The notes beneath the pieces were generated by a model. The model made no database searches, had not been told where the DNA came from, and saw nothing but the letters and a program-made list of their open reading frames with translations. From Sialis fuliginosa (taxonomy: Eukaryota > Arthropoda > Insecta > Megaloptera > Sialidae), in NCBI GenBank assembly GCA_961205875.1, contig OY540813.1:28863001-28927000 (forward strand): a DNA stretch of 64,000 nt. Reading direction: 5' to 3'. A program made the translations under genes and the position numbers. Within the stretch, counting starts at the first letter, position 1. Every line of letters begins with the position of its first letter. Shown here one piece after another: positions 1-64,000 of this stretch.

Positions 1-107
1 TCATATAGTAATTTTGACTTCTATCAAAAATTAATAATATTTTCCCTTGGTAGAGGGGCGGCAATTTTTTTTTGCCCAGGGCGGTACTTAACGTAAATAC
101 GCCACTG
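1..107. mobile_element. Partial transposon end (CAGTGGCGTA family)
   Basis: The complement of 98-107 reads CAGTGGCGTA, followed inward by a G/C-rich segment (GCCCTGGGCGG-like, near 75-85). The same terminal word begins the hAT-type element at 46523 and closes the element ending near 42022. The other end would lie outside the window. Family assignment rests on the terminal similarity only. Confidence 0.4.
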
Positions 108-744
108 ATTGAAACTAGTGTGCTCCGTTAAGTCAGTTGTTTATAAAATTAATTAATTAATATTTTATATTGCATTTAAGAGGATTTCAGTGATAATTCA
201 GACAAACGTCTATTTGGAACCATCATCTCTTTCAAATCAAATTCAATTGCAATTTAAGAAATCAGCGTCAAAATTATTTTAAATGGAAAAGTAGGGAAGC
301 ATTATCTACATTTCGTTTATGAATTAATAATGTTTATAAATATTAGTAAGTAGGTACACAAAAACACAGCTGATCATAAAAAAAATCTAAACAATCAGTA
401 CAGGTGGTTGAAAAACATCTGCTCCAAAAAACTATGTAAACAACTAATTATTAATATTATGTTAATGATGTACACATGTACCATATATCTACTATATTAC
501 ACATGAGATTTAAAAAAATACATTTACATAATTTTTTTAGACATGGTAAATATATAAAAACGATTTTGCTCAATATATTTATTTGCTTCTGATTTATGAA
601 CGCATGCTTCACAATTTAATCGCGGAAAAAATACTTGTAAAGCCTGTATTACGCTTGTCAATTTTTTCGTTAAATTTAAGTACTTAAAAAGGGTCAATTT
701 TTTAAAAGTGTGTAAACTAAAATTAACTTACATTAAAGAAATTA

Positions 745-930
745 TACAGAGCTAGCTGTTACCCGCGATTTCGTCCGCGTGGAATTAGTAATTTTTTATC
801 TAATCAATTTTTCGGGATACAAAGTAGCCTATGTCCTTCCTCATGATACAAGCTATTTCCCTGCCAAATTTCAGCAAGATTGGTTCAGTAATTAGTCGTA
901 AAAATGCAGCAAACAGACAGACAGAGTTAC
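745..930 (+). mobile_element. RTE/SINE-like 3' tail
   Basis: Contains the common arthropod retroelement signature: TTACCCGCGATTTCGTCCGC near 760, then a diverged 'AAATTTCAGCAAGATTGGTTCAG' type segment near 867-890 and a CAGACAGACAGA run near 914-925. A reverse-oriented relative lies at 4935-5095, and a short piece of the 'cttcgccc' head at about 42345-42380. It is a non-coding retroelement tail; whether SINE or truncated RTE LINE cannot be told here. Confidence 0.55.
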
Positions 931-936
931 TTTTGC

Positions 937-1228
937 CAGGGCTTCGAACCGGAACTGAACCGAAAACCGGAAAAACCGTTATTTTTGGCCGGAACGAAAA
1001 CCGGAACAGAACCGAAATAAAAATATCGGTTTTTACGGTTCAATATAATACGTTAAAATACGCGCATTAACATGATCTTATTTCCCATTACAATTGTCGT
1101 TCGGGCTATCATACAAGTACCATAAAATATTCTAAATTATGGTAGAAAAAATTTTTTTAATACAAATAATTTTTTTTTAAATTAATCACTCGGAGCTGAA
1201 CCGAAAACCTAAAAAACCTTTATAACTA
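937..1228. mobile_element. hAT-like MITE, GAACCGGAACTGAACCG family
   Basis: Begins CAGGGCTTCGAACCGGAACT and is rich in repeated GAACCG/AAAACC words through 1020, with a related 'gagctgaaccgaaaacc' block near 1193. A second copy of the first 70 bases is at 44049-44125. The right terminus is not clear, so the end is approximate. The CAG start fits hAT elements, but no target duplication was found. Confidence 0.4.
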
Positions 1229-1514
1229 CGGACATCAGTGTAATTGTTTGTTTAATTATAATTAGTGCAAAATAAGTTCCGCAGTCTTTTAACATGAGCC
1301 TATTAAATGCATTTAAGATATTTTAGCCAGTCAATAGTACTTACTTTTTAATTTTTACAATCAACATTACTATTTAAATAAACTTTCGTTTCAATACACA
1401 AATATCTGTCCGATTCAATGCATAAGTAACCTTTTAAATTATTTGACAAAGTTCATCATCACAGAAATAAGATTTGAAAAGTAAGTTACCATTAATGTTT
1501 GACTCAAATATATG

Positions 1515-1629
1515 ACTTAAACTAAAATATACACCTTAACCACAATAAAACGTGTTTCGACTTCACAAGAAGTCCTCATCAGGAGCCTAACAGTTTTATT
1601 GTGGTTAAGGTGTATATTTTAGTTTAAGT
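1515..1629. repeat. Perfect 36-bp inverted repeat with a structured 43-nt loop
   Basis: Arms 1515-1550 and 1594-1629 are exact reverse complements over 36 bp. The loop (1551-1593) itself holds GACTTC-ACAA-GAAGTC and the near-palindrome TCCTCATCAGGA. No coding potential. It may be a small fold-back transposon or a conserved insect repeat; no target duplication was identified. Confidence 0.8.
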
Positions 1630-2420
1630 GACTAGAAACCACAGTTTCTCCGTTTTTCCAGTAGTATCAAATATATGAATATGCAATATTACACAAAATA
1701 TCAAAAAGTGTAATATCTCACCTTTGGAATCTTCTTCAAAAAACTATTTTTTTTTTAGTTTTTACGACGACTTATATTGTCAATACAAACATAACACATG
1801 GTACTAGGCAAATGCTATCTTTATGGTGTAGTTTATCGAGCTTATTGTTAGTGATACAATAAAATTTGAATTTATTCATTCGAATAGTTTCAATGGAACA
1901 TACATTGTCCGTTTCATGAACTGAACGTTTCATTGCGCATCTCCCTTACTGTAAAGAAATTCAGATGGCGATCTTTTAAGAGATAATATAACACTATGTG
2001 CAATCCACAAGTGATTTAAAATTATGCTAATTTTTATTTGATATGAGACATCTGATAGTATAGCTTCGCGGACCCCAGTTTAAAAAGCGCTGTTTTAGAA
2101 TATTTAAGTTGTTGGTTTTATTAACAGAAATCAATAAACCTGTTCGCATTGAGCTTTTGTATATAATATCTACGAAAACAATATATTTTTTCTAGTTATT
2201 ATTTACGAGTACGTCGATATATTGATGAAACAGCGTTGTAGGTATTTATAAAAACCATTTCGCTCACGCTTCGAGTTTATGTTTAAAAATAAAAATATAC
2301 AGCCTATTGCTAAATAAAGTATGTGTATATTTATTATTTAAAGTTTTTATTTATTTTTAAATATTTATATGTAACCTATATGTAAATAACTCCCTTAAAT
2401 TGCCGTGCAGCAATACTAAC

Positions 2421-2656
2421 CTTGGGATGCATAAAGCAAAATTAATCACGATTAGTTAATCAGTTGTTTTAAAACCATTATTACGTCAATTTTAAAAAAA
2501 CAATCATGGTTATGATAAATTTTATGAAGTAAAAAATTATCATATTTAGTGAATTGTTCATTTACAAATTGAGATTAAGTTTAGAATTAACGGTAATCAT
2601 GGTTTGAAAATAATTGATTAACTAATCGTGGTTAATTTTGCTTTATGAAACCCAGG
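2421..2656. mobile_element. MITE with about 40-bp terminal inverted repeats
   Basis: The left end (CTTGGGATGCATAAAGCAAA, then ATTAATCACGATTAGTTAAT) is matched in reverse complement by the right end (CCTGGGTTTCATAAAGCAAA, then ATTAACCACGATTAGTTAAT). The pair brackets about 235 bp of AT-rich DNA without a reading frame. No unambiguous target duplication, so the superfamily is left open. Confidence 0.7.
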
Positions 2657-3560
2657 ATAAGCCATTTATTAGATTTGATCAAAAAAATTTATCATGGCTC
2701 GTAGAGGTTCTCAAAATTGATGTAAATTATTGTCGAATTCGTTTTCAACGCAAAAATTTTATGACCCTGTGTAATTAATGTATAAAAATTATCTCAACTC
2801 TGAAACAATCACCTGCATATCATAAAAATATAAACATCATTAAGTTAATAAAAAAAAAAATAATAACAGTCACATTACTGATCACGACTTTAGTTTACAA
2901 ATGATAGAGTTCAACAGGGTACATACATCCAATTATTTATTATTCATTATTATAGACTTTTTTAACCGAAATGAAAAAACACCAATAATGAGTTGCATCT
3001 TATTAAATTTGAATAGCTAGAAAATGTCGATTTCTCATGTACATTTTTTTCGCAATTAGTTGTTCGTTCACCTTTCGATCTTAATGTATTTTATTTACAT
3101 GATATTTACAATATATTTGTACCGTTATCAAAAATGGAAAATACAATCTCTACATTGGCGTGCATATGAATTTAAATATTTTATTTTTATCCTTATACCA
3201 TTTATGAAGGCGTGCGAGTAAAATGTGAGAGAAATGTGTTTTTTATATAATATATATATTATATAATAATAATTAATTAAATCGTCGTTTTGGCACGTTA
3301 TTTTCTATCAATATATTTATACTTATTTAAATTTAAACATTTAACTACTCTCATCCGGCTACGGCCCTGTGCCCCATTCTATATGATTTATTATAAAAAT
3401 CTTAATAAATTATAATGAAGGAAATTGGTTAACACGCGATCAGATTTCGATAAAATGTAATTTGAATCGATGTTGATAGGAATGAAATATGTATCACATA
3501 TGTTTAGTGTAATTGATTTTTAATATCTTCTGTTAAAAACACATAAGTAATTTGTTGTAT
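2657..3560. other. AT-rich DNA, no recognisable feature
   Basis: I see no coding exon or clear transposon here. There is a short AT palindrome near 3243-3265 built of TA steps. Confidence 0.5.
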
Positions 3561-3572
3561 GTGCACAAGGAT

Positions 3573-3878
3573 AAGCTTGTCCAACCCGCGGCTCACGGGC
3601 CACATGCGGCCCTCGAGGATCCTTGGTGCGGCCCGCGAGAATAATTAAAAAAAATTATAATAATAAATTTATTTTGAAATTAGTACGACTAAAAAAAAGG
3701 GTCTTCAGTTTTTATTTTTTTTAATCTAACTCTATTTATTCAATAAAATTAGGAATTGAAATTGACGCGACAATAAAAGGTCCTCAGTTTTATATTCTGG
3801 CCTGCGGCCTTTAGTAAATTAAATTAAATTAAATTTTTGCCATGCGGCCCAGAAGGTTCAAAAGGTTGGACACCTATG
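3573..3878. mobile_element. hAT-like non-autonomous element, GTCCAACC family
   Basis: The left side has AAGCTTGTCCAACCCGCGG and GCGGCCC words; the right side ends GGTTGGACACCTATG, so both ends carry GTCCAACC in inverted orientation. Relatives are at 6548-6845, 38872-39487 and 46620-46835, and a more distant one at 5333-5402. It abuts the fold-back element starting at 3881. Confidence 0.6.
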
Positions 3879-3880
3879 CA

Positions 3881-4526
3881 CAGGGTGTCCGTAGAAATTG
3901 AAATATCAATGGGACGTCCCCTCAATCTGTTCTTTGTGACCAAAAAATAAGGTAATCACAAATTCAGCACTGACAATTAATATTTAGACTACGAGTATGC
4001 TCAAAGCACTTTAAATTTAACGTGTATTTCAAATAGCAATTTTCGCGTTTTTCTGAAAATACTACTTTTCTCTCAATTTTTCCCGTTTTTCCTGTATAAT
4101 ATTATGATTTTTTCTGGTAAATGGCAAATTCTTAATGAAGTCTATAGTTTAAAAAAAATTAATTTATAAATTCCATATACGCAGAAAATCGTTTAAACAT
4201 AAAAATTTGTTACATTTAACAAAAAATCGATTTTCTGCGCAGATGGAATTTATAAATTGATTTTAAAAACTATAAGTAGTCTTCTTTAAATTTGTTTTGC
4301 CATTTACCAAAAAAAATCTTAATATACAGGAAAAAATTGATAAAAGATTATTTTCAGAAAAACGTAAATATTTCTATTTAAAATACACATTAAATTTAAT
4401 TAAAGTGCATTGAGTATAGCCTAAATATTAATTGTCAACGCTGAGTTCGTCGTTACCTTATTTTTTGGTCACAAAGAACAGATTGAGGGGGCGTCCCTTT
4501 AATATTCCAATTTGTACGGACACCCT
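3881..4526. mobile_element. Fold-back element with CAGGGTGTCCGTA ends
   Basis: Almost the whole element is an imperfect palindrome. The outermost 19 bases (near AGGGTGTCCGTAGAAATTG) return inverted at 4508-4526, and paired blocks run in to a centre near 4190-4215. The ends resemble Tc1/mariner-type MITE termini, but flanking TA dinucleotides are not preserved. The 63-codon reading frame on the complement is a by-product. Confidence 0.65.
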
Positions 4527-4934
4527 AATGTACAATAATGTACATATCATTGATAGATTATTATAAGGCATGCAAAGATTTTGAAACTTTGTAAGTTCAA
4601 AATATTTGTTTGGAAATGTATTTACGAGACACCACAGTTTCGGAACCACTGCTATAAATATTAATTAATACTAAACTACATTTATTCTTACACATAATTT
4701 ATAAAAAAGGGTATTTTCAATATAAGCATTACACTTTTTAGAATCACTGCTAAATAATCATTAATTAATCCGCTAATATTTATTATTATATAGTTCGGAA
4801 GTTTCCTCTTCACTAAAGTTTCGCTTATATGAGAACATGGCTTTTAATTATGTATTTTGAAAATGGAATATAAATGTAATTTAAACTTCTTCTTTAATTA
4901 TCTGATATTTAATATTATCAGTATATTAAATTCA

Positions 4935-5095
4935 TACTAATATTATAAATGCAAAAGTTTGTCTGTCTCTCTGTCTGTGTGTTACCTTTTCTCACGGCTG
5001 AACCGATCTTAATAAAATTTGGCATAGAGATAGCTTTTATCTTGAGGAAGCACATAGGCTGTGTGTCTCGAAAAATGTATTAGATAAAAAAATGA
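4935..5095 (-). mobile_element. RTE/SINE-like tail, antisense
   Basis: Carries ACTAATATTATAAATGCAAA (about 4937-4956), a TCTGTCTGTG run and 'gctgaaccgatcttaataaaatttggca', the reverse-orientation form of the tail at 745-930. Typical retroelement debris of insect genomes. Confidence 0.55.
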
Positions 5096-5332
5096 GTGTG
5101 TGACATTTTGTTTAATCGACTATCACAACAGATATCTATATTACCTAACCTTTTTCTTCTTCATGGTTTTTATGTAGGTATATATATAACTTATCTACTG
5201 TTTTTTTATTTATTTATTGCTCTATCATTATTAGTTCCGAGGATATTCCCTAATATTGCTGGGAAAGACGTAGTTCTATTAAAAAAAAATCAAAACTAAA
5301 AAATCTAATTTTTTTTACAAAATTTCTTATTT

Positions 5333-5402
5333 ATGTGCGGCCCTCGGAAAATTGTAGGTCGTCAATGTGGCCCGCAGTGCAATTTGGGTTGACCAGGCCT
5401 GA
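5333..5402. mobile_element. hAT-like terminal fragment
   Basis: GTGCGGCCCTCGG and GTGGCCCGCAGTGC words followed by GGTTGACCAGGCCTG. Its complement starts CAGGCCTGGTCAACCC, resembling the GTCCAACC/GCGGCCC termini of the family at 3573. Only one end is recognisable. Confidence 0.35.
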
Positions 5403-5928
5403 TTTAATTAAATTATATCTTTTATTTTAATCAATTAAGATATTATTAATGATTGCATTGGCTAAAATATTTTTTTTGTAATATGCTCCGTAATATTGAT
5501 TAAAATCTAATTACTAATTAAATAACGTTTAAGTACTTACTAAATACAGTTTAAAATCACATTTAGTAAGGCTTAACTGCAATTACAGGACTAATATTTA
5601 GGAACATTTACACGAACACGAATCGATGTTAAGCCTCGCTCGATGATCAAAGATTTGAACTAGAAATACTCAGACGAGTTTTGACAACCCAAATCGTTTT
5701 CTGATTGATTGTAGTAGCTTCTTCTATGAATTTTCTTCAATCGATTCAAAGTGGTTTTTTTAGTCGGTTGATCTGGTGAATATGGAGGCTGAATTTTTGT
5801 TGAATTGTTTTCTTAAAATTCATTAATAATGATGGCAATGTGAGATAGTTCGTTCGTAGTATGTTTCATCACGTTATATATTTTTCTACTACCATCAACA
5901 AGTATATAGGTACAACCTATGTAGAAAA
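5403..5928. other. AT-rich DNA, no recognisable feature
   Basis: No exon, RNA gene or transposon end could be supported in this stretch. Confidence 0.4.
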
Positions 5929-5929
5929 T

Positions 5930-6142
5930 ACCAGCCTTGACGATGGGTCCAAGCTTGGCCCAATATTGGGTTGCCACTTGCCAGATACCGAGCTTCGGGT
6001 CACCTATTCTTTACACAAGACTGGGCCAACTCTGGGCCAGCCTTGGTACGACAAGCCTTGGCCGAGTCTTGAACGAAGTTATCATTCGTATCTTGGCCCA
6101 GTGTTGGCTAGCATTGGCGCAAGCCTGGGCCAACCGTGGCCT
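5930..6142. repeat. GC-rich tract of repeated TTGGCCCA/GGGCCAA words
   Basis: In otherwise AT-rich DNA, half-palindromic words recur about every 15-40 bp: AAGCTTGGCCCAATATTGGG, ACTGGGCCAACTCTGGGCCA, CTTGGCCGAGTCTTG, CTTGGCCCAGTGTTGGC, CTGGGCCAACCGTGGCC. Two overlapping reading frames (102 and 116 codons) span it and look like consequences of the base composition. It may be the body of an uncharacterised repeat. Confidence 0.6.
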
Positions 6143-6547
6143 CTTTGTAATTTCCTACATGGAAATTAAAAGCAAAATTACAAACGATATCCACATGGAA
6201 AGTTTATCAAGAATTAGCATTTATTGTTTTCACCTAAAATATACAAGTTTCACACATATTATGCTATCATTGGTGGTACTATTATAAAAGAAAAAAATTA
6301 CCAATGCAAAGCCAAGTGCCAATGAACTGGTCATTTTCAGGGTCAAGTCGAGACATGCAAAATAGAGTTAACAGCGTAATATACTGTGTGATGGAACTAT
6401 ATATAGCGTGTTAACACGTATGTGTTGTCATCTTCATGTTTACATATGTGTGTGTGTGAATGGAGGTGTGAAGAAATGGAAACTTATACAGTGACCGATG
6501 TTGGTTTCGTTTCTTCCAGTGATATGTTGTTTGTTGTGTAGTATATA

Positions 6548-6845
6548 CATAGGTGTCCAACCTTTTGGGCCGCATTGCATAAACCCAATCTACCAAGGGC
6601 CGTACATGACCCCCCCCCCCCCCCCCAAATATTCAGTGTTCTAAAAAAACGTGTTTTGAGAAAACATCAGTTCAATATACCTTTAAAAAAATTTACTCAA
6701 TGTATTTATCCCACCCCCTCTGAATTTTTTTCTTACTACAACTTAATTTTAAGAAAAAAATAAGATCAACTTAAAAAACTTAAAAAACTTAAAACACTGA
6801 GAAATATATGTACCTAATAATGAAAATTAACAGTTTTTCATTATA
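6548..6845. mobile_element. hAT-like copy with poly(C) tract (truncated)
   Basis: Starts CATAGGTGTCCAACCTTTTG, followed by GGGCCGCA and a long C run near 6609-6626. The next 130 bp (from CAGTGTTCTAAAAAAACG) match the copy at 38872-39487. The opposite GCTTGTCCAACC end is missing, so this copy is 3'-truncated. Confidence 0.6.
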
Positions 6846-7084
6846 TATGTGAAAGGGGATGTTCCATCCACGATTTAGGTCGGAACTTTTCGGGCTCTTA
6901 TTCCGAACCTTACTGAGAGTTCGTGGACAAAGTATCAAAACTTTATAATTTTTTTCTTCTATTTGGCGAATTTTAATCTAAATACCGTGGACTAAAATAA
7001 ATATAATAATTAATTGATTATTTAATTAATAATCAATTATTATTTTTTTAAAGTAATACAAAAAATTTAGGTACAGTTATAATA

Positions 7085-7193
7085 TCCTCATAGAAAAATG
7101 AGGATGCGGAGTTTTAAAAACACAAAGTTGCGGATAAGGATGCGGATGAGGATATGTAAATTAATGCGGATGCGGATATCCGTTACATCCCTG
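7085..7193. mobile_element. Half copy of GGATGCGG-rich hAT MITE
   Basis: Repeated GATGCGGAT words ending GATATCCGTTACATCCCTG. This is one arm of the palindromic MITE preserved complete at 36977-37206, whose ends read CAGGGATGTAACGGATG. The other arm is lost or heavily diverged. Confidence 0.6.
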
Positions 7194-7198
7194 ATTAA

Positions 7199-7880
7199 AA
7201 CAATCGTTTTTGTTGATAAACCCATGCCGCAAACGAGTTATTTTAACAGTAGAACAAAAGGACTCCGCGCAAATGCAATGAATTTTGCCATTTGGTTGAA
7301 ACTTTTTATGTAAATGATAGTTCAAAGTGTGCTGATCAAAAGTTGTAATGGGTGCAACATACAAAAATCCATAATTTCTGCTCCAGGGGGCACCCAGACA
7401 ATTTTTTTTATCTCCTAAAGGGCCAACTTTTAGAAGAATTTACAATGAATAAAAAGTACTTCCAATTAGTCAATGAATACAAAGAATTTTTTTAGAACAT
7501 TTTGGTTGGGCACTTTTTATAAAATTAATAAATGTCATAAAAAATTCAAAAAATGATTTCTTTATATTGTTTGGCTAATTCTAATAACTTTCCATCCTTT
7601 ACAAAATTTTCTAAAAGTTAATCCTTTAGGTCATAGGAGATAAATATAAAATTAACATTAATATAGTATGTTTGGGTGCCCCCTGAGGCCGAAATTATGA
7701 ATTTTCGTAGGTTATATCCATTATACCATTTGATCAGCTTACTTTGAACTAACATTTACACAAAAAATTTCAACCAAAAAGCAAAATTCATTGCATTTGT
7801 GCTAGGTTCTTTCTTTTGTTCTACTGCTTAAATGGCTCGTTTGCGGACATGGTTTTACTAACAAAAAGTTAGCCCCCTCA
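7199..7880. mobile_element. Imperfect fold-back element
   Basis: The left arm (about 7199-7470) returns inverted at about 7590-7875. Examples are CCCATGCCGCAAACGAG against CTCGTTTGCGGACATGG, GAACAAAAGGA against TTTTGTTCTAC, GGGGGCACCCA against GGGTGCCCCC, and TTTATCTCCTAAAGG against CCTTTAGGTCATAGGAGATA. The centre (7470-7590) is unpaired AT-rich sequence. No coding content; the arms are diverged, suggesting age. Confidence 0.65.
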
Positions 7881-7904
7881 AATTCATATTTTTTGTTTAT
7901 TTTA

Positions 7905-8535
7905 TGCGCAATCGTTTGATAGTTATTAGTTTAATTAATTTTTATTAATTAAATTTTATGACAAAGTTAGCCCCCCACATTTGATTATTGAGTTCATTTT
8001 GGGTTTACAAGATTCATTTTTATTTAAAAATGTTTGATAGTACAAGTCTATCATTTGATAGTTATTACTTTTGCAGATTTTTAACTTTTTTGTTAAACAA
8101 CAATTAAATATTCAAATTTCCCGCGTTTAGGTTTGTTAGGTTAAAACATGCTCTAATAATATACAAGTTAATTGTCCTTGTTTAGGTTGGTTAGTTTCTG
8201 TTAGGTTAGGTTAGGTTAGATTAACTGTCCTAATTTTCTCATAACATTTATTTAATTAATTCTAATTAAAGTAGTAACTATCAAAAGACAAAATCAGACT
8301 ATCAAACACTATCAAACGAATATCAAACGATTGCAAATAAAACTAACTAAACATATGCATTTGGGGAGGCTGGAATTTTAAAAACGAGAACGCGGGAAAT
8401 TTAAAAATGTAATTGTTGTTTAACGAAAATGTTAAAAATCTGCGAAGGTAACGACTATCAAACGATAAGCTTGTACTATCAAACATTTTTAAATAAAAAG
8501 GAATCTTGTATACCCAAAATGGACACAATAATATT
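7905..8535. mobile_element. Imperfect fold-back element with TTAGG-like core
   Basis: TATCAAACGATT-type words and the block AAATGTTTGATAGTACAAG (8028-8046) return inverted near 8476-8500. CAGATTTTTAACTTTTTTGT pairs with ACGAAAATGTTAAAAATCTG, and ATTTCCCGCGTTTA with CGCGGGAAATTT. The middle (8190-8222) holds GTTAGGTTAGGTTAGGTTAG. Neighbouring DNA repeats the words TTTGATAGTTATTA and GTTAGCCCCC. Confidence 0.6.
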
Positions 8536-8781
8536 ATATTTGCGGACTTGGGTAATTAAATTGATTAAATAAAGAGTAAGTTGTTTTATTAGTAACATGA
8601 GAATTACAAAAAAACAAGCCCTATCATCCAAAAAAAACTGAAAACTTGCTGTTATAACGGCCATAACTGGTGCCTTTACCTTATATTTACTACATAGACG
8701 CAACTCTACGTTATAAGTTGTAATATGTAAATATGGTTCCGGGACAAAATAAGTTTGGGAGCCACTACTATTTAGGTTATC

Positions 8782-8934
8782 TACTCTCTTAAACTGAATC
8801 AGTGAGAATCAAGTGGTCTATACCAGTTCTTATGGATCAACCAGTGATTTTGGCCATGGTCATATTGAGGATCCTTGCAACAATGATCCACTGATTTGTT
8901 CAGTGACTATTCACTAATTCAGTTTAAAAGAGTA
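8782..8934. mobile_element. Short MITE with TACTCTCTTAAACTGAAT ends
   Basis: TACTCTCTTAAACTGAATCA at the left is matched inverted by AATTCAGTTTAAAAGAGTA at the right. Length is about 153 bp with a GATCCAC/GTGGTC-type inner pairing. The PIF-like MITE at 8936 is inserted directly against or within its right edge. Confidence 0.65.
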
Positions 8935-8935
8935 A

Positions 8936-9267
8936 TGTCCGGTATCATAAAGGACCTAGCAAATTTGTTAGCTAACAAGCACTCTCAAATGACGTATCTA
9001 ACTTATATGACAGTTCTTTTGGAGTTTGTTGAAGACTTTGACAAGTTTCGCGCACGCGTTGTAGGTAAATACCAACGATATTAAAACAATGGTGATATTA
9101 TGAAAATTATTTTGTACGGTGAAAGATGCCAACTGTGTTACAATTAGTTGAAGTGTCACTGCTCTAAATTCCATATCTAATCCATAGATACTAGTATAGA
9201 ATTAATACCCCATTTGTAAATAATTGCTAGCTAGCAAATTTTGCTAGGTCCTTTATGATACCGGACA
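8936..9267. mobile_element. PIF/Harbinger-like MITE, complete copy A
   Basis: Ends TGTCCGGTATCATAAAGGAC and its inverse, flanked by TAA at 8933-8935 and 9268-9270. A 3-bp TWA duplication is typical of PIF/Harbinger. Inner ends are also inverted (CTAGCAAATTTGTTAGCTAA against CTAGCTAGCAAATTTTGCTAG). It contains a 49-codon frame (MSGIIKDLANLLANK...) that recurs in copy 26240-26574. Other copies: 9760 (truncated) and 25154-25453. Confidence 0.85.
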
Positions 9268-9759
9268 TAAGTATATTTTAGATATTGGATGAAAATGTTT
9301 AAATCAACTTTCGACAAAAATTTAGAACTTTATTGCGTAATAAAAAAAATCAAATGGTAATAAATAATTATAGGTACGACAGTAAAGTCGAAACTGTTCA
9401 AATAAACAGTACAACAAATTATGAAATCAAATACTACAATTGTATAAACAGCTACTTTACAAGAAGTTCCTAGGTGTGTCTACATAAACGTATAAAAAAA
9501 TGCTATAAACTATCTATAAATGGTTTTTTAAATGATATCACGTTCGTGGACTCTGGAAGAAAATAATGTACAGTTTATAACAGTGTTTCTCAACATGCCG
9601 ATTAAAATGTAACTTGTATGTTCATGTTTTATAAAGTTTATAATTTATCCAATCAATCTTCATTACAAAAAAAACAAACTTCATCGTTTTGGTTTTCGTT
9701 GCCAATATTTCGCCACGCATTACTTTCTTGCGTCACTTATATTCAGAAAAAATAAGTAA

Positions 9760-9858
9760 TGTCCGGTATTATAAAGAAGCTATCAAAATTTGTTAGCTAT
9801 GTAACAAGCACTTTCAAATGGGGTATCAAACTTATATATATATGACAATTCCCTTGAT
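9760..9858. mobile_element. PIF/Harbinger-like MITE, truncated copy
   Basis: Starts TGTCCGGTATTATAAAGAAG after TAA and matches the first 95 bp of the copy at 8936, with small insertions. Homology stops near 9858 and no right end is present. Confidence 0.7.
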
Positions 9859-10965
9859 AATTTGCAACATTATAGTTAATTTCATTAAATTGTAACAAAC
9901 TTTTTTAAGAGTTCTCAAAATGTCCATTATAATCTATGATGAAACGTGGATCGAAATTATAACCAAAATGACGTGTTTATATCCAAAATATTTCTTGAAG
10001 CTTGTACAATTTTAAAGGCTGGTAAATTTTGAGAACCACTGGTATGTTGTCTTAGGTGTGGTAACCATTGAAGTTCGCAACATATCTGAAGATAGATACA
10101 AGTTGTCAAAGAACCGTTAGTAATATTCTGGACCGGTCCATCATAAAGGAATCTTCTATAACAGCAGACTAGCTCGCGCTATGTATTGCCCATTTTAAAA
10201 TTGCTTCGACGAAAAAAAATATACAGGAAGAGATGTTTAAAATACCGAGAATGTAGCGGTATGTGATTTTACCGACAATTTAATGTTACAAAAAATAATA
10301 TTGCCATTTTTTTTTAATTTTCGAAGTACCTGTCCTGTCTTATACATGCGTTCAAGTCACCATGTATAAGTTATTATATTATTTCTCCTTGTTCTTTTGA
10401 ATGGGATAATTATTGTAATTGTTTTGATTCATATTTTTATCGTTCTCTTCTTCTATAATTATCAGTGTTATTTAAATTTAAATCTACAATAATATATCTC
10501 ATTGTAATATTATGAATATAGTTTTTCCGTGTTTTCCCATTAAATGCAACTTGGTATTAACTTTTATATACCTATATAAAGAATTACCTTTTTGTATCTT
10601 AAACCATTTTTAATCTTCCGCACAGAAATCGAAAAAAAAATAGATTTTTTTCAAAAACCAAATTTTGGAAAGAAAGTTGTCAACAAAGCAAAGTTCACAT
10701 CCTAACAACTGGGGTATCAAATAAAAGCTAATGTAGGTACAATTTTTTTTTTTTAATTGATGAATGTGTACAATTATGCCGATGAAAACTATCAATTACC
10801 TCTATCAATTGTGGGGTTTTCGCGGATTGTTTTTTTTCATAAGATGCTCGTAGTGTGGCGCCATCTATTCTGTAACGCATAAACTTTTTTTAATTGGTAA
10901 GTGGCGCTACTCTTACCTTATTGTATTAGGTTTTTATCTTTGCATAGTTAATAACAAAGTGTGTA
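9859..10965. other. AT-rich DNA, no recognisable feature
   Basis: No exon or transposon end supported. The word GTGGCGCCATCTATTCTG (about 10856-10873) resembles one frequent in insect repeats, but that alone is not enough for a call. Confidence 0.4.
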
Positions 10966-10974
10966 CTGTGTGTA

Positions 10975-11062
10975 CCCAGGCCCGGATTTAGAAATTTGCC
11001 GCCCCTAGGCAGTTGCGAAAATTGCCCACCCCACCCCACCCCCCGTTCCTCAAAACTTCTTC
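10975..11062. mobile_element. hAT-like terminal fragment (CCCGGATTTAG)
   Basis: CAGGCCCGGATTTAGAAATT followed by GCCGCCCCTAGGC and a CCCCACCCCACCCCC run. The CAG start and GCCGCCCCTAGGC motif resemble widespread hAT-type termini. The second end was not found. Confidence 0.4.
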
Positions 11063-11211
11063 AATGGTGGAATAAGTTTGATACGAAAAGAAAAAAGAAA
11101 AGAGAAAATAGAAATGCATCTTCTCAGTTGATCAGTTTATGTATGTGGTTAAATACATAACTTTTGTAAAATTAAAAAGATATTGGAGACCAAGATATGA
11201 ACCTTGTTTTT

Positions 11212-12190
11212 AGGATTTCGAAGAAACCCTATTAATCTCATCCGTCCGTCCTTTTCACTCAAAGCTAAATAGCTCGTAAACTATATAAGCTAAAAACTTG
11301 AAATTTTTACTGAACATGTAAAATGACACCCTCTAGTAAAATATGTACAAATTTATTGAATAAATACTTTTTCAGGGGGGGAAATAAGGAGCTAAAGCTA
11401 GGTAAAACAATTATTTTTTTATATCAAGGCATGTGGCACGTTAAAATGTATAACCAAACAAGCGGAATTTGACCCTTTTTTTATTTTTTTTCTAAATCAA
11501 AAATGGTGCCTGTAGGGGGCTTTAAAGCAAATCCAAAAAAAAAACAAAAAAATTGTATATCAAAATGTACATCTCATTTAGCAGAATTTGACCATATATT
11601 TTTTTCTAACTTAAAAATGGCACCTACAGGGGGCTAAAAGCAGTATTGTATTTTGTCCCCCCCCCCTCTAACTCTGTAACTACCGGCTCAAAAAGTCTGA
11701 AAAAAATTTGGTAACGAGATTTTGGTGGGACTACCAACGACAAATACTAAAGTCAACAATATAATTTTAAATTATGCAATAATAGGGAGGGGCGTAATAG
11801 AATTTTTAATTTTAATTTTCATATCTAGGCATGTAAGATGTCAAAATGTACATCTCAATTAGTAGAACATGATCATATTTTTTATTTTTTTTTCTAACTC
11901 AAAAATGGTGCCTGTAGGGGGCTAAAAGCATTGTTTACATTGTCCCCACCTTTGTAACTACTGGTTCAAAAAATCTGAACAAAATTTGGTAACGAGGCTT
12001 TGGTGGGACTACCAACGACAAATACTAAAGTCAACAATATAATTTTAAATTTTGGAATTATAGGGAGGGGCGTCGTAGAATTTTTTTTTGATATCTAGGC
12101 AAGTGGGGTGTCAAAATATAGATCTCAATTAGTAGAACTTGACTCTTCTTTATATTTTTTTCTAACTTAAAAATGCACCTGTAAGTGGTT
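11212..12190 (+). mobile_element. Dispersed element with tandem ~285-bp units
   Basis: The head carries AGAAACCCTATTAATCTC and CCGTCCGTCC. The body follows with repeated units containing CTAACTCAAAAATGGTGCCT or variants (near 11500, 11620, 11895 and 12165) and TTTGGTGGGACTACCAACGA (11722 and 12000). An inverted relative lies at about 36255-37260. No protein is encoded. It ends just before exon 12321 of E78. Confidence 0.55.
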
Positions 12191-12320
12191 CCAAACATTC
12201 CACGTAGTACGTACTTCGGAACCCTTATGGCATACACTCGTATATTTTGGTATATTTTGTATAATTCATTGATATAATTTAAATATTTTTTTCATAATTG
12301 TTTTTTTTGTTTTGTTACAG

Positions 12321-15300
12321 AACAACACTATGCTGCTGCAGATTCCAATAGTTCCACGCCAACAAAGTCATTTGTGCCATGTAAAGTATGCGGTGATAAG
12401 GCATCAGGGTATCACTATGGGGTCACCAGTTGTGAAGGGTGCAAGGTATTTGTCGATTATTTATTGTTAATGAATTTAATATTTATTATAAATTAACTTT
12501 AAATAATATTACCAAACCACTTAAGTAAACTCATAAACCACAGATTGAGAAATACTGTAGTAAATTTTGTTATCTAACAGTGTGAATAAACCCTATAAAG
12601 TATAAACATGGATAAACTTGCAAGATGTTATGGTTGTTAAAACATGTTAATAGATGTACCTATTTCGTATTTACATTAGTTATACTTTACATTCAAAATA
12701 AAAATATTAGTGTTCTTAAAGTTTGAGAATAAATACATATTAAATAATTTGTATACGTAAATTAAATTAAACATTTTTCATATTGATTTATCTTTACTAA
12801 ATCTTTTGTTTTACAGGGTTTCTTTCGTCGAAGTATCCAAAAACAGATAGAATATAGGTGTCTTCGAGATGGAAAATGTCTGGTCATTCGATTAAACAGA
12901 AACCGATGCCAGTATTGTCGATTTAAAAAATGTCTAGCTGTTGGAATGTCTAGGGATTGTACGTATAATTTAATAATATTTATTTTTAGATCTATAATAT
13001 TTTTAAACAAAGATCTGATGCAAATATTTTCATTTGATAAGTTCAGACATTACTGACAATGATTAATTATTTATCAAATTAAACATTTTAAGTGTTTTTA
13101 TTACTGCCCCGTTTAATTCTAGTAACTCTTGCGTCCTGCTTAGACGTCATTCGATACTGTAACATTTTGTACATTACTCAGATACAGAATTAATAATGAA
13201 ACTAACTAAAATGTTGAGGAATACCTTCGTTCACCCTATATACAATAATGATACACATAGATCAGTATTTATATTTATTTTTATAAAACTATTTAGTTGA
13301 AAAAACAAAAACAATATTTAAATTAGAGAAGACAAATTGCATGACGAGAAATATTTAAATTATTCTTATCTTGTAACACAATATGTAAATTAATAAACTT
13401 CCAGTGCAAAAATCTTAAAATGGAAATCAACCTAATTTTAAAAGCGTTTTAAATGGTAACTCCGTAATATGGTTTGTAACTTTACTTATGCAATTATTTT
13501 TATTAAAAATAATATGTTTGTTATTCAATGTTAAAGAAAATATATTATACATCCATGCATTATTTAATACATTTTAATTATATTGTATAGTGAATTTATA
13601 ACATTGAACTTGTAGTATTCATGATATTTTTCAAATAGAATCAGTTCTATTCAAGCAATAAATTCAACAATTAGTTTTTCTGATTTAAGTAAGTCGTGGC
13701 AATGTAAAGTATATATAAATAATTTTATTATACACACTTGAGTATATTTTTAGTAGAATTAGTTTCTTTATATCTGTCAACCTTCTAGCTACATTTGTGT
13801 ACTATTTTTTTTTTAAGAACTTCATTAAGTTTAAAATTTAATTGAAATAATTTTTTATTTGAACATTTTTGTGAGGAATACTAGCAACTGAAAAAATATG
13901 TAAGGGAATTACGGCGCTTATGCTATAGCCAAATGCTTGAGTGGCTATTTTACAAGCATGAGTGTTAAGTGATTAAAACATTACTGGCAAATGGAAATAA
14001 AAAAGGCTGAAAGTGTTACAAATAATGTTTTGAGTAAAAACAATACATTATTCAATATATAGGTACATACTTTCAGACCTTTCCACTTGCCTTAATGTTA
14101 ATGTTCATACCTTACATACTATCTAACTAGTTAAATATTCTTACATTTATTATAGCTGTTCGATACGGACGAGTACCTAAACGTTCAAGAGAAAGAGGCA
14201 TGGACGATACAACCCGTGTGACGACCACAGACCCTGATCAGTCTGACATCGAATCCAAACAACTAGCTATGTACGACATCATTGTCATGGTATCGCAAGC
14301 CCACCAAGCAAACTGCGGCTACACAGAAGAGCACACGCGAACAATCAATGAGAAAAACTTGATCGTAATTCCTCCAGCACCAGCGGAGGAGCAAGGTGTG
14401 GCCACGTCGACAGCAGACGCTCTGGAATTCCAGAGAATCTGGCTATGGCAGCAGTTTGCAATCCGTATCACTCCGAGCGTACAGAGAGTTGTAGAATTTG
14501 CTAAACGTATTCCTGGATTTTGTGATCTGAGCCAAGACGACCAGCTTATATTAATCAAAATTGGTTTCTTTGAAGTGTGGTTGACTCATATTGCAAGATA
14601 CACGAGTGATACGGCAATGATGTTCGATGATGGAACTAAGTTTGGTAAAGAACATATGGAAATTATGTATGACGTAAGTTCTGTTTAAAAAAAAAGAATA
14701 TAAGGTCAATTGTTGTAACAACATAATCATTTGTCAATCAAATTTAATAACAAGGATTTTAACTGTCAGGTAGCATGGTGGTTTTTAAAGTACAATATTT
14801 ATTAATCAAGTACTTTGCTATCAAAATTACAATACCAAAAAAAATGGAATGACTCGTACTTAGGAAAATTGCCCTATTTATTGATATGGACAATTCTACT
14901 GTTATAATATTTTGACACAACAAATTATCTCATATTCTTTAATTTTTCTATTGTATTATTGTACAAATGTAAATGAAATGTATGTTTTTAACAGGCGGAG
15001 TTTGTAACATCATTTTTCAACTTTACGAGTTCGTTTAACTCGTACACTCTGACTGACGGAGAGGTAGGACTGTTTAGTGCTGTAGTTTTATTGACTGCCG
15101 ATCGACCAGGTGTCACAGATCCGAAAGCTGTTGAACATAATCAAGATAGAATAATAGAGGCTCTAAAAATACAGGTAATACTAATAATCTTTGAAGTGCC
15201 AACATTTCCTGTAAGATTTTTTTATAACACAATATACCGTTCTTTTTTAGATTGGAAGAAATCACGTAAATGAACCGCAGCTATTTTCAAGTTTATTAGT

Positions 15301-15442
15301 AAAGTTGCCGGAGTTACGTAACTTGGGTACTAAACATTCAGGGCACCTAGACTGGTTTCGTGTGAATTGGAAAAAAATGAAATTACCACCGTTATTCGCA
15401 GAAATATTTGACATTCCTAAATGCGAGGATGATCTTCAGTGA
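12321..15442 (+). CDS. E78: Nuclear receptor E78 (NR1E), C-terminal five exons
   Basis: Ecdysone-inducible nuclear receptor of the Rev-erb/E75 group, acting as a DNA-bound transcription regulator in the nucleus. Coding exons: 12321-12445, 12817-12958, 14156-14673, 14995-15174 and 15251-15442 (stop TGA), all with AG/GT borders. The reading frame stays open across all joins for 384 residues plus a split first codon. Finger 1 ([15 protein letters not shown]) with P-box CEGCK ends exon one, and GFFRRS opens exon two. Finger 2 ([13 protein letters not shown]) and the extension [10 protein letters not shown] follow. The ligand-binding domain fills the last three exons, with the helix 3-5 signature ([20 protein letters not shown]) and a terminal LFAEIF that fits the AF-2 pattern. 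The [11 protein letters not shown] wording and [11 protein letters not shown] favour E78 over E75. The N-terminal A/B exon, which must donate one nucleotide to the first codon here, was not found; it lies upstream of the window or unrecognised in 1-12320. Confidence 0.93.
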
Positions 15443-18400
15443 GATATCAAATTAATATTTAAAAAAATGTAAATTTCCATTAGATGTTTCTATAGTAAAA
15501 GTTAAATCTATATTTTAAATTGAAAATTGTAATTTCACTGTTCTTTTTAGCATGTAATGTTCTTATAGTAAGTAACAGTGCTAAAACATTCTAATAGAAG
15601 TTTTCAAAACTTTGTAGAAAGTCTAATGGATTATATATACATATATATATTTATTAGCGAGATGAGTATTGATCAATACAAAATTACTCTTTGATTTAGG
15701 TTATGTATTACTTATTTTACCTTCTTGTTTTGTTTTCAAAAATAACCTATAAATAATGTATACAATGAAATGTTCACAAATAATTACATAACCTAATAAT
15801 AAAGACATAACCTAAATTAAACGACATACTCATCTTATTTACTAGATGCACGCTAGCCTGTGATCACATGACATTCAGTACTTTTAAGTGTGCGTAGGTT
15901 TAATAATTTAATCAATTACACTCGTTGATATCATCTATTTATTTCTCCATTATCTATAATCAGACATGCAATATTAAGATCATCGAAGAGGTGTTGTTAG
16001 TGCACTGCCAGATATTCAAATCGGATTTAGTAGATCACTGTTGATAATTCTCACAAAAGCTCTCTACTATTATGTATTTCTTGCTCAAATGGCATGGAGA
16101 AATTTTATTGGGAAGCAATTGCATTTTATCCCAGAATTTTGGTAGACTGTAATTTAATTTCAAAATAATAAAAATGTATTTGTATAAATAAATTAATATG
16201 TATGCAGGTAAAGGAGCATCCATTCATTTATTAAGTAAGACTTCAAGGAAAGGAAGGGATCTGTAAAAATCAGTTTCATATATTGAAATTGTTTTTAACA
16301 CGCTTTTATTAGCTTGACCGATCTGTAATTTCCTAATACAAATCTTACATACGACTCACTTTTCACCCACTTCTAATTGTTGTAGCAATTTGAAAATTTG
16401 AAAACTTACATAATAGGAGTATCTTTATTCTATGCATAATAGTGGTGATAATATAATATGGTATGTCGGTCATAGGAACTCCTTAATGGCTAACAATAAC
16501 CCCAAGCGTGTTTTTTAGTTTTTTTAAACTAGAATTTATTTCATTTTACACGCATCTGATTTGAGTTGCTAGGAATTCCTATTTTTTCACTATAATTAGA
16601 ATCGAGTACCGTGAAATAAATTTATGTGTTTACATTATGCTACATATGTCTTCTTTACTTCTATACTCTATACCTACATATTAAAAAAAAACTTGTGTAT
16701 GGAAGGGGAGTGGAGTCACCTAAATCTTTTGAATCCTTAGATAATGTATGGACTCTCCTTTTAACTCCCCATATGGTCATTATGTTGCTAAAAAATGACA
16801 TATTTTTGTGAATTTGTGTTATATGAAACAAAGAATTTGATCTTCACCGCTACAAACTTAAATTCATTTATGGAGGTATAATTAACAAGTACATAGTAGG
16901 TACATACTAAATATACATTTTATTTGTTGAAAACATTTGGTAAAAGATAATGTATAAATATTATGTTGATGGAAGATGTTGAAATTTTTGGATGAAAAAA
17001 TCTAAAATTTTAGTTCTCGACCCATGTTAGAGCAAAACTGACATGAGTTGCAGAAATGCTGTGTTGTATGGGGAAATTGCTTCAATTCTAAAACCATGTT
17101 AGAGGGATTACCTGTATTTATCCTAAGAGTTAAATAAAATTTTGATAACTTTACTATAGCGTATAAAAGCAATATTTTTAAATTGGTGAACTTCAATATA
17201 CTATTTAAACCAATTAATTAATGTAGACAGTTTTTTACTGAAAACAGCAATAAAGTATATAAAATAAAATATTAGCGGTATTTGATGTTAGTTTCAATAA
17301 AAATTGTGAAATAATATATTGACAATCACATTGATGTTACATATTTGCATATATCTGTCAGTAATAATATATTTTCTACCATTCTGGGATACATTTTTCC
17401 TATATACTGTACTATATACATATCATGTTGAAATTGTTTTATATAATTTTCTTTTACAGTAGAGAATTATAATTCTGTATTAAATGTTAATTGTTGTGAA
17501 GACTATGCCTTTTATATAATTTTAAAATATACATATATATATTTATTATTTTAAGTACTTTATTTAAGGAAAATCTTGAGCTCGAATTTAAAATAAATTT
17601 TAGAAGATCTAACCTTTGTAATTTTTATGAAATCCTTATACAGTATTTTATTCGAGTTTGATGTTAAACGTAAGATCGTATATATTTTTAGGAACTGTTT
17701 AAAGTGAAGGAACTACATTTAAGTATTGTAATTATCATATCATCTAAGAAATGAGTAATAATTTTTGTTAATGGTGATAAAAAATCCCCTGAGGTTCAAT
17801 ACAATAAGAGTGAGATAGAAATAGGTTTAAAACAAATCATCAATGGAAATCGGCATGTTTATGTTATTTACACAGAACTAAGAAACAAGGAAATATATTC
17901 TGATTGGTATTTGTTGTGTAGAAGTATCAGTTCATGTGCTACATGTTTAAATAAGCAATTAGATATTTAACGTGTTGATCAGCACAACAGTAATTTGCTG
18001 TTTTATTGCTATTAAATTTTCATTTTGTAATATATTAAATGTTGTGATTTGAAACAAAGATGCGCTACAAAAAGTACCATTAAAAATATTTCAATTGGTG
18101 TACATGAAAAAAATGTGGAAAACTAGTAATTATATCTTTAAAAAATCATCTTACAAATAATATGTAAATATAGAGTTACGATAATGTGTAGTTTAATTTA
18201 GTGTAATTGAAATTGATTATTATTATTATACATGTTTTCTTATTTCTTAGTTCTGTAATTATTTATTGAGATAATTTTTATAATAAGTTACTAAAGTACA
18301 AAATTTTCTTATTTATATGGGTACAGGTCTGTATTCAGTTCAAATGTAATGTAATTATTTTCTGATATGTTTTGATTTACACAATATTTGACGTACTTTC

Positions 18401-20215
18401 AATTCAGCATTTGTTTATAAATTTCATTCCAATATAAGAAATTCAAATGTACTTAAATATTGTATAAATAATTAATAATATGACACTTAAGTGCCAGTTA
18501 AGAAACATATCAGATATATTTTTCATCATAAAATTTCATCATTCTGAATAATTTTACGATGAAATTATAAAATAATAATATTGCTTGTTATGAATTCGGT
18601 TATCGTTTCAAGTACTTAATGTTATTTATAAGTAATAAATATTAATATCTATAATAAATATCACATGGTTATTTTGTGATGGAATCATGATGGTGGACAA
18701 AAGAACTTTTTCTACTTATTTATAATGGTTAGTGATTTAATTTTTTAAAATATTTATCTGTGAATATAACTTTAGGGGTATTAGATGAGATCCGTGTATT
18801 GTCAGTAACGGAGCTAAAACATCACATTTGTTAAGAATAAACTATTCTATATAATCTAAATTGTACCTTATATGAATGCAATAAATTTTATTCGAAAATG
18901 TATAGATCACTGTAGCGCTGCGAAACTTATAAACGTTCAATTAATTAATTAATTCCTGTTAATATATTTAAGATATAAAATTGTAGGACAATCAATTCGA
19001 AATGGGATAAAAATTGATATTTATTTGATTGATATGATTTACAGAAACTTTTAAATGTATATGTTTAAAGTACTGTGCTGATATTAGAATAGAAGGCATG
19101 TTTTTGTTTTAAATAAGTCTATACATTTTTGTGAATTGAACAAAAATTATCGATTAATATTAAACAAAATTATGTTCATATTCGTAAAGTTAGATGTATT
19201 TTGTATTATTATTTCTATATGCTGCTGATAGTACAGAAAGTAATGGTTTTAAGAGTCGAATTCCTTGCCCTAGTTGGTAGCTAAATGATGAATGTATAGC
19301 AAAAAGACATTTCTATGTACCTTATTTCTTATCACTGTAAATATTATAAATACATAATATATAACTACATAATGTATTCTACTTAAATTTATAAAATTAT
19401 AATTATTTATATTTAGATCTGATTTACGATCTATTTTTCCACTGCCTCAATTTTTTATTTTCTGTTTAGTTTAATTATTTAAAAACTCGTCGGAGTATAA
19501 AATTTGTTATTAGCAACTAAGTTGCTCAAAACAAAAGTATATAAATGAATGTTCTGAGTGTTTTTATTATAGGTTTTACAAATAATGAAGCAAATGTAAT
19601 ATTTTAGTTTTTGATTAAACTGTTTGAAACTTCGTATTTTTTACATATTTCCTAAAAAATAAATAAGTACAATAAAGTATGTATAATTTTGTACACACTC
19701 AAGACATTCATAATATAATAAATTAAATATTTATAAAAAGGTTATACTGGTTGGTAAAATTATAATGTTATTATATTTTATATCAGTACTTAAATATATG
19801 TTACAAATAAAGCATTTTCACTTTAAATATTTATTGTTATATTCTGTATATTGAATAAGAATCTGATGTACTATCAATCCTGAATGATACATTTACACAT
19901 ATTGTTACTCTATTTGCTCATCCATATTTCATTGTCATAACATTTAGATAGTTGTTATAATTTGTTCACACAATGTGTACTTACTGAAATTATATTAATT
20001 GTATTTATATTGTTCAAACTTTTTATATGTTATCTTTGTAATTTTTACATGTTATAAAGTAGTTTTCGATCTGTGAATATCTTTTTTTTTTTTGTAAAAA
20101 AATAACTTACACAGTATGCTATTACTGACCCCTTGCATTTTTTGGTGTTGTAGATTTTATTCAGAGATTAATATATTGCTGGAATAAATGGGGTTGAAAA
20201 TTTATTTTGTTTGTA
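15443..20215 (+). other. E78 3'UTR and AT-rich intergenic DNA
   Basis: Very AT-rich, with no transposon termini or exons that I can support. Candidate polyadenylation signals are frequent (for example AATAAA at 15798-15803 and GGAATAAATGGGG near 20180), so the transcript end cannot be fixed. Short hydrophobic or Tyr/Phe-rich frames here are composition artefacts. Confidence 0.5.
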
Positions 20216-20261
20216 TTTATTTTTAAACCTATTGCATTTTTATATTATTTGGTGAGTATTA

Positions 20262-20660
20262 TTAGTGTTTCGTGCCAAACAAAACACTAATGGAATCACT
20301 TTGGTGTTCGTCCCTCCGTTTGTCACAGACAATTTTCTCTGAAACTATTCGACATAAAAATTTGAAATTTAACACAGAGATGTGCTAAAAGAGAGTGTAG
20401 TAGCTCAATTATAGATGTGAAGTATAAAAAATTAAATTTTGATTTTAGGGGTTAATTTCAGGAGATAAATTGGGAAATGGAAAAAATAATTCAGTGTGTC
20501 AAATGAAAGCTTATTGAAGCACGAATTCAACAATATATATGTATTTTTTTATGCATTTAAAAAAATATTTTTCGGGAAAAACGCTTAAAAACTGCTGTCC
20601 TCATCCATATCACCAAAAGGATTGCTTAGAAAAATCAGAAAAAAATCATGAACATTGAGA
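20262..20660 (+). mobile_element. Probable dispersed repeat fragment
   Basis: GTGTTCGTCCCTCCGTTTGT and GAAACTATTCGACATAAAAATTTGAAATTT recall the 'TCCGTCCG ... aactttgaaatttt' heads of elements at 11212, 35041 and 47345. Only the head-like part is recognisable, and no boundaries could be set. Confidence 0.3.
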
Positions 20661-20899
20661 ATTAGGTGTAGATTGAGTCAGGATTTAAAATTCTAAAGCG
20701 ACCAATTGTTATAAACAATTTAATTGTATATTTCCTTAGAACTGCTGAACGTGCTGAACCATTGATTTAAGAAAAAAAGGTTTTCAACAAAAAATATTTC
20801 TCACAATATAAGGAATGACTTTTGCTTTTATACGTTTTTCAAAACGTATTATAATTTCATTTGGTCTGTATAAATTATTATTAAGTTTTCTCGTATTTT

Positions 20900-21202
20900 G
20901 AAAAATCGCGCGCAAAACATTGCCTGTACAGTGCTGCCGCTCGTTTCTCCAACGAGAACTAAATAATCGACACCAACATGTCAGAAGTGTATATGGCAGC
21001 TTAGATCTTAATGGGGTTGGTTTTTCTTGCGGTGAAACTAGTTTGTTGATTTCCGCGGACTTAAGAAATGATCAGTTGAAATAATACGCAATGAGCATTT
21101 TAATAATGATGGTGATAATGTAGTGCGGTTTGGTGTAAGTGTATAAAGCCACCCTTTGGCGTGGCTACAGCAATTCCGAGCACTTGGGAATGGTTTCAAA
21201 TC
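20900..21202 (+). promoter_or_regulatory. Probable Abl promoter/leader with short upstream frames
   Basis: Less AT-rich than its surroundings and free of transposon sequence (GCGCGC near 20908, CTGCCGCTCGTTTCTCC near 20933). If transcribed as 5'UTR it contains short upstream reading frames: 20978-21004 (ATG plus eight codons ending in TAG), one at 21067, one at 21091, and an ATG at 21190 in another frame that overlaps the Abl start. No TATA box is evident. Transcription start is unknown. Confidence 0.4.
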
Positions 21203-21332
21203 ATGGGTGCTCAGCAAACGAAAGATCGTATTGTTTCGGTTGGGATTCATTCCGTCAGGACTACAAGAAATAAACCTCGTGTACCAAAGGATGGCCGAGT
21301 GTTGGGATCCAATATATTTACAGAGCACAGCG
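21203..21332 (+). CDS. Abl: Abl tyrosine kinase, first coding exon
   Basis: Encodes 43 residues plus one nucleotide of a split codon. It starts MGAQQTKDR and ends SNIFTEHS before donor GGTATGG. MGAQQ.KDR at the start and NIFTEH at the exon end match what I know of the insect Abl N-terminus, where Gly2 is the myristoylation site. The exon ends in phase 1 (G), and the exon at 50673 starts AG-GCA-CTT, giving GAG GCA CTT (Glu-Ala-Leu), the residues that open the conserved second Abl exon ([13 protein letters not shown]). An in-frame GTG at 21161 is not used as a start here; ATG 21203 is the first in-frame ATG I see. The alternative, a chance frame, is unlikely given the motif and phase match. Confidence 0.85.
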
Positions 21333-23080
21333 GTATGGCAATATGTCTTAATTTAATGATTCATCCTTTCGTCTTACTCAATTCTTTGAATTTCTAATGA
21401 ACTATTTCGATAGAATATTGTTTTTATTACCAGCATGCAAAATTTAACACATATCGTTCTGGGAATAAACAATTGATTATATTTTTCAATTACTGTTACA
21501 CAGAACGATTAGCGTATATGCAATTTACTTATCTTTTACTTTCATCTTCTTGTAAATATGTGTAAATATAACAATTTGTTGTTTTTCTATATTATGCAAT
21601 TAATATTTAGAGCATGTTATTAGTTGTGGATGAAAAAATTAAAATAATGAAATCGGGTGCATATATTAATTGAATTATTGCATATTAGATTATTCAATTT
21701 ACCGTTTTCGAACTTCCTCTGTAGTAGTAAAGCAGACCTAAATGCAATTAACAGCAGCATTTATCAATAAAGCTAAAACTGTTATTTTCTGCAATAAAAA
21801 ATGTATAAATTTTATTGTATGTTATCTGCAAACCGTTATTTTTGCTGACGATCAGCTGTATTTATTATTGCATTTGATCATTTGGTATTTATTTATATCG
21901 GAATGTGTAATATGTATTTATTGTACAAATAGTAAATATTGACACTTTATCAGTCGTTGAATAATTATACGAGCAAATATTGTTGGTGCAGTACTTTTAT
22001 CATTTGGCTTCCTTTATATACTTATTGTTATGTGTGACTCATGACATTCAGTATTGTCATTTTGCATTAACATTAACAATAGATTGTATTTTATATTTAA
22101 TCGATATGTTTGGACGATACATCAATATATAGTACTTTATAATAAGTTGGGTGCCTCACGTAATAAAAACTATAGGTAGCTCACCTATAATTCAATGAAA
22201 ACACTGTTATCAGTGTTCATAAATATTATATTCGTAGAATAATGTGTTTTTAAACAATAAATCATTAAAATAGTAAACTGATTATTTTTTATCTTCCTTA
22301 TATTTATAATATTTATAAATATAAAATATAGAAAATAATATTTAAAAAGTAATTTTTATCGGTATTAGAGTAAAAAATTATTCAATATATGCATACGTTT
22401 TCAACATCATTGCAAGCCTATCTCAGGAGATAAGAATCAATTTGAAAGGTGTAAAAAAATATTATGCAGGTAATAGGTAGCACAGAACATATAATAAATA
22501 GGTAGGATACAAGGTCCTCGGGATGATACACGCTTTTACTATCGAGATGACACGATTTACACCTAGAAATTAAGAAACACGTTTTAATTAAAATTATTTT
22601 TTCCGAAGATTTCCTTATTTGGGACCAATATTATTTTATTCGACTCTTAAATAAGATTGGCTCATTTCTCTGGGGTAATAACATGTTTACGTTTAGTGTT
22701 CATCTAAATACCCATTAAATGTCCGGTACAAATAGAGGTTTATACACCCACACCTTGTATTGTTGAAGAAACGTACTTGTAATAACTATTGCAATCAGAT
22801 ATAATTGTATTTAGTCGGGCAAGACGAATATTAAATTCCCTCGTATAGCTGGGGTTGTAATCTTTTCTTAATTAATATTGAAACTTTTGCAGTAATCTTG
22901 ATTGTAAATGATGTATTTTCACTAAGTGAGATATCTAGTAGTCTAGGTTAGGTTATTATTAAAGAGAGATTAGTAGGAAGTTAAGTATAAAATACAAAAT
23001 TGTTTTATTTGTTTTCTGATATGTTATTAATTAAAAAAGGACTTTACTAAAGTTAATAAAAATCGTGTTTTGTTTTTTTA
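21333..23080 (+). other. Abl intron 1, proximal part
   Basis: AT-rich, with no exon or well-defined mobile element. The 66-codon frame at 21742-21942 lacks any recognisable domain. Confidence 0.4.
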
Positions 23081-23084
23081 TATT

Positions 23085-23385
23085 GTTTTTTACTTTGATA
23101 TATTAACTGTCATTTTGACGTTTGCATAAATTTAGATTTAGATTGAAATTGTAAAAAAATTAAAAATATACGAAAAAATAATCAGATGCGTGTTAATATA
23201 AAAATCAAATGGTTAACCAATTCTATGCAATTTATCTGAGCATCGGTTTTTATTTAAATTGTTCAATAATTAATTATCTTTGGTGAATTTAGCACGAGGA
23301 AGCACTGTGCATTTACTTGGCAGATGTTTTTTTAGATGCTAGTCATTGAATGAGTTAACTGACAGAGTGAATCACCTAAAATAAC
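23085..23385 (-). repeat. Interspersed repeat, conserved 40-bp core (copy 1)
   Basis: Shares with 37615-37870 and 53962-54225 a TTTTGACGTTTGCATAAA-like end and a well-conserved core (TTTAGCACGAGGAAGCACTG, then TGCATTTACTTGGCAGATG). The other two copies are inverted relative to this one. Non-coding; the class (SINE or MITE) is unknown. Confidence 0.65.
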
Positions 23386-23896
23386 ATCGAATCTATAAAA
23401 AAATCAAACTTTTTTATTTCTGTTAAAAATGATTAGAAATATGTTAATGTTATTTCTAAAAACAAAAATAAATAAAATACAAGCTATTAATATTAAACTT
23501 TTAACTAATTTAAATTCAGGCAGTTTCTTGTGTCTATTTTAAATCTAGTTTTTTTTAACAACTGGTAGCACATTGCTAGATTACATAAGTGTCAATAAAC
23601 CTTAAAATTTATTGTCATTCTTTATTTAAGTTGAAGCAAACATTGATAACACATAATTGTTTTCAGCCGATTTATTTTATTATTTAGGTTATAGAATTTA
23701 GTACGATAAGTGATAACAAAATAATAAAATTAGTAATTAACTGTCACTTTGATGTAATTTAAGAGGGATATATACATAGTTTTTCTATATTATTTTTACT
23801 TTCTTTATAATATAATCTAAGATTTGAGACTTATTTATATTTTTCTATTGCAACGTACGATGAAATATTGGAAGTAAGATAAAGAACGAAATAAAA

Positions 23897-24801
23897 TTTT
23901 ACTTTCTTATACCATGTATATGAAATATACAATAGTATAATTAAGTATAGTGAAGCCGATTTTTTTCGAAATCCGGATTTTGATGGAATTATCCGTTTTG
24001 ACCTTCTCTTAATCCATTCTGACTATTTTCGCCATGATGTCTGTGTGTCTGTCTGTCTGTAAGCGCTGTAAGTCAAATACGACAAATCGTAGGATGAAAT
24101 TTTATATTTAAGATTAATTTTTGTCTGGGAAGAAAATGTCCTATTTTTGAAAACGATCTTTCAACCTACGTCGACTTTTGAATTTTTTGAAACAGTGCGA
24201 AATAGAGAAAAATGGCCAAGTTAAAAATTGTGTATAAATTATGTTCTATTCATTTTTTCGAAAAAACGAATTAAAAAAAATGTTTATTATAATTCAAATG
24301 GTTCATAACAGAGAAGAAATATCTGTCATGAGTGTCATGGGACTTTCTTATACGTTTTACAGAGATTGAACAGTGTGCGTGTTTGCCATAGATACCATGG
24401 GACTTTCTTATACGTAATACTGAAAGTGAAGTGTGGGTGAGTCTAAATAATTATATAAAAAAATTCTTTCTGGTCAAATCATAAATGTTGGAAAAGAATG
24501 TAAGGAGAATAAATTATAGATAGTAACATAACATACTCGACATTTTTTATTTAAAACATTTTTTTCTTATTTCAAAAATAATTTGAAAATTCAAAAATTG
24601 ACAAGAGTAAACATCCGTTTTCATCTATTACGTTAAAAAAATTAATAATGTAGAGAAAAATATTATCTATAGTTTATGTCCCATTCATTTTATTCTATTT
24701 ACTAGTTTATCAGAAATGTTTTAATAAAATAAGAATCACGTACACTATTCACTGTTAGGATTACGTATAAGAAAGTCCCGTGGTTCCCAAGACATATATT
24801 T
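23897..24801. mobile_element. TTTCTTATACGT element, complete-looking copy
   Basis: About 0.9 kb. The left end is ACTTTCTTATACCATG (23901), followed by GAAGCCGATTTTTTTCGAAA and a TCTGTCTGTCTGT run. CATGGGACTTTCTTATACGT recurs at 24336-24355 and 24396-24415 and appears inverted at 24762-24780. The inverted copy at 45208-46102 has the same layout, and a third (38738-39856) is interrupted by a hAT-like element. No protein coded; superfamily unknown. Confidence 0.6.
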
Positions 24802-25153
24802 TTTACCTAATATTCGAGTATCATTGTATAAAAAGTAATGAGTAAATGATTGATAAAAAGATGGATTTTGTCTCTTGGACCTCTGAATCATATCTGACAA
24901 CTATATGGAATAGTAATCTAATTATACATGTATAGTAATAATGTTTTGTTAATTAAAATTGTTATTATTTGTAAAGTTGTACATTGTACGAATGTATTTA
25001 TTCAAATATGTATATTTTTCATTTTTATTCGACATAAAAAGTTTGTTTCATTGTTTTAAATTTACACTACCATTGTTTTAATGATCATACTATATGCATA
25101 CAAATTTTATTATAACGATTTTATCTTTACTACTAAACCGTTTGATTCACTTT

Positions 25154-25453
25154 TGTCCGGTATTATAAAGGAGCTAGCAAGCACTTTCAAATGAGATATC
25201 AAACTTATATGACAGTTCTTTTGGAGTTTGTTGAAGACACGCACGCGTTGTAGGTAAATACCAAACAGTGGTGATATTATGAAAATTATTTTGTTCGGTC
25301 AAAGATTCCAACTGTGTTACATTTGGTTGAAGTGTCACTGCTCTAAATTCCATAGCTAATCCATAGATACTTAGATACTAGTACAGAATTAATCCCCATT
25401 TGAAAGTGCTTGCTAGCTAGCAAATTTTGCTAACTCCTTTATAATATCGGACA
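25154..25453. mobile_element. PIF/Harbinger-like MITE, copy with internal deletions
   Basis: TGTCCGGTATTATAAAGGAG and its inverse at the right, flanked by TTT at 25151-25153 and 25454-25456. Deletions remove part of the left sub-terminal repeat and the TTTGACAAGTTTCGCG segment, which breaks the short frame kept in copies 8936 and 26240. Confidence 0.8.
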
Positions 25454-25469
25454 TTTGAATATTATTTTG

Positions 25470-26170
25470 AATCAAGATTTGACAATTTCTAGACTTTTGC
25501 CATCAATGGTGCTTATTTTTAGATAATTCATGGTGGTGTATTGTATTTTAATTTTAATGGTATTATAAACATTACAGTGTTGAAAGAATTGTGTGGCGTC
25601 TAAATCCAAAAAGTATATATCATATCAAATTGCAATTAACTAAATAATATTTTTGTTACTGTAATACTGTCTGCTCCATACTCCGACTCAAATATTAGAT
25701 TAATAATTTTATTTGTCTTTTCCGATGATGAATTAAAAATATATTTTTCATGATTTTAAATGCTCCGACTTTGCTCCAATCCCGGGCAAAATTACTCCAT
25801 ACTCCATACTTCAGTTCTCAGCTCCACTTCAAAGCCTTATTTATGATTTTACTCAACGTTTCGACCAATATCTTTTTCAAAACAATCTATTTCATTAATA
25901 TAAAAACTTACATTCTTTAATGACGTATTTTTGAAAGGTATTGAATTTCGTTTTGTTAATAGATATCACATTTTTTATATCTAATGAGGTGCTCGTAGCA
26001 AAAAATAATGGTTGGAAATAATTGTCAAGTAGAATGCACATGTCTCACAAGTTGTTGCTTGTTTGGACTTGTTCTCTAAGTACCTGTTGTATACGTAAAT
26101 ACATCTGAATGCAGTTTTGGAACATGTTCAAACTTGTCAGCTTTAAAAAAAACAATGAATGCATTTAGTA
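25470..26170. other. Intronic AT-rich DNA
   Basis: No supported feature. GCTCCGACTTTGCTCCAATC and nearby CTCCATACTCC words (25675-25810) repeat loosely and may be transposon debris. Confidence 0.35.
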
Positions 26171-26239
26171 TATACAGTGTGTCCCAGAATAAATGTAACA
26201 AGAGGTGTAATGAACAATTTTTATTTTATTTTTTGCTTA

Positions 26240-26574
26240 TGTCCGGTATCATAAAGGGCCTAACAAATTTGTTAGCTAACAAGCACTTTCAACTGAGATA
26301 TCAAACTTATATGACACTTCTTTTGGAGTTTGTTGATGACTTTGACAAGTTTCGCGCACGCGTTGAAGGTAAATACAAACGGTATTAAAACAGTGGTGGT
26401 GATGTTATGAAAATTATTTTGTACGGTCAAACATGCCAACTGTGTTACAATTAGTTGAAGTGTCACTGCTCTAAATTCCATAACTAATCCATAGATACTA
26501 GTACAGTATTAATACCCCATTTGAATGTAATTGCTAGCTAACAAATTTTGTTAGGTCCTTTATAATACCGGACA
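26240..26574. mobile_element. PIF/Harbinger-like MITE nested in composite element
   Basis: TGTCCGGTATCATAAAGGGC with inverse right end, flanked by TTA at 26237-26239 and 26575-26577. Most similar to the copy at 8936-9267. It retains the 49-codon frame (MSGIIKGLTNLLANK... to a TAA at 26386-26388). Confidence 0.85.
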
Positions 26575-26590
26575 TTAATGTAAAACTAAT

Positions 26591-26731
26591 GCCGTGTTTA
26601 CACCGGAAAAACAGAACAGCAACATCTTGTCTTTTTGACAAAAATGCAACAAACTCTATACTTTTTTAAATAAGAAGTGTTTTAAAACACCGTGTTCGCG
26701 TTGTTGTTTTTTTTTTCGGTCTAAACACGCC
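26591..26731. mobile_element. Small MITE with GCCGTGTTTACACCG ends
   Basis: The left end GCCGTGTTTACACCGGAAAA is matched inverted by TTTTCGGTCTAAACACGCC on the right, with AACAGCAAC against GTTGTTG inside. About 141 bp. It splits sequence that is continuous (TAAAACTAA, then GTATACC) in the right flank of the composite element, so it is a later insertion. Confidence 0.65.
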
Positions 26732-27120
26732 ATAAGGTATACCAATAATCAGCTCATTCGGTCTTCTACAGGTTGCTTTATAAGCAAAGTTGTAAAAATA
26801 ACCAAGAACAAACTACCTATATTTTTCAAAATATGAAAAAAATCCACTTTCAATAAATTAAGTAGATATTTTATTGTGAAGTGAAAATTAGGGTATGAAA
26901 ACAAAAATAGAGATACATTATTTGGTTCTTATTGACTATCTGTCAAACGTGGTGTTAAAAAAAATATGATAAAATGTTTCTTTTCATTGTATCGTTCAAA
27001 ATAAAATGCAATTTATTTAATTTCTTTCATTTCAATTTTTCGAAGTTATTTATGAAATTGGGCATAAACTGTTAAAATTACATTTTAAACAACTTTTTTT
27101 TCAATTATGAAAAATAAAGA

Positions 27121-27797
27121 TGGGTCAATCCATATGAAATGGTCCAAAATTAAATTAAATGGTTGCTTGGCCATTCTAAAAAAAATTGATTTTTTGTGTG
27201 TAATTACCCTAACATGTTGGTAGTTCGAAACGACCATTATTTTAATTTTATTGTTTTTTGTTTTCGCGTGACGGCCATATTTGTTCTACTGGTCGCAGCA
27301 TTTTTTGTACTTTAAAGGGTTTGCGGAAACTAAAATATCTCAGCTTCTATCAAACCTTTCAACATCGGAGTAAAAGCAAATTATTCAGTATAAAACGGGC
27401 TACAAGATTACTTCAAGACATTTTTACCTAAATGTTATCCTAAAGGGTGAAATTTCAGCCTTAATTCTTAGTTCTATTTTTGAAAAAATCCCATTTTCAA
27501 GGGGATGTTTTTGCAAGAAGGGGAAAAGTTAACAAGTCAAATTATTTTTTACAAATAGGTGGGTACTAGTTGTATTCACACACCAAAGTTCAACTCTGAG
27601 ACTTGCCCCCCTTTATTTTAAAAAATTCTCAAAATTTGAAAATTCGAGAAAATGGCACTTTTCAAAGCTAAATAACTCCGGTGGGGGACCAGATAAAAAT
27701 CTGAAATTTTAGCCCATAATAGTACTACATAATGGTATTACGTACCAAAAATTTTGAGATTGAGATTTGACTACAAGCAGTGGTATTGCAACCACAA
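27121..27797 (+). repeat. Left arm of long inverted repeat
   Basis: Pairs with 28163-28830. By eye the arms are identical over long stretches (for example 27430-27610 against its partner) and differ mainly near the outer edge at GGTTGCTTGGCCATTC. The spacer 27798-28162 is AT-rich with a GGTTGAACCGGAAATGATG motif. Confidence 0.9.
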
Positions 27798-28162
27798 TAT
27801 TCAATAGGAGTTCATATGTTAATACAGAGTGTCAACATTAATATAATATCTATTACTATTTTTTTTCTTCTTGGAAATAGAAGAATGCTTGAATGAAGAA
27901 AAAAATTGTATTTTTTCCGAATGTTTTTAAAATCTTATTTTTTATTTTCTGTCACTTCCGGTTGAACCGGAAATGATGTCAACTTTTGTTTTTCAAAGGT
28001 GACACCCTATATATATTTTATTTTTAGATAGAAAATTAAGTCAGCTTTAAAAATTTATAACACATATAATAACTTAAAGTAACTCATAACAAAGATATAA
28101 CATGTTTTAATTATTATTGAAACAAAATCACAACATGTATACGCTCATTGAAACATGCATTT

Positions 28163-28830
28163 TTGTGGTTGTAATACCACTGCTTGTAGTCAAATCTCAA
28201 TCTCAAAATTTTTGGTACGTAATACCATTATGTAGTACTATTATGGGCTAAAATTTCAGATTTTTATCTGGTCCCCCACCGGAGTTATTTAGCTTTGAAA
28301 AGTGCCATTTTCTCGAATTTTCAAATTTTGAGAATTTTTTAAAATAAAGGGGGGCAAGTCTCAGAGTTGAACTTTGGTGTGTGAATACAACTAGTACCCA
28401 CCTATTTGTAAAAAATAATTTGACTTGTTAACTTTTCCCCTTCTTGCAAAAACATCCCCTTGAAAATGGGATTTTTTCAAAAATAGAACTAAGAATTAAG
28501 GCTGAAATTTCACCCTTTAGGATAACATTTAGGTAAAAATGTCTTGAAGTAATCTTGTAGCCCGTTTTATACTGAATAATTTGCTTTTACTCCGATGTTG
28601 AAAGGTTTGATAGAAGCTGAGATATTTTAGTTTCCGCAAACCCTTTAAAGTACAAAAAATGCTGCGACCAGTAGAACAAATATGGCCGTCACGCGAAAAC
28701 AAAAAACAATAAAATTAAAATAATGGTCGTTTCGAACTACCAACATGTTAGGGTAATTACACACAAAAAATCAATTTTTTTTAGAATGATCGAGCAACCA
28801 GTGCTGGACCAGTTCATATGGATTGACCCA
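28163..28830 (-). repeat. Right arm of long inverted repeat
   Basis: Reverse complement of 27121-27797. It begins TTGTGGTTGTAATACCACTG and ends CATATGGATTGACCCA. No coding potential of note. Confidence 0.9.
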
Positions 28831-28887
28831 GATGCTTTATTTTTGGTAATTTTTTCAACTTTGCGCTTATGAAACACTCCTGTAGAA

Positions 28888-29295
28888 CAGTGCTTCTTAA
28901 ACTTTTTCATGTCGCGGCTCCCCTATAACTCAAATTGATAACCCACGGCCCCCTAATTTTTTTTAAACCCAGGCTGGTTAAAAAATTATTTGTTTAATGT
29001 TCACTCCTGTACAACTGTAGTGCTATCTAGCCGTAGCCGTAAAAGAAGTATAAAATAACGTGTGAAATCAATACAGCTATATTATAAGCAGTTGTAAAAA
29101 TATAATATAATCATTTTAACATTTCAGTATTTTAACAAAGTTACATAATCATAATTTAAGCAAGTACATCTTCATAATATATATAATATTTAACAAAAAT
29201 ATATTTATTTGTTATATTTGCGGTTCTTCGCGGCTCCCTCGCGAGAAGGCCACGGCTCCCTAGGGGGCCGCGGTCGACCACTTTAAGAAGCCCTG
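28888..29295. mobile_element. hAT MITE with 8-bp target duplication
   Basis: Ends CAGTGCTTCTTAAACTTTTT and, inverted, CAGGGCTTCTTAAAGTGGTC. The flanking duplication CTGTAGAA is exact at 28880-28887 and 29296-29303. The inner ends carry TCGCGGCTCCC. The 408-bp element has no transposase. It interrupts the right flank of the composite element at a GTCTTCTACAG block that is unbroken on the left side (about 26764-26774). Confidence 0.92.
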
Positions 29296-29431
29296 CTGTA
29301 GAAGACCAAATCAACAAAATGTTGGTATACGTTAGTTTTACATCAATCTCAAAATGTCATTCCGAAATTCGAAAAAAAATTGTTCATCTATCCTGGGACA
29401 CACTGTATAACTTTGTTAAATGTATTGTTCC

Positions 29432-29625
29432 AGTCCGGTCTCGTTTCAGTCAAATATTCAGTATAGTAAATACCTACTGTATCGGAGCGTGATTGGACCG
29501 AGACCTGAGCGATACCTATAGTGTGAATGATTAATTGTTTATTGTATATATTTATATTTGATTGGAGTGAAACCGGACCGGGATCGGCTCGAGACCGGCA
29601 CGGTAGACCATACCCCCCCCCCCCC
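29432..29625. repeat. Imperfect inverted GGTCTCG/CGAGACC region
   Basis: GTCCGGTCTCGTTTCAGTCA near 29433 is loosely matched inverted by TGGAGTGAAACCGGACCGGG, with GGCTCGAGACCGG further right, then a C run. Probably a decayed MITE; no target duplication. Confidence 0.4.
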
Positions 29626-29639
29626 CATGATCAGCGCTT

Positions 29640-30635
29640 GGAAATTTAGCACAATAATTAACAAAAAAATTAAATCAGAAATACATTTTTTGCATTTTTT
29701 CGATTTCTGTTAGAATCTGAATGAATAAAAATTAACATTCATTTATGTTAAAAGTTTGGGTGGTTTGTTTATTGAAATTGAGAAACATTTGATTTGAAAT
29801 ACGTACTATGGGCTTCAGAAGTCGTCTGCCACAGTAAAGGTCAGAATCGCTTACAAAAGATTCGAAATATTAAGACAAACATCATTGGTTATCTTTTTCT
29901 AGGGCGGAGCTTATATAGTTACATCATTATAAATAAAAACGCAAATATTTATACAATTTTCAATAATAGATTACATACCTAATAATTTAATCGCACAAAT
30001 ATATATATGAGTACTATAAACGAAGAGTACTTCTTTATCTAGCAAATGAGTTTCAAAATATTTGTCTTTGTTTGGTGCATAGAGAAATGATTTAAATATT
30101 ATAATAATCAAATGGGAGGAGCCTAATAAGTTCGTGATACGCGAATTTGAATGAAAACTGGACGACCACTTCTGCATCCGTCTTTTACTGTACGTCTGGT
30201 TTAATACAGAAAATAAAGCAACTACATACATATATAATTAATTTTTATTGTTTTTAGAATTTTTGTTTGTCTGTTTGTTTGACTTATAGCAGGTCCGTAT
30301 TAATGATAACTTACAATTAGTTTGTAAAATAATTAGGCCAGGCACGTGTTAAGGAAAAATTATAATTGATATATTTTAATAAAAATATATATATACGGTT
30401 TTGAAATAAATGCGGGAAAAACTGCTGAAAAATTCTAGTAAATAATAAATTAAATAAACACATTTTTTATAAACCTTATTTTATAACTTAAAGTTTTACA
30501 AAGTTCGTCATTTTGACTTTTGAATGGGTCAAATTCCTATAAAATATAAATTTAATCAAAACGCAAATTTGAATCATATCCTTTCTGTAAACATAAATAT
30601 AGATATAATATATGAAATATGAATAGTATAATACA
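29640..30635. other. Intronic DNA, no recognisable feature
   Basis: AT-rich. The 62- and 86-codon frames have no domain or codon-bias support. Confidence 0.4.
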
Positions 30636-30644
30636 AAAATATTG

Positions 30645-30905
30645 AAAACGCTATACCGAGACCGTCTATTGACAACGGCGGGGTTTCATTCATGTATTGA
30701 GAAAGTGATCCGTCGCCCCCGCACACATGTGCTGTGTCGTGTCCTCCCTTTACCTACTTGCCCGACAGCCTTCCCCCCCCCCCCCTCTTCCGTCCTCGCC
30801 ACACAACGGGATCACCCTCACGGCCTTGCCCGTGGTACGCTCTTGTCGCAGGCTCCCGCAAAGTTTGTATGAAACGGGTGCGCTAATTTGGCCTCCCCCC
30901 TCTTT
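30645..30905. other. GC-rich islet within Abl intron 1
   Basis: Sharp rise in G+C from GCTATACCGAGACCGTC to GGCCTCCCCCC, with a C run near 30773. Two overlapping frames (76 and 60 codons) are Pro/Leu/Arg-rich and lack known motifs. It could be a transposon or retroelement piece, or an unspliced functional element; unknown. Confidence 0.4.
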
Positions 30906-30909
30906 TTAA

Positions 30910-32020
30910 TATTTGCTGTATATATTGTTTTGTAATCTCAACGAAACTTTAAATGCTTGTAATGAACGAAGTTTTCTGTTTGTTTTAAATAGAAGGGATT
31001 TTATTTAAAAAATAGGTGGAGTAAACGCAATATTGGGGTAAAAATAATAATTTACTACCTACTAACCAGTTCATGTTTCAGAAAGTTCTTCTCTGATCTC
31101 AGTAAAATAAAAATCAAAATCGATTTAAAATTGTGAATTTTATTTCTATAACGTCTAATGTTCTTAAATATAATTCACTACTGTACTGAATTTATTTATT
31201 TGTTTAATTTTTGATGTATGTGATGATTTGTATACCATAATTCAGTGTTAACCAAGTGTGTTACGTGGTTTCTTTTTTTTTTCTTTTTTTTTTTCGTTGT
31301 ACATATTTGATTTTTTACATGAAAAATGGCGTTAAAATTGCAATAAGTAATTAATGCATTTTTCCAAAAATTTGCTTTCCAAAATTTTAGATTTTCAAGT
31401 GGTATCGTCTCGGTTTTTAAACGAAATCGAGGTCGAGAAAAGTCTCAGCAAAATAGTTGTCTTGGCTTGAAACTATTTCCTATAACAACATTAATTTTCT
31501 TGACTGATACTCATATGAAATAAGTCGTTTTATTTTGTGATCGGTTCGTGAATTCCTAAAGTAGGGTTAAGTAAAATTGAAATAAATGATAATTAACTCC
31601 AATTAAACAATTCGCGTTATAATGTTATATCGTTCTTTTACAATTATTTAAACTACATAAAAAGTTTTAATTATGTACATAATATGTACGCAGGTATTAG
31701 AAAAGTTAATTAAAAAAGTTTTAATAATGAACAAATATGTAAGTAGTTAAGGTACTAAACATTTTATGATAAAACTTACAGTGGCACGCACAGTATATAA
31801 TGAAGAATGTGTAACGATGTATGAAAAAAATGTAATTTTATCTTTTAGCAACCGAAAAAACTAGATCTTAGAAAATAATACGAAATGCGTGTGTTAAGAA
31901 AATGAATGAACTGTTTTTATTGTATAAAAGTAATAACTATATAGGTACCGGGTATTCGAAAAGGTAGCTGTTTATAAATTTTTCATACAAAAATTAATCA
32001 ATTTTTTTTATGAATTTGTA
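30910..32020. other. Intronic AT-rich DNA
   Basis: Nothing supported beyond T-rich runs near 31270-31300. Confidence 0.4.
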
Positions 32021-32024
32021 AGAT

Positions 32025-32300
32025 TCCGTACTTTAAAATAAAAAACCGGACCCCTTGTAGGATCACTTTTTATCCATCTGTTTATCTGTCCGTCAATACC
32101 CTTTTTCAGGAATCGCTAATATCAAATACTAAGGTCTAGTCATGTAAAAAATTCAAGTTTCTAACTCATTAAAATAAAAAGATTTGGTTTTTAAAAGCGT
32201 ATTTTGACAGACTGGTCATCAAAACCTATAGGGTACTTCCCGTTGACCAAGAATCTTGAAATTTGGTACGGAGGAAGGTCTCATAGCACAAGTAATTCTT
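32025..32300 (+). mobile_element. Dispersed element fragment (ATTCCGTAC ... GGGTACTTCCCGTTGACC)
   Basis: AGATTCCGTACTTTAAAATA, CCGGACCCCTTGTAGGATCA, TATCTGTCCGTC and TATAGGGTACTTCCCGTTGA with AATCTTGAAATTTGGTACGG. I associate these words with abundant insect (notably lepidopteran) repeats. Non-coding; boundaries approximate. Confidence 0.5.
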
Positions 32301-32309
32301 ATTCTTCAT

Positions 32310-33460
32310 ATTTTCTAATTCTATGTGGAATTATAAATAATACATAATATACAGTGTTTACCATAAATAAAACGGTTAATATTAGAATGCAGGAGATAAG
32401 AATATAGAAAAGAGACAATATTTGCTTATAATAAACTGAAACTGAATTAAGTCGATATTAAACAGTGTTTTAAATATACCTTATATATGACAATCTATAT
32501 TTCAATGTTGTTTATTTGTTAAAAAGCAATTTTGAGAAGCATTTGGTGATCTAATGGTGAAGATACAAGTATCACATCAAGAATCTCAGCGTGTGTTCTT
32601 TTATTTTTAATTAACAGTGTCATTATTTAAATATATTGTTTTTCTGTAAAATATCTTATTAGTACAGTCAAAGCGTCATTTAACCGTGCATTTTGGGTAG
32701 GCAGCGATTTATTTAGGGGGTTTCGTAAGGGGGTCGTGAGTTTAACACTGAGTTTTCGGGACTGTGTACGTGCCTTTTTGACGCAATTTTGAAAGTAAGG
32801 GTGCAATTAGTTTTTTTGTTTATCTCCGTAATTGTGAGTCTGACAAAATTTTTTTGTAGGTATACCGATTCTCTGTAACTGTTATTAGTAACTTTTTATC
32901 GTTTGATTAATAATAAAAAAGTTATGAGCAAAAAACGATGAAAAAATAGGGGATGAAATACTTTGAGGCAAGATAACTATTGTATTTTCAGTCTCACAAA
33001 AAAAATTCTTAGCTTTTTTGTAGAGCGTTTCATAACAAACAATTTAACCTATTTATTGTTTTATTCAGTTTATTTTTATTGATGTTTCACAATAAGTGTT
33101 GCCTAGGGAGGTAAGTCGAAGGTATGAGGTACGTAGGGATAAAAAATTATTGATACAAAAAATAGTTTCAAATAAAAGTTGTTCGCTATAAAATTCCTAC
33201 AACCTCCATGATGAAAAAAAATTAAAATTTCATTTATTCATCTACTATGCTGAAAAAAGTGGCTGTAAGCGTACTTTATTAAGTTATTATTATATTATCT
33301 TATTAATTTAATTTTCCCTCAAAAAATAAACATTTTGTAGTAAAGAACATTCACTGAAAATTTGTGCCTGAAATATTTAATCGTTAATGTTTTATTAAAC
33401 TGTTTTTGTATGATTTTCGAAAAACTTATATAATCGATTGCCACCATATAAAAGTGAATT
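32310..33460. other. Intronic DNA with possible degraded element
   Basis: The segment 32660-33000 is less AT-rich (TTAGGGGGTTTCGTAAGGGG) and may be transposon debris, but no paired ends were found. Confidence 0.35.
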
Positions 33461-33478
33461 ATTTAATTATTATTTGGA

Positions 33479-33557
33479 AAATGGCAGCATTTAATCTTTA
33501 CAGTGATATTTTTATAACAATAAAGTTAAGCGCTGCCATTTTCCAAAGAATAATTTA
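33479..33557. repeat. Small hairpin
   Basis: TTGGAAAATGGCAGC pairs exactly with GCTGCCATTTTCCAA (15 bp) across a loop of about 48 nt. Possibly the core of a decayed palindrome. Confidence 0.55.
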
Positions 33558-33569
33558 TAACAAACTGAG

Positions 33570-35035
33570 TAACTTTTGCCTGAAAAGTTTTTCTGTAAAC
33601 GGCTTACTTTTCAAAATATATATTTATTCGTAACTTTTTATTCTGAACATCCAGTGTAATAAGTAAAAAAATCAAACGCCACTTTTCTAATTTTTATATT
33701 TGAGTACTTGATTAGTGACTAATATTTCAGGAAACAAAAAAGCATCGCTAATGATAATATGCCAGTGCCATAGATCTTTATCATCAATAAAACAATTATA
33801 TTTCAATTATTTACTTCCTATACCACTTTCGATTGTTTTTTGTATCTTTCGAACAGATCACATACTTATTATGTTTTTTTTAAATTAAATTAATATAATT
33901 TATATATATATTTATTATAATTAACTTTATGGAACTTGAACTGTTACTTAACCTGCACGTAGAAAAACATATGTTAAATATCAATATCCTTAAAAAATAT
34001 GTTTCTTATTTATATATCTATGGTATGTACCTACATTATAATTATTTAATTAATTTCCGTTTTTTAAATAAATTTTCAAATCTACTCATCGCAAAAGAAT
34101 GTTGTTTATGATAAAAAGCGTTTTCTATGAATTTTAAACATGATAGTGTAAGCAAGTTATGTGCCTATATTTTTTGGAAAATGTATTAATATTGATCACG
34201 TAACCTTTTCTACTAAAAAACGTGAAAACTAACGGCGTTTGCTAGGAAAGATAAAAGTGACAATTATTTAGAATATAGCCCAACCCGCCATAATGCCCAA
34301 ATATATACTTGTCATTATTTTTTTGTTTAAATTGGGAATGGATGGTATAGGGTCGTATTTCGTTTAAATAGGGGATGGTTCTTTTGATATATGTACATTT
34401 AGATAGGTTATTAGTTAATTTTTTTTAGAATTCACTCGAGGATGTCGTATTTAAATGTTTGCAAAACGAAACCGACTTAAATTGATATAAATACCAGTTA
34501 AATATTTTATTTAACAATAAGATGACTTAAATTTTAACATGGGTATAATATTTATTTATTTCAAAAATGTAATTACTTGACGTAAAAAAATATCGTCTTG
34601 TAAAACTGCAATTTTTCGTGGATGTAAAAAATTCTAAAAATAAGTTTTTAATTTGTTTAAAAATGTGTCAATTATCTTTTAATAATTGGAGTTTGATGTT
34701 TTTATGAGTATTGTTGGATTTTTAATTTTTTAATTAAATTGATAAGAAAACATACACAATAAAAATAGTTTTTAATTTTATATGAATAATATAAAAACTT
34801 TTATATTTATTGAATTATGAAATACATTTATTTTTAAAGAGGAAATTAAATTAGTGTTCAACTTAAAAAAAGTCCAAAGGATGTGATGCCACATTATTAA
34901 CAAACTTTGATAATAAATGATAAAATAAACGATTTATAGTTTTAAAAACAACTATGTCATTCCATTTTTATTATTATACTGTTATTAATAAATATGATTC
35001 TGTTTTAATTTTTAAGAAATCCGAATAAACATAAT
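33570..35035. other. Intronic AT-rich DNA
   Basis: No supported feature; poly-A/T rich with short TA-step palindromes (33900-33920). Confidence 0.4.
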
Positions 35036-35040
35036 ACGTT

Positions 35041-35870
35041 TTTAGGTTTCCGTAGAAAACTAGGAAACCTTATAGTTTCGCCATGTCCGTCCTCAAAAAA
35101 TTTAAGCCGATTAAGATGAAATTTGGTATACGGACGAAGACTGTTAACACAAAAACAGAAATGATAAGATTTTTGAAAAACAATTTTTTGGGCCCCCTTT
35201 CCATAGACTAAAAAGTGAACTCACATTTTTTTTTCACTTACCCTATTGAGTGGAGTGTCAATAGATAGGTCTCCTAAAATGCAATAAAAAATGTTATATG
35301 ACATTTTGATTTTAACTCTTCAGTCACGATATATTTGCGTTCAAAGTCGTGATCAGAGCGTCCCCCCCCCCCTTAATTTATAAACTATCTATTCAAAAAA
35401 TCTGAAAAAATTCGAGAATGTAGCTTTAATTAGTACTTCCACTGAAAATTATAACGGTACACTCAAAATTATTTTGGACCCTCCTCCAATAGACTGAAAA
35501 GTGAACTCACATTTTTTTTTCACACATCCCATCGAGTGGGATGTCATTAGATAGGTCTCCTAAAATGCAACAAAAATGTTATATGACCTTTTGATTTTAA
35601 CCTTTCAGTCACGATATATCTGCATTTAAATGTCGTTATCAGAGCATCCCCTCCCCCCTTCTGCTTTCTAAACTATCAATGTAAAAAATCTATTAAAAAA
35701 TCCAGAATGTAGCTTTTAGTTAGTACTGTCAATGAAAATTATAATGAACTGTAGCTAGAATAGTTTTTAAACAAAATTAAAATAACTCTTGTTTATAAAT
35801 CGTAATGACTATGGAAACTTATCATGTGCGTGCCCAACACGCACTTGGCTGTTTTATTTCATAATTGTGT
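35041..35870 (+). mobile_element. Dispersed element, TTCCGTAGAAAACTAGGAA head, two tandem units
   Basis: The head has TTTCCGTAGAAAACTAGGAA, TTTCGCCATGTCCGTCC and GATGAAATTTGGTATACGGA. Two units about 285 bp apart follow; each has ATAGACT.AAAAGTGAACTC, a GATAGGTCTCCTAAAATGCA segment and TTCAGTCACGATATAT. The end carries GTGCCCAACACGCACTTGGC (about 35832). Same orientation relative at 47345-48040. No protein. Confidence 0.6.
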
Positions 35871-36254
35871 ATAAATAAAATTAAAAAATATTTTATATTG
35901 ACGGGACCCTTCAACTGGGAGTCGTACGGTGGTACGGCTCTGAATCAAACGTATAGTTATAACAATATAACGGAATTCACTAAGGCGAGACATTTTACAA
36001 ATTATATCCATTATACAATATATCAAAGATAAAATACAATTTAGAGTTATCAATATATCCTGTTCGATATAACCTACTTATTTATACAAATCCTATAGGA
36101 TGGTGTACTCGTCAAAAATCGAAAAAATCGACTTACAATTAATGTGTTTTACTTGTAATCCGACGATATAGAAATGATTTCAATTTTATTATTCGCAAAT
36201 ATCTGAAAAATACGAAAAGGTATGTGATTAACTTTTTAATAGAAAAAAAATACA

Positions 36255-37262
36255 CGGGTGTATGTTATAAGGGTTCCGAAGTACGTACTACGTGGACAGT
36301 TTGAAGCCACTGACAGGTGCATTTTTGAGTTAGAAAAAAATGTAAATATAGTGTCATATTCTACTAATTGAGATCTACATTTTGACACCCCACTTGCCTA
36401 GATAAAAAAATAAAATTCTATGACGTCCCTCCCTATTTCTCCAAAATTTAAATTGATATTGTTGTCTTTAGTATTTGTCTTTTGTAGTCCCAACAAAGCC
36501 TCGTTACAAATTTTTTTCAGATTTTTTGTACCAGTAGTTACCGAGTTAGAGGGGGAAGGGAGCAAAATAAAATATTGCTTGGAGCCCCCTGTAGACGCCT
36601 TTTTTGAGCTAATAAAAAATATATATTATATGGTCAAATTATACTGATTAAGATCTACATTTTGATACCCCACACGCCTTGGTATATAATTTTTTTTTAT
36701 TTCCTTTAAAGCCCCCTTCAGGCGCCATTTTTATTTACAAAAAAATAAAAAGTGAGTCAAAATCCACTGGTTTGGTTATACATTTTAACGTGCCACATGC
36801 CTCGGTATAAAAAAAATATTTTTTTTACCTAGCTTTAGCTTCTTAGTGTCCCCCTTAAACAATTCTGTTTTCAAATTTGTACATCTTTTACTTGACAGCA
36901 TCATTTTCCATGTTCAGTAAAAATTTTAAGTTTCTAACTTATATAGTGAACGAGATATTTTACTTTGACTGAAAAGCAGGGATGTAACGGATGTCGTTTT
37001 AGCGGATGAGGATGCGGATATGGATATTGGGAAGGTATGGTTTGAGGATGCGGATGACGATACGAATGATCGTGATCTGCATCCGCATCCTCCAAAATAA
37101 CATCACAATCATGACATTCGTATCCTCATCCGCATCCTCAAACCCTACCTTCTCAATATCCGTATCCGCATCCTCATCCGCTAAAACGACATCTGTTAAA
37201 TCCCTGCTGAAAAGGACGGAAGGACCACAAAGTGAGATTAATAGGGTTTCTTTGAAACCCTA
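36255..37262 (-). mobile_element. Inverted relative of the 11212 element, interrupted by a MITE
   Basis: Reverse-complement counterparts of the 11212 units: GGTTCCGAAGTACGTACTAC near 36270, GACACCCCACTTGCCTAG near 36385, TTGTAGTCCCAACAAAGCCT near 36481, and the AGCCCCCT-type unit joints. The head (GAGATTAATAGGGTTTCTTT) is at about 37230-37249. A 230-bp hAT MITE is inserted in the head at 36977-37206. Confidence 0.6.
36977..37206. mobile_element. Palindromic hAT MITE (GGATGCGG-rich) with 8-bp duplication
   Basis: Starts CAGGGATGTAACGGATGTCG and ends with the inverse of CAGGGATTTAACAGATGTCG. The two halves are near-mirror images rich in GGATGCGGAT. The target duplication CTGAAAAG is exact at 36969-36976 and 37207-37214. 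The related element at 11212 carries this site once (in complement, TGAAAAGGACGG), confirming the insertion. The 85-codon frame over it is an artefact. Confidence 0.93.
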
Positions 37263-37289
37263 AAAAGTTGTTCTTCGATTTCAAAAACT

Positions 37290-38275
37290 TTATCTTTTCG
37301 TTTCAAGTCAAAACAAACACTTTTTCCGTGTCTGTGTGTCTGTCTGTCTGTGAGTGTGTGTCTGTTCTCTGAATCCTTGTCACACGCATAACTAATGAAT
37401 CACTGAACCTATAATAATGAAACTTGGTTGGTTGGTTGGGTTTGGCTTGCAATGTGTTAGGGGTATGGATGCCATCCCAAAATAGTTATTTTTTCAAGAC
37501 ATCTCAAGAACAACACATGTTACGTGAACATTTTTTAGACCTTTTTTGTAGAACACTCAATTTTCTTTAAAATATATCAATACAACTTTTGTAGCAAAAT
37601 ATTCTCTTTGGCATATTAAATGTCATTTTGACGTTTGCATAGAAGACATTCTAAAAAACATCTGCCAAGTAAATGCACAGTGCTTCCTCGTGCTAAATTC
37701 ACCAAAGGTAGTTTATTATTGAACAATTTAAATAAAAACCGATAGATGTATAATTTTTATACAATTTTACCAAAAAATATTAGTTTAAAAGATGCACCTG
37801 ATTATTTTTTCGTATATTTATAATTTTTTGACAAATGTCAAAATGACATTTAAAACGTCAAAATGACATTTAATATGACCAAGCAAATATCAATTTAGAA
37901 AAACATTTTTATTTTTTTAAATAAATTGAGATAAATCTTTGTAAGGGAATATTGTACAACAAACGTTGTAGACCCATATTATAGGAAATTTAATGCTCTA
38001 CAAAAAATATTCTAGAAAATTTTCACGTAACATGTGTCGTTCTTGAGATATCTTGAAAAAATAAGTATTTTGGGGTGTCACCCCTTTCTCCTTACACACG
38101 ATTTTGATGATTTTGAAATGGGACCGTCCTCAAGCCAGACCCAACCATCCGACCAAGTTTCAATAATATCGGTTCAGTGGTTCATGAGTTATGCGTGTGA
38201 CAATGATTCAGGGGACACACGGACCGACGGACAGACAGACAGACACGGAACGAAAACTATTTGTCTTGACGAAAA
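37290..38275. mobile_element. Fold-back element with TGTCTGTCTGTC arms
   Basis: The left arm (about 37297-37600) and right arm (about 37960-38270) are inverted: CGTGTCTGTGTGTCTGTCTG against CAGACAGACAGACACGGA, TCACACGCATAACTAATGAA against TCATGAGTTATGCGTGTGA, and CATCTCAAGAACAACACATG against CATGTGTCGTTCTTGAGATA. The middle is occupied by the interspersed repeat at 37615-37870. Reading frames here are spurious. Confidence 0.65.
37615..37870 (+). repeat. Interspersed repeat, conserved core (copy 2)
   Basis: AAAACATCTGCCAAGTAAAT, then GCACAGTGCTTCCTCGTGCT, and ending in repeated GTCAAAATGACATTTAAAAC words. Same family as 23085-23385 and 53962-54225. Confidence 0.65.
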
Positions 38276-38394
38276 AATAATCAGGCATATACTTATAATC
38301 AAAACTTTCGAATTAATATTTTTAAATAAAAATCGATGTTTATTAAATTGCCCCGTGAAATCTTGTGTGTAACAAATATTCTCTGAGCCGGGCA

Positions 38395-38640
38395 TGTATT
38401 ATTTGTGTGAGAGTATAATGTTATGGGTGTCGTATCTGCAGGGCTGCCCCGCACTTCCTCTTCTCATTGAGCATTATCCCGTGCTGCGGTCATTATGTCT
38501 TATTCCGTTCATTTATTTTTTATCTACGCACACATCGATGTTTCCGTTTCTTTTCAATAATCATTTACGTCTGGCCATCGAGTCGCGTCGTCGACTCGAT
38601 GCTTCTTCAATGTTATATTCGTGTATATTTTGCTTGAATT
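38395..38640. other. Moderately GC-rich intronic segment
   Basis: Holds an 82-codon frame (38394-38642) with no recognised domain. CGAGTCGCGTCGTCGACTCG near 38579 is a near-perfect palindrome. I cannot assign it. Confidence 0.35.
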
Positions 38641-38737
38641 AATTTTTTGTATTAAGTTTATTGGGGATTGGATAATATTTTGTTAGATAACTACCATTTC
38701 TTTTTTTGGTAAAAAATCAACAGAAATTATCTGCCTT

Positions 38738-39856
38738 GGGACCCACGGGATTTTCTTATACGTAATCTTGACAGTGAACAGTGTACGTGATTCTTAAGTT
38801 ATTAAAACATATTTTTGACAAACTAATAAAAGATTAAATAAAATGAATGGGACATAAACTATAGATAATATTGAACCTTTTGGGCCGCATAGCATAAACC
38901 CAATCTACCAAGGGCCGCATATGACCCCCCCCCCCCCCCCTCCGAAATATTCAGTGTTATAAAAAAACGTGTTTTGAGAAAACAACAGTTCAATATACCT
39001 TAAAAAAATTTGCTTAATGTATTTACCCCCACCCCCTCCAAATTTTTTTCTTACTACCATACTGGTATCTGATCATGGACTTCCGAAGATACGCCATCAA
39101 AAGAGAAAAATAAAAAAACTTTAGTTTAAGAAAAACACTAAAAAATATACCTAATAATTAAATTTTATAGTTTTTGAAATCGGCCAATAAAAAACTTTTT
39201 AATAAAGAGAAAAGAAAACCGACTTCAAAAACTGTTAAATTTAATTATTAGGTATACATTTCAGTGTTTCTGGTTTTTTTAAGTCTATTTTATTTTTGTA
39301 TTATACTTCTAGTTTTTCTTTTTGATTATAAAAACATTGTATTTTATTTTTTAAATCGTAGAATCCTTTTAGCGTTGTGTTATGTGTTATATTTATTATT
39401 TTATTATTAAATGATTATTTTTTTTTTTTAATTATCCAATGAGGGCCGCATCAAAGATACTCGCGGGCCGCGGGTTGGACAAGCTTGCTCTACATTATGT
39501 ATCACATGAATATTTTGAACGATTTTACAGAAAACGGATGTTTACTCTTGTCAATTTTTGAATTTTCGAATTATTTTTGAAATAAGAAAAAAATGTTATA
39601 GATAAAAAAAATTTCGAGTATGTTATCTATAATTTATTCCCCATACATTTTATCCAACATTTATGGCTTAGTCAGAAAGAATTTTTTTAAATAATTATTT
39701 AGAATCACCCACACTGTTTACTCTCAATATTACGTATAAGAAAGTCTCATGGTACCTATGGCAAATACGCACACTGTTCAATCTCTGTAATACGTATAAG
39801 AAAGTCCCATGTCACTCATGGTAGATATTTCTTCTCTGTTCTGAAACATTTGAATT
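38738..39856. mobile_element. TTTCTTATACGT element split by a hAT-like element
   Basis: The left part, 38738-38871 (from TGGGACCCACGGGATTTTCT), and right part, 39490-39856 (to CATGGTAGATATTTCTTCTC), align end to end with the intact copies at 23897-24801 and 45208-46102. The inserted piece is 38872-39487. Confidence 0.65.
38872..39487. mobile_element. hAT-like GTCCAACC element nested in the TTTCTTATACGT element
   Basis: The left is CCTTTTGGGCCGCATAGCAT with a C run at about 38925-38940, and the right is CGGGCCGCGGGTTGGACAAG. It matches 6548-6845 over its first 290 bp. The outermost left bases (CATAGGTGTCC) are missing and no 8-bp duplication remains, so the junction suffered a small deletion. 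Inner poly-A/T rich sequence includes AAACCGACTTCAAAAACTG. Confidence 0.65.
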
Positions 39857-39944
39857 ATAATAAAAACAAATTTTTGAATAAATATCAATAATTAGTAAAA
39901 ATTTGCAATTGTATATTAATCATTAAATTAATAATTCAAGTTAA

Positions 39945-41330
39945 CATACCGGGTGCCCCATTTTAATGTATCACCCCCTTAATTTTTTCATCTATCAATT
40001 AAATCAAAAAACGTTTCAGATAAATGTTGTTTGGTTTTAAGGAGAACCCAAAATGGCGTTATTAATTTTTGATTTGGTGGACGTCTTCAGGATCATATAG
40101 GGTCAACATTTTTTTTTTAAATAGAAATCTATATTATTTATTTCGGTATCTTATTTATTGAAAAAAACAATCATTATTCTTTAACATTTATCAAAATAAT
40201 TGGAGATTTTAAATTTTCATTAATTTTTTACTCGAAAACCATTAACTAGGAAAATTATTTCAAGATTTTTTTTAACTTTTGTTCTTCAAAATATTAAAGC
40301 AAAAAAAAAATGAAAGATTAAATAAAACTCTGAAATAATTTTCCTAGTTCTATGAGGTCAAAATAAACTTTTTGTTGCTTTTTGCACTTTTCCTCTAAAG
40401 TTGACGGTTTCCGAGTAAAAAATTCTTGAAAATCTTAAATCTCATATTATTTTGTAAAATGCCAAAAACGATTTGTTGCCTTCGCTTTTCTTTAGTGAAT
40501 TTATTCTTTATATGTACTTCCTTCAGTAAGATAAATCTGCAAGATAACGTGTAAACACGATGACGAATTACAATTCTTATGCTAATTTAAAATACGTAGA
40601 ATTACCGTTCTATTATTCCACGTAGCTCGCGAATTTATATGGGATTAACCACATAGTTTTAATAATCGACTTAATTTTGATTTAGAACTATGTATGTAAT
40701 TTGATATTAATCAATTCAAACAAAAATAAGGCAGAGGTAAACCAGATATTCGATTAAAAAGATTACATTTTTTATCTGATATACATAACTTATAAACTTT
40801 GCATATGTCCGATATTGTAAAGAAATGGCTCGCGATTAAAATAAAATTCCAATCTCTTAACCGGGTGTCACTAGTGTGATTGGCAGTTTTGTTATATATA
40901 CAGTGCGTTCACGATGAAAGGAACAAATTCGTTTAAAATTCAGGTAATTATTTTGTGGAAAAACGCTCGGACCCGTCGATTAGTATTTTTAGTTGCGAAT
41001 TTTTTGACATAAGAAAATTGTATACAGGGTGTCTGAAGAAGAACATATACAGTCATCATAGATTTTTTTAAATGGAACATCCTATATATTATACCATTTT
41101 TGAATTGTGCGATAAATTCTGAACACTTTGTACAGCATATCATATCTCTAAAATTAGTGGTTTTCGGAATAATGACGTTTGAAAATTGACATTTTGAAAT
41201 ACACACAAGTCAAATAAAATGTTTAAATTGAAAAAACACACCTTGAACATATTTTTAAAAGCCAACAAAAACATACTGGTTTTTAAAATTATCATTTATT
41301 TCATTATACTTCTTGAATAAATGCAGATAT
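39945..41330. mobile_element. Fragments of Tc1/mariner-type fold-back elements
   Basis: Several single termini: ACCGGGTGCCCCATTTTAAT (39949), TATACAGTGCGTTCACGATG (about 40897) and TATACAGGGTGTCTGAAGAA (about 41030), with AAATGGAACATCCTATATAT resembling the inner part of 48270-49481. TGTCCGATATTGTAAAGAAA at 40807 looks like one end of the PIF-like MITE. Partners for these ends were not identified. Confidence 0.4.
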
Positions 41331-41378
41331 CTATATACAAAAAACATGCAAAACTAAATCGGAATAAGTGTTAATAAG

Positions 41379-42022
41379 AAAGGGTCGTAACTACAGGCTT
41401 GGGGGTCCCGGGGCAAGAAGTGACTGAGGGCCCCCTAGAATATGTAAAAAAAAAATTGAAGACCTTTTTTGGACCCTTGCTTATAAATTATTATTATTAT
41501 TATTAACACTTATTTTTAATATAGATTTTAATGACCTTTTTTTGTTTTTGTTTTTGTTTTTGGTCGACAAACTGAAGTTTTTGATTTTACACTTCGTACT
41601 ATTAATTCAAGTTCACAACGAGAAAAAAAGGTCATTAAAACCAAAATTTGTAATAAGTATAGTAAGTAGTTACGGCCCTGTTATCATGGATCATGTACCA
41701 TGAGTAGAGGTCTTGAAATGTAAAGATTCATCAGAATTGAGCAAGGTCACGTTTCGACCAAAACTATACTTACTTGTATTACTATTTACGTAAGGAGAAT
41801 TTTCGAAATATTCGACTCTTCTCCCTTCTTATAGGAACTCTTAACTATCAGTTGACCCCCTCCCCCTTCTTACCAAAGGTTTTATTGACCCTCCTAAAGT
41901 CTTACGTAATTAATTGATTACCTAATTGTTGTTAGATATTTTATGACCGTACACCTCAATTTATTTGCTCCCCTTGTGATCGTGTAACTACTCCAATTGC
42001 CCCCCGGCAGTTACGCCACTGA
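41379..42022. mobile_element. Probable hAT-like element, CAGTGGCGTAAC end
   Basis: The right end in complement reads CAGTGGCGTAACTGCCGGGG. The left side has AGGGTCGTAACTACAGGCTT and GGGGTCCCGGGGC. No target duplication could be matched, so boundaries are approximate. Confidence 0.4.
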
Positions 42023-42029
42023 CTCCGTA

Positions 42030-44040
42030 TACAGTTTGTTTACAATGGAAAAATACGAATTAACTTTATTGCGTTAATTACATGTATTAATAATATAAAC
42101 ATAACAATTTTCTGTATCGGATTCCTTTAGTTGGAAGCATGTATATTATTATGTTTATTGTGTGGAAAATTGCATTGAAAGTAATAGTTACCACCCACTT
42201 ATGTTCTTGTAGTTCTGAAAGAGAAAGTACAAACTTTTGAAGTACTTGTTGATTGTAAGATGAAAATACTGTATTACCTATATTAATTGTAATGCAGTTT
42301 TTTTTGCTTTTTTGCTCTGTTTCTATATTTCTCTCATAAAATACTAGCGAACCTGCCTGCAGCTTCGCCCACGTTGTTTATTTTTTTATGTTGGCACCAC
42401 AAGTAATATTTTAAAACAGAGAATGAAATTATAATATCTCGACTAAAGATTGGAAAAACAGTTTTTCAACTATTGCGTAAAAATGCATTTATTGTAATTT
42501 TTATTACATATCTCCACCATTTTCAGAAAACTGGTTTGATTGAACACAATTTGAAATCAACTAATTCCCCCCCCCCCCCCCCAAAAAAAACTCCCACCAA
42601 AATATTTTTTCTCGGCGGATCAAATGTGACGGGATGAAATATTTAAATATTATATATATTTTTATTTTTATTTATTAGGTACCTATACAAAATCGTAAAT
42701 ATCTTGGATCTTACGATTAACTAAAAATTGCAAAAACCCACCTCCTGTCTACCCCCTCCTTTAGGGGTTGTGTCGAAATTATATTTTAATAGACTATTTT
42801 GCCTTAATTTACCTTTATAACTAAAGCAGCTTTGCAGATAAACATATCAAAAACCTACCCTCGTCCCTCTTTTACGCTATTAGGGGTTGAATGTCGAAAT
42901 TTTTATTTTTATTGAATATTATTTTGCTCGAATTTTCCTTAATATCATAAAATGTTATATATAGTTAAATATATCGAATAATTTTTTAAAAGGTCGTTAT
43001 TGCTATTGGTTATCTATGTATATTTTCGATAATATAGAAATATTATAAAATCTATCTGAATTAAAGATTATAGCATGCATCATCTATATTATTATACCAG
43101 ACTTCGTATTAAATAATAAATTCAGACCAACCTTTTAAAAGTAATGGCTTGATTTTATGGTATAACAGTAAAAATATATTTATGTGGAATTATGAACAAT
43201 ACAATATTTCAGTTGTTCAAAAAATAATCACATTCGGAATTATAAAAAAATCTTATAAATAACTTATTTATTATTGATAAAGAATTACGATAGTTTTTCA
43301 CAAACAGGAAATTGATAAGTTCATTAAATCATAAGTGAAGCAATAATTTTGAAGATCGTTGTTAATAAAGGCTAAGAAACTCTGTTGGCAATCTTTATGG
43401 ATGAGTAATTCACATATAATAAAAGATTAAGGGTAGATATGTAAGATATAAACTACACTCCCCCTTCCTTATGTTGAAAAGGTCATAAGTCATCGTATTA
43501 TAGTAGTTTTATCAGTTTTTCTTCTCTCTGTCTGTTGGCAGTAACTCATTTTTCTTAATATTTCTGATTCTAATCGCGAAAATCGGTTTCTACCGTGTCC
43601 TTTTTTTCCATTCAATTTCCTGAAATCGACAATATTTTTTGGTGTTAATCTGTAAGTATATTACATTGTCTCATAATACTTATATAGGCTATGTTTTAAA
43701 TATTATTTCGGTGTTATTTTCATGGTTTTGTTGTGAAATTCAATTATTGATATACGATATTTACTTTACTTTTCGTGAAATTTGAAACTCCAGTCTTCAT
43801 TTCAATGATACATTTAAAAATGAATAATTTGAATATTACAGTAGATCTTATGTATAAAGAACTCATTATTGTTTTTAGGTGCATACTTAAAATGTTAAAT
43901 TCATTATAGTTTTTAAGCTATTACTGTTATTTATAAACAACAACAGCTGAGTTGTTCATACGTCGAAATTACTTATAATTAGTTTACTTAAGAAACAGTT
44001 GAATTTTTTTTTATAACCATACTTAAATTGTATTATAAAG
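42030..44040. other. Intronic AT-rich DNA with small retroelement remnant
   Basis: GCCTGCAGCTTCGCCCACG near 42353 resembles the head of the RTE/SINE-like tail at 745. A C run is at 42567-42582. Otherwise nothing supported. Confidence 0.4.
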
Positions 44041-44047
44041 AATTTGG

Positions 44048-44125
44048 CAGGACTTCGAACCGGAACTGAACCGAAAACCGAAAACCCGTTATTTTTTGCT
44101 GAAACGAAAACCGGATCCGAACCGA
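44048..44125. mobile_element. hAT-like MITE fragment, GAACCGGAACTGAACCG family
   Basis: CAGGACTTCGAACCGGAACT followed by GAACCGAAAACCG words, matching the start of the element at 937. Truncated at the junction with a tRNA-like segment. Confidence 0.5.
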
Positions 44126-44195
44126 ATGCATAGGATTCTCACTCAGGCATCCCGGGTTCAAAACCCGAAGAGCTTCTATTTTTTTTGTGCATTGA
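44126..44195 (+). pseudogene. tRNA-like / SINE head remnant
   Basis: GGATTCTCACTCAGGCATCC, then CGGGTTCAAAACCCG, forms a perfect T-arm-like stem-loop with a B-box-like GGTTCAAAACC, followed closely by TTTTTTTT (a pol III-type stop). The 5' half with an A box and acceptor pairing is absent, so this is at most a tRNA relic or tRNA-derived SINE piece. Confidence 0.35.
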
Positions 44196-44239
44196 CCGCT
44201 AGCTCACCCTATGCATCTCTGGTAGCCTCCCCTTGTCAG

Positions 44240-45200
44240 TATATTTGTTAATATTATTCAAAAACTAAGGGTTTTCAGGCAAAAACTTTTTATGAAAATT
44301 GTAGCAGATAATCTCTAAACAGTTTTTTATATACAAAGTGATATAATTCACAAGACGAAACTACTAACTCCATGACAAAAAATCGTGAATATTTAAGTTT
44401 TTATAAAGGAAGATTTAACGGATTACTTTTAGGTTGCCATTATGTTATATATTTTATTAAATAATGTTGTCATTATGAAAAATCATTAGAATTATAGAGA
44501 TTTTTAGAAAGTTTATTGTTTAGGCAAGTGAAGTATTTAAAATGTAGAAATTTATTTTGTACATAAATAAAGGCACAATAAAACGTAATGAAAGAGTTTA
44601 TTTGCAAAATTGTTGTAGATATTTTAATAGTCGATCATGTAGTGTACAAATTAATTAGGGCCGGTCTGTATTAAGGAAAATTCTGAAACATATTTATAAA
44701 ATTAATTATATTTTAGATAAAGAAAATTATAATATTTAATCAAATAAAATGCATATAAATACATATATGGGGTTGGAATGATTCGTAAAACCTTCTGAAA
44801 TGGGTTTAGAAGTACATAATTTTAAAAAAATTCTCGTGCCTAAAGTTTTTATTAAAATTATTTATATATATTATATATTTATATAATTCATTTTATAAAT
44901 ATGTTTCAGACTTAACATTTTATTTTAAGATTTTTTCGATCTCAAATTTTCAATAAGATTGAGGTTTCTTTTCTGTGCGTTTGCGATGCTAAAATGTATT
45001 GATTTTATTTTGACGATATCTCACAGATGATGAAACATTTTAGGATATTGAATGGAGTTTCTTATAATATTTTTTTTGATTAGGTATTCACAAAATTTCG
45101 GCTTACGTTTAATTTTTTTTATTTTCCCGACAAAAACCTTAAATTACATTTATTTGAACAGGACACTTTAGATACATGTATTTAAATGTGCAAATATAAA
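44240..45200. other. Intronic AT-rich DNA
   Basis: No feature supported. Confidence 0.4.
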
Positions 45201-45207
45201 AAAAAAA

Positions 45208-46102
45208 ATCTGCCTTGGGAACCACGGGACTTTCTTATACGTAATCCTAACAGTGAATAGTATACGTGATTCTTATTTTAGTAAAACATTTCTGACAAAC
45301 TAACAGTATAGAATAAAATGAATAGTATAGGTAATATTATTCTCTACATTATATTATTATAACAAATGGTTTTTTAACGTAATAACTGAAAACGAATGTC
45401 TACTCTTGTAAATTTTTGAATTTTCGAACTATTTTTGAAATAAGAAAAAAATGTCGAGTATGTAATAATCTATAATTTATTCCCCATACATTTTTTTCCA
45501 ATATTTATGATTTAGCCAGAAAGAATTTACAGTCATCTACACTGTTCACTCTCTGTATTACGTATAAGATAGTCCCATGGTATCTATGGCAAACACACAC
45601 ACTGTTCAATTTCTTCAATACGTATAAGAAAGTCCCATGACACTCATGGCAGATATTTCTCCTCTGTTATGAACTATTTGAATTATAATAATTTTTTTTT
45701 TAAATTCGTTCTTACGAAAAAATGAATAGAACATAAATTATAGATATTGATATTACCAACAATTTTTAACGACCATTTTTCTCTATTTCGCACTGTTTCA
45801 GAGTAATTCGAAAAATTCAAAAATCGACGTAGGTAAAAATCCGTATCCGGTTGAAAAACAGGACATTTTCTTCCCAGACAAAAATTAATCTTAAATATAA
45901 AATCTCTCCCTTCCACGATTTGTCGTATTTGAGTTACAGCGCTTACAGATAGATACATAGACATCATGGCGAAAATAGTCAGAATAGATTCAGGGAAGGT
46001 CAAAATGGATAATTCCATCAAAATCCGGAGTTCGAAAAAAATCGGCTTCACTATACTTACTTATATTATATGTATATTTCATATTCATGGTATAAGAAAG
46101 TA
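45208..46102. mobile_element. TTTCTTATACGT element, inverted copy
   Basis: Reverse complement of 23897-24801: starts CTGCCTTGGGAACCACGGGA and ends ATTCATGGTATAAGAAAGT. Internal inverted TACGTATAAGAAAGTCCCAT occurs once near 45620, and a variant (GATAGTCCC) near 45560. The 122-codon frame at 45683-46051 is not conserved in copy 1. Confidence 0.6.
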
Positions 46103-46522
46103 AAAAAAAAATCACAGCCCGTGCCCAGCTCTACTCTGGATTCAGCACTGATATGATAATCTCGCCCCATGGTTGAAATGAAAAATATAAAATATATCAA
46201 AAACCAAAATTCATCAACTGAAGAATTGTTCATACATAATAATTATTTAGTAATAATCATTACGAAACTATTTTAAACCCGAAAACGGTAATTATTTACA
46301 ATGAAAGCAAAACACAATAATTACTGTGAGGCACAGATGAGTAACCTGAAATGAAAATTAATTGTACGCGATTATCGGCCGTTATCCGCTCGAGGTAATA
46401 AGGTTTCAGTTGCCATATGTTGTGTGATTAGATATGGCAAGTGTCTTCTCATTACATACTTCTTAATTTCACCATTGATTTATTTTATTTTTAAAACGTT
46501 ATTTGCAAATCGAATACTTTAC

Positions 46523-46905
46523 CAGTGGCGTAGCAAGCATAATTGGCGCCCGGGGTACGATACCTTTTTGGCGTCACCGAAAAATATAAAGTAATATAAT
46601 ATATAGAATATTGTTGTCTTGGGCAAGCTTGTCCGTCCAACCCGCGACTCGCGAGTATTTTGGTGCGGCCCTTATCAGAAAATTAAAAAAAAAATAATAA
46701 TTTTACAATAAATCTGAATTGCAATTGGCGTAACTAAAAAAAAAGTCTTCAGGTGCATATTCTGGCCTATCGCCCTTAGTAAATTGGATTTATGCTATGC
46801 GATCCAAAAGGTTCAAAAGGTTGGTCTTAAGGACCATTTGGCGCCCTTCTACAAGTGGCGCCCGGGGCATGATAGACCCCCTTGCCCCCCCAAGCTACAC
46901 CACTG
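46523..46905. mobile_element. hAT MITE with 8-bp duplication and nested element
   Basis: CAGTGGCGTAGCAAGC at the left and, inverted, CAGTGGTGTAGCTTGG at the right. The duplication TACTTTAC is exact at 46515-46522 and 46906-46913. A GTCCAACC-family copy (46620-46835) is inserted inside and splits GGCGCCCGGGG-type sequence that recurs on both sides. Confidence 0.9.
46620..46835. mobile_element. hAT-like GTCCAACC element, nested
   Basis: CAAGCTTGTCCGTCCAACCC at the left, and CAAAAGGTTCAAAAGGTTGG at the right. The inner part matches 3573-3878, including GTCTTCAG and TATTCTGGCCT. The flanks GTCTTGGG and GTCTTAAG may be a diverged target duplication. Confidence 0.55.
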
Positions 46906-46939
46906 TACTTTACCCATTCATTTACTTTATTAAAGCAAC

Positions 46940-47208
46940 CATGGGCGCCGGGAGGGGGGTGCAAGGAGGTGCATTTGCACCCCCCTGACAAATGAAATAA
47001 TTAAAAAATACAATTATTATTTTAAAATTTAATACATTTACACCCCCCTGGCAAAATGAATAATAAGTTATAAATGTGAAAATATAAAACTGAGGACCTT
47101 TTTTTTTTTTTTACTCATGTTAACTTTCATCAAAATTTTTTTTCGTATGTACTTTCATCTCATATATCTAAATGCACCCCCCTAAAAGAAATTCTGCCGG
47201 CGCCCATG
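46940..47208. mobile_element. hAT MITE with GGGCGCCGG ends
   Basis: CATGGGCGCCGG at the left and CCGGCGCCCATG at the right. The target duplication AAAGCAAC is exact at 46932-46939 and 47209-47216. 269 bp, GC-rich ends, no frame. It lies only 34 bp from the neighbouring hAT MITE. Confidence 0.92.
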
Positions 47209-47344
47209 AAAGCAACCAATTCTATAGTCAAGAAAAACGAATATATAATATAATATTTTTGAATATTAGTACTTGAATATCAAAATTATAAAATCTACGA
47301 GAAGTGGAGTTATGTTATATATGTTCTATTATACGTATTTCAAT

Positions 47345-48040
47345 TTCGTTTTAAGGTTCCGTAGAAAACTAGGAACCCTTATACATAATTTCGCTCTGTC
47401 CGTCCGTCTATATAAATTTTTTACCGATTAAGATGAAATTTGGTATACGGACGTAAATTGATAATCCAAAAACAGAAATGATGGGATTTATGAAAAAAAA
47501 ATTGTTTAGAACCTCCTTCTCAGACTGAAAAGTATATTCAATTTTTTTTTTCACTTACACCATTGATATTAGGACCTTTTTATTTTAACCCTTCAGTCAC
47601 GATATATTTGCGTTCAAAGTCGTTATCAAAGAGTCTCCCCCCCCCCCCCCCCTCTATGTTCTAAACTATCGATTCAAATTTTTTTTAATTCCAGAATGTA
47701 ATTTTTAATTAGGACATTCACTAAAAATTCTAACGAACACTGTCAAAAAAATGTTGGACCCCTCTCACATAGACTGAAAAATGTACTCACAATTTTTTCA
47801 ATTACCCCATTGAGTGGAGTGTCTTTAGATAGGTCTTTTAAAATGTAACAAAAAATGTTATATGACCTTTAGATTTAACCCTCTTCAGTCACGACATATT
47901 TGCTTTTCCATGAGGTTATCACCTTTAATTTCTAAACTATCGATACAAAAAATCTGGAAAAAAAACAGAATGTAACTTTTAATTAGTACTTTCAATGAAA
48001 ATTATAACGAACACTGTAGCAAAAATAGTTTATGAAAATT
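47345..48040 (+). mobile_element. Dispersed element, relative of 35041-35870
   Basis: AAGGTTCCGTAGAAAACTAG, GATGAAATTTGGTATACGGA, two CAGACTGAAAA units about 250 bp apart and TTCAGTCACGATATATTTGC. A long C run is at 47638-47651. Same orientation as the 35041 copy. Confidence 0.6.
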
Positions 48041-48269
48041 TTTTTTTATAAATACGCTCTCGGTCGTTTATTGTAATTTCCCAAATGTTTTTCGCGAATG
48101 TAATAATTTATGCCTATACAAGAAAAATAAGTAACCTGTAGATTTGTTTTTGTGTGAATATGTAAATAGATGTACATATTCCAAATATAATTAGTCGTGT
48201 GTGAGATAATCTAGGAGGAGGTATTTATTCTCTACTACGGAGAAACGTGTTTGTATTATTCATCGTATA

Positions 48270-49481
48270 CAGGATGGGGCAATAGTACGTGGAAGTTCGA
48301 TAGCTCTTAGACCATAACAGATAAAAAAATCTTTCTAGTGCAGATGTAAACTGTGGGTAAATGCACATACATAGAAATTATTTTCAAATATACAGGGTGC
48401 TACAAAAAAGTGTGGCACGCTTAGGGTAATTTTTTTTAAATGGAATGCCCTGAATATTTTTCCATATTTAACACTTCTCTTGAGATGTTTTTCATATCTA
48501 AAATATTAGCCCCATCTGATACCCGGTTTAGACGTAATAATTTTTTTTTAAATAATTAACTTTTACATTACTCCACTTAAAAATTCACCACTTCCGCGGC
48601 TGCAGCTTTGAAGACGAAACTAAATATGAACCTTATTGTAGGAGATTGGTGGGTGCTTTTGATTAAATATCTTAGAGCCACCATGTACAGGCTGTTCAAA
48701 ATTAATTTTCAAATTTTGAGAACTTCAAAGTTATTTTTCTCAAATGGAACACCCTATATATTTTTTAACGATGTTATGTATAATTACATATCGAACATTT
48801 TTTGTTTGTACATCCTTATAGTTAATAGCAACAATTTTTGATTTATTGAGCAAAAAGTAAAAAATTCAACAATATATTTAAAAAAAAAAAAAAAATTTAT
48901 TTTCAAATAAAATAAAACACCGTGTACAGAGTGTTCGTGCTGCCCATAAAAAACAGCATTTTATGTTTCTATCTCGATTTCACACAGCGCATTAGTGAAT
49001 TTATATGGTTGTAAATTATTTTGATTATTTGTGTTCGATAAAATAATAAAGCATCTGTTTGCTAGCTGAAAAAAATTCATGCTGTTTTTATGGGCAACAT
49101 GAACACTCTGTATATGGTGTTTTATTTTATTTAAAAAAAATTTTTTTTTAGTAAATATTGTTGATTTTTGTACTTTTTGGTCAATTAATCAAAAATGGTT
49201 ACAAATAACTATAAGGATGTATAAACAAAAAATGTTCGATATGTAATTATACATAACATCATTAAAAAATATATAAGATGTTCCATTTGAGAAAAATAAC
49301 ATTGAAGGCCATTTAAAAAAAATTACCTTAAGCGTGCCACACTTTTTTGTAGCATCCTGTATATTTGAAAATAATTTCTTTGTATGTGCATTTACCCACA
49401 CTTTACATCTGCACTAGAAAGATTTTTTATCTGTTATGGTCTACGAGCTATCAAACTTCCACTCACTATTGCCCCAGCCTG
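48270..49481. mobile_element. 1.2-kb fold-back element with TA target
   Basis: CAGGATGGGGCAATAGTACG at the left, and CAGGCTGGGGCAATAGTGAG inverted at the right, both next to TA. The arms continue inward (CTTTCTAGTGCAGATGTAAA, AAAAAAGTGTGGCACGCTTA) to a centre near 48990-49060 (CCCATAAAAAACAGCAT against ATGCTGTTTTTATGGG). The left arm carries about 270 bp (48440-48710) absent from the right. Two opposite-strand frames share a 28-residue segment because of the palindrome. Confidence 0.8.
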
Positions 49482-49489
49482 TATATTAG

Positions 49490-50672
49490 TGAATTGGTGG
49501 TGGGTTTCTTACGAAAACACTAATAACAAAAAAAAAAGATAATTTTCACAGATGAAAGATTGTTATTGATCTTATTCGATACAGTGCAGGTGGGAATAAA
49601 CCTACATAAGTGCAGGAGTTTTAGAGAAAAAATTACCCACTACCTCGTATAGAAACCGAGATATTTACGATTTTGTATAATTAATAAATAACGAAAAAAT
49701 CTCAATATTTTGCCCCGTCACAGATAAAGGGTTGTAATTTCAATCATAGTAAATTTAAAAAAATATTTAACCAACAACAAAATATATCTGTATTGTTTCA
49801 AGTATTTAAAATACTAATAAATAATGGTTTTATTTATTTACAAAAATACTTAAAATCTAATTTTGTATTACTTATATTATAAAACAAAATTATCAATTAA
49901 AATGAGTAATTAAGTTACATAAATAGAACAATATTTTAAAGAAAACAACGGGAAATTAAAACCAACCTCAGTCATTGTGAAACACCTGATAATTAAAATA
50001 AACATTGTAAAAACATAATTTGTTCATTTGTGGTGCTTTAGTATAACATGCAAAGCTCTTCAAATTATACGAGAGTAGAAAAAATCACTTATTTCAGTTT
50101 CCTGAAAAACAAATAAATTAATATTCGATTTGCTTTTTAAGTAGAAACCTAAACATATAAACAATGGGTTGTCTTAAATTTAATCGATTTATTTAAATAC
50201 ATATCTTGTTTACATTAATAATTGAAATTTCATAGAATTAATTTTTCTGAATAAAAAAATAAGCGAATTTTTTATGGACATATTATATAATATTGTTTAT
50301 AAAATAATTCGCAGACAAAAAATTATATGATGAAGTAGAAATCATGAAAAAAACATGTTCGGTAATTTGTCAATATCTTTTCCGTAGTATTATCGTAACA
50401 ATATTAATATTAATTCCATGTAATTATAAGTTGGATTATTTATAATGGAATTTTATTCCTCATTCCTCAACAAGAATGTTTGATATAAAATGCCATAATT
50501 CAAAAATACCTTTGTTTTGATTTATTTTCATATAATCAATATTCAATTAAGTTAAGTTATTTCATGTTATCGAAATATTTTCTCAAACTTAAGTTTGTAA
50601 AAGTGTCTAACGGGTCGTATTTTTTATTTTAAAAATTGAAACATCAAAATTAATATACAGCATTTATTACAG
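49490..50672 (+). other. Abl intron 1, distal part
   Basis: AT-rich, ending in the acceptor TTTATTACAG before exon 2. No other feature supported. Confidence 0.5.
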
Positions 50673-53600
50673 AGGCACTTCTTCAGAGTAGACCTTTACC
50701 CCACATACCAGATCTTCCAGACAGCGAGCCGCCGGTCACGACGTCCGCGGCGGGTGCCTCGGCGGCGGCAGCGAGTGCGAATGCCGCGGGGGGTACTGCA
50801 GGGGGCGCGGGCGCCGCCGCCCCAGGCACTCCGCTGCCGCTCGAGTCCGCCAACCGGTGGACGTCGAAGGAGAACCTTCTAGCGCAGGAGGAAGACGATC
50901 CTCAGTTGTTTGTAGCTTTATACGACTTCCAAGCTGGTGGTGAAAACCAGCTCAGTCTTAAGAAAGGTTAATTTTATTTTGTTTTAAACTCAAATGTATT
51001 GATTTTGAAAATTTTATTTCTCAAACGTCATAAATTTTTTTGTCATTTATTGGCTATAAATTTCCTTTAAATAATGTAAAATCGAAATTATATTTTTGTA
51101 ATTAAGTTCTCAACCCATCGATATGAAAAATTCGTACATATTTTTTTGGATAGATGACATTTGTTGATTATTTTTAATTTAGAAAATATAATAATAAATT
51201 AAGCTATTTAAGGTTTGTCTGATAAAATACATTTACATACAAAAAGAAATATAAATTTTACACGTTACACACTACACAAACATTATTCCTAATATATTTT
51301 GTGGCCACTTAAGATGTTTTGTCTAGTAGTTGACACTACGTTTTATATTTCTGACGATATTATTTTACCAATGTTTTCCTAAATAGTATTAGAACTAACT
51401 CATTCGCTTTCTTAATTTATCTAACAATATCAAAGTATTTAACCTACGAGCTTTATTTCATTTTACATTAAACATAAAATTGCATGATAATCGCTTCATT
51501 AATTTACATGTATTAAAAACAAATATTTATAACAAAATTCAAAATAATTAAATCCAAAATTTTGAAAAGAACTTAGGTTAACACATATTGGTCACGTTCA
51601 CGACTGACCAAAAACAGTGAACAACGAGTTTTGATTGGTTGATTCATGGAATTTATGGTGGATTGTACCAGAAATTTAAAGAATGTCATTTTTTAAGCGT
51701 GTAAGCAAGTGAGAAAGAAGTAACTAGAAAGAGATAAAAACTAGTGACCAGGCTAACCAAAGAACTTTTATGTTCACTTCATGTTGAGCGTTTCTGTCAG
51801 AACACTAGTTTCTATCTCTTTATGGTTACTTCTGTCTCACTTCCTTACACGCTTAAAAAATGATATTCTTTAAATTTCTGGTACAATCCACCACAAATTC
51901 TATGAATCAACCAATCAAAGCTCGTTGTTCACTGTTTTTGGTCAGTCGTGAACGTGACCATTGTTAATTATGTGCAAAAAGGAGCTAAGCAGCGGAATTT
52001 TACATATTGTATAACTATATTAAATATGTATATAGAATTTTTGAAATTTTCAGTACTCTTGTAGGTCTTCTTTAACTATAAATTAGCAAAGTTATTAACT
52101 AAATAAGAAACATATAGATATCAATATAAGTGTACTCTCTATTGTCCAGGCTAAGCTGGGGAAGACAGGCACGGATAATTGAAAACACAGATAATCCGAA
52201 CTATCAATTTTTATTTGCTTAAAAATACATATGTATGTACGTATAATATATTTATAATGCAGATTATCATTTTTTTATTTATTAAAAAAATCTGTGATTC
52301 TTGTTTGCAAAATCTGAACGCACTATCGCACTGTTTGTTTCATATGTCAAAACAGATGCGTATTCTCATTAAAAAATAATGAATTTAAAAAAAGTAGTAA
52401 TTTATTTTATGCATGGATAATTCGCAAACTGGATAATCCGCATCCGGATAATCGAGAGTACACTGTACTATTTAATTTCTGGTAAAAAAATATTGATTGT
52501 CAAAAAAATCTATTTCCGATCGAACAACATTTTTCTAAAAAACTTATTTTTCGGATTGCAGGGGTCTTAAAATTGAAAAAAAAATTTTATATTATAATTT
52601 AATTTAATTATGATTTATATTTATCTGTAAAAATATTGTATAATAAAAGTAATTATATACGCCCACTAAATCAATAAGTTTTTATTTTGTAATTATTTAT
52701 AACTGACGATATATATTGATTTTTGTTCCAAACAAAAATGAAAGAGTTTTTCTAATGAAAGATATATTACTACAAACATAATTTTTGTTTCTTGCAGGAG
52801 AACAAGTGCGTATTTTAAGTTATAACAAAAGCGGCGAATGGTGTGAAGCTCACGCGGCTTCCGGACAAGTCGGTTGGGTGCCTTCTAACTACGTAACTCC
52901 TGTGAACTCTCTCGAGAAGCATTCGTGGTATCACGGACCTATATCTCGCAATGCAGCAGAGTATTTACTTAGCTCCGGAATCAATGGAAGTTTTTTAGTT
53001 AGGGAATCGGAAAGCAGTCCTGGGCAGAGGAGTATTTCATTAAGGTAGTTTTTTTTAAATAAATATATTGTTTGCAAAATATCATATTTTACTCTTGAAC
53101 ACCACACTGAATCAGTGAGAAAAAAAGTTATGTATCTTCACTACAAATCCCTGACTTCAGTGAGTATGAAAAATCAAAGTCAAGTCAGTTAGGTTATACT
53201 AATCCAAAAGTGATAAAATCAGGAGGTTTATATAGTGTAATGTTCAAGGGTTAATAAAATACAATTAAAAATAAATCATTTTACCCCTTAAATTGAATAG
53301 ATATGAAGGGCGAGTATATCATTACCGAATTAATGAAGATACTGAGGGTAAAGTCTACGTAACGGCAGAGAGCAAATTCAACACGCTAGCGGAACTTGTA
53401 CATCATCATTCTATGTTATCCGATGGACTTATAACTCAGTTGCTGTATCCAGCACCTAAACATAATAAACCGACTGTGTTCCCTCTTAGCCCAGAGCCAG
53501 ACGAATGGGAAATCAATAGAACTGATATTGTTATGAGACATAAGCTCGGAGGAGGTAATTATATATTTTTATGAATTTAATCAAAGTAGATTGTATGTTT

Positions 53601-56600
53601 TTATTTATTATATTTAATATTGTTAACAGGACAATATGGTGATGTATATGAAGCTGTGTGGAAGAGATATAACATGACAGTTGCAGTGAAAACATTAAAA
53701 GAAGATACGATGGCACTGAAAGACTTTCTGGAAGAAGCTGCAATTATGAAAGAAATGAAACATCCGAATTTAGTTCAATTATTAGGTGTATGTACGAGAG
53801 AACCACCGTTTTATATTATTACAGAATTTATGAGTAAAGGTGAATATTTAATATAATTACATATGTTATTTGGAAACTAAAGTTATTAAATCCAAAAAGA
53901 GTATTAATTTAAATGGAGAAACCACAGTGAATGTTCTAAAAAATTATTTTTTTTACATTGCTACAAAAAAACATCTGCCAAGTAAATGCACAGTGCTTCC
54001 TCGTGCTAAATTCACTAAAACCGATAGTGTTCAGATAAATTGCCTGGCATTGGTTAACCATTTAATTTTTATACAAATTTTACTAAAAAATCTTAGTTCG
54101 AATTTTTTCTTAAAACGCACCTGAATATTTTTTCATATGTTTTTAATTTTTTGACAATTTCAATCTAAATCTAAATTTATGCAAATGTCAAAATGACATT
54201 TAAAACGTCAAAATTTTTTTTTTGTCTCAATCTGAAACGATCACATAGCTTCTCGTATCTTCGATATTGCGAGGAAGCAAAAAAGTGGATTTGTGTATTT
54301 ATGTTATACTTCTTTGGCATGGTGACATCTAGCATGCAAATGCAAAGCTAAAAACCTGTTTTACCGACTATCATAACAGAAATCTGTATTATCTACCTAA
54401 CTTAACTTCATGGTATTGTTTTCTTTACATGGTGCATGCACATAGTTGCATGCAACGCATTTTATTGCTGTTGCATTATTAAAGTTTCACCCTGAACTAA
54501 AGAAGTATAACTTAAAAAAAAAATTATTTTCATGGTTTTTATTTTTATTTTAGGTTATGTAATAAATGTACAAGGTTTTTAACTATTCAGTTTTGTAGGG
54601 GAATTTATTAGAAAGAAGTAGAGTTATTGTTTTTGTAATCCAATCCAATCAATTTTTTTTTTAATTTTCAAAAAGGTCCTACCAGAATGGTAGATTATAT
54701 AATATAAGATTAATAAAAAAAAATTCAAGAAAATATTCGCTAATATTACTTTGTTAATTTTAGGTAACTTATTAGATTATCTACGAAATGGTAATAAAGA
54801 TCAAATAAACGCAGTTGTGTTAATGTACATTGCAACACAAATCGCAAGTGGAATGAGTTATTTGGAGAGTCGATGTTTTATTCATCGTGATTTAGCTGCT
54901 AGAAATTGCCTTGTAGGAGAGAATCATCTTGTTAAAGTTGCCGATTTCGGTTTAGCGAGACTTATGAGAGATGACACTTACACAGCTCACGCTGGAGCCA
55001 AATTTCCAATAAAATGGACTGCGCCAGAAGGTAAAATTACATATTCTTTTAATCTACTTCAACATATAAATCATGAAATTATTTTGTAAGTTTCAAAAAC
55101 ATTGCTTCTTTTTTTAGGTTTAGCATATAACAAATTTTCAACAAAATCTGATGTCTGGGCTTTTGGAATATTGCTTTGGGAGATTGCAACATATGGTATG
55201 TCTCCGTACCCAGGCGTAGATCTGACTGACGTTTACCATATGTTGGAGAAAGGTTATCGGATGGAATGTCCGCCGGGTTGCCCACCAAAAATTTATGAAT
55301 TAATGAGACAATGTTGGCAATGGCACGCACACGAGAGACCTACGTTCAAAGAAATACACCACGCACTAGAAAACATGTTCCAGGAATCCAGTATCACTGA
55401 AGGTATACTTTTTGTTGATTTTCTTAATGGTTTTTGTCGAGTTGAAAATTTAGAATGTTATATTAATTGATTACATTTTCAGAGGTCGAAAAGCAGTTAC
55501 AAAGCAGTGATAGTGGAATAACATGTACAACGCCACAAATGTCTTATAAAAAATCACATTCCGGAAGTACAGGAAACATACACGGAATCACCGCTAGTCA
55601 AGATCATTCTGGTTAGTTAAGTTAGGTTGTTAGGATCGTTTATATATTATATTATGTATGTATTTTATTTTTCAGAATCTATATCAGGAAAATTAAGTAC
55701 TTTCACAGCATCATCGATAGGAACAGGAAAAAATAATTTAGTTCAAATGCGAAGACCTACAAATAAAAAAGGAAAAACTGCCCCAGCTCCTCCAAAACGT
55801 ACTAGGTACTTTTTTTTTTATTTATAGAAGTAAAGTAAATCACAAGTGGAAAAATAAAAATTAAATATCTTAGCATCGGTGTCTAGGCCAAAAAATTTAT
55901 TTTTATTCCTTCCTTGACTTCAGCCTTGTTGGAGGGGGGAAACGTCAGAATGTCATAATGATATTCTAAAGTACCATGAAAAAAATCCATTTTAAATTTC
56001 TTCTTCATTTTATTTCTTTATTTTAATATTTCAGTCTTCTTTCATCGTGCAGTTCCTTTAGAGACAGTACACTTGTGGTGGATGAACAAAATCAAGAAAT
56101 AGGTGCTGAAGATGGTACAGATGTCAACGGTAATTGCAATAAACATACATGTTAAAAATATTCCAACTATAACGTATTTAAGTAGTTATTTATTTAGGTA
56201 TCACTCGGGATATGCAAGCATTGACCACAAGTGCAAAAGCTGATAGTGAAAGTGATGTACAAGATCAAACGCCAGATACTGATGATTCGGGAGCACATTC
56301 ATATCCTGAAGCGACAACAAATGCATTTATAACCGGTACTTCAGCTCCTACGACGACTTCATCGTTTAAACGAGCTCCAATCATGGGTAATCGTGGTTTA
56401 GAACAGAGAGGCAAAAAGGCTAGAACATATCCTACCAAAGAAAATACAAATACACAAAAGGTTAGTTTATAGTTTTTTATAAAATCATATAAACATTAAA
56501 AAGACCAATAATTAATAGTGTTTAATTTATGTTTAGGTAATACAGGTAGCAGCTCTTGAAGTTCAAAACGTAAAACGTGCAATAAACCGATACGGGACGC

Positions 56601-58792
56601 TCCCGAAAGGGGCCCGTATTGGAGCTTACTTAGAGTCACTGCGACAGAGCGGTCTGTCTACAGACCAGGAGACCAACGCCACGACAGGTAACGCACCGGT
56701 CACATGTCCTGAGCAGCCGACAGACACGACGGTGCGCAGTCTGTCGCCCAGGACCAGTATCAGAACTCAACCGCAAATGATCAGAAGTAATTCATCAAGC
56801 GGAGTGACCACATTCCACCAACCTCCATCGTCACCTACGGCTATCAAATTACATCGCCCGAGAACGGGTATTTCTCGTAATACTGAAATCGGTAATTACA
56901 TTATCTAATCATAAAAATTATGTAACTTAAACTGAACTTCTTATTAATATTAATTGTGTTTTATGTTGTTTATAGGAACAGGTTTACGTACTTTCCGATC
57001 AGTAACTCATTCATCATTTCGAGGTGGTAGTCCTTCAAGAGCTCTACAACCTACTTTAGCTGATTTAGAGTTTCCTCCACCACCAACAGATCTTCCTCCA
57101 CCACCTGAAGAGTTTGATAACGGAGATGAAGTGGAACACATACCTACTCTATCAACATTTAGACGTGCAACTGAAAGTGACGATATTGATAACATTCAGC
57201 CATTAGTAGAACAGGCAAGTTCGCGGTTTGGAATCAGTTTAAGACGAAGAGAACCATCTACGGAATCCTGCGGAAGTGGAAAAGATAGACCAGCTAGTCC
57301 CGATTCTCCAAGAAATGATAAAAGTCCGGCTAGTGATGCGCCAGTAGTCGGTTCGCCTTTAGAGCCTTTGCCGTCACCTCCAAATCTTTCAAATGAATCA
57401 GCAGATAATGATGCACAAAACGATGAAGTTCCGAATGAGGAGGAAAAGGGTAGATTGTTTAAATCAGTATTACCGAGCATGAAAGAAATGTTAGAGTTAA
57501 AATTAGTTGCTGAAATCAAAGAAAGAGCTGATAAAAAATCATCGAAGAGTATTAAGGAAGCTTCTCCTAAAGAACCTCTATCTTCTATTATCGTTCAAGA
57601 TCCTGTTATTCAACTAGTTTCCGAGTTGTCTGAAAGCTTAGACATTAAAAAAGAACCTGATGGAAAATTAAATTTTCGTAAAACAACGCAGTCTTCGCTT
57701 CCTCCTAAACCAGATAATAGTTCATTCAAGCCTCAGTTAAAAAAAGTAGAGCCTTCTTTAAAACGGTCAACCATGACAACAAAAGAAGAGTTAAGTGGTA
57801 ATTCGATAATTGATTTCAAATCGCGTCTGAGAAAAATCGATGGTAATAGTGATAAGAAAAATGATACTGAAGAAAATACTAATAAAGATAGCGAGGTCAG
57901 AAGAAACAGCGTCGGGGCTGACGGTAATGATCAATCGTCAGACCAAACGAAACGTGAAAGCACCGCGAGCGCTCACAGTCTTGACGGAGGACTCAAAGTG
58001 GATGAAAACGATGACAAACGTAGAAGCACAGGTAGTATTAGTAGTCTTAAAAAATTATGGGAATCTAAAGAGACTTCGACAACAGAATCGGGAGGACAAG
58101 TTCAGTTAAGTCCTAAGTTAGGTATTAAAAATAAAGCAGAAACTCCAAGAACACCAGATATTCCCGAAAATACAGACAATGATATTTTAGATTCGGGCAC
58201 GAATGAAGATTCGCCTGAAGAATCATTAATGAGTAAAAGTTTGACTGGCAAAAATATTTCAGGTGAACGTAGAGTTTGGCCACCACCAGACGAAAAGCCT
58301 GCCGTTCCTGTCAAGCCTCTGGTAAAGCCGATCAAACCCGTGCTGGGTGTCGGGAATCGGCCGTCGATCTACGCCACACCCATTGCATCAAAGCCTCCGG
58401 TTTCCACAAAACCAATTTTAGACAATAAACCTATTGAAGATGAGTCGTCATTAAAATCATCTACAGATAAAACAGGAAAAGAGAACATTCTTGAAATATC
58501 ACAAGCGCTGGAATCGAGCCTGTCTTCTGTGAAAGCTAGCCAATCAGTGACAAATTCGACGTGGCTTCAGTTATCCGACAAGCTGGGCTTGCTGCACGTA
58601 TCGTGTGTTGGGTACGCTGACTCCGTTGTGCCGGCTCATGCCAAGTTCCACTTCAGGGAGCTGTTGATGAGGTTGGAAACAGAAGCTCAACAACTTAGAT
58701 CTGCCGGGAGCAGAAATGTAACGGAAAACAATCGTTTGCTAGTAGAAGTGACGAATACCATTAAAGATGTTGTGAATGCTGTTTTAAGATAG
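50673..58792 (+). CDS. Abl: Abl tyrosine kinase, coding exons 2-13
   Basis: Non-receptor tyrosine kinase linking cell-surface signals to the actin cytoskeleton. Exons: 50673-50966, 52798-53044, 53301-53554, 53630-53839, 54764-55030, 55118-55402, 55483-55611, 55676-55805, 56035-56129, 56198-56460, 56537-56891, 56976-58792 (TAG). With exon 1 they total 4476 nt, 1491 residues. SH3 about 122-178 (ALYDF, WVPSNY). SH2 about 185-275 (FLVRES 207-212). Kinase about 300-553: LGGGQYG loop, Lys329, Glu344, gatekeeper Thr373, HRDLAARN with Asp421, DFG at 439-441, activation Tyr451; all catalytic residues present. Downstream: PAPPKRT SH3-ligand motif, [20 protein letters not shown] block, FPPPP/LPPPP motifs, and an F-actin-binding domain ending with [13 protein letters not shown] at 1416. 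Exon 2 has an Ala/Gly-rich, GC-rich insert (residues 66-95). Exon borders and frame are consistent throughout. Confidence 0.97.
51589..51960. mobile_element. Palindromic MITE in Abl intron 2
   Basis: TGGTCACGTTCACGACTGAC at the left returns inverted at 51941-51960. Pairing continues nearly throughout (CAGTGAACAACGAG, GGTGGATTGTACCAGAAATT, AAGCGTGTAAG, CTAGAAAGAGATAAA). About 372 bp. No target duplication is evident. Confidence 0.8.
52129..52465. mobile_element. Pogo/Tigger-like MITE in Abl intron 2
   Basis: The right end in complement reads CAGTGTACTCTCGATTATCC, then GGATGCGGATTATCCAG. The left has AGTGTACTCTCTATTGTCC, then AGATAATCCGAAC. TA flanks both sides. CTCTCG-ATTATCCG ends are typical of pogo-type Tc1/mariner elements. 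The 66-codon frame inside is spurious. Confidence 0.7.
53962..54225 (+). repeat. Interspersed repeat in Abl intron 5 (copy 3)
   Basis: AAAACATCTGCCAAGTAAAT and GCACAGTGCTTCCTCGTGCT match copies 1 and 2 almost exactly. The far end (ATGCAAATGTCAAAATGACA) is also shared. It lies inside the intron that splits the kinase domain after the gatekeeper segment. Confidence 0.65.
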
Positions 58793-61440
58793 ATTATAGG
58801 TAAGATTATGCCTGTTACAGAGGTGGAAGACTGCCGTTTAATTGAAAATTTAACCTTGTATTATTCCAGATACTAAAACTAATCTATGCCTTTATATATT
58901 ATTTAAGACAGGAGTTTTATTTGAGTTCTTTACCCTATTAAAAAATATTTTATTTATTTTTATTAAAAACATTAAATGTCTAACGGGCTAAAAAATAACA
59001 TTATTTATAACATAAATTATTACAATTCATATATAAAATGTTTTTTAAATTAAATAATGGACCAATTATTTTTTATGTAAAATATAATAAAAGTATAATT
59101 TATAATTAATATGTTCAAAAATTTAATTTCATAAAAATAATTAATTTATTTTTGAAAGTATCTGGGATAGAAAATATCTTTGTGACAGCAGTATCTAATA
59201 TTTTATATATATATCATTAAGGACCACTACTAACTATTACAACTGAATGATTGAGCAACGAGGAGTGACATTTAATCTTTATATATTTTTTTTCTATACA
59301 ACTGTGATAAGTGTAGAAGGATTTTAGTTGCTTATATACTGATACATGCTCAATAATGTATTCGATTGTTTCAAGCTTCCGCGGTTGTTTCTTGTAAATT
59401 GATTTTAGGTTCTTGATTATCTGTCATATGTATTTACTGAATAATAATAATGATAATAATACTAGAGTAGTAGTGTAGAACATGTTTTTAGAATACTAAG
59501 TAGGCATATGACATTTTGTTTCTGCTGTTATATAGGATGAGGAAAAAAATATCGAACCCCCAAAATAAATCAAAGAGATTGAATTTTACAAAAAAGGTTC
59601 ATTTTAAAGTTTCGTGGTTTAAAAAAACTATTTTTTTAAAACCCTAATTCCCGATTCCTTAGATTTATTTTGGGAATCTGATTATTTTTCCCTACCCTGT
59701 ATATAGTTCATAAACCCCCCCACAAGGGGTAATTCATTTTAAATAAGTATAAAAACCCCAAATACGAATTTTTACTTCAAAATAATATGTGAACTAATTA
59801 TATTAATTATGCATTGATTGATACGCAAAAGCCTAAATTCAATTTGTATTAATTTATTTACATTTGTTTTGAATAGAAACATGTCGCATTGAATCGTTTG
59901 TTCCAAAAGTCGATAATTTAATTTTTCTATTGCCTAGTTCAAATAGAGTTATGCTAGTCTGTGTATGTGTAATAATGGGATGTTGTGTGTTTGTCATTTT
60001 TAAAATTATAACTATGTATATCAAAAATAAAATAAAAAACTAATTTATATTGTAATACTACTATCTATTTTATTTTATACAATCCAAAGACATGATTATA
60101 CATATTGTAATGTATACTTTTTTGTTATGCTCATCAATATTATATTTTATTAGTTTATTTTTAATGGTAATTAAATCCAGATTTTAAAATGTTTCTTAAT
60201 TTAAATACATATCATAACTTTATTGGGCGGTAATAAAAAGGGGAATTTATTAAATCATTTTATTAGCATGTAATGTTGATTTTTGTAACACTGAAAGTTT
60301 ACTTTATTAATGATTGAATTAAATGAGTGAATATGGTCTTATTGAATCTCTTATTATTGTAAAGTAATTGAAAAGAAATTCGCAATATCTAACATTTTAT
60401 AATGTGGATTTTATTATCTAATAATTTATTTCATTAATATATTAGTGATTTTTTGGTGTTCATAATTATTATATAATATTATAATGTTATGTACATTTAA
60501 AAACATTTTATTTGTATTATTTTATTTTACTATTGAATTTATAGTAATGATGTTTTTAAATGTGTGCATAATTATTATAGTATTGAAATTAAATTAGTTA
60601 TGAACCATCTTTAAATAATTGTTCATTTTGTAAATAAACTTATATTGAACGCTTATTTCACATTTCATATATAAATATTTTTATTTTATATTCCAATAGT
60701 ATTAAAATATCAACTATATAATAAGTAAAAAAATATTTTCTTCAAAGACATTTAAGTCAAACATTTACTGAAAATAAATATTTAAAAAAATAAATCAATG
60801 AATATTATATTTTATTTTATTGGTAGTTATAAATATTTGAATAAAAGAAAATATTTAATATTAAATCTAGTTATTGGGTTATTTATTTTAATTAACATAA
60901 ATGTTTTCAGTAAATATTTGGTTTTTATAGCTAATAAAATATTTTTCGTAATACTACGAGAGGTTTTGTATTTTTCAGCTGTATCAGTAACATTTAAATG
61001 TATTTCAATATTATATATTATGATATTATTCCCTCAGACTGTCTGATTATTCACTTAATGTTAAAATCCATGGTATATTTTAGCTCCTTTAATATGGTAG
61101 ACTGAGTTACTATTGCTAGTTATAAAGATTTAAGCTATTTTTACTATAAACTTGATCAAATGGCTTTGATAATATGAATGTGCTGATAGATACGGTGAAA
61201 ATATTTTAAGCGGTTATAAGATTTTTGTATATATTGACATTCTCGCATTTTTGTACAGGCTTTATATTAGGCATAAATATATTTAACATATTGACTGCAT
61301 AATTGTATTTGTACATTCAAATATAATGTAGTTTTACTCAGTGAGCATTTGTTTGATTTATTTGTTTATATTTCAGATTTAATTCATCCATACTTAAATA
61401 ATGTTATATTGTGCCGTATGTATAAATTAAAAACATAATA
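58793..61440 (+). other. Abl 3'UTR and intergenic DNA
   Basis: AT-rich downstream region between the convergent genes. Many AATAAA signals (for example 60633-60638); the real poly(A) site cannot be chosen. A 180-bp segment near 59530-59710 has paired TAGGATGAGGAAAAAAATAT and TATTTTTCCCTACCCTGTAT ends and may be a small Tc1/mariner-like MITE. The 82-codon frame at 60798-61046 is Ile/Leu/Phe-rich only because of AT content. Confidence 0.5.
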
Positions 61441-61708
61441 TCTATTAAAAGGGCAGTTCAAATAAATACATTAGTTTGGTGGAAATATAAATCAACTTTG
61501 ATAATCTTGCTTTGTTATAACCTCGTTGTAGATGTTTTAGTTTATAGTCATTAGACGATATCCGAACATGTACTGCCAATGTACAAATTAGAAGTACAAT
61601 GAAACACATGTGGTACCTATAAGAGTATATTTGTATAAAAAAATGGAAATATAAATAAAACAACTTTTAACTTAATATTATTTTATTAAATATTAATAAA
61701 AAAAACGA

Positions 61709-61714
61709 TTTATT
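61709..61714 (-). terminator. Candidate poly(A) signal of the repeat-protein gene
   Basis: AATAAA on the complement, about 70 nt downstream of the stop codon at 61783-61785. Position is suitable but unproven. Confidence 0.5.
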
Positions 61715-61782
61715 CATAAAATTACTCCAAATCAACATAACATAAAAAATTATTGAATCACAATACTTTTTAAATTAATAAA

Positions 61783-63664
61783 TTAAATTTTTGTAGTTTT
61801 ATCTTCTGGTTTTGGCTCTAGAACTGCAGGTTTGGGTTGCGAAATATTTTCTGGAAGAGGTGCAGGTTTTGTCAAGGAACTTCTATCTGGAAGTGGAGCA
61901 GGTTTTGTTAAGGAACTTCTATCTGGAAGTGGAGCAGGTTTTGTCAAGGAACTTCTATCTGGAAGTGGAGCAGGTTTTGTTAAGGAACTTCTATCTGGAA
62001 GTGGAGCAGGTTTTGTCAAGGAACTTCTATCTGGAAGTGGAGCAGGTTTTGTCAAGGAACTTCTATCTGGAAGTGGAGCAGGTTTTGTCAAAGAACTTCT
62101 ATCTGGAAGTGGAGCAGGTTTTGTCAAGGAACTTCTATCTGGAATTGGAGCAGGCTTGGTTAAGGAACTTCTATCTGGAAGTGGAGCAGGCTTGGTTAAG
62201 GAACTTCTATCTGGAAGTGGAGCAGGCTTGGTTAAGGAACGTCTATTTATTGCAGCAGGTGGTGCTTCATTATTCACATCTCGTTTTTTATATTGGTAGA
62301 CGGCAGGTTTTCCTGGTTGCAAATCAAATGTACCTGGGGCTTGCCAGGTTTCATCGGATTGGTCTTCATAACTGCTGCTTCTGGTTTCGCTTACATCTTC
62401 AGAGGAGAAATCATCAACGTCTCGTCTAGTTCTTTTCCCTGAAGAAAATGAAGGCTTGTCTTCAGAAAATACTGGCTTGTCTTGGGGTTTCACTGGTTTT
62501 TGAGGTCCTCCAAATGACGGGACATCTTCAGAGAATACTGGTTTGTCACCACCCGTAGAAAATGTCGGTGAATCTCTTCTATGTTTGGTTGCAGAAGAGA
62601 AAGATGGGCGATCGTCAGAGAAGACAGGTTTATCTTGGGGTTTCACTGGTTTTTGAGGTCCTCCAAATGATGGGACATCTTCAGAGAACACTGGTTTGTC
62701 ACCACCCGTAGAAAATGTCGGTGAATCTCTTCTATGTTTTGTCGCAGAAGAGAAAGATGGACGATCATCAGAGAAGACAGGTTTATCTTGGGGTTTTACT
62801 GGTTTTTGAGGTCCTCCAAATGACGGGACATCTTCAGAGAACACTGGTTTGTCACCACCCGTAGAAAATGTTGGTGAATCTCTTCTATGTTTTGTCGCAG
62901 AAGAGAAAGATGGACGATCATCAGAGAAGACAGGTTTATCTTGGGGTTTTAGTGGTTTTTGAGGTCCTCCAAATGACGGAACATCTTCAGAGAACACTGG
63001 CTTATCACCACCGTTAGAAAAAGTCGGTTTATCTCTTCTATGTTTGGTTGCAGAAGAGAAAGATGGGCGATCGCCAGAAAATACTGGCTTATCTTGGGGT
63101 TTTACTGGTTTCTGAGGTCCTCCAAATGACGGGACATCTTCAGAGAACACTGGCTTATCACCACCATTAGAAAAAGTCGGTTTATCTCTTCTATGTTTGG
63201 TTGCAGAAGAGAAAGATGGGCGATCATCAGAAAATACTGGCTTATCTTGAGGTTTCACTGGTTTCTGAGGTCCTCCAAATGACGGAACATCTTCAGAGAA
63301 AACTGGCTTATCACCACCATTGGAAAATGTAGGTTTGTCTGCAGAACGTTTTACAGGTGGTTTGGGTGGTACACCGCCAATTAGAATAGGTGGGCCAGAT
63401 GATCCTGAAGTTGGTGGTCTTGGAGGTACACCACCAATTAATACTGGTGGTCCTTGTTGAGAAAATGTTACATTTGGTGGAATAGGCACTGCATTGAGAA
63501 CAGCAAGTGCTGTTATCAGCAATGAAATTGTTAACTGAAAAAAAAGTTAATTTAAATTTTATCTTAATTAAAAAAAAAATACAAAATAATTTATAAGATG
63601 TACAATTATTTAAATAAAAAATATTTTGTTACAAGATATTAGAGACACTTACTTGTTTAGCCAT
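61783..63664 (-). CDS. Secreted Pro-rich repeat protein with multiple dibasic sites
   Basis: Two coding exons: 63664-63653 (Met-Ala-Lys-Gln, donor GTAAGT) and 63534-61783. They join in frame to 587 residues. The joined start MAKQLTISLLITALAVLNA is a clear signal peptide, with cleavage likely before VPIPPN. GGVPPRPP/GGVPPKPP stretches follow, then six 51-residue units (DKPTFSNGGDKPVFSEDVPS start) each closed by KHRR, or RTRR in the last. An acidic linker ends in KKR, an NRR site follows, then eleven 12-residue units (SLTKPAPLPDRS) and an acidic Pro-rich tail. No cysteines or transmembrane segments are seen after the signal. Basic sites at regular spacing suggest a cleaved precursor, as in proline-rich antimicrobial or neuropeptide precursors. 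A structural role (cuticle, silk, saliva) is equally possible. I do not recognise the family. It is convergent with Abl. Confidence 0.85.
61853..62248 (-). repeat. Tandem 36-bp repeat array (11 units)
   Basis: Encodes the 12-residue SLTKPAPLPDRS repeats. Units differ by only a few third-position or single changes (GTTAAG/GTCAAG, one Leu to Ile, GGTTTT/GGCTTG), so the array is recently homogenised. Because the unit is a multiple of three, long open frames also appear on the + strand. Confidence 0.9.
62435..63345 (-). repeat. Tandem 153-bp repeat array (6 units)
   Basis: Encodes six 51-residue units. The three C-terminal units start DSPTFSTGG and the three N-terminal ones start DKPTFSNGG, indicating block duplication of two sub-types. 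Confidence 0.9.
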
Positions 63665-63701
63665 AGTGAAACACCTACTAGTTGATCTGAAATGCAGTTC
63701 T

Positions 63702-63711
63702 CTTATATATA
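63702..63711 (-). promoter_or_regulatory. TATA box of the repeat-protein gene
   Basis: TATATATAAG on the complement, about 40 bp before the ATG at 63664. A TCAGATC initiator-like motif near 63690-63684 implies a leader of only about 25 nt, as is common for abundantly expressed secreted-protein genes. Confidence 0.6.
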
Positions 63712-63739
63712 CCAACCGGCCATAAGGTTGAATCATCTG

Positions 63740-64000
63740 TATTGATATTTTTATGTTTAAAATTTATTTAATATCAAAGCGTTGAAAAAAATACTAAGGT
63801 CATGTTTTGATTAACATGTGTGTCCTAACTATTGACTATATTTACTTATGAGATCATCATTGTACATAGTTATTAGATTTAATGGTAGAAAATACGAGTC
63901 GGGTTTTTACGTATTTTTGTTAAGATAATATTTACTAACCAGAAACACCTATTGCATATAAAGCAATTAAAATTTCTTGGAAATTAAATTATATTAAATT
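63740..64000. other. Upstream flank of the repeat-protein gene
   Basis: AT-rich DNA up to the window end. I looked for NF-kB/GATA-type clusters and saw no convincing set. Confidence 0.35.

Follow-up and report, generated by a model that had tools for sequence, protein, structure and literature searches.

The window, a 64-kb stretch of DNA analyzed here as a whole, contains a two-exon gene on its minus strand, which runs from 63664 to 61783 and by its sequence gives a 587-residue protein. On balance, this gene probably encodes a secreted, intrinsically disordered polyprotein precursor, which is cut at the sites on its module borders and is present as a single copy in the window. Cleavage of some kind is likely, and we infer from the regular layout of the basic sites that the units may be released as peptides. 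The fitting label is a dibasic-site, near-neutral repeat polyprotein, in place of the furin and apidaecin labels used in the original prediction.

Gene structure and coding evidence

The start codon ATG is located at 63664..63662 and the stop codon TAA at 61785..61783, and the previously proposed span of the gene was exact to the base. The features of the gene are listed in Table 1. The predicted intron has the donor CAA/GTAAGT and the acceptor TTTTTTTTCAG/TTA, with a polypyrimidine-CAG 3' end. There is no in-frame ATG in exon 2, because the sole Met of the spliced protein is the start in exon 1. The N-terminus resembles a signal peptide, whose end was set at residue 20 by assumption, and contains a hydrophobic stretch with Kyte-Doolittle values up to 2.77. 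The MAKQ exon, the predicted phase-0 intron, this hydrophobic stretch, and a predicted helix agree with the original prediction that an intron splits the signal peptide after residue 4.

Table 1. Positions of the features of the repeat gene in the window.
Feature	Position	Strand	Details
TATA-like element TATATATAA	63703..63711	-	-47 to -39 relative to ATG; consensus match only
Exon 1	63653..63664	-	12 nt; codes MAKQ, the predicted signal-peptide start; carries the sole Met
Intron	63535..63652	-	118 bp, phase 0, GTAAGT...TTTTTTTTCAG; predicted from sequence
Exon 2	61783..63534	-	583 residues and stop codon
N-terminal segment	63340..63486	-	residues 21-69; Pro-rich; two ~19-residue repeats; VKR/SA at end
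Six 51-residue units	62422..63339	-	residues 70-375; head to tail; ends KHRR (five) and RTRR (sixth)
Acidic segment	62281..62421	-	residues 376-422; net -9 after trimming; KKR at end
Linker	62239..62280	-	residues 423-436 (14); NRR at end
Eleven 12-residue units SLTKPAPLPDRS	61843..62238	-	residues 437-568; no dibasic sites inside
C-terminal tail SQPKPAVLEPKPEDKTTKI	61786..61842	-	residues 569-587
AATAAA polyadenylation-like signal	61709..61714	-	69 nt past stop

The upstream scans covered 336 bp, where the window ends. The chance expectation for TATAWAW in this window was 1.9 per 336 bp, against which the TATA-like element has to be read. No kappa-B site was found in the 336 bp using two consensus forms, exact or with one mismatch (chance expectation 0.03), and there was no exact match to INR (TCAGTY or TCAKTY) within the same 336 bp. 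An AAGGTCA nuclear-receptor half-site was located at 63796..63802 on the plus strand, roughly 135 bp ahead of the start codon, and this single half-site would weakly fit ecdysone control.

No convincing paralogue was detected elsewhere in the 64-kb window, in which tblastn gave one match with an E-value of 1.8, and the Rfam and tRNA scans of the whole window gave 0 matches. The window also contains exons of an Abl-type tyrosine kinase at 50654-58792 (+), in which Pfam recognized the start of SH3 (under the cut-off), SH2, the kinase domain, and the F-actin-binding C-terminus. About 3 kb separates the end of this kinase gene from the repeat gene, and the two are convergent. At 14131-15273 (+) lie exons coding for the ligand-binding domain of a nuclear hormone receptor (PF00104), the first stretch above the cut-off and the second below it, and this receptor may be E78/E75-like. 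These two neighbors show that the DNA comes from an animal, and the likeness to insect versions of both proteins makes an insect the probable source. In addition, a 60-bp unit is present in 1.9 copies with 81% matches at 45539-45651.

When the six 51-residue units were compared in all pairwise combinations, pS was 0.361 and pN was 0.049, giving a pN/pS of 0.135, and the corresponding values for the eleven 12-residue units were 0.211, 0.034, and 0.161. Third codon positions accounted for 27 of the 40 variable sites in the 51-residue array and for 8 of 11 in the 12-residue array. The differences among the copies are mostly synonymous, and this is therefore a real gene whose protein is under selection. 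Moreover, the probability of such an open frame arising by chance from the base composition was about 1e-5 when each repeat was counted once (212 codons), and stops numbered 28, 60, 24, 11, and 12 in the five remaining frames after splicing. Codon usage supported the gene frame by 51 bits versus base composition, the reference being seven stop-to-stop ORFs of neighboring genes, in which some codons are perhaps non-coding. A non-coding or satellite origin was ruled out by the synonymous bias together with the open frame.

Plus-strand ORFs lying over the 12-residue array (61797..62429, with open frames of 205-210 aa, and 61787..62299) were treated as shadows of the 36-bp period. The two stop-free readings of this array on the opposite strand gave pN/pS values of 0.27 and 3.7, compared with 0.16 in the gene frame.

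Module layout, basic sites and predicted products

Pro makes up 17.9% of the protein, Ser 13.6%, Lys 9.4%, and Asp 9.0%; Cys is absent, Met occurs once, and there are only three Tyr. The earlier description of the protein as Pro-rich and Cys-free was correct. The order of modules also agreed with the original prediction, with five 51-residue units ending in KHRR and the sixth in RTRR, then the KKR and NRR sites and the eleven 12-residue units. The sixth 51-residue unit is diverged in its last residues (SSGKRTRR). In the 12-residue array, the third unit has I for L and the last unit differs at its final three residues. Both arrays were detected by TRF, with a period of 153, 5.7 copies, and a score of 1361 for the 51-residue array, and a period of 36, 11.0 copies, and a score of 682 for the 12-residue array.

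Two further levels of repetition were absent from the original prediction. The N-terminal segment carries a third repeat type, two copies of GPP(V/I)LIGGVPP(R/K)PP of about 19 residues each (shuffle p = 0.0005), and within each 51-residue unit there are sub-repeats of the form DKPxFS (p = 0.0005 and 0.002). Comparison of the 51-residue unit with the acidic segment (p = 0.83), the 12-mer (p = 0.57), and the N-terminal segment (p = 0.37) revealed no significant similarity. In a single-sequence AlphaFold2 model, the sole helix of at least four residues was formed by residues 2-14 of the exon-2 product, which belong to the predicted signal peptide, and the mean pLDDT was 42.2, with values below 50 in 486 of 583 residues. 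The protein beyond the signal peptide is thus predicted to be intrinsically disordered; such a single-sequence model is weak evidence, yet it agrees with the composition.

Nine basic sites were identified (VKR/S, KHRR/D five times, RTRR/D, KKR/D, and NRR/S), in which the P1' residue was D in seven and S in two. All 11 pairs of neighboring K/R residues in the mature protein fall inside these nine border clusters, a coincidence that is no independent test since the basic sites themselves helped to set the module borders. The count of basic pairs was not above that of a random arrangement (p = 0.20). When the mature sequence was reduced to two 51-residue units and two 12-residue units, 18 of the 23 isolated K/R residues were followed by Pro. 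The five uncapped ones were the lysine of KHRR, an arginine in the acidic segment, the arginine of the 12-mer, and two lysines in the tail, and inside the two 51-residue units examined all isolated basic residues except the K of KHRR were Pro-capped. The excess of K/R-Pro over permutation had a p of 5e-5, which became 2e-4 with one 51-residue unit and 0.02 under the strictest de-duplication. Pro after K or R blocks trypsin-like cutting.

The KHRR motif does not differ among the five units that carry it, nor do its codons AAA CAT AGA AGA, so recent homogenization could explain this sameness. In the sixth unit KHRR was lost, while the site was kept as RTRR with other residues and codons. The furin-type label given to KHRR in the original prediction did not hold, as R-X-X-R was found at one of the nine sites (RTRR, which is the sole R-X-X-R of the protein) and KHRR has Lys at P4. 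The KHRR motif fits the dibasic PC/Kex2 type.

The same layout could belong to an uncut structural secreted protein, such as a cuticle, silk, glue, or gland protein of low complexity, in which the basic patches would serve as charge or cross-link features. This reading is rather unlikely. It would suit the 12-nt first coding exon, the phase-0 intron, the TATA-like box, the absence of Cys, the restriction of Met to the start, and the predicted disorder, and the gene layout resembles that of Anopheles CPR cuticle genes and Drosophila glue genes as described in parts of two reports (PMC2259329; PMC10835880). A weak match to the Pfam family Cuticle_3 (E = 0.8, 10.4 bits versus a cut-off of 27.1) is also in favor of this reading. 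A short first exon and a TATA-like box are not specific to cuticle genes. Against this reading, neither the R&R chitin-binding domain nor any other structural family scored above the Pfam cut-off. Furthermore, the exact INR match is missing from the 336 bp upstream, the dibasic clusters are confined to the borders, with one persisting in the diverged sixth unit, and residues for cross-linking are few (3 Tyr and 0 Cys), though Lys is plentiful.

In the favored cleaved precursor, the signal peptide would be removed first, and the nine border sites would then be cut, most likely by a Kex2/PC/furin-type proprotein convertase. In favor of this reading are the signal-peptide-like start, the Pro capping of isolated basic residues, the site kept in the diverged sixth unit, the selection on the protein, and the position of an acidic segment ahead of a basic chain. 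The N-terminal product after K/R trimming would have 45 residues, a net charge of +2, 33% Pro, and one PRP. The six near-identical repeated products would have 49-51 residues, a near-neutral net charge of -1 to +1, 16% Pro, and no PRP, with predicted average masses near 5233, 5305, and 5237 Da for units trimmed of RR. An acidic product of 44 residues (net -9) and a linker product of 12 residues (net -2) would also be released. The C-terminal chain of 151 residues, with a net charge of +11 and 25% Pro, would stay whole because its units have no dibasic site.

Near-identical copies flanked by dibasic sites are likewise expected of a neuropeptide precursor holding six copies of one peptide, an analogy drawn in the original prediction. 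We regard this as very improbable, since the unit ends carry no amidation signal; GKR occurs once in the whole protein, within GKRTRR, and there is otherwise no Gly before basic pairs. Neuropeptides are usually shorter than 49-residue disordered units, which would be long for this class. The general proposal of a multi-copy precursor was retained for its signal-peptide-like start and its near-identical copies bordered by basic sites, but not for features of the apidaecin or amidated-neuropeptide type. The points weighed against a cleaved precursor were the single R-X-X-R among nine sites, the unexceptional count of basic pairs, the near-neutral products, the absence of kappa-B in the 336 bp upstream, and the cuticle-like gene architecture.

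Searches for relatives and possible roles

No convincing relative was found in Pfam, NCBIfam, PDB, viral contigs, prokaryote genomes, or phages. These libraries do not include insect proteomes, and the absence therefore says little about novelty. In Pfam, Drf_FH1 reached 30.3 bits across a Pro-rich stretch, under its cut-off of 40, and NCBIfam gave 0 matches. The viral contigs gave 3 pattern matches and the 84,980 prokaryote genomes, where no relative was expected, gave 32, with no relative confirmed in either set. In PDB, two sequences, both KHDC3 chains, matched at E-values of 6e-12 and 2e-11 across the C-terminal array, and one phage record aligned with 22% of the query at 20.9% identity (E = 7e-4); these were judged to be probable convergence of repeat composition. 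Six peptide strings of the protein were absent from 5.39 million open papers in a text search, and the literature on RXXR repeat proteins of Lepidoptera gave no match. In the literature on furin, cuticle protein, and tandem repeats, the sole match concerned Drosophila Neto. The repeat precursor is undescribed within the literature and databases searched.

The products were then compared with known antimicrobial peptides in 32 alignments, made between four products (unit 1 being the sole 51-residue unit) and the eight peptides taken from part of a review (PMC11678341). Two alignments had p < 0.05, the C-terminal chain with lebocin 1 (0.047, the lowest p of the four comparisons with that peptide) and the acidic segment with heliocin (0.040), which is the chance level for 32 tests. 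Unit 1 matched none of the eight Pro-rich antimicrobial peptides at p < 0.05. Moreover, the repeated products have charges of -1 to +1, compared with +2 to +5 in the eight peptides, and the apidaecin-type analogy of the original prediction was abandoned on these grounds.

A classical cationic Pro-rich antimicrobial precursor of the apidaecin, lebocin, or riptocin type, in which the repeated units are active, is accordingly quite improbable. Apidaecin, riptocin, and Galleria Pro1/Pro2 have multi-copy precursors in the sections of the review drawn on here (PMC11678341), lebocins are cut at RXXR in a partial account of them (PMC5282435), and the N-terminal product, with its charge of +2, 33% Pro, and one PRP, would suit such a precursor. 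The units, in contrast, contain no PRP, which is also missing in 6 of the 8 compared peptides, and their Pro content of 16% is under that of 7 of the 8 (range 14-33%). The scarcity of RXXR and the lack of kappa-B in the 336 bp upstream also argue against it.

For the precursor cut at its borders, a tentative role is host defense, by analogy with the polypeptide-precursor style of Drosophila Baramicin A. Just behind it, the product might be a cleaved extracellular-matrix, eggshell, or gland-secretion protein; in the parts of two eggshell sources (PMC3654919; PMC13409908), a protein with such a layout was not found. It is unlikely, though conceivable, that one chain combines two opposite designs, a cuttable array with Pro-capped, protease-protected basic residues and an uncuttable basic array checked by an acidic pro-segment, which would yield neutral peptide and basic polymer at 6:1 for a joint extracellular role in defense or matrix.

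A salivary or gut polyphenol-binding protein, working like the mammalian basic salivary proline-rich proteins, is as doubtful as the cationic precursor or slightly more so. Its layout of Pro-rich repeats and cleavage sites would be comparable, the basic 151-residue chain with 25% Pro would suit such a role, and tannin-induced secreted Pro-rich repeat proteins are described for C. elegans in an excerpted report (PMC12340121). However, the units are rich in Asp, Ser, and Lys with 16% Pro, not in Gly, Gln, and Pro, and the sites differ.

If the units are released, this gene would add one more repeat-polypeptide precursor, whose near-neutral peptides would escape antimicrobial screens based on charge. 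If the protein is instead an uncut structural one, it would be an example of a dibasic layout alone misleading annotation.

Comparison with known systems

Ant hymenoptaecin and bee apidaecin resemble the present protein, as predicted, in having a signal sequence, direct repeats of the mature peptide, and RR-type processing sites, as far as the sections consulted describe them (PMC3415428; PMC11678341), and the Camponotus hymenoptaecin gene has a single intron in the former source (PMC3415428). In contrast, the EAEP spacer is absent here, and the predicted units have 49 residues versus 97, hymenoptaecin being compared by description. The repeated products are also near-neutral, unlike apidaecin. 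Lepidopteran lebocin precursors are, like the predicted protein, Pro-rich, secreted, and provided with several basic sites for processing, and BmLeb5 has four RXXR sites in the portion of that report used (PMC5282435), compared with one here.

Among structural proteins, insect CPR genes were compared for their gene architecture. According to part of one report, the signal-peptide region is interrupted in 86% of the Anopheles CPR genes with introns, the first coding exon has a median and mode of 12 nt, a TATA box and INR occur in 93%, and the proteins are scarce in Cys and Met (PMC2259329). A first coding exon of 12 nt within the predicted signal peptide, a TATA-like box, and a scarcity of Cys and Met occur in the repeat gene as well; no exact INR match lies in the 336 bp upstream, and the R&R chitin-binding domain was absent in Pfam at E <= 1. 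In five Drosophila glue genes the signal peptide is interrupted by an intron, and Pro/Ser/Thr repeats occur in several of the glue proteins, in the sections of the report available (PMC10835880). The intron in these genes is in phase 1 and the first coding exon is mostly 28 bp, with some of 19-31 (PMC10835880, in part), versus phase 0 and 12 nt here.

The mammalian basic salivary proline-rich proteins, in the part of the source cited, bind polyphenols and are cut from larger precursors of tandem Pro-rich repeats at R-S-(A/S/P)-R, in a furin-like manner (PMC3235478). The present protein is similar in its tandem Pro-rich repeats and basic sites, but its composition and sites are unlike theirs, and the likeness is one of working only. 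For Drosophila BaraA, compared by description only, the sites are RXRR and the IM10-like peptides have 23 residues, whereas here RXRR occurs at one of nine sites and the units have 51. The repeat protein, as a putative secreted precursor, would resemble BaraA in that tandem related peptides and distinct N- and C-terminal products are arranged with basic sites between them, as set out in the passages of PMC8423362 bearing on this precursor.
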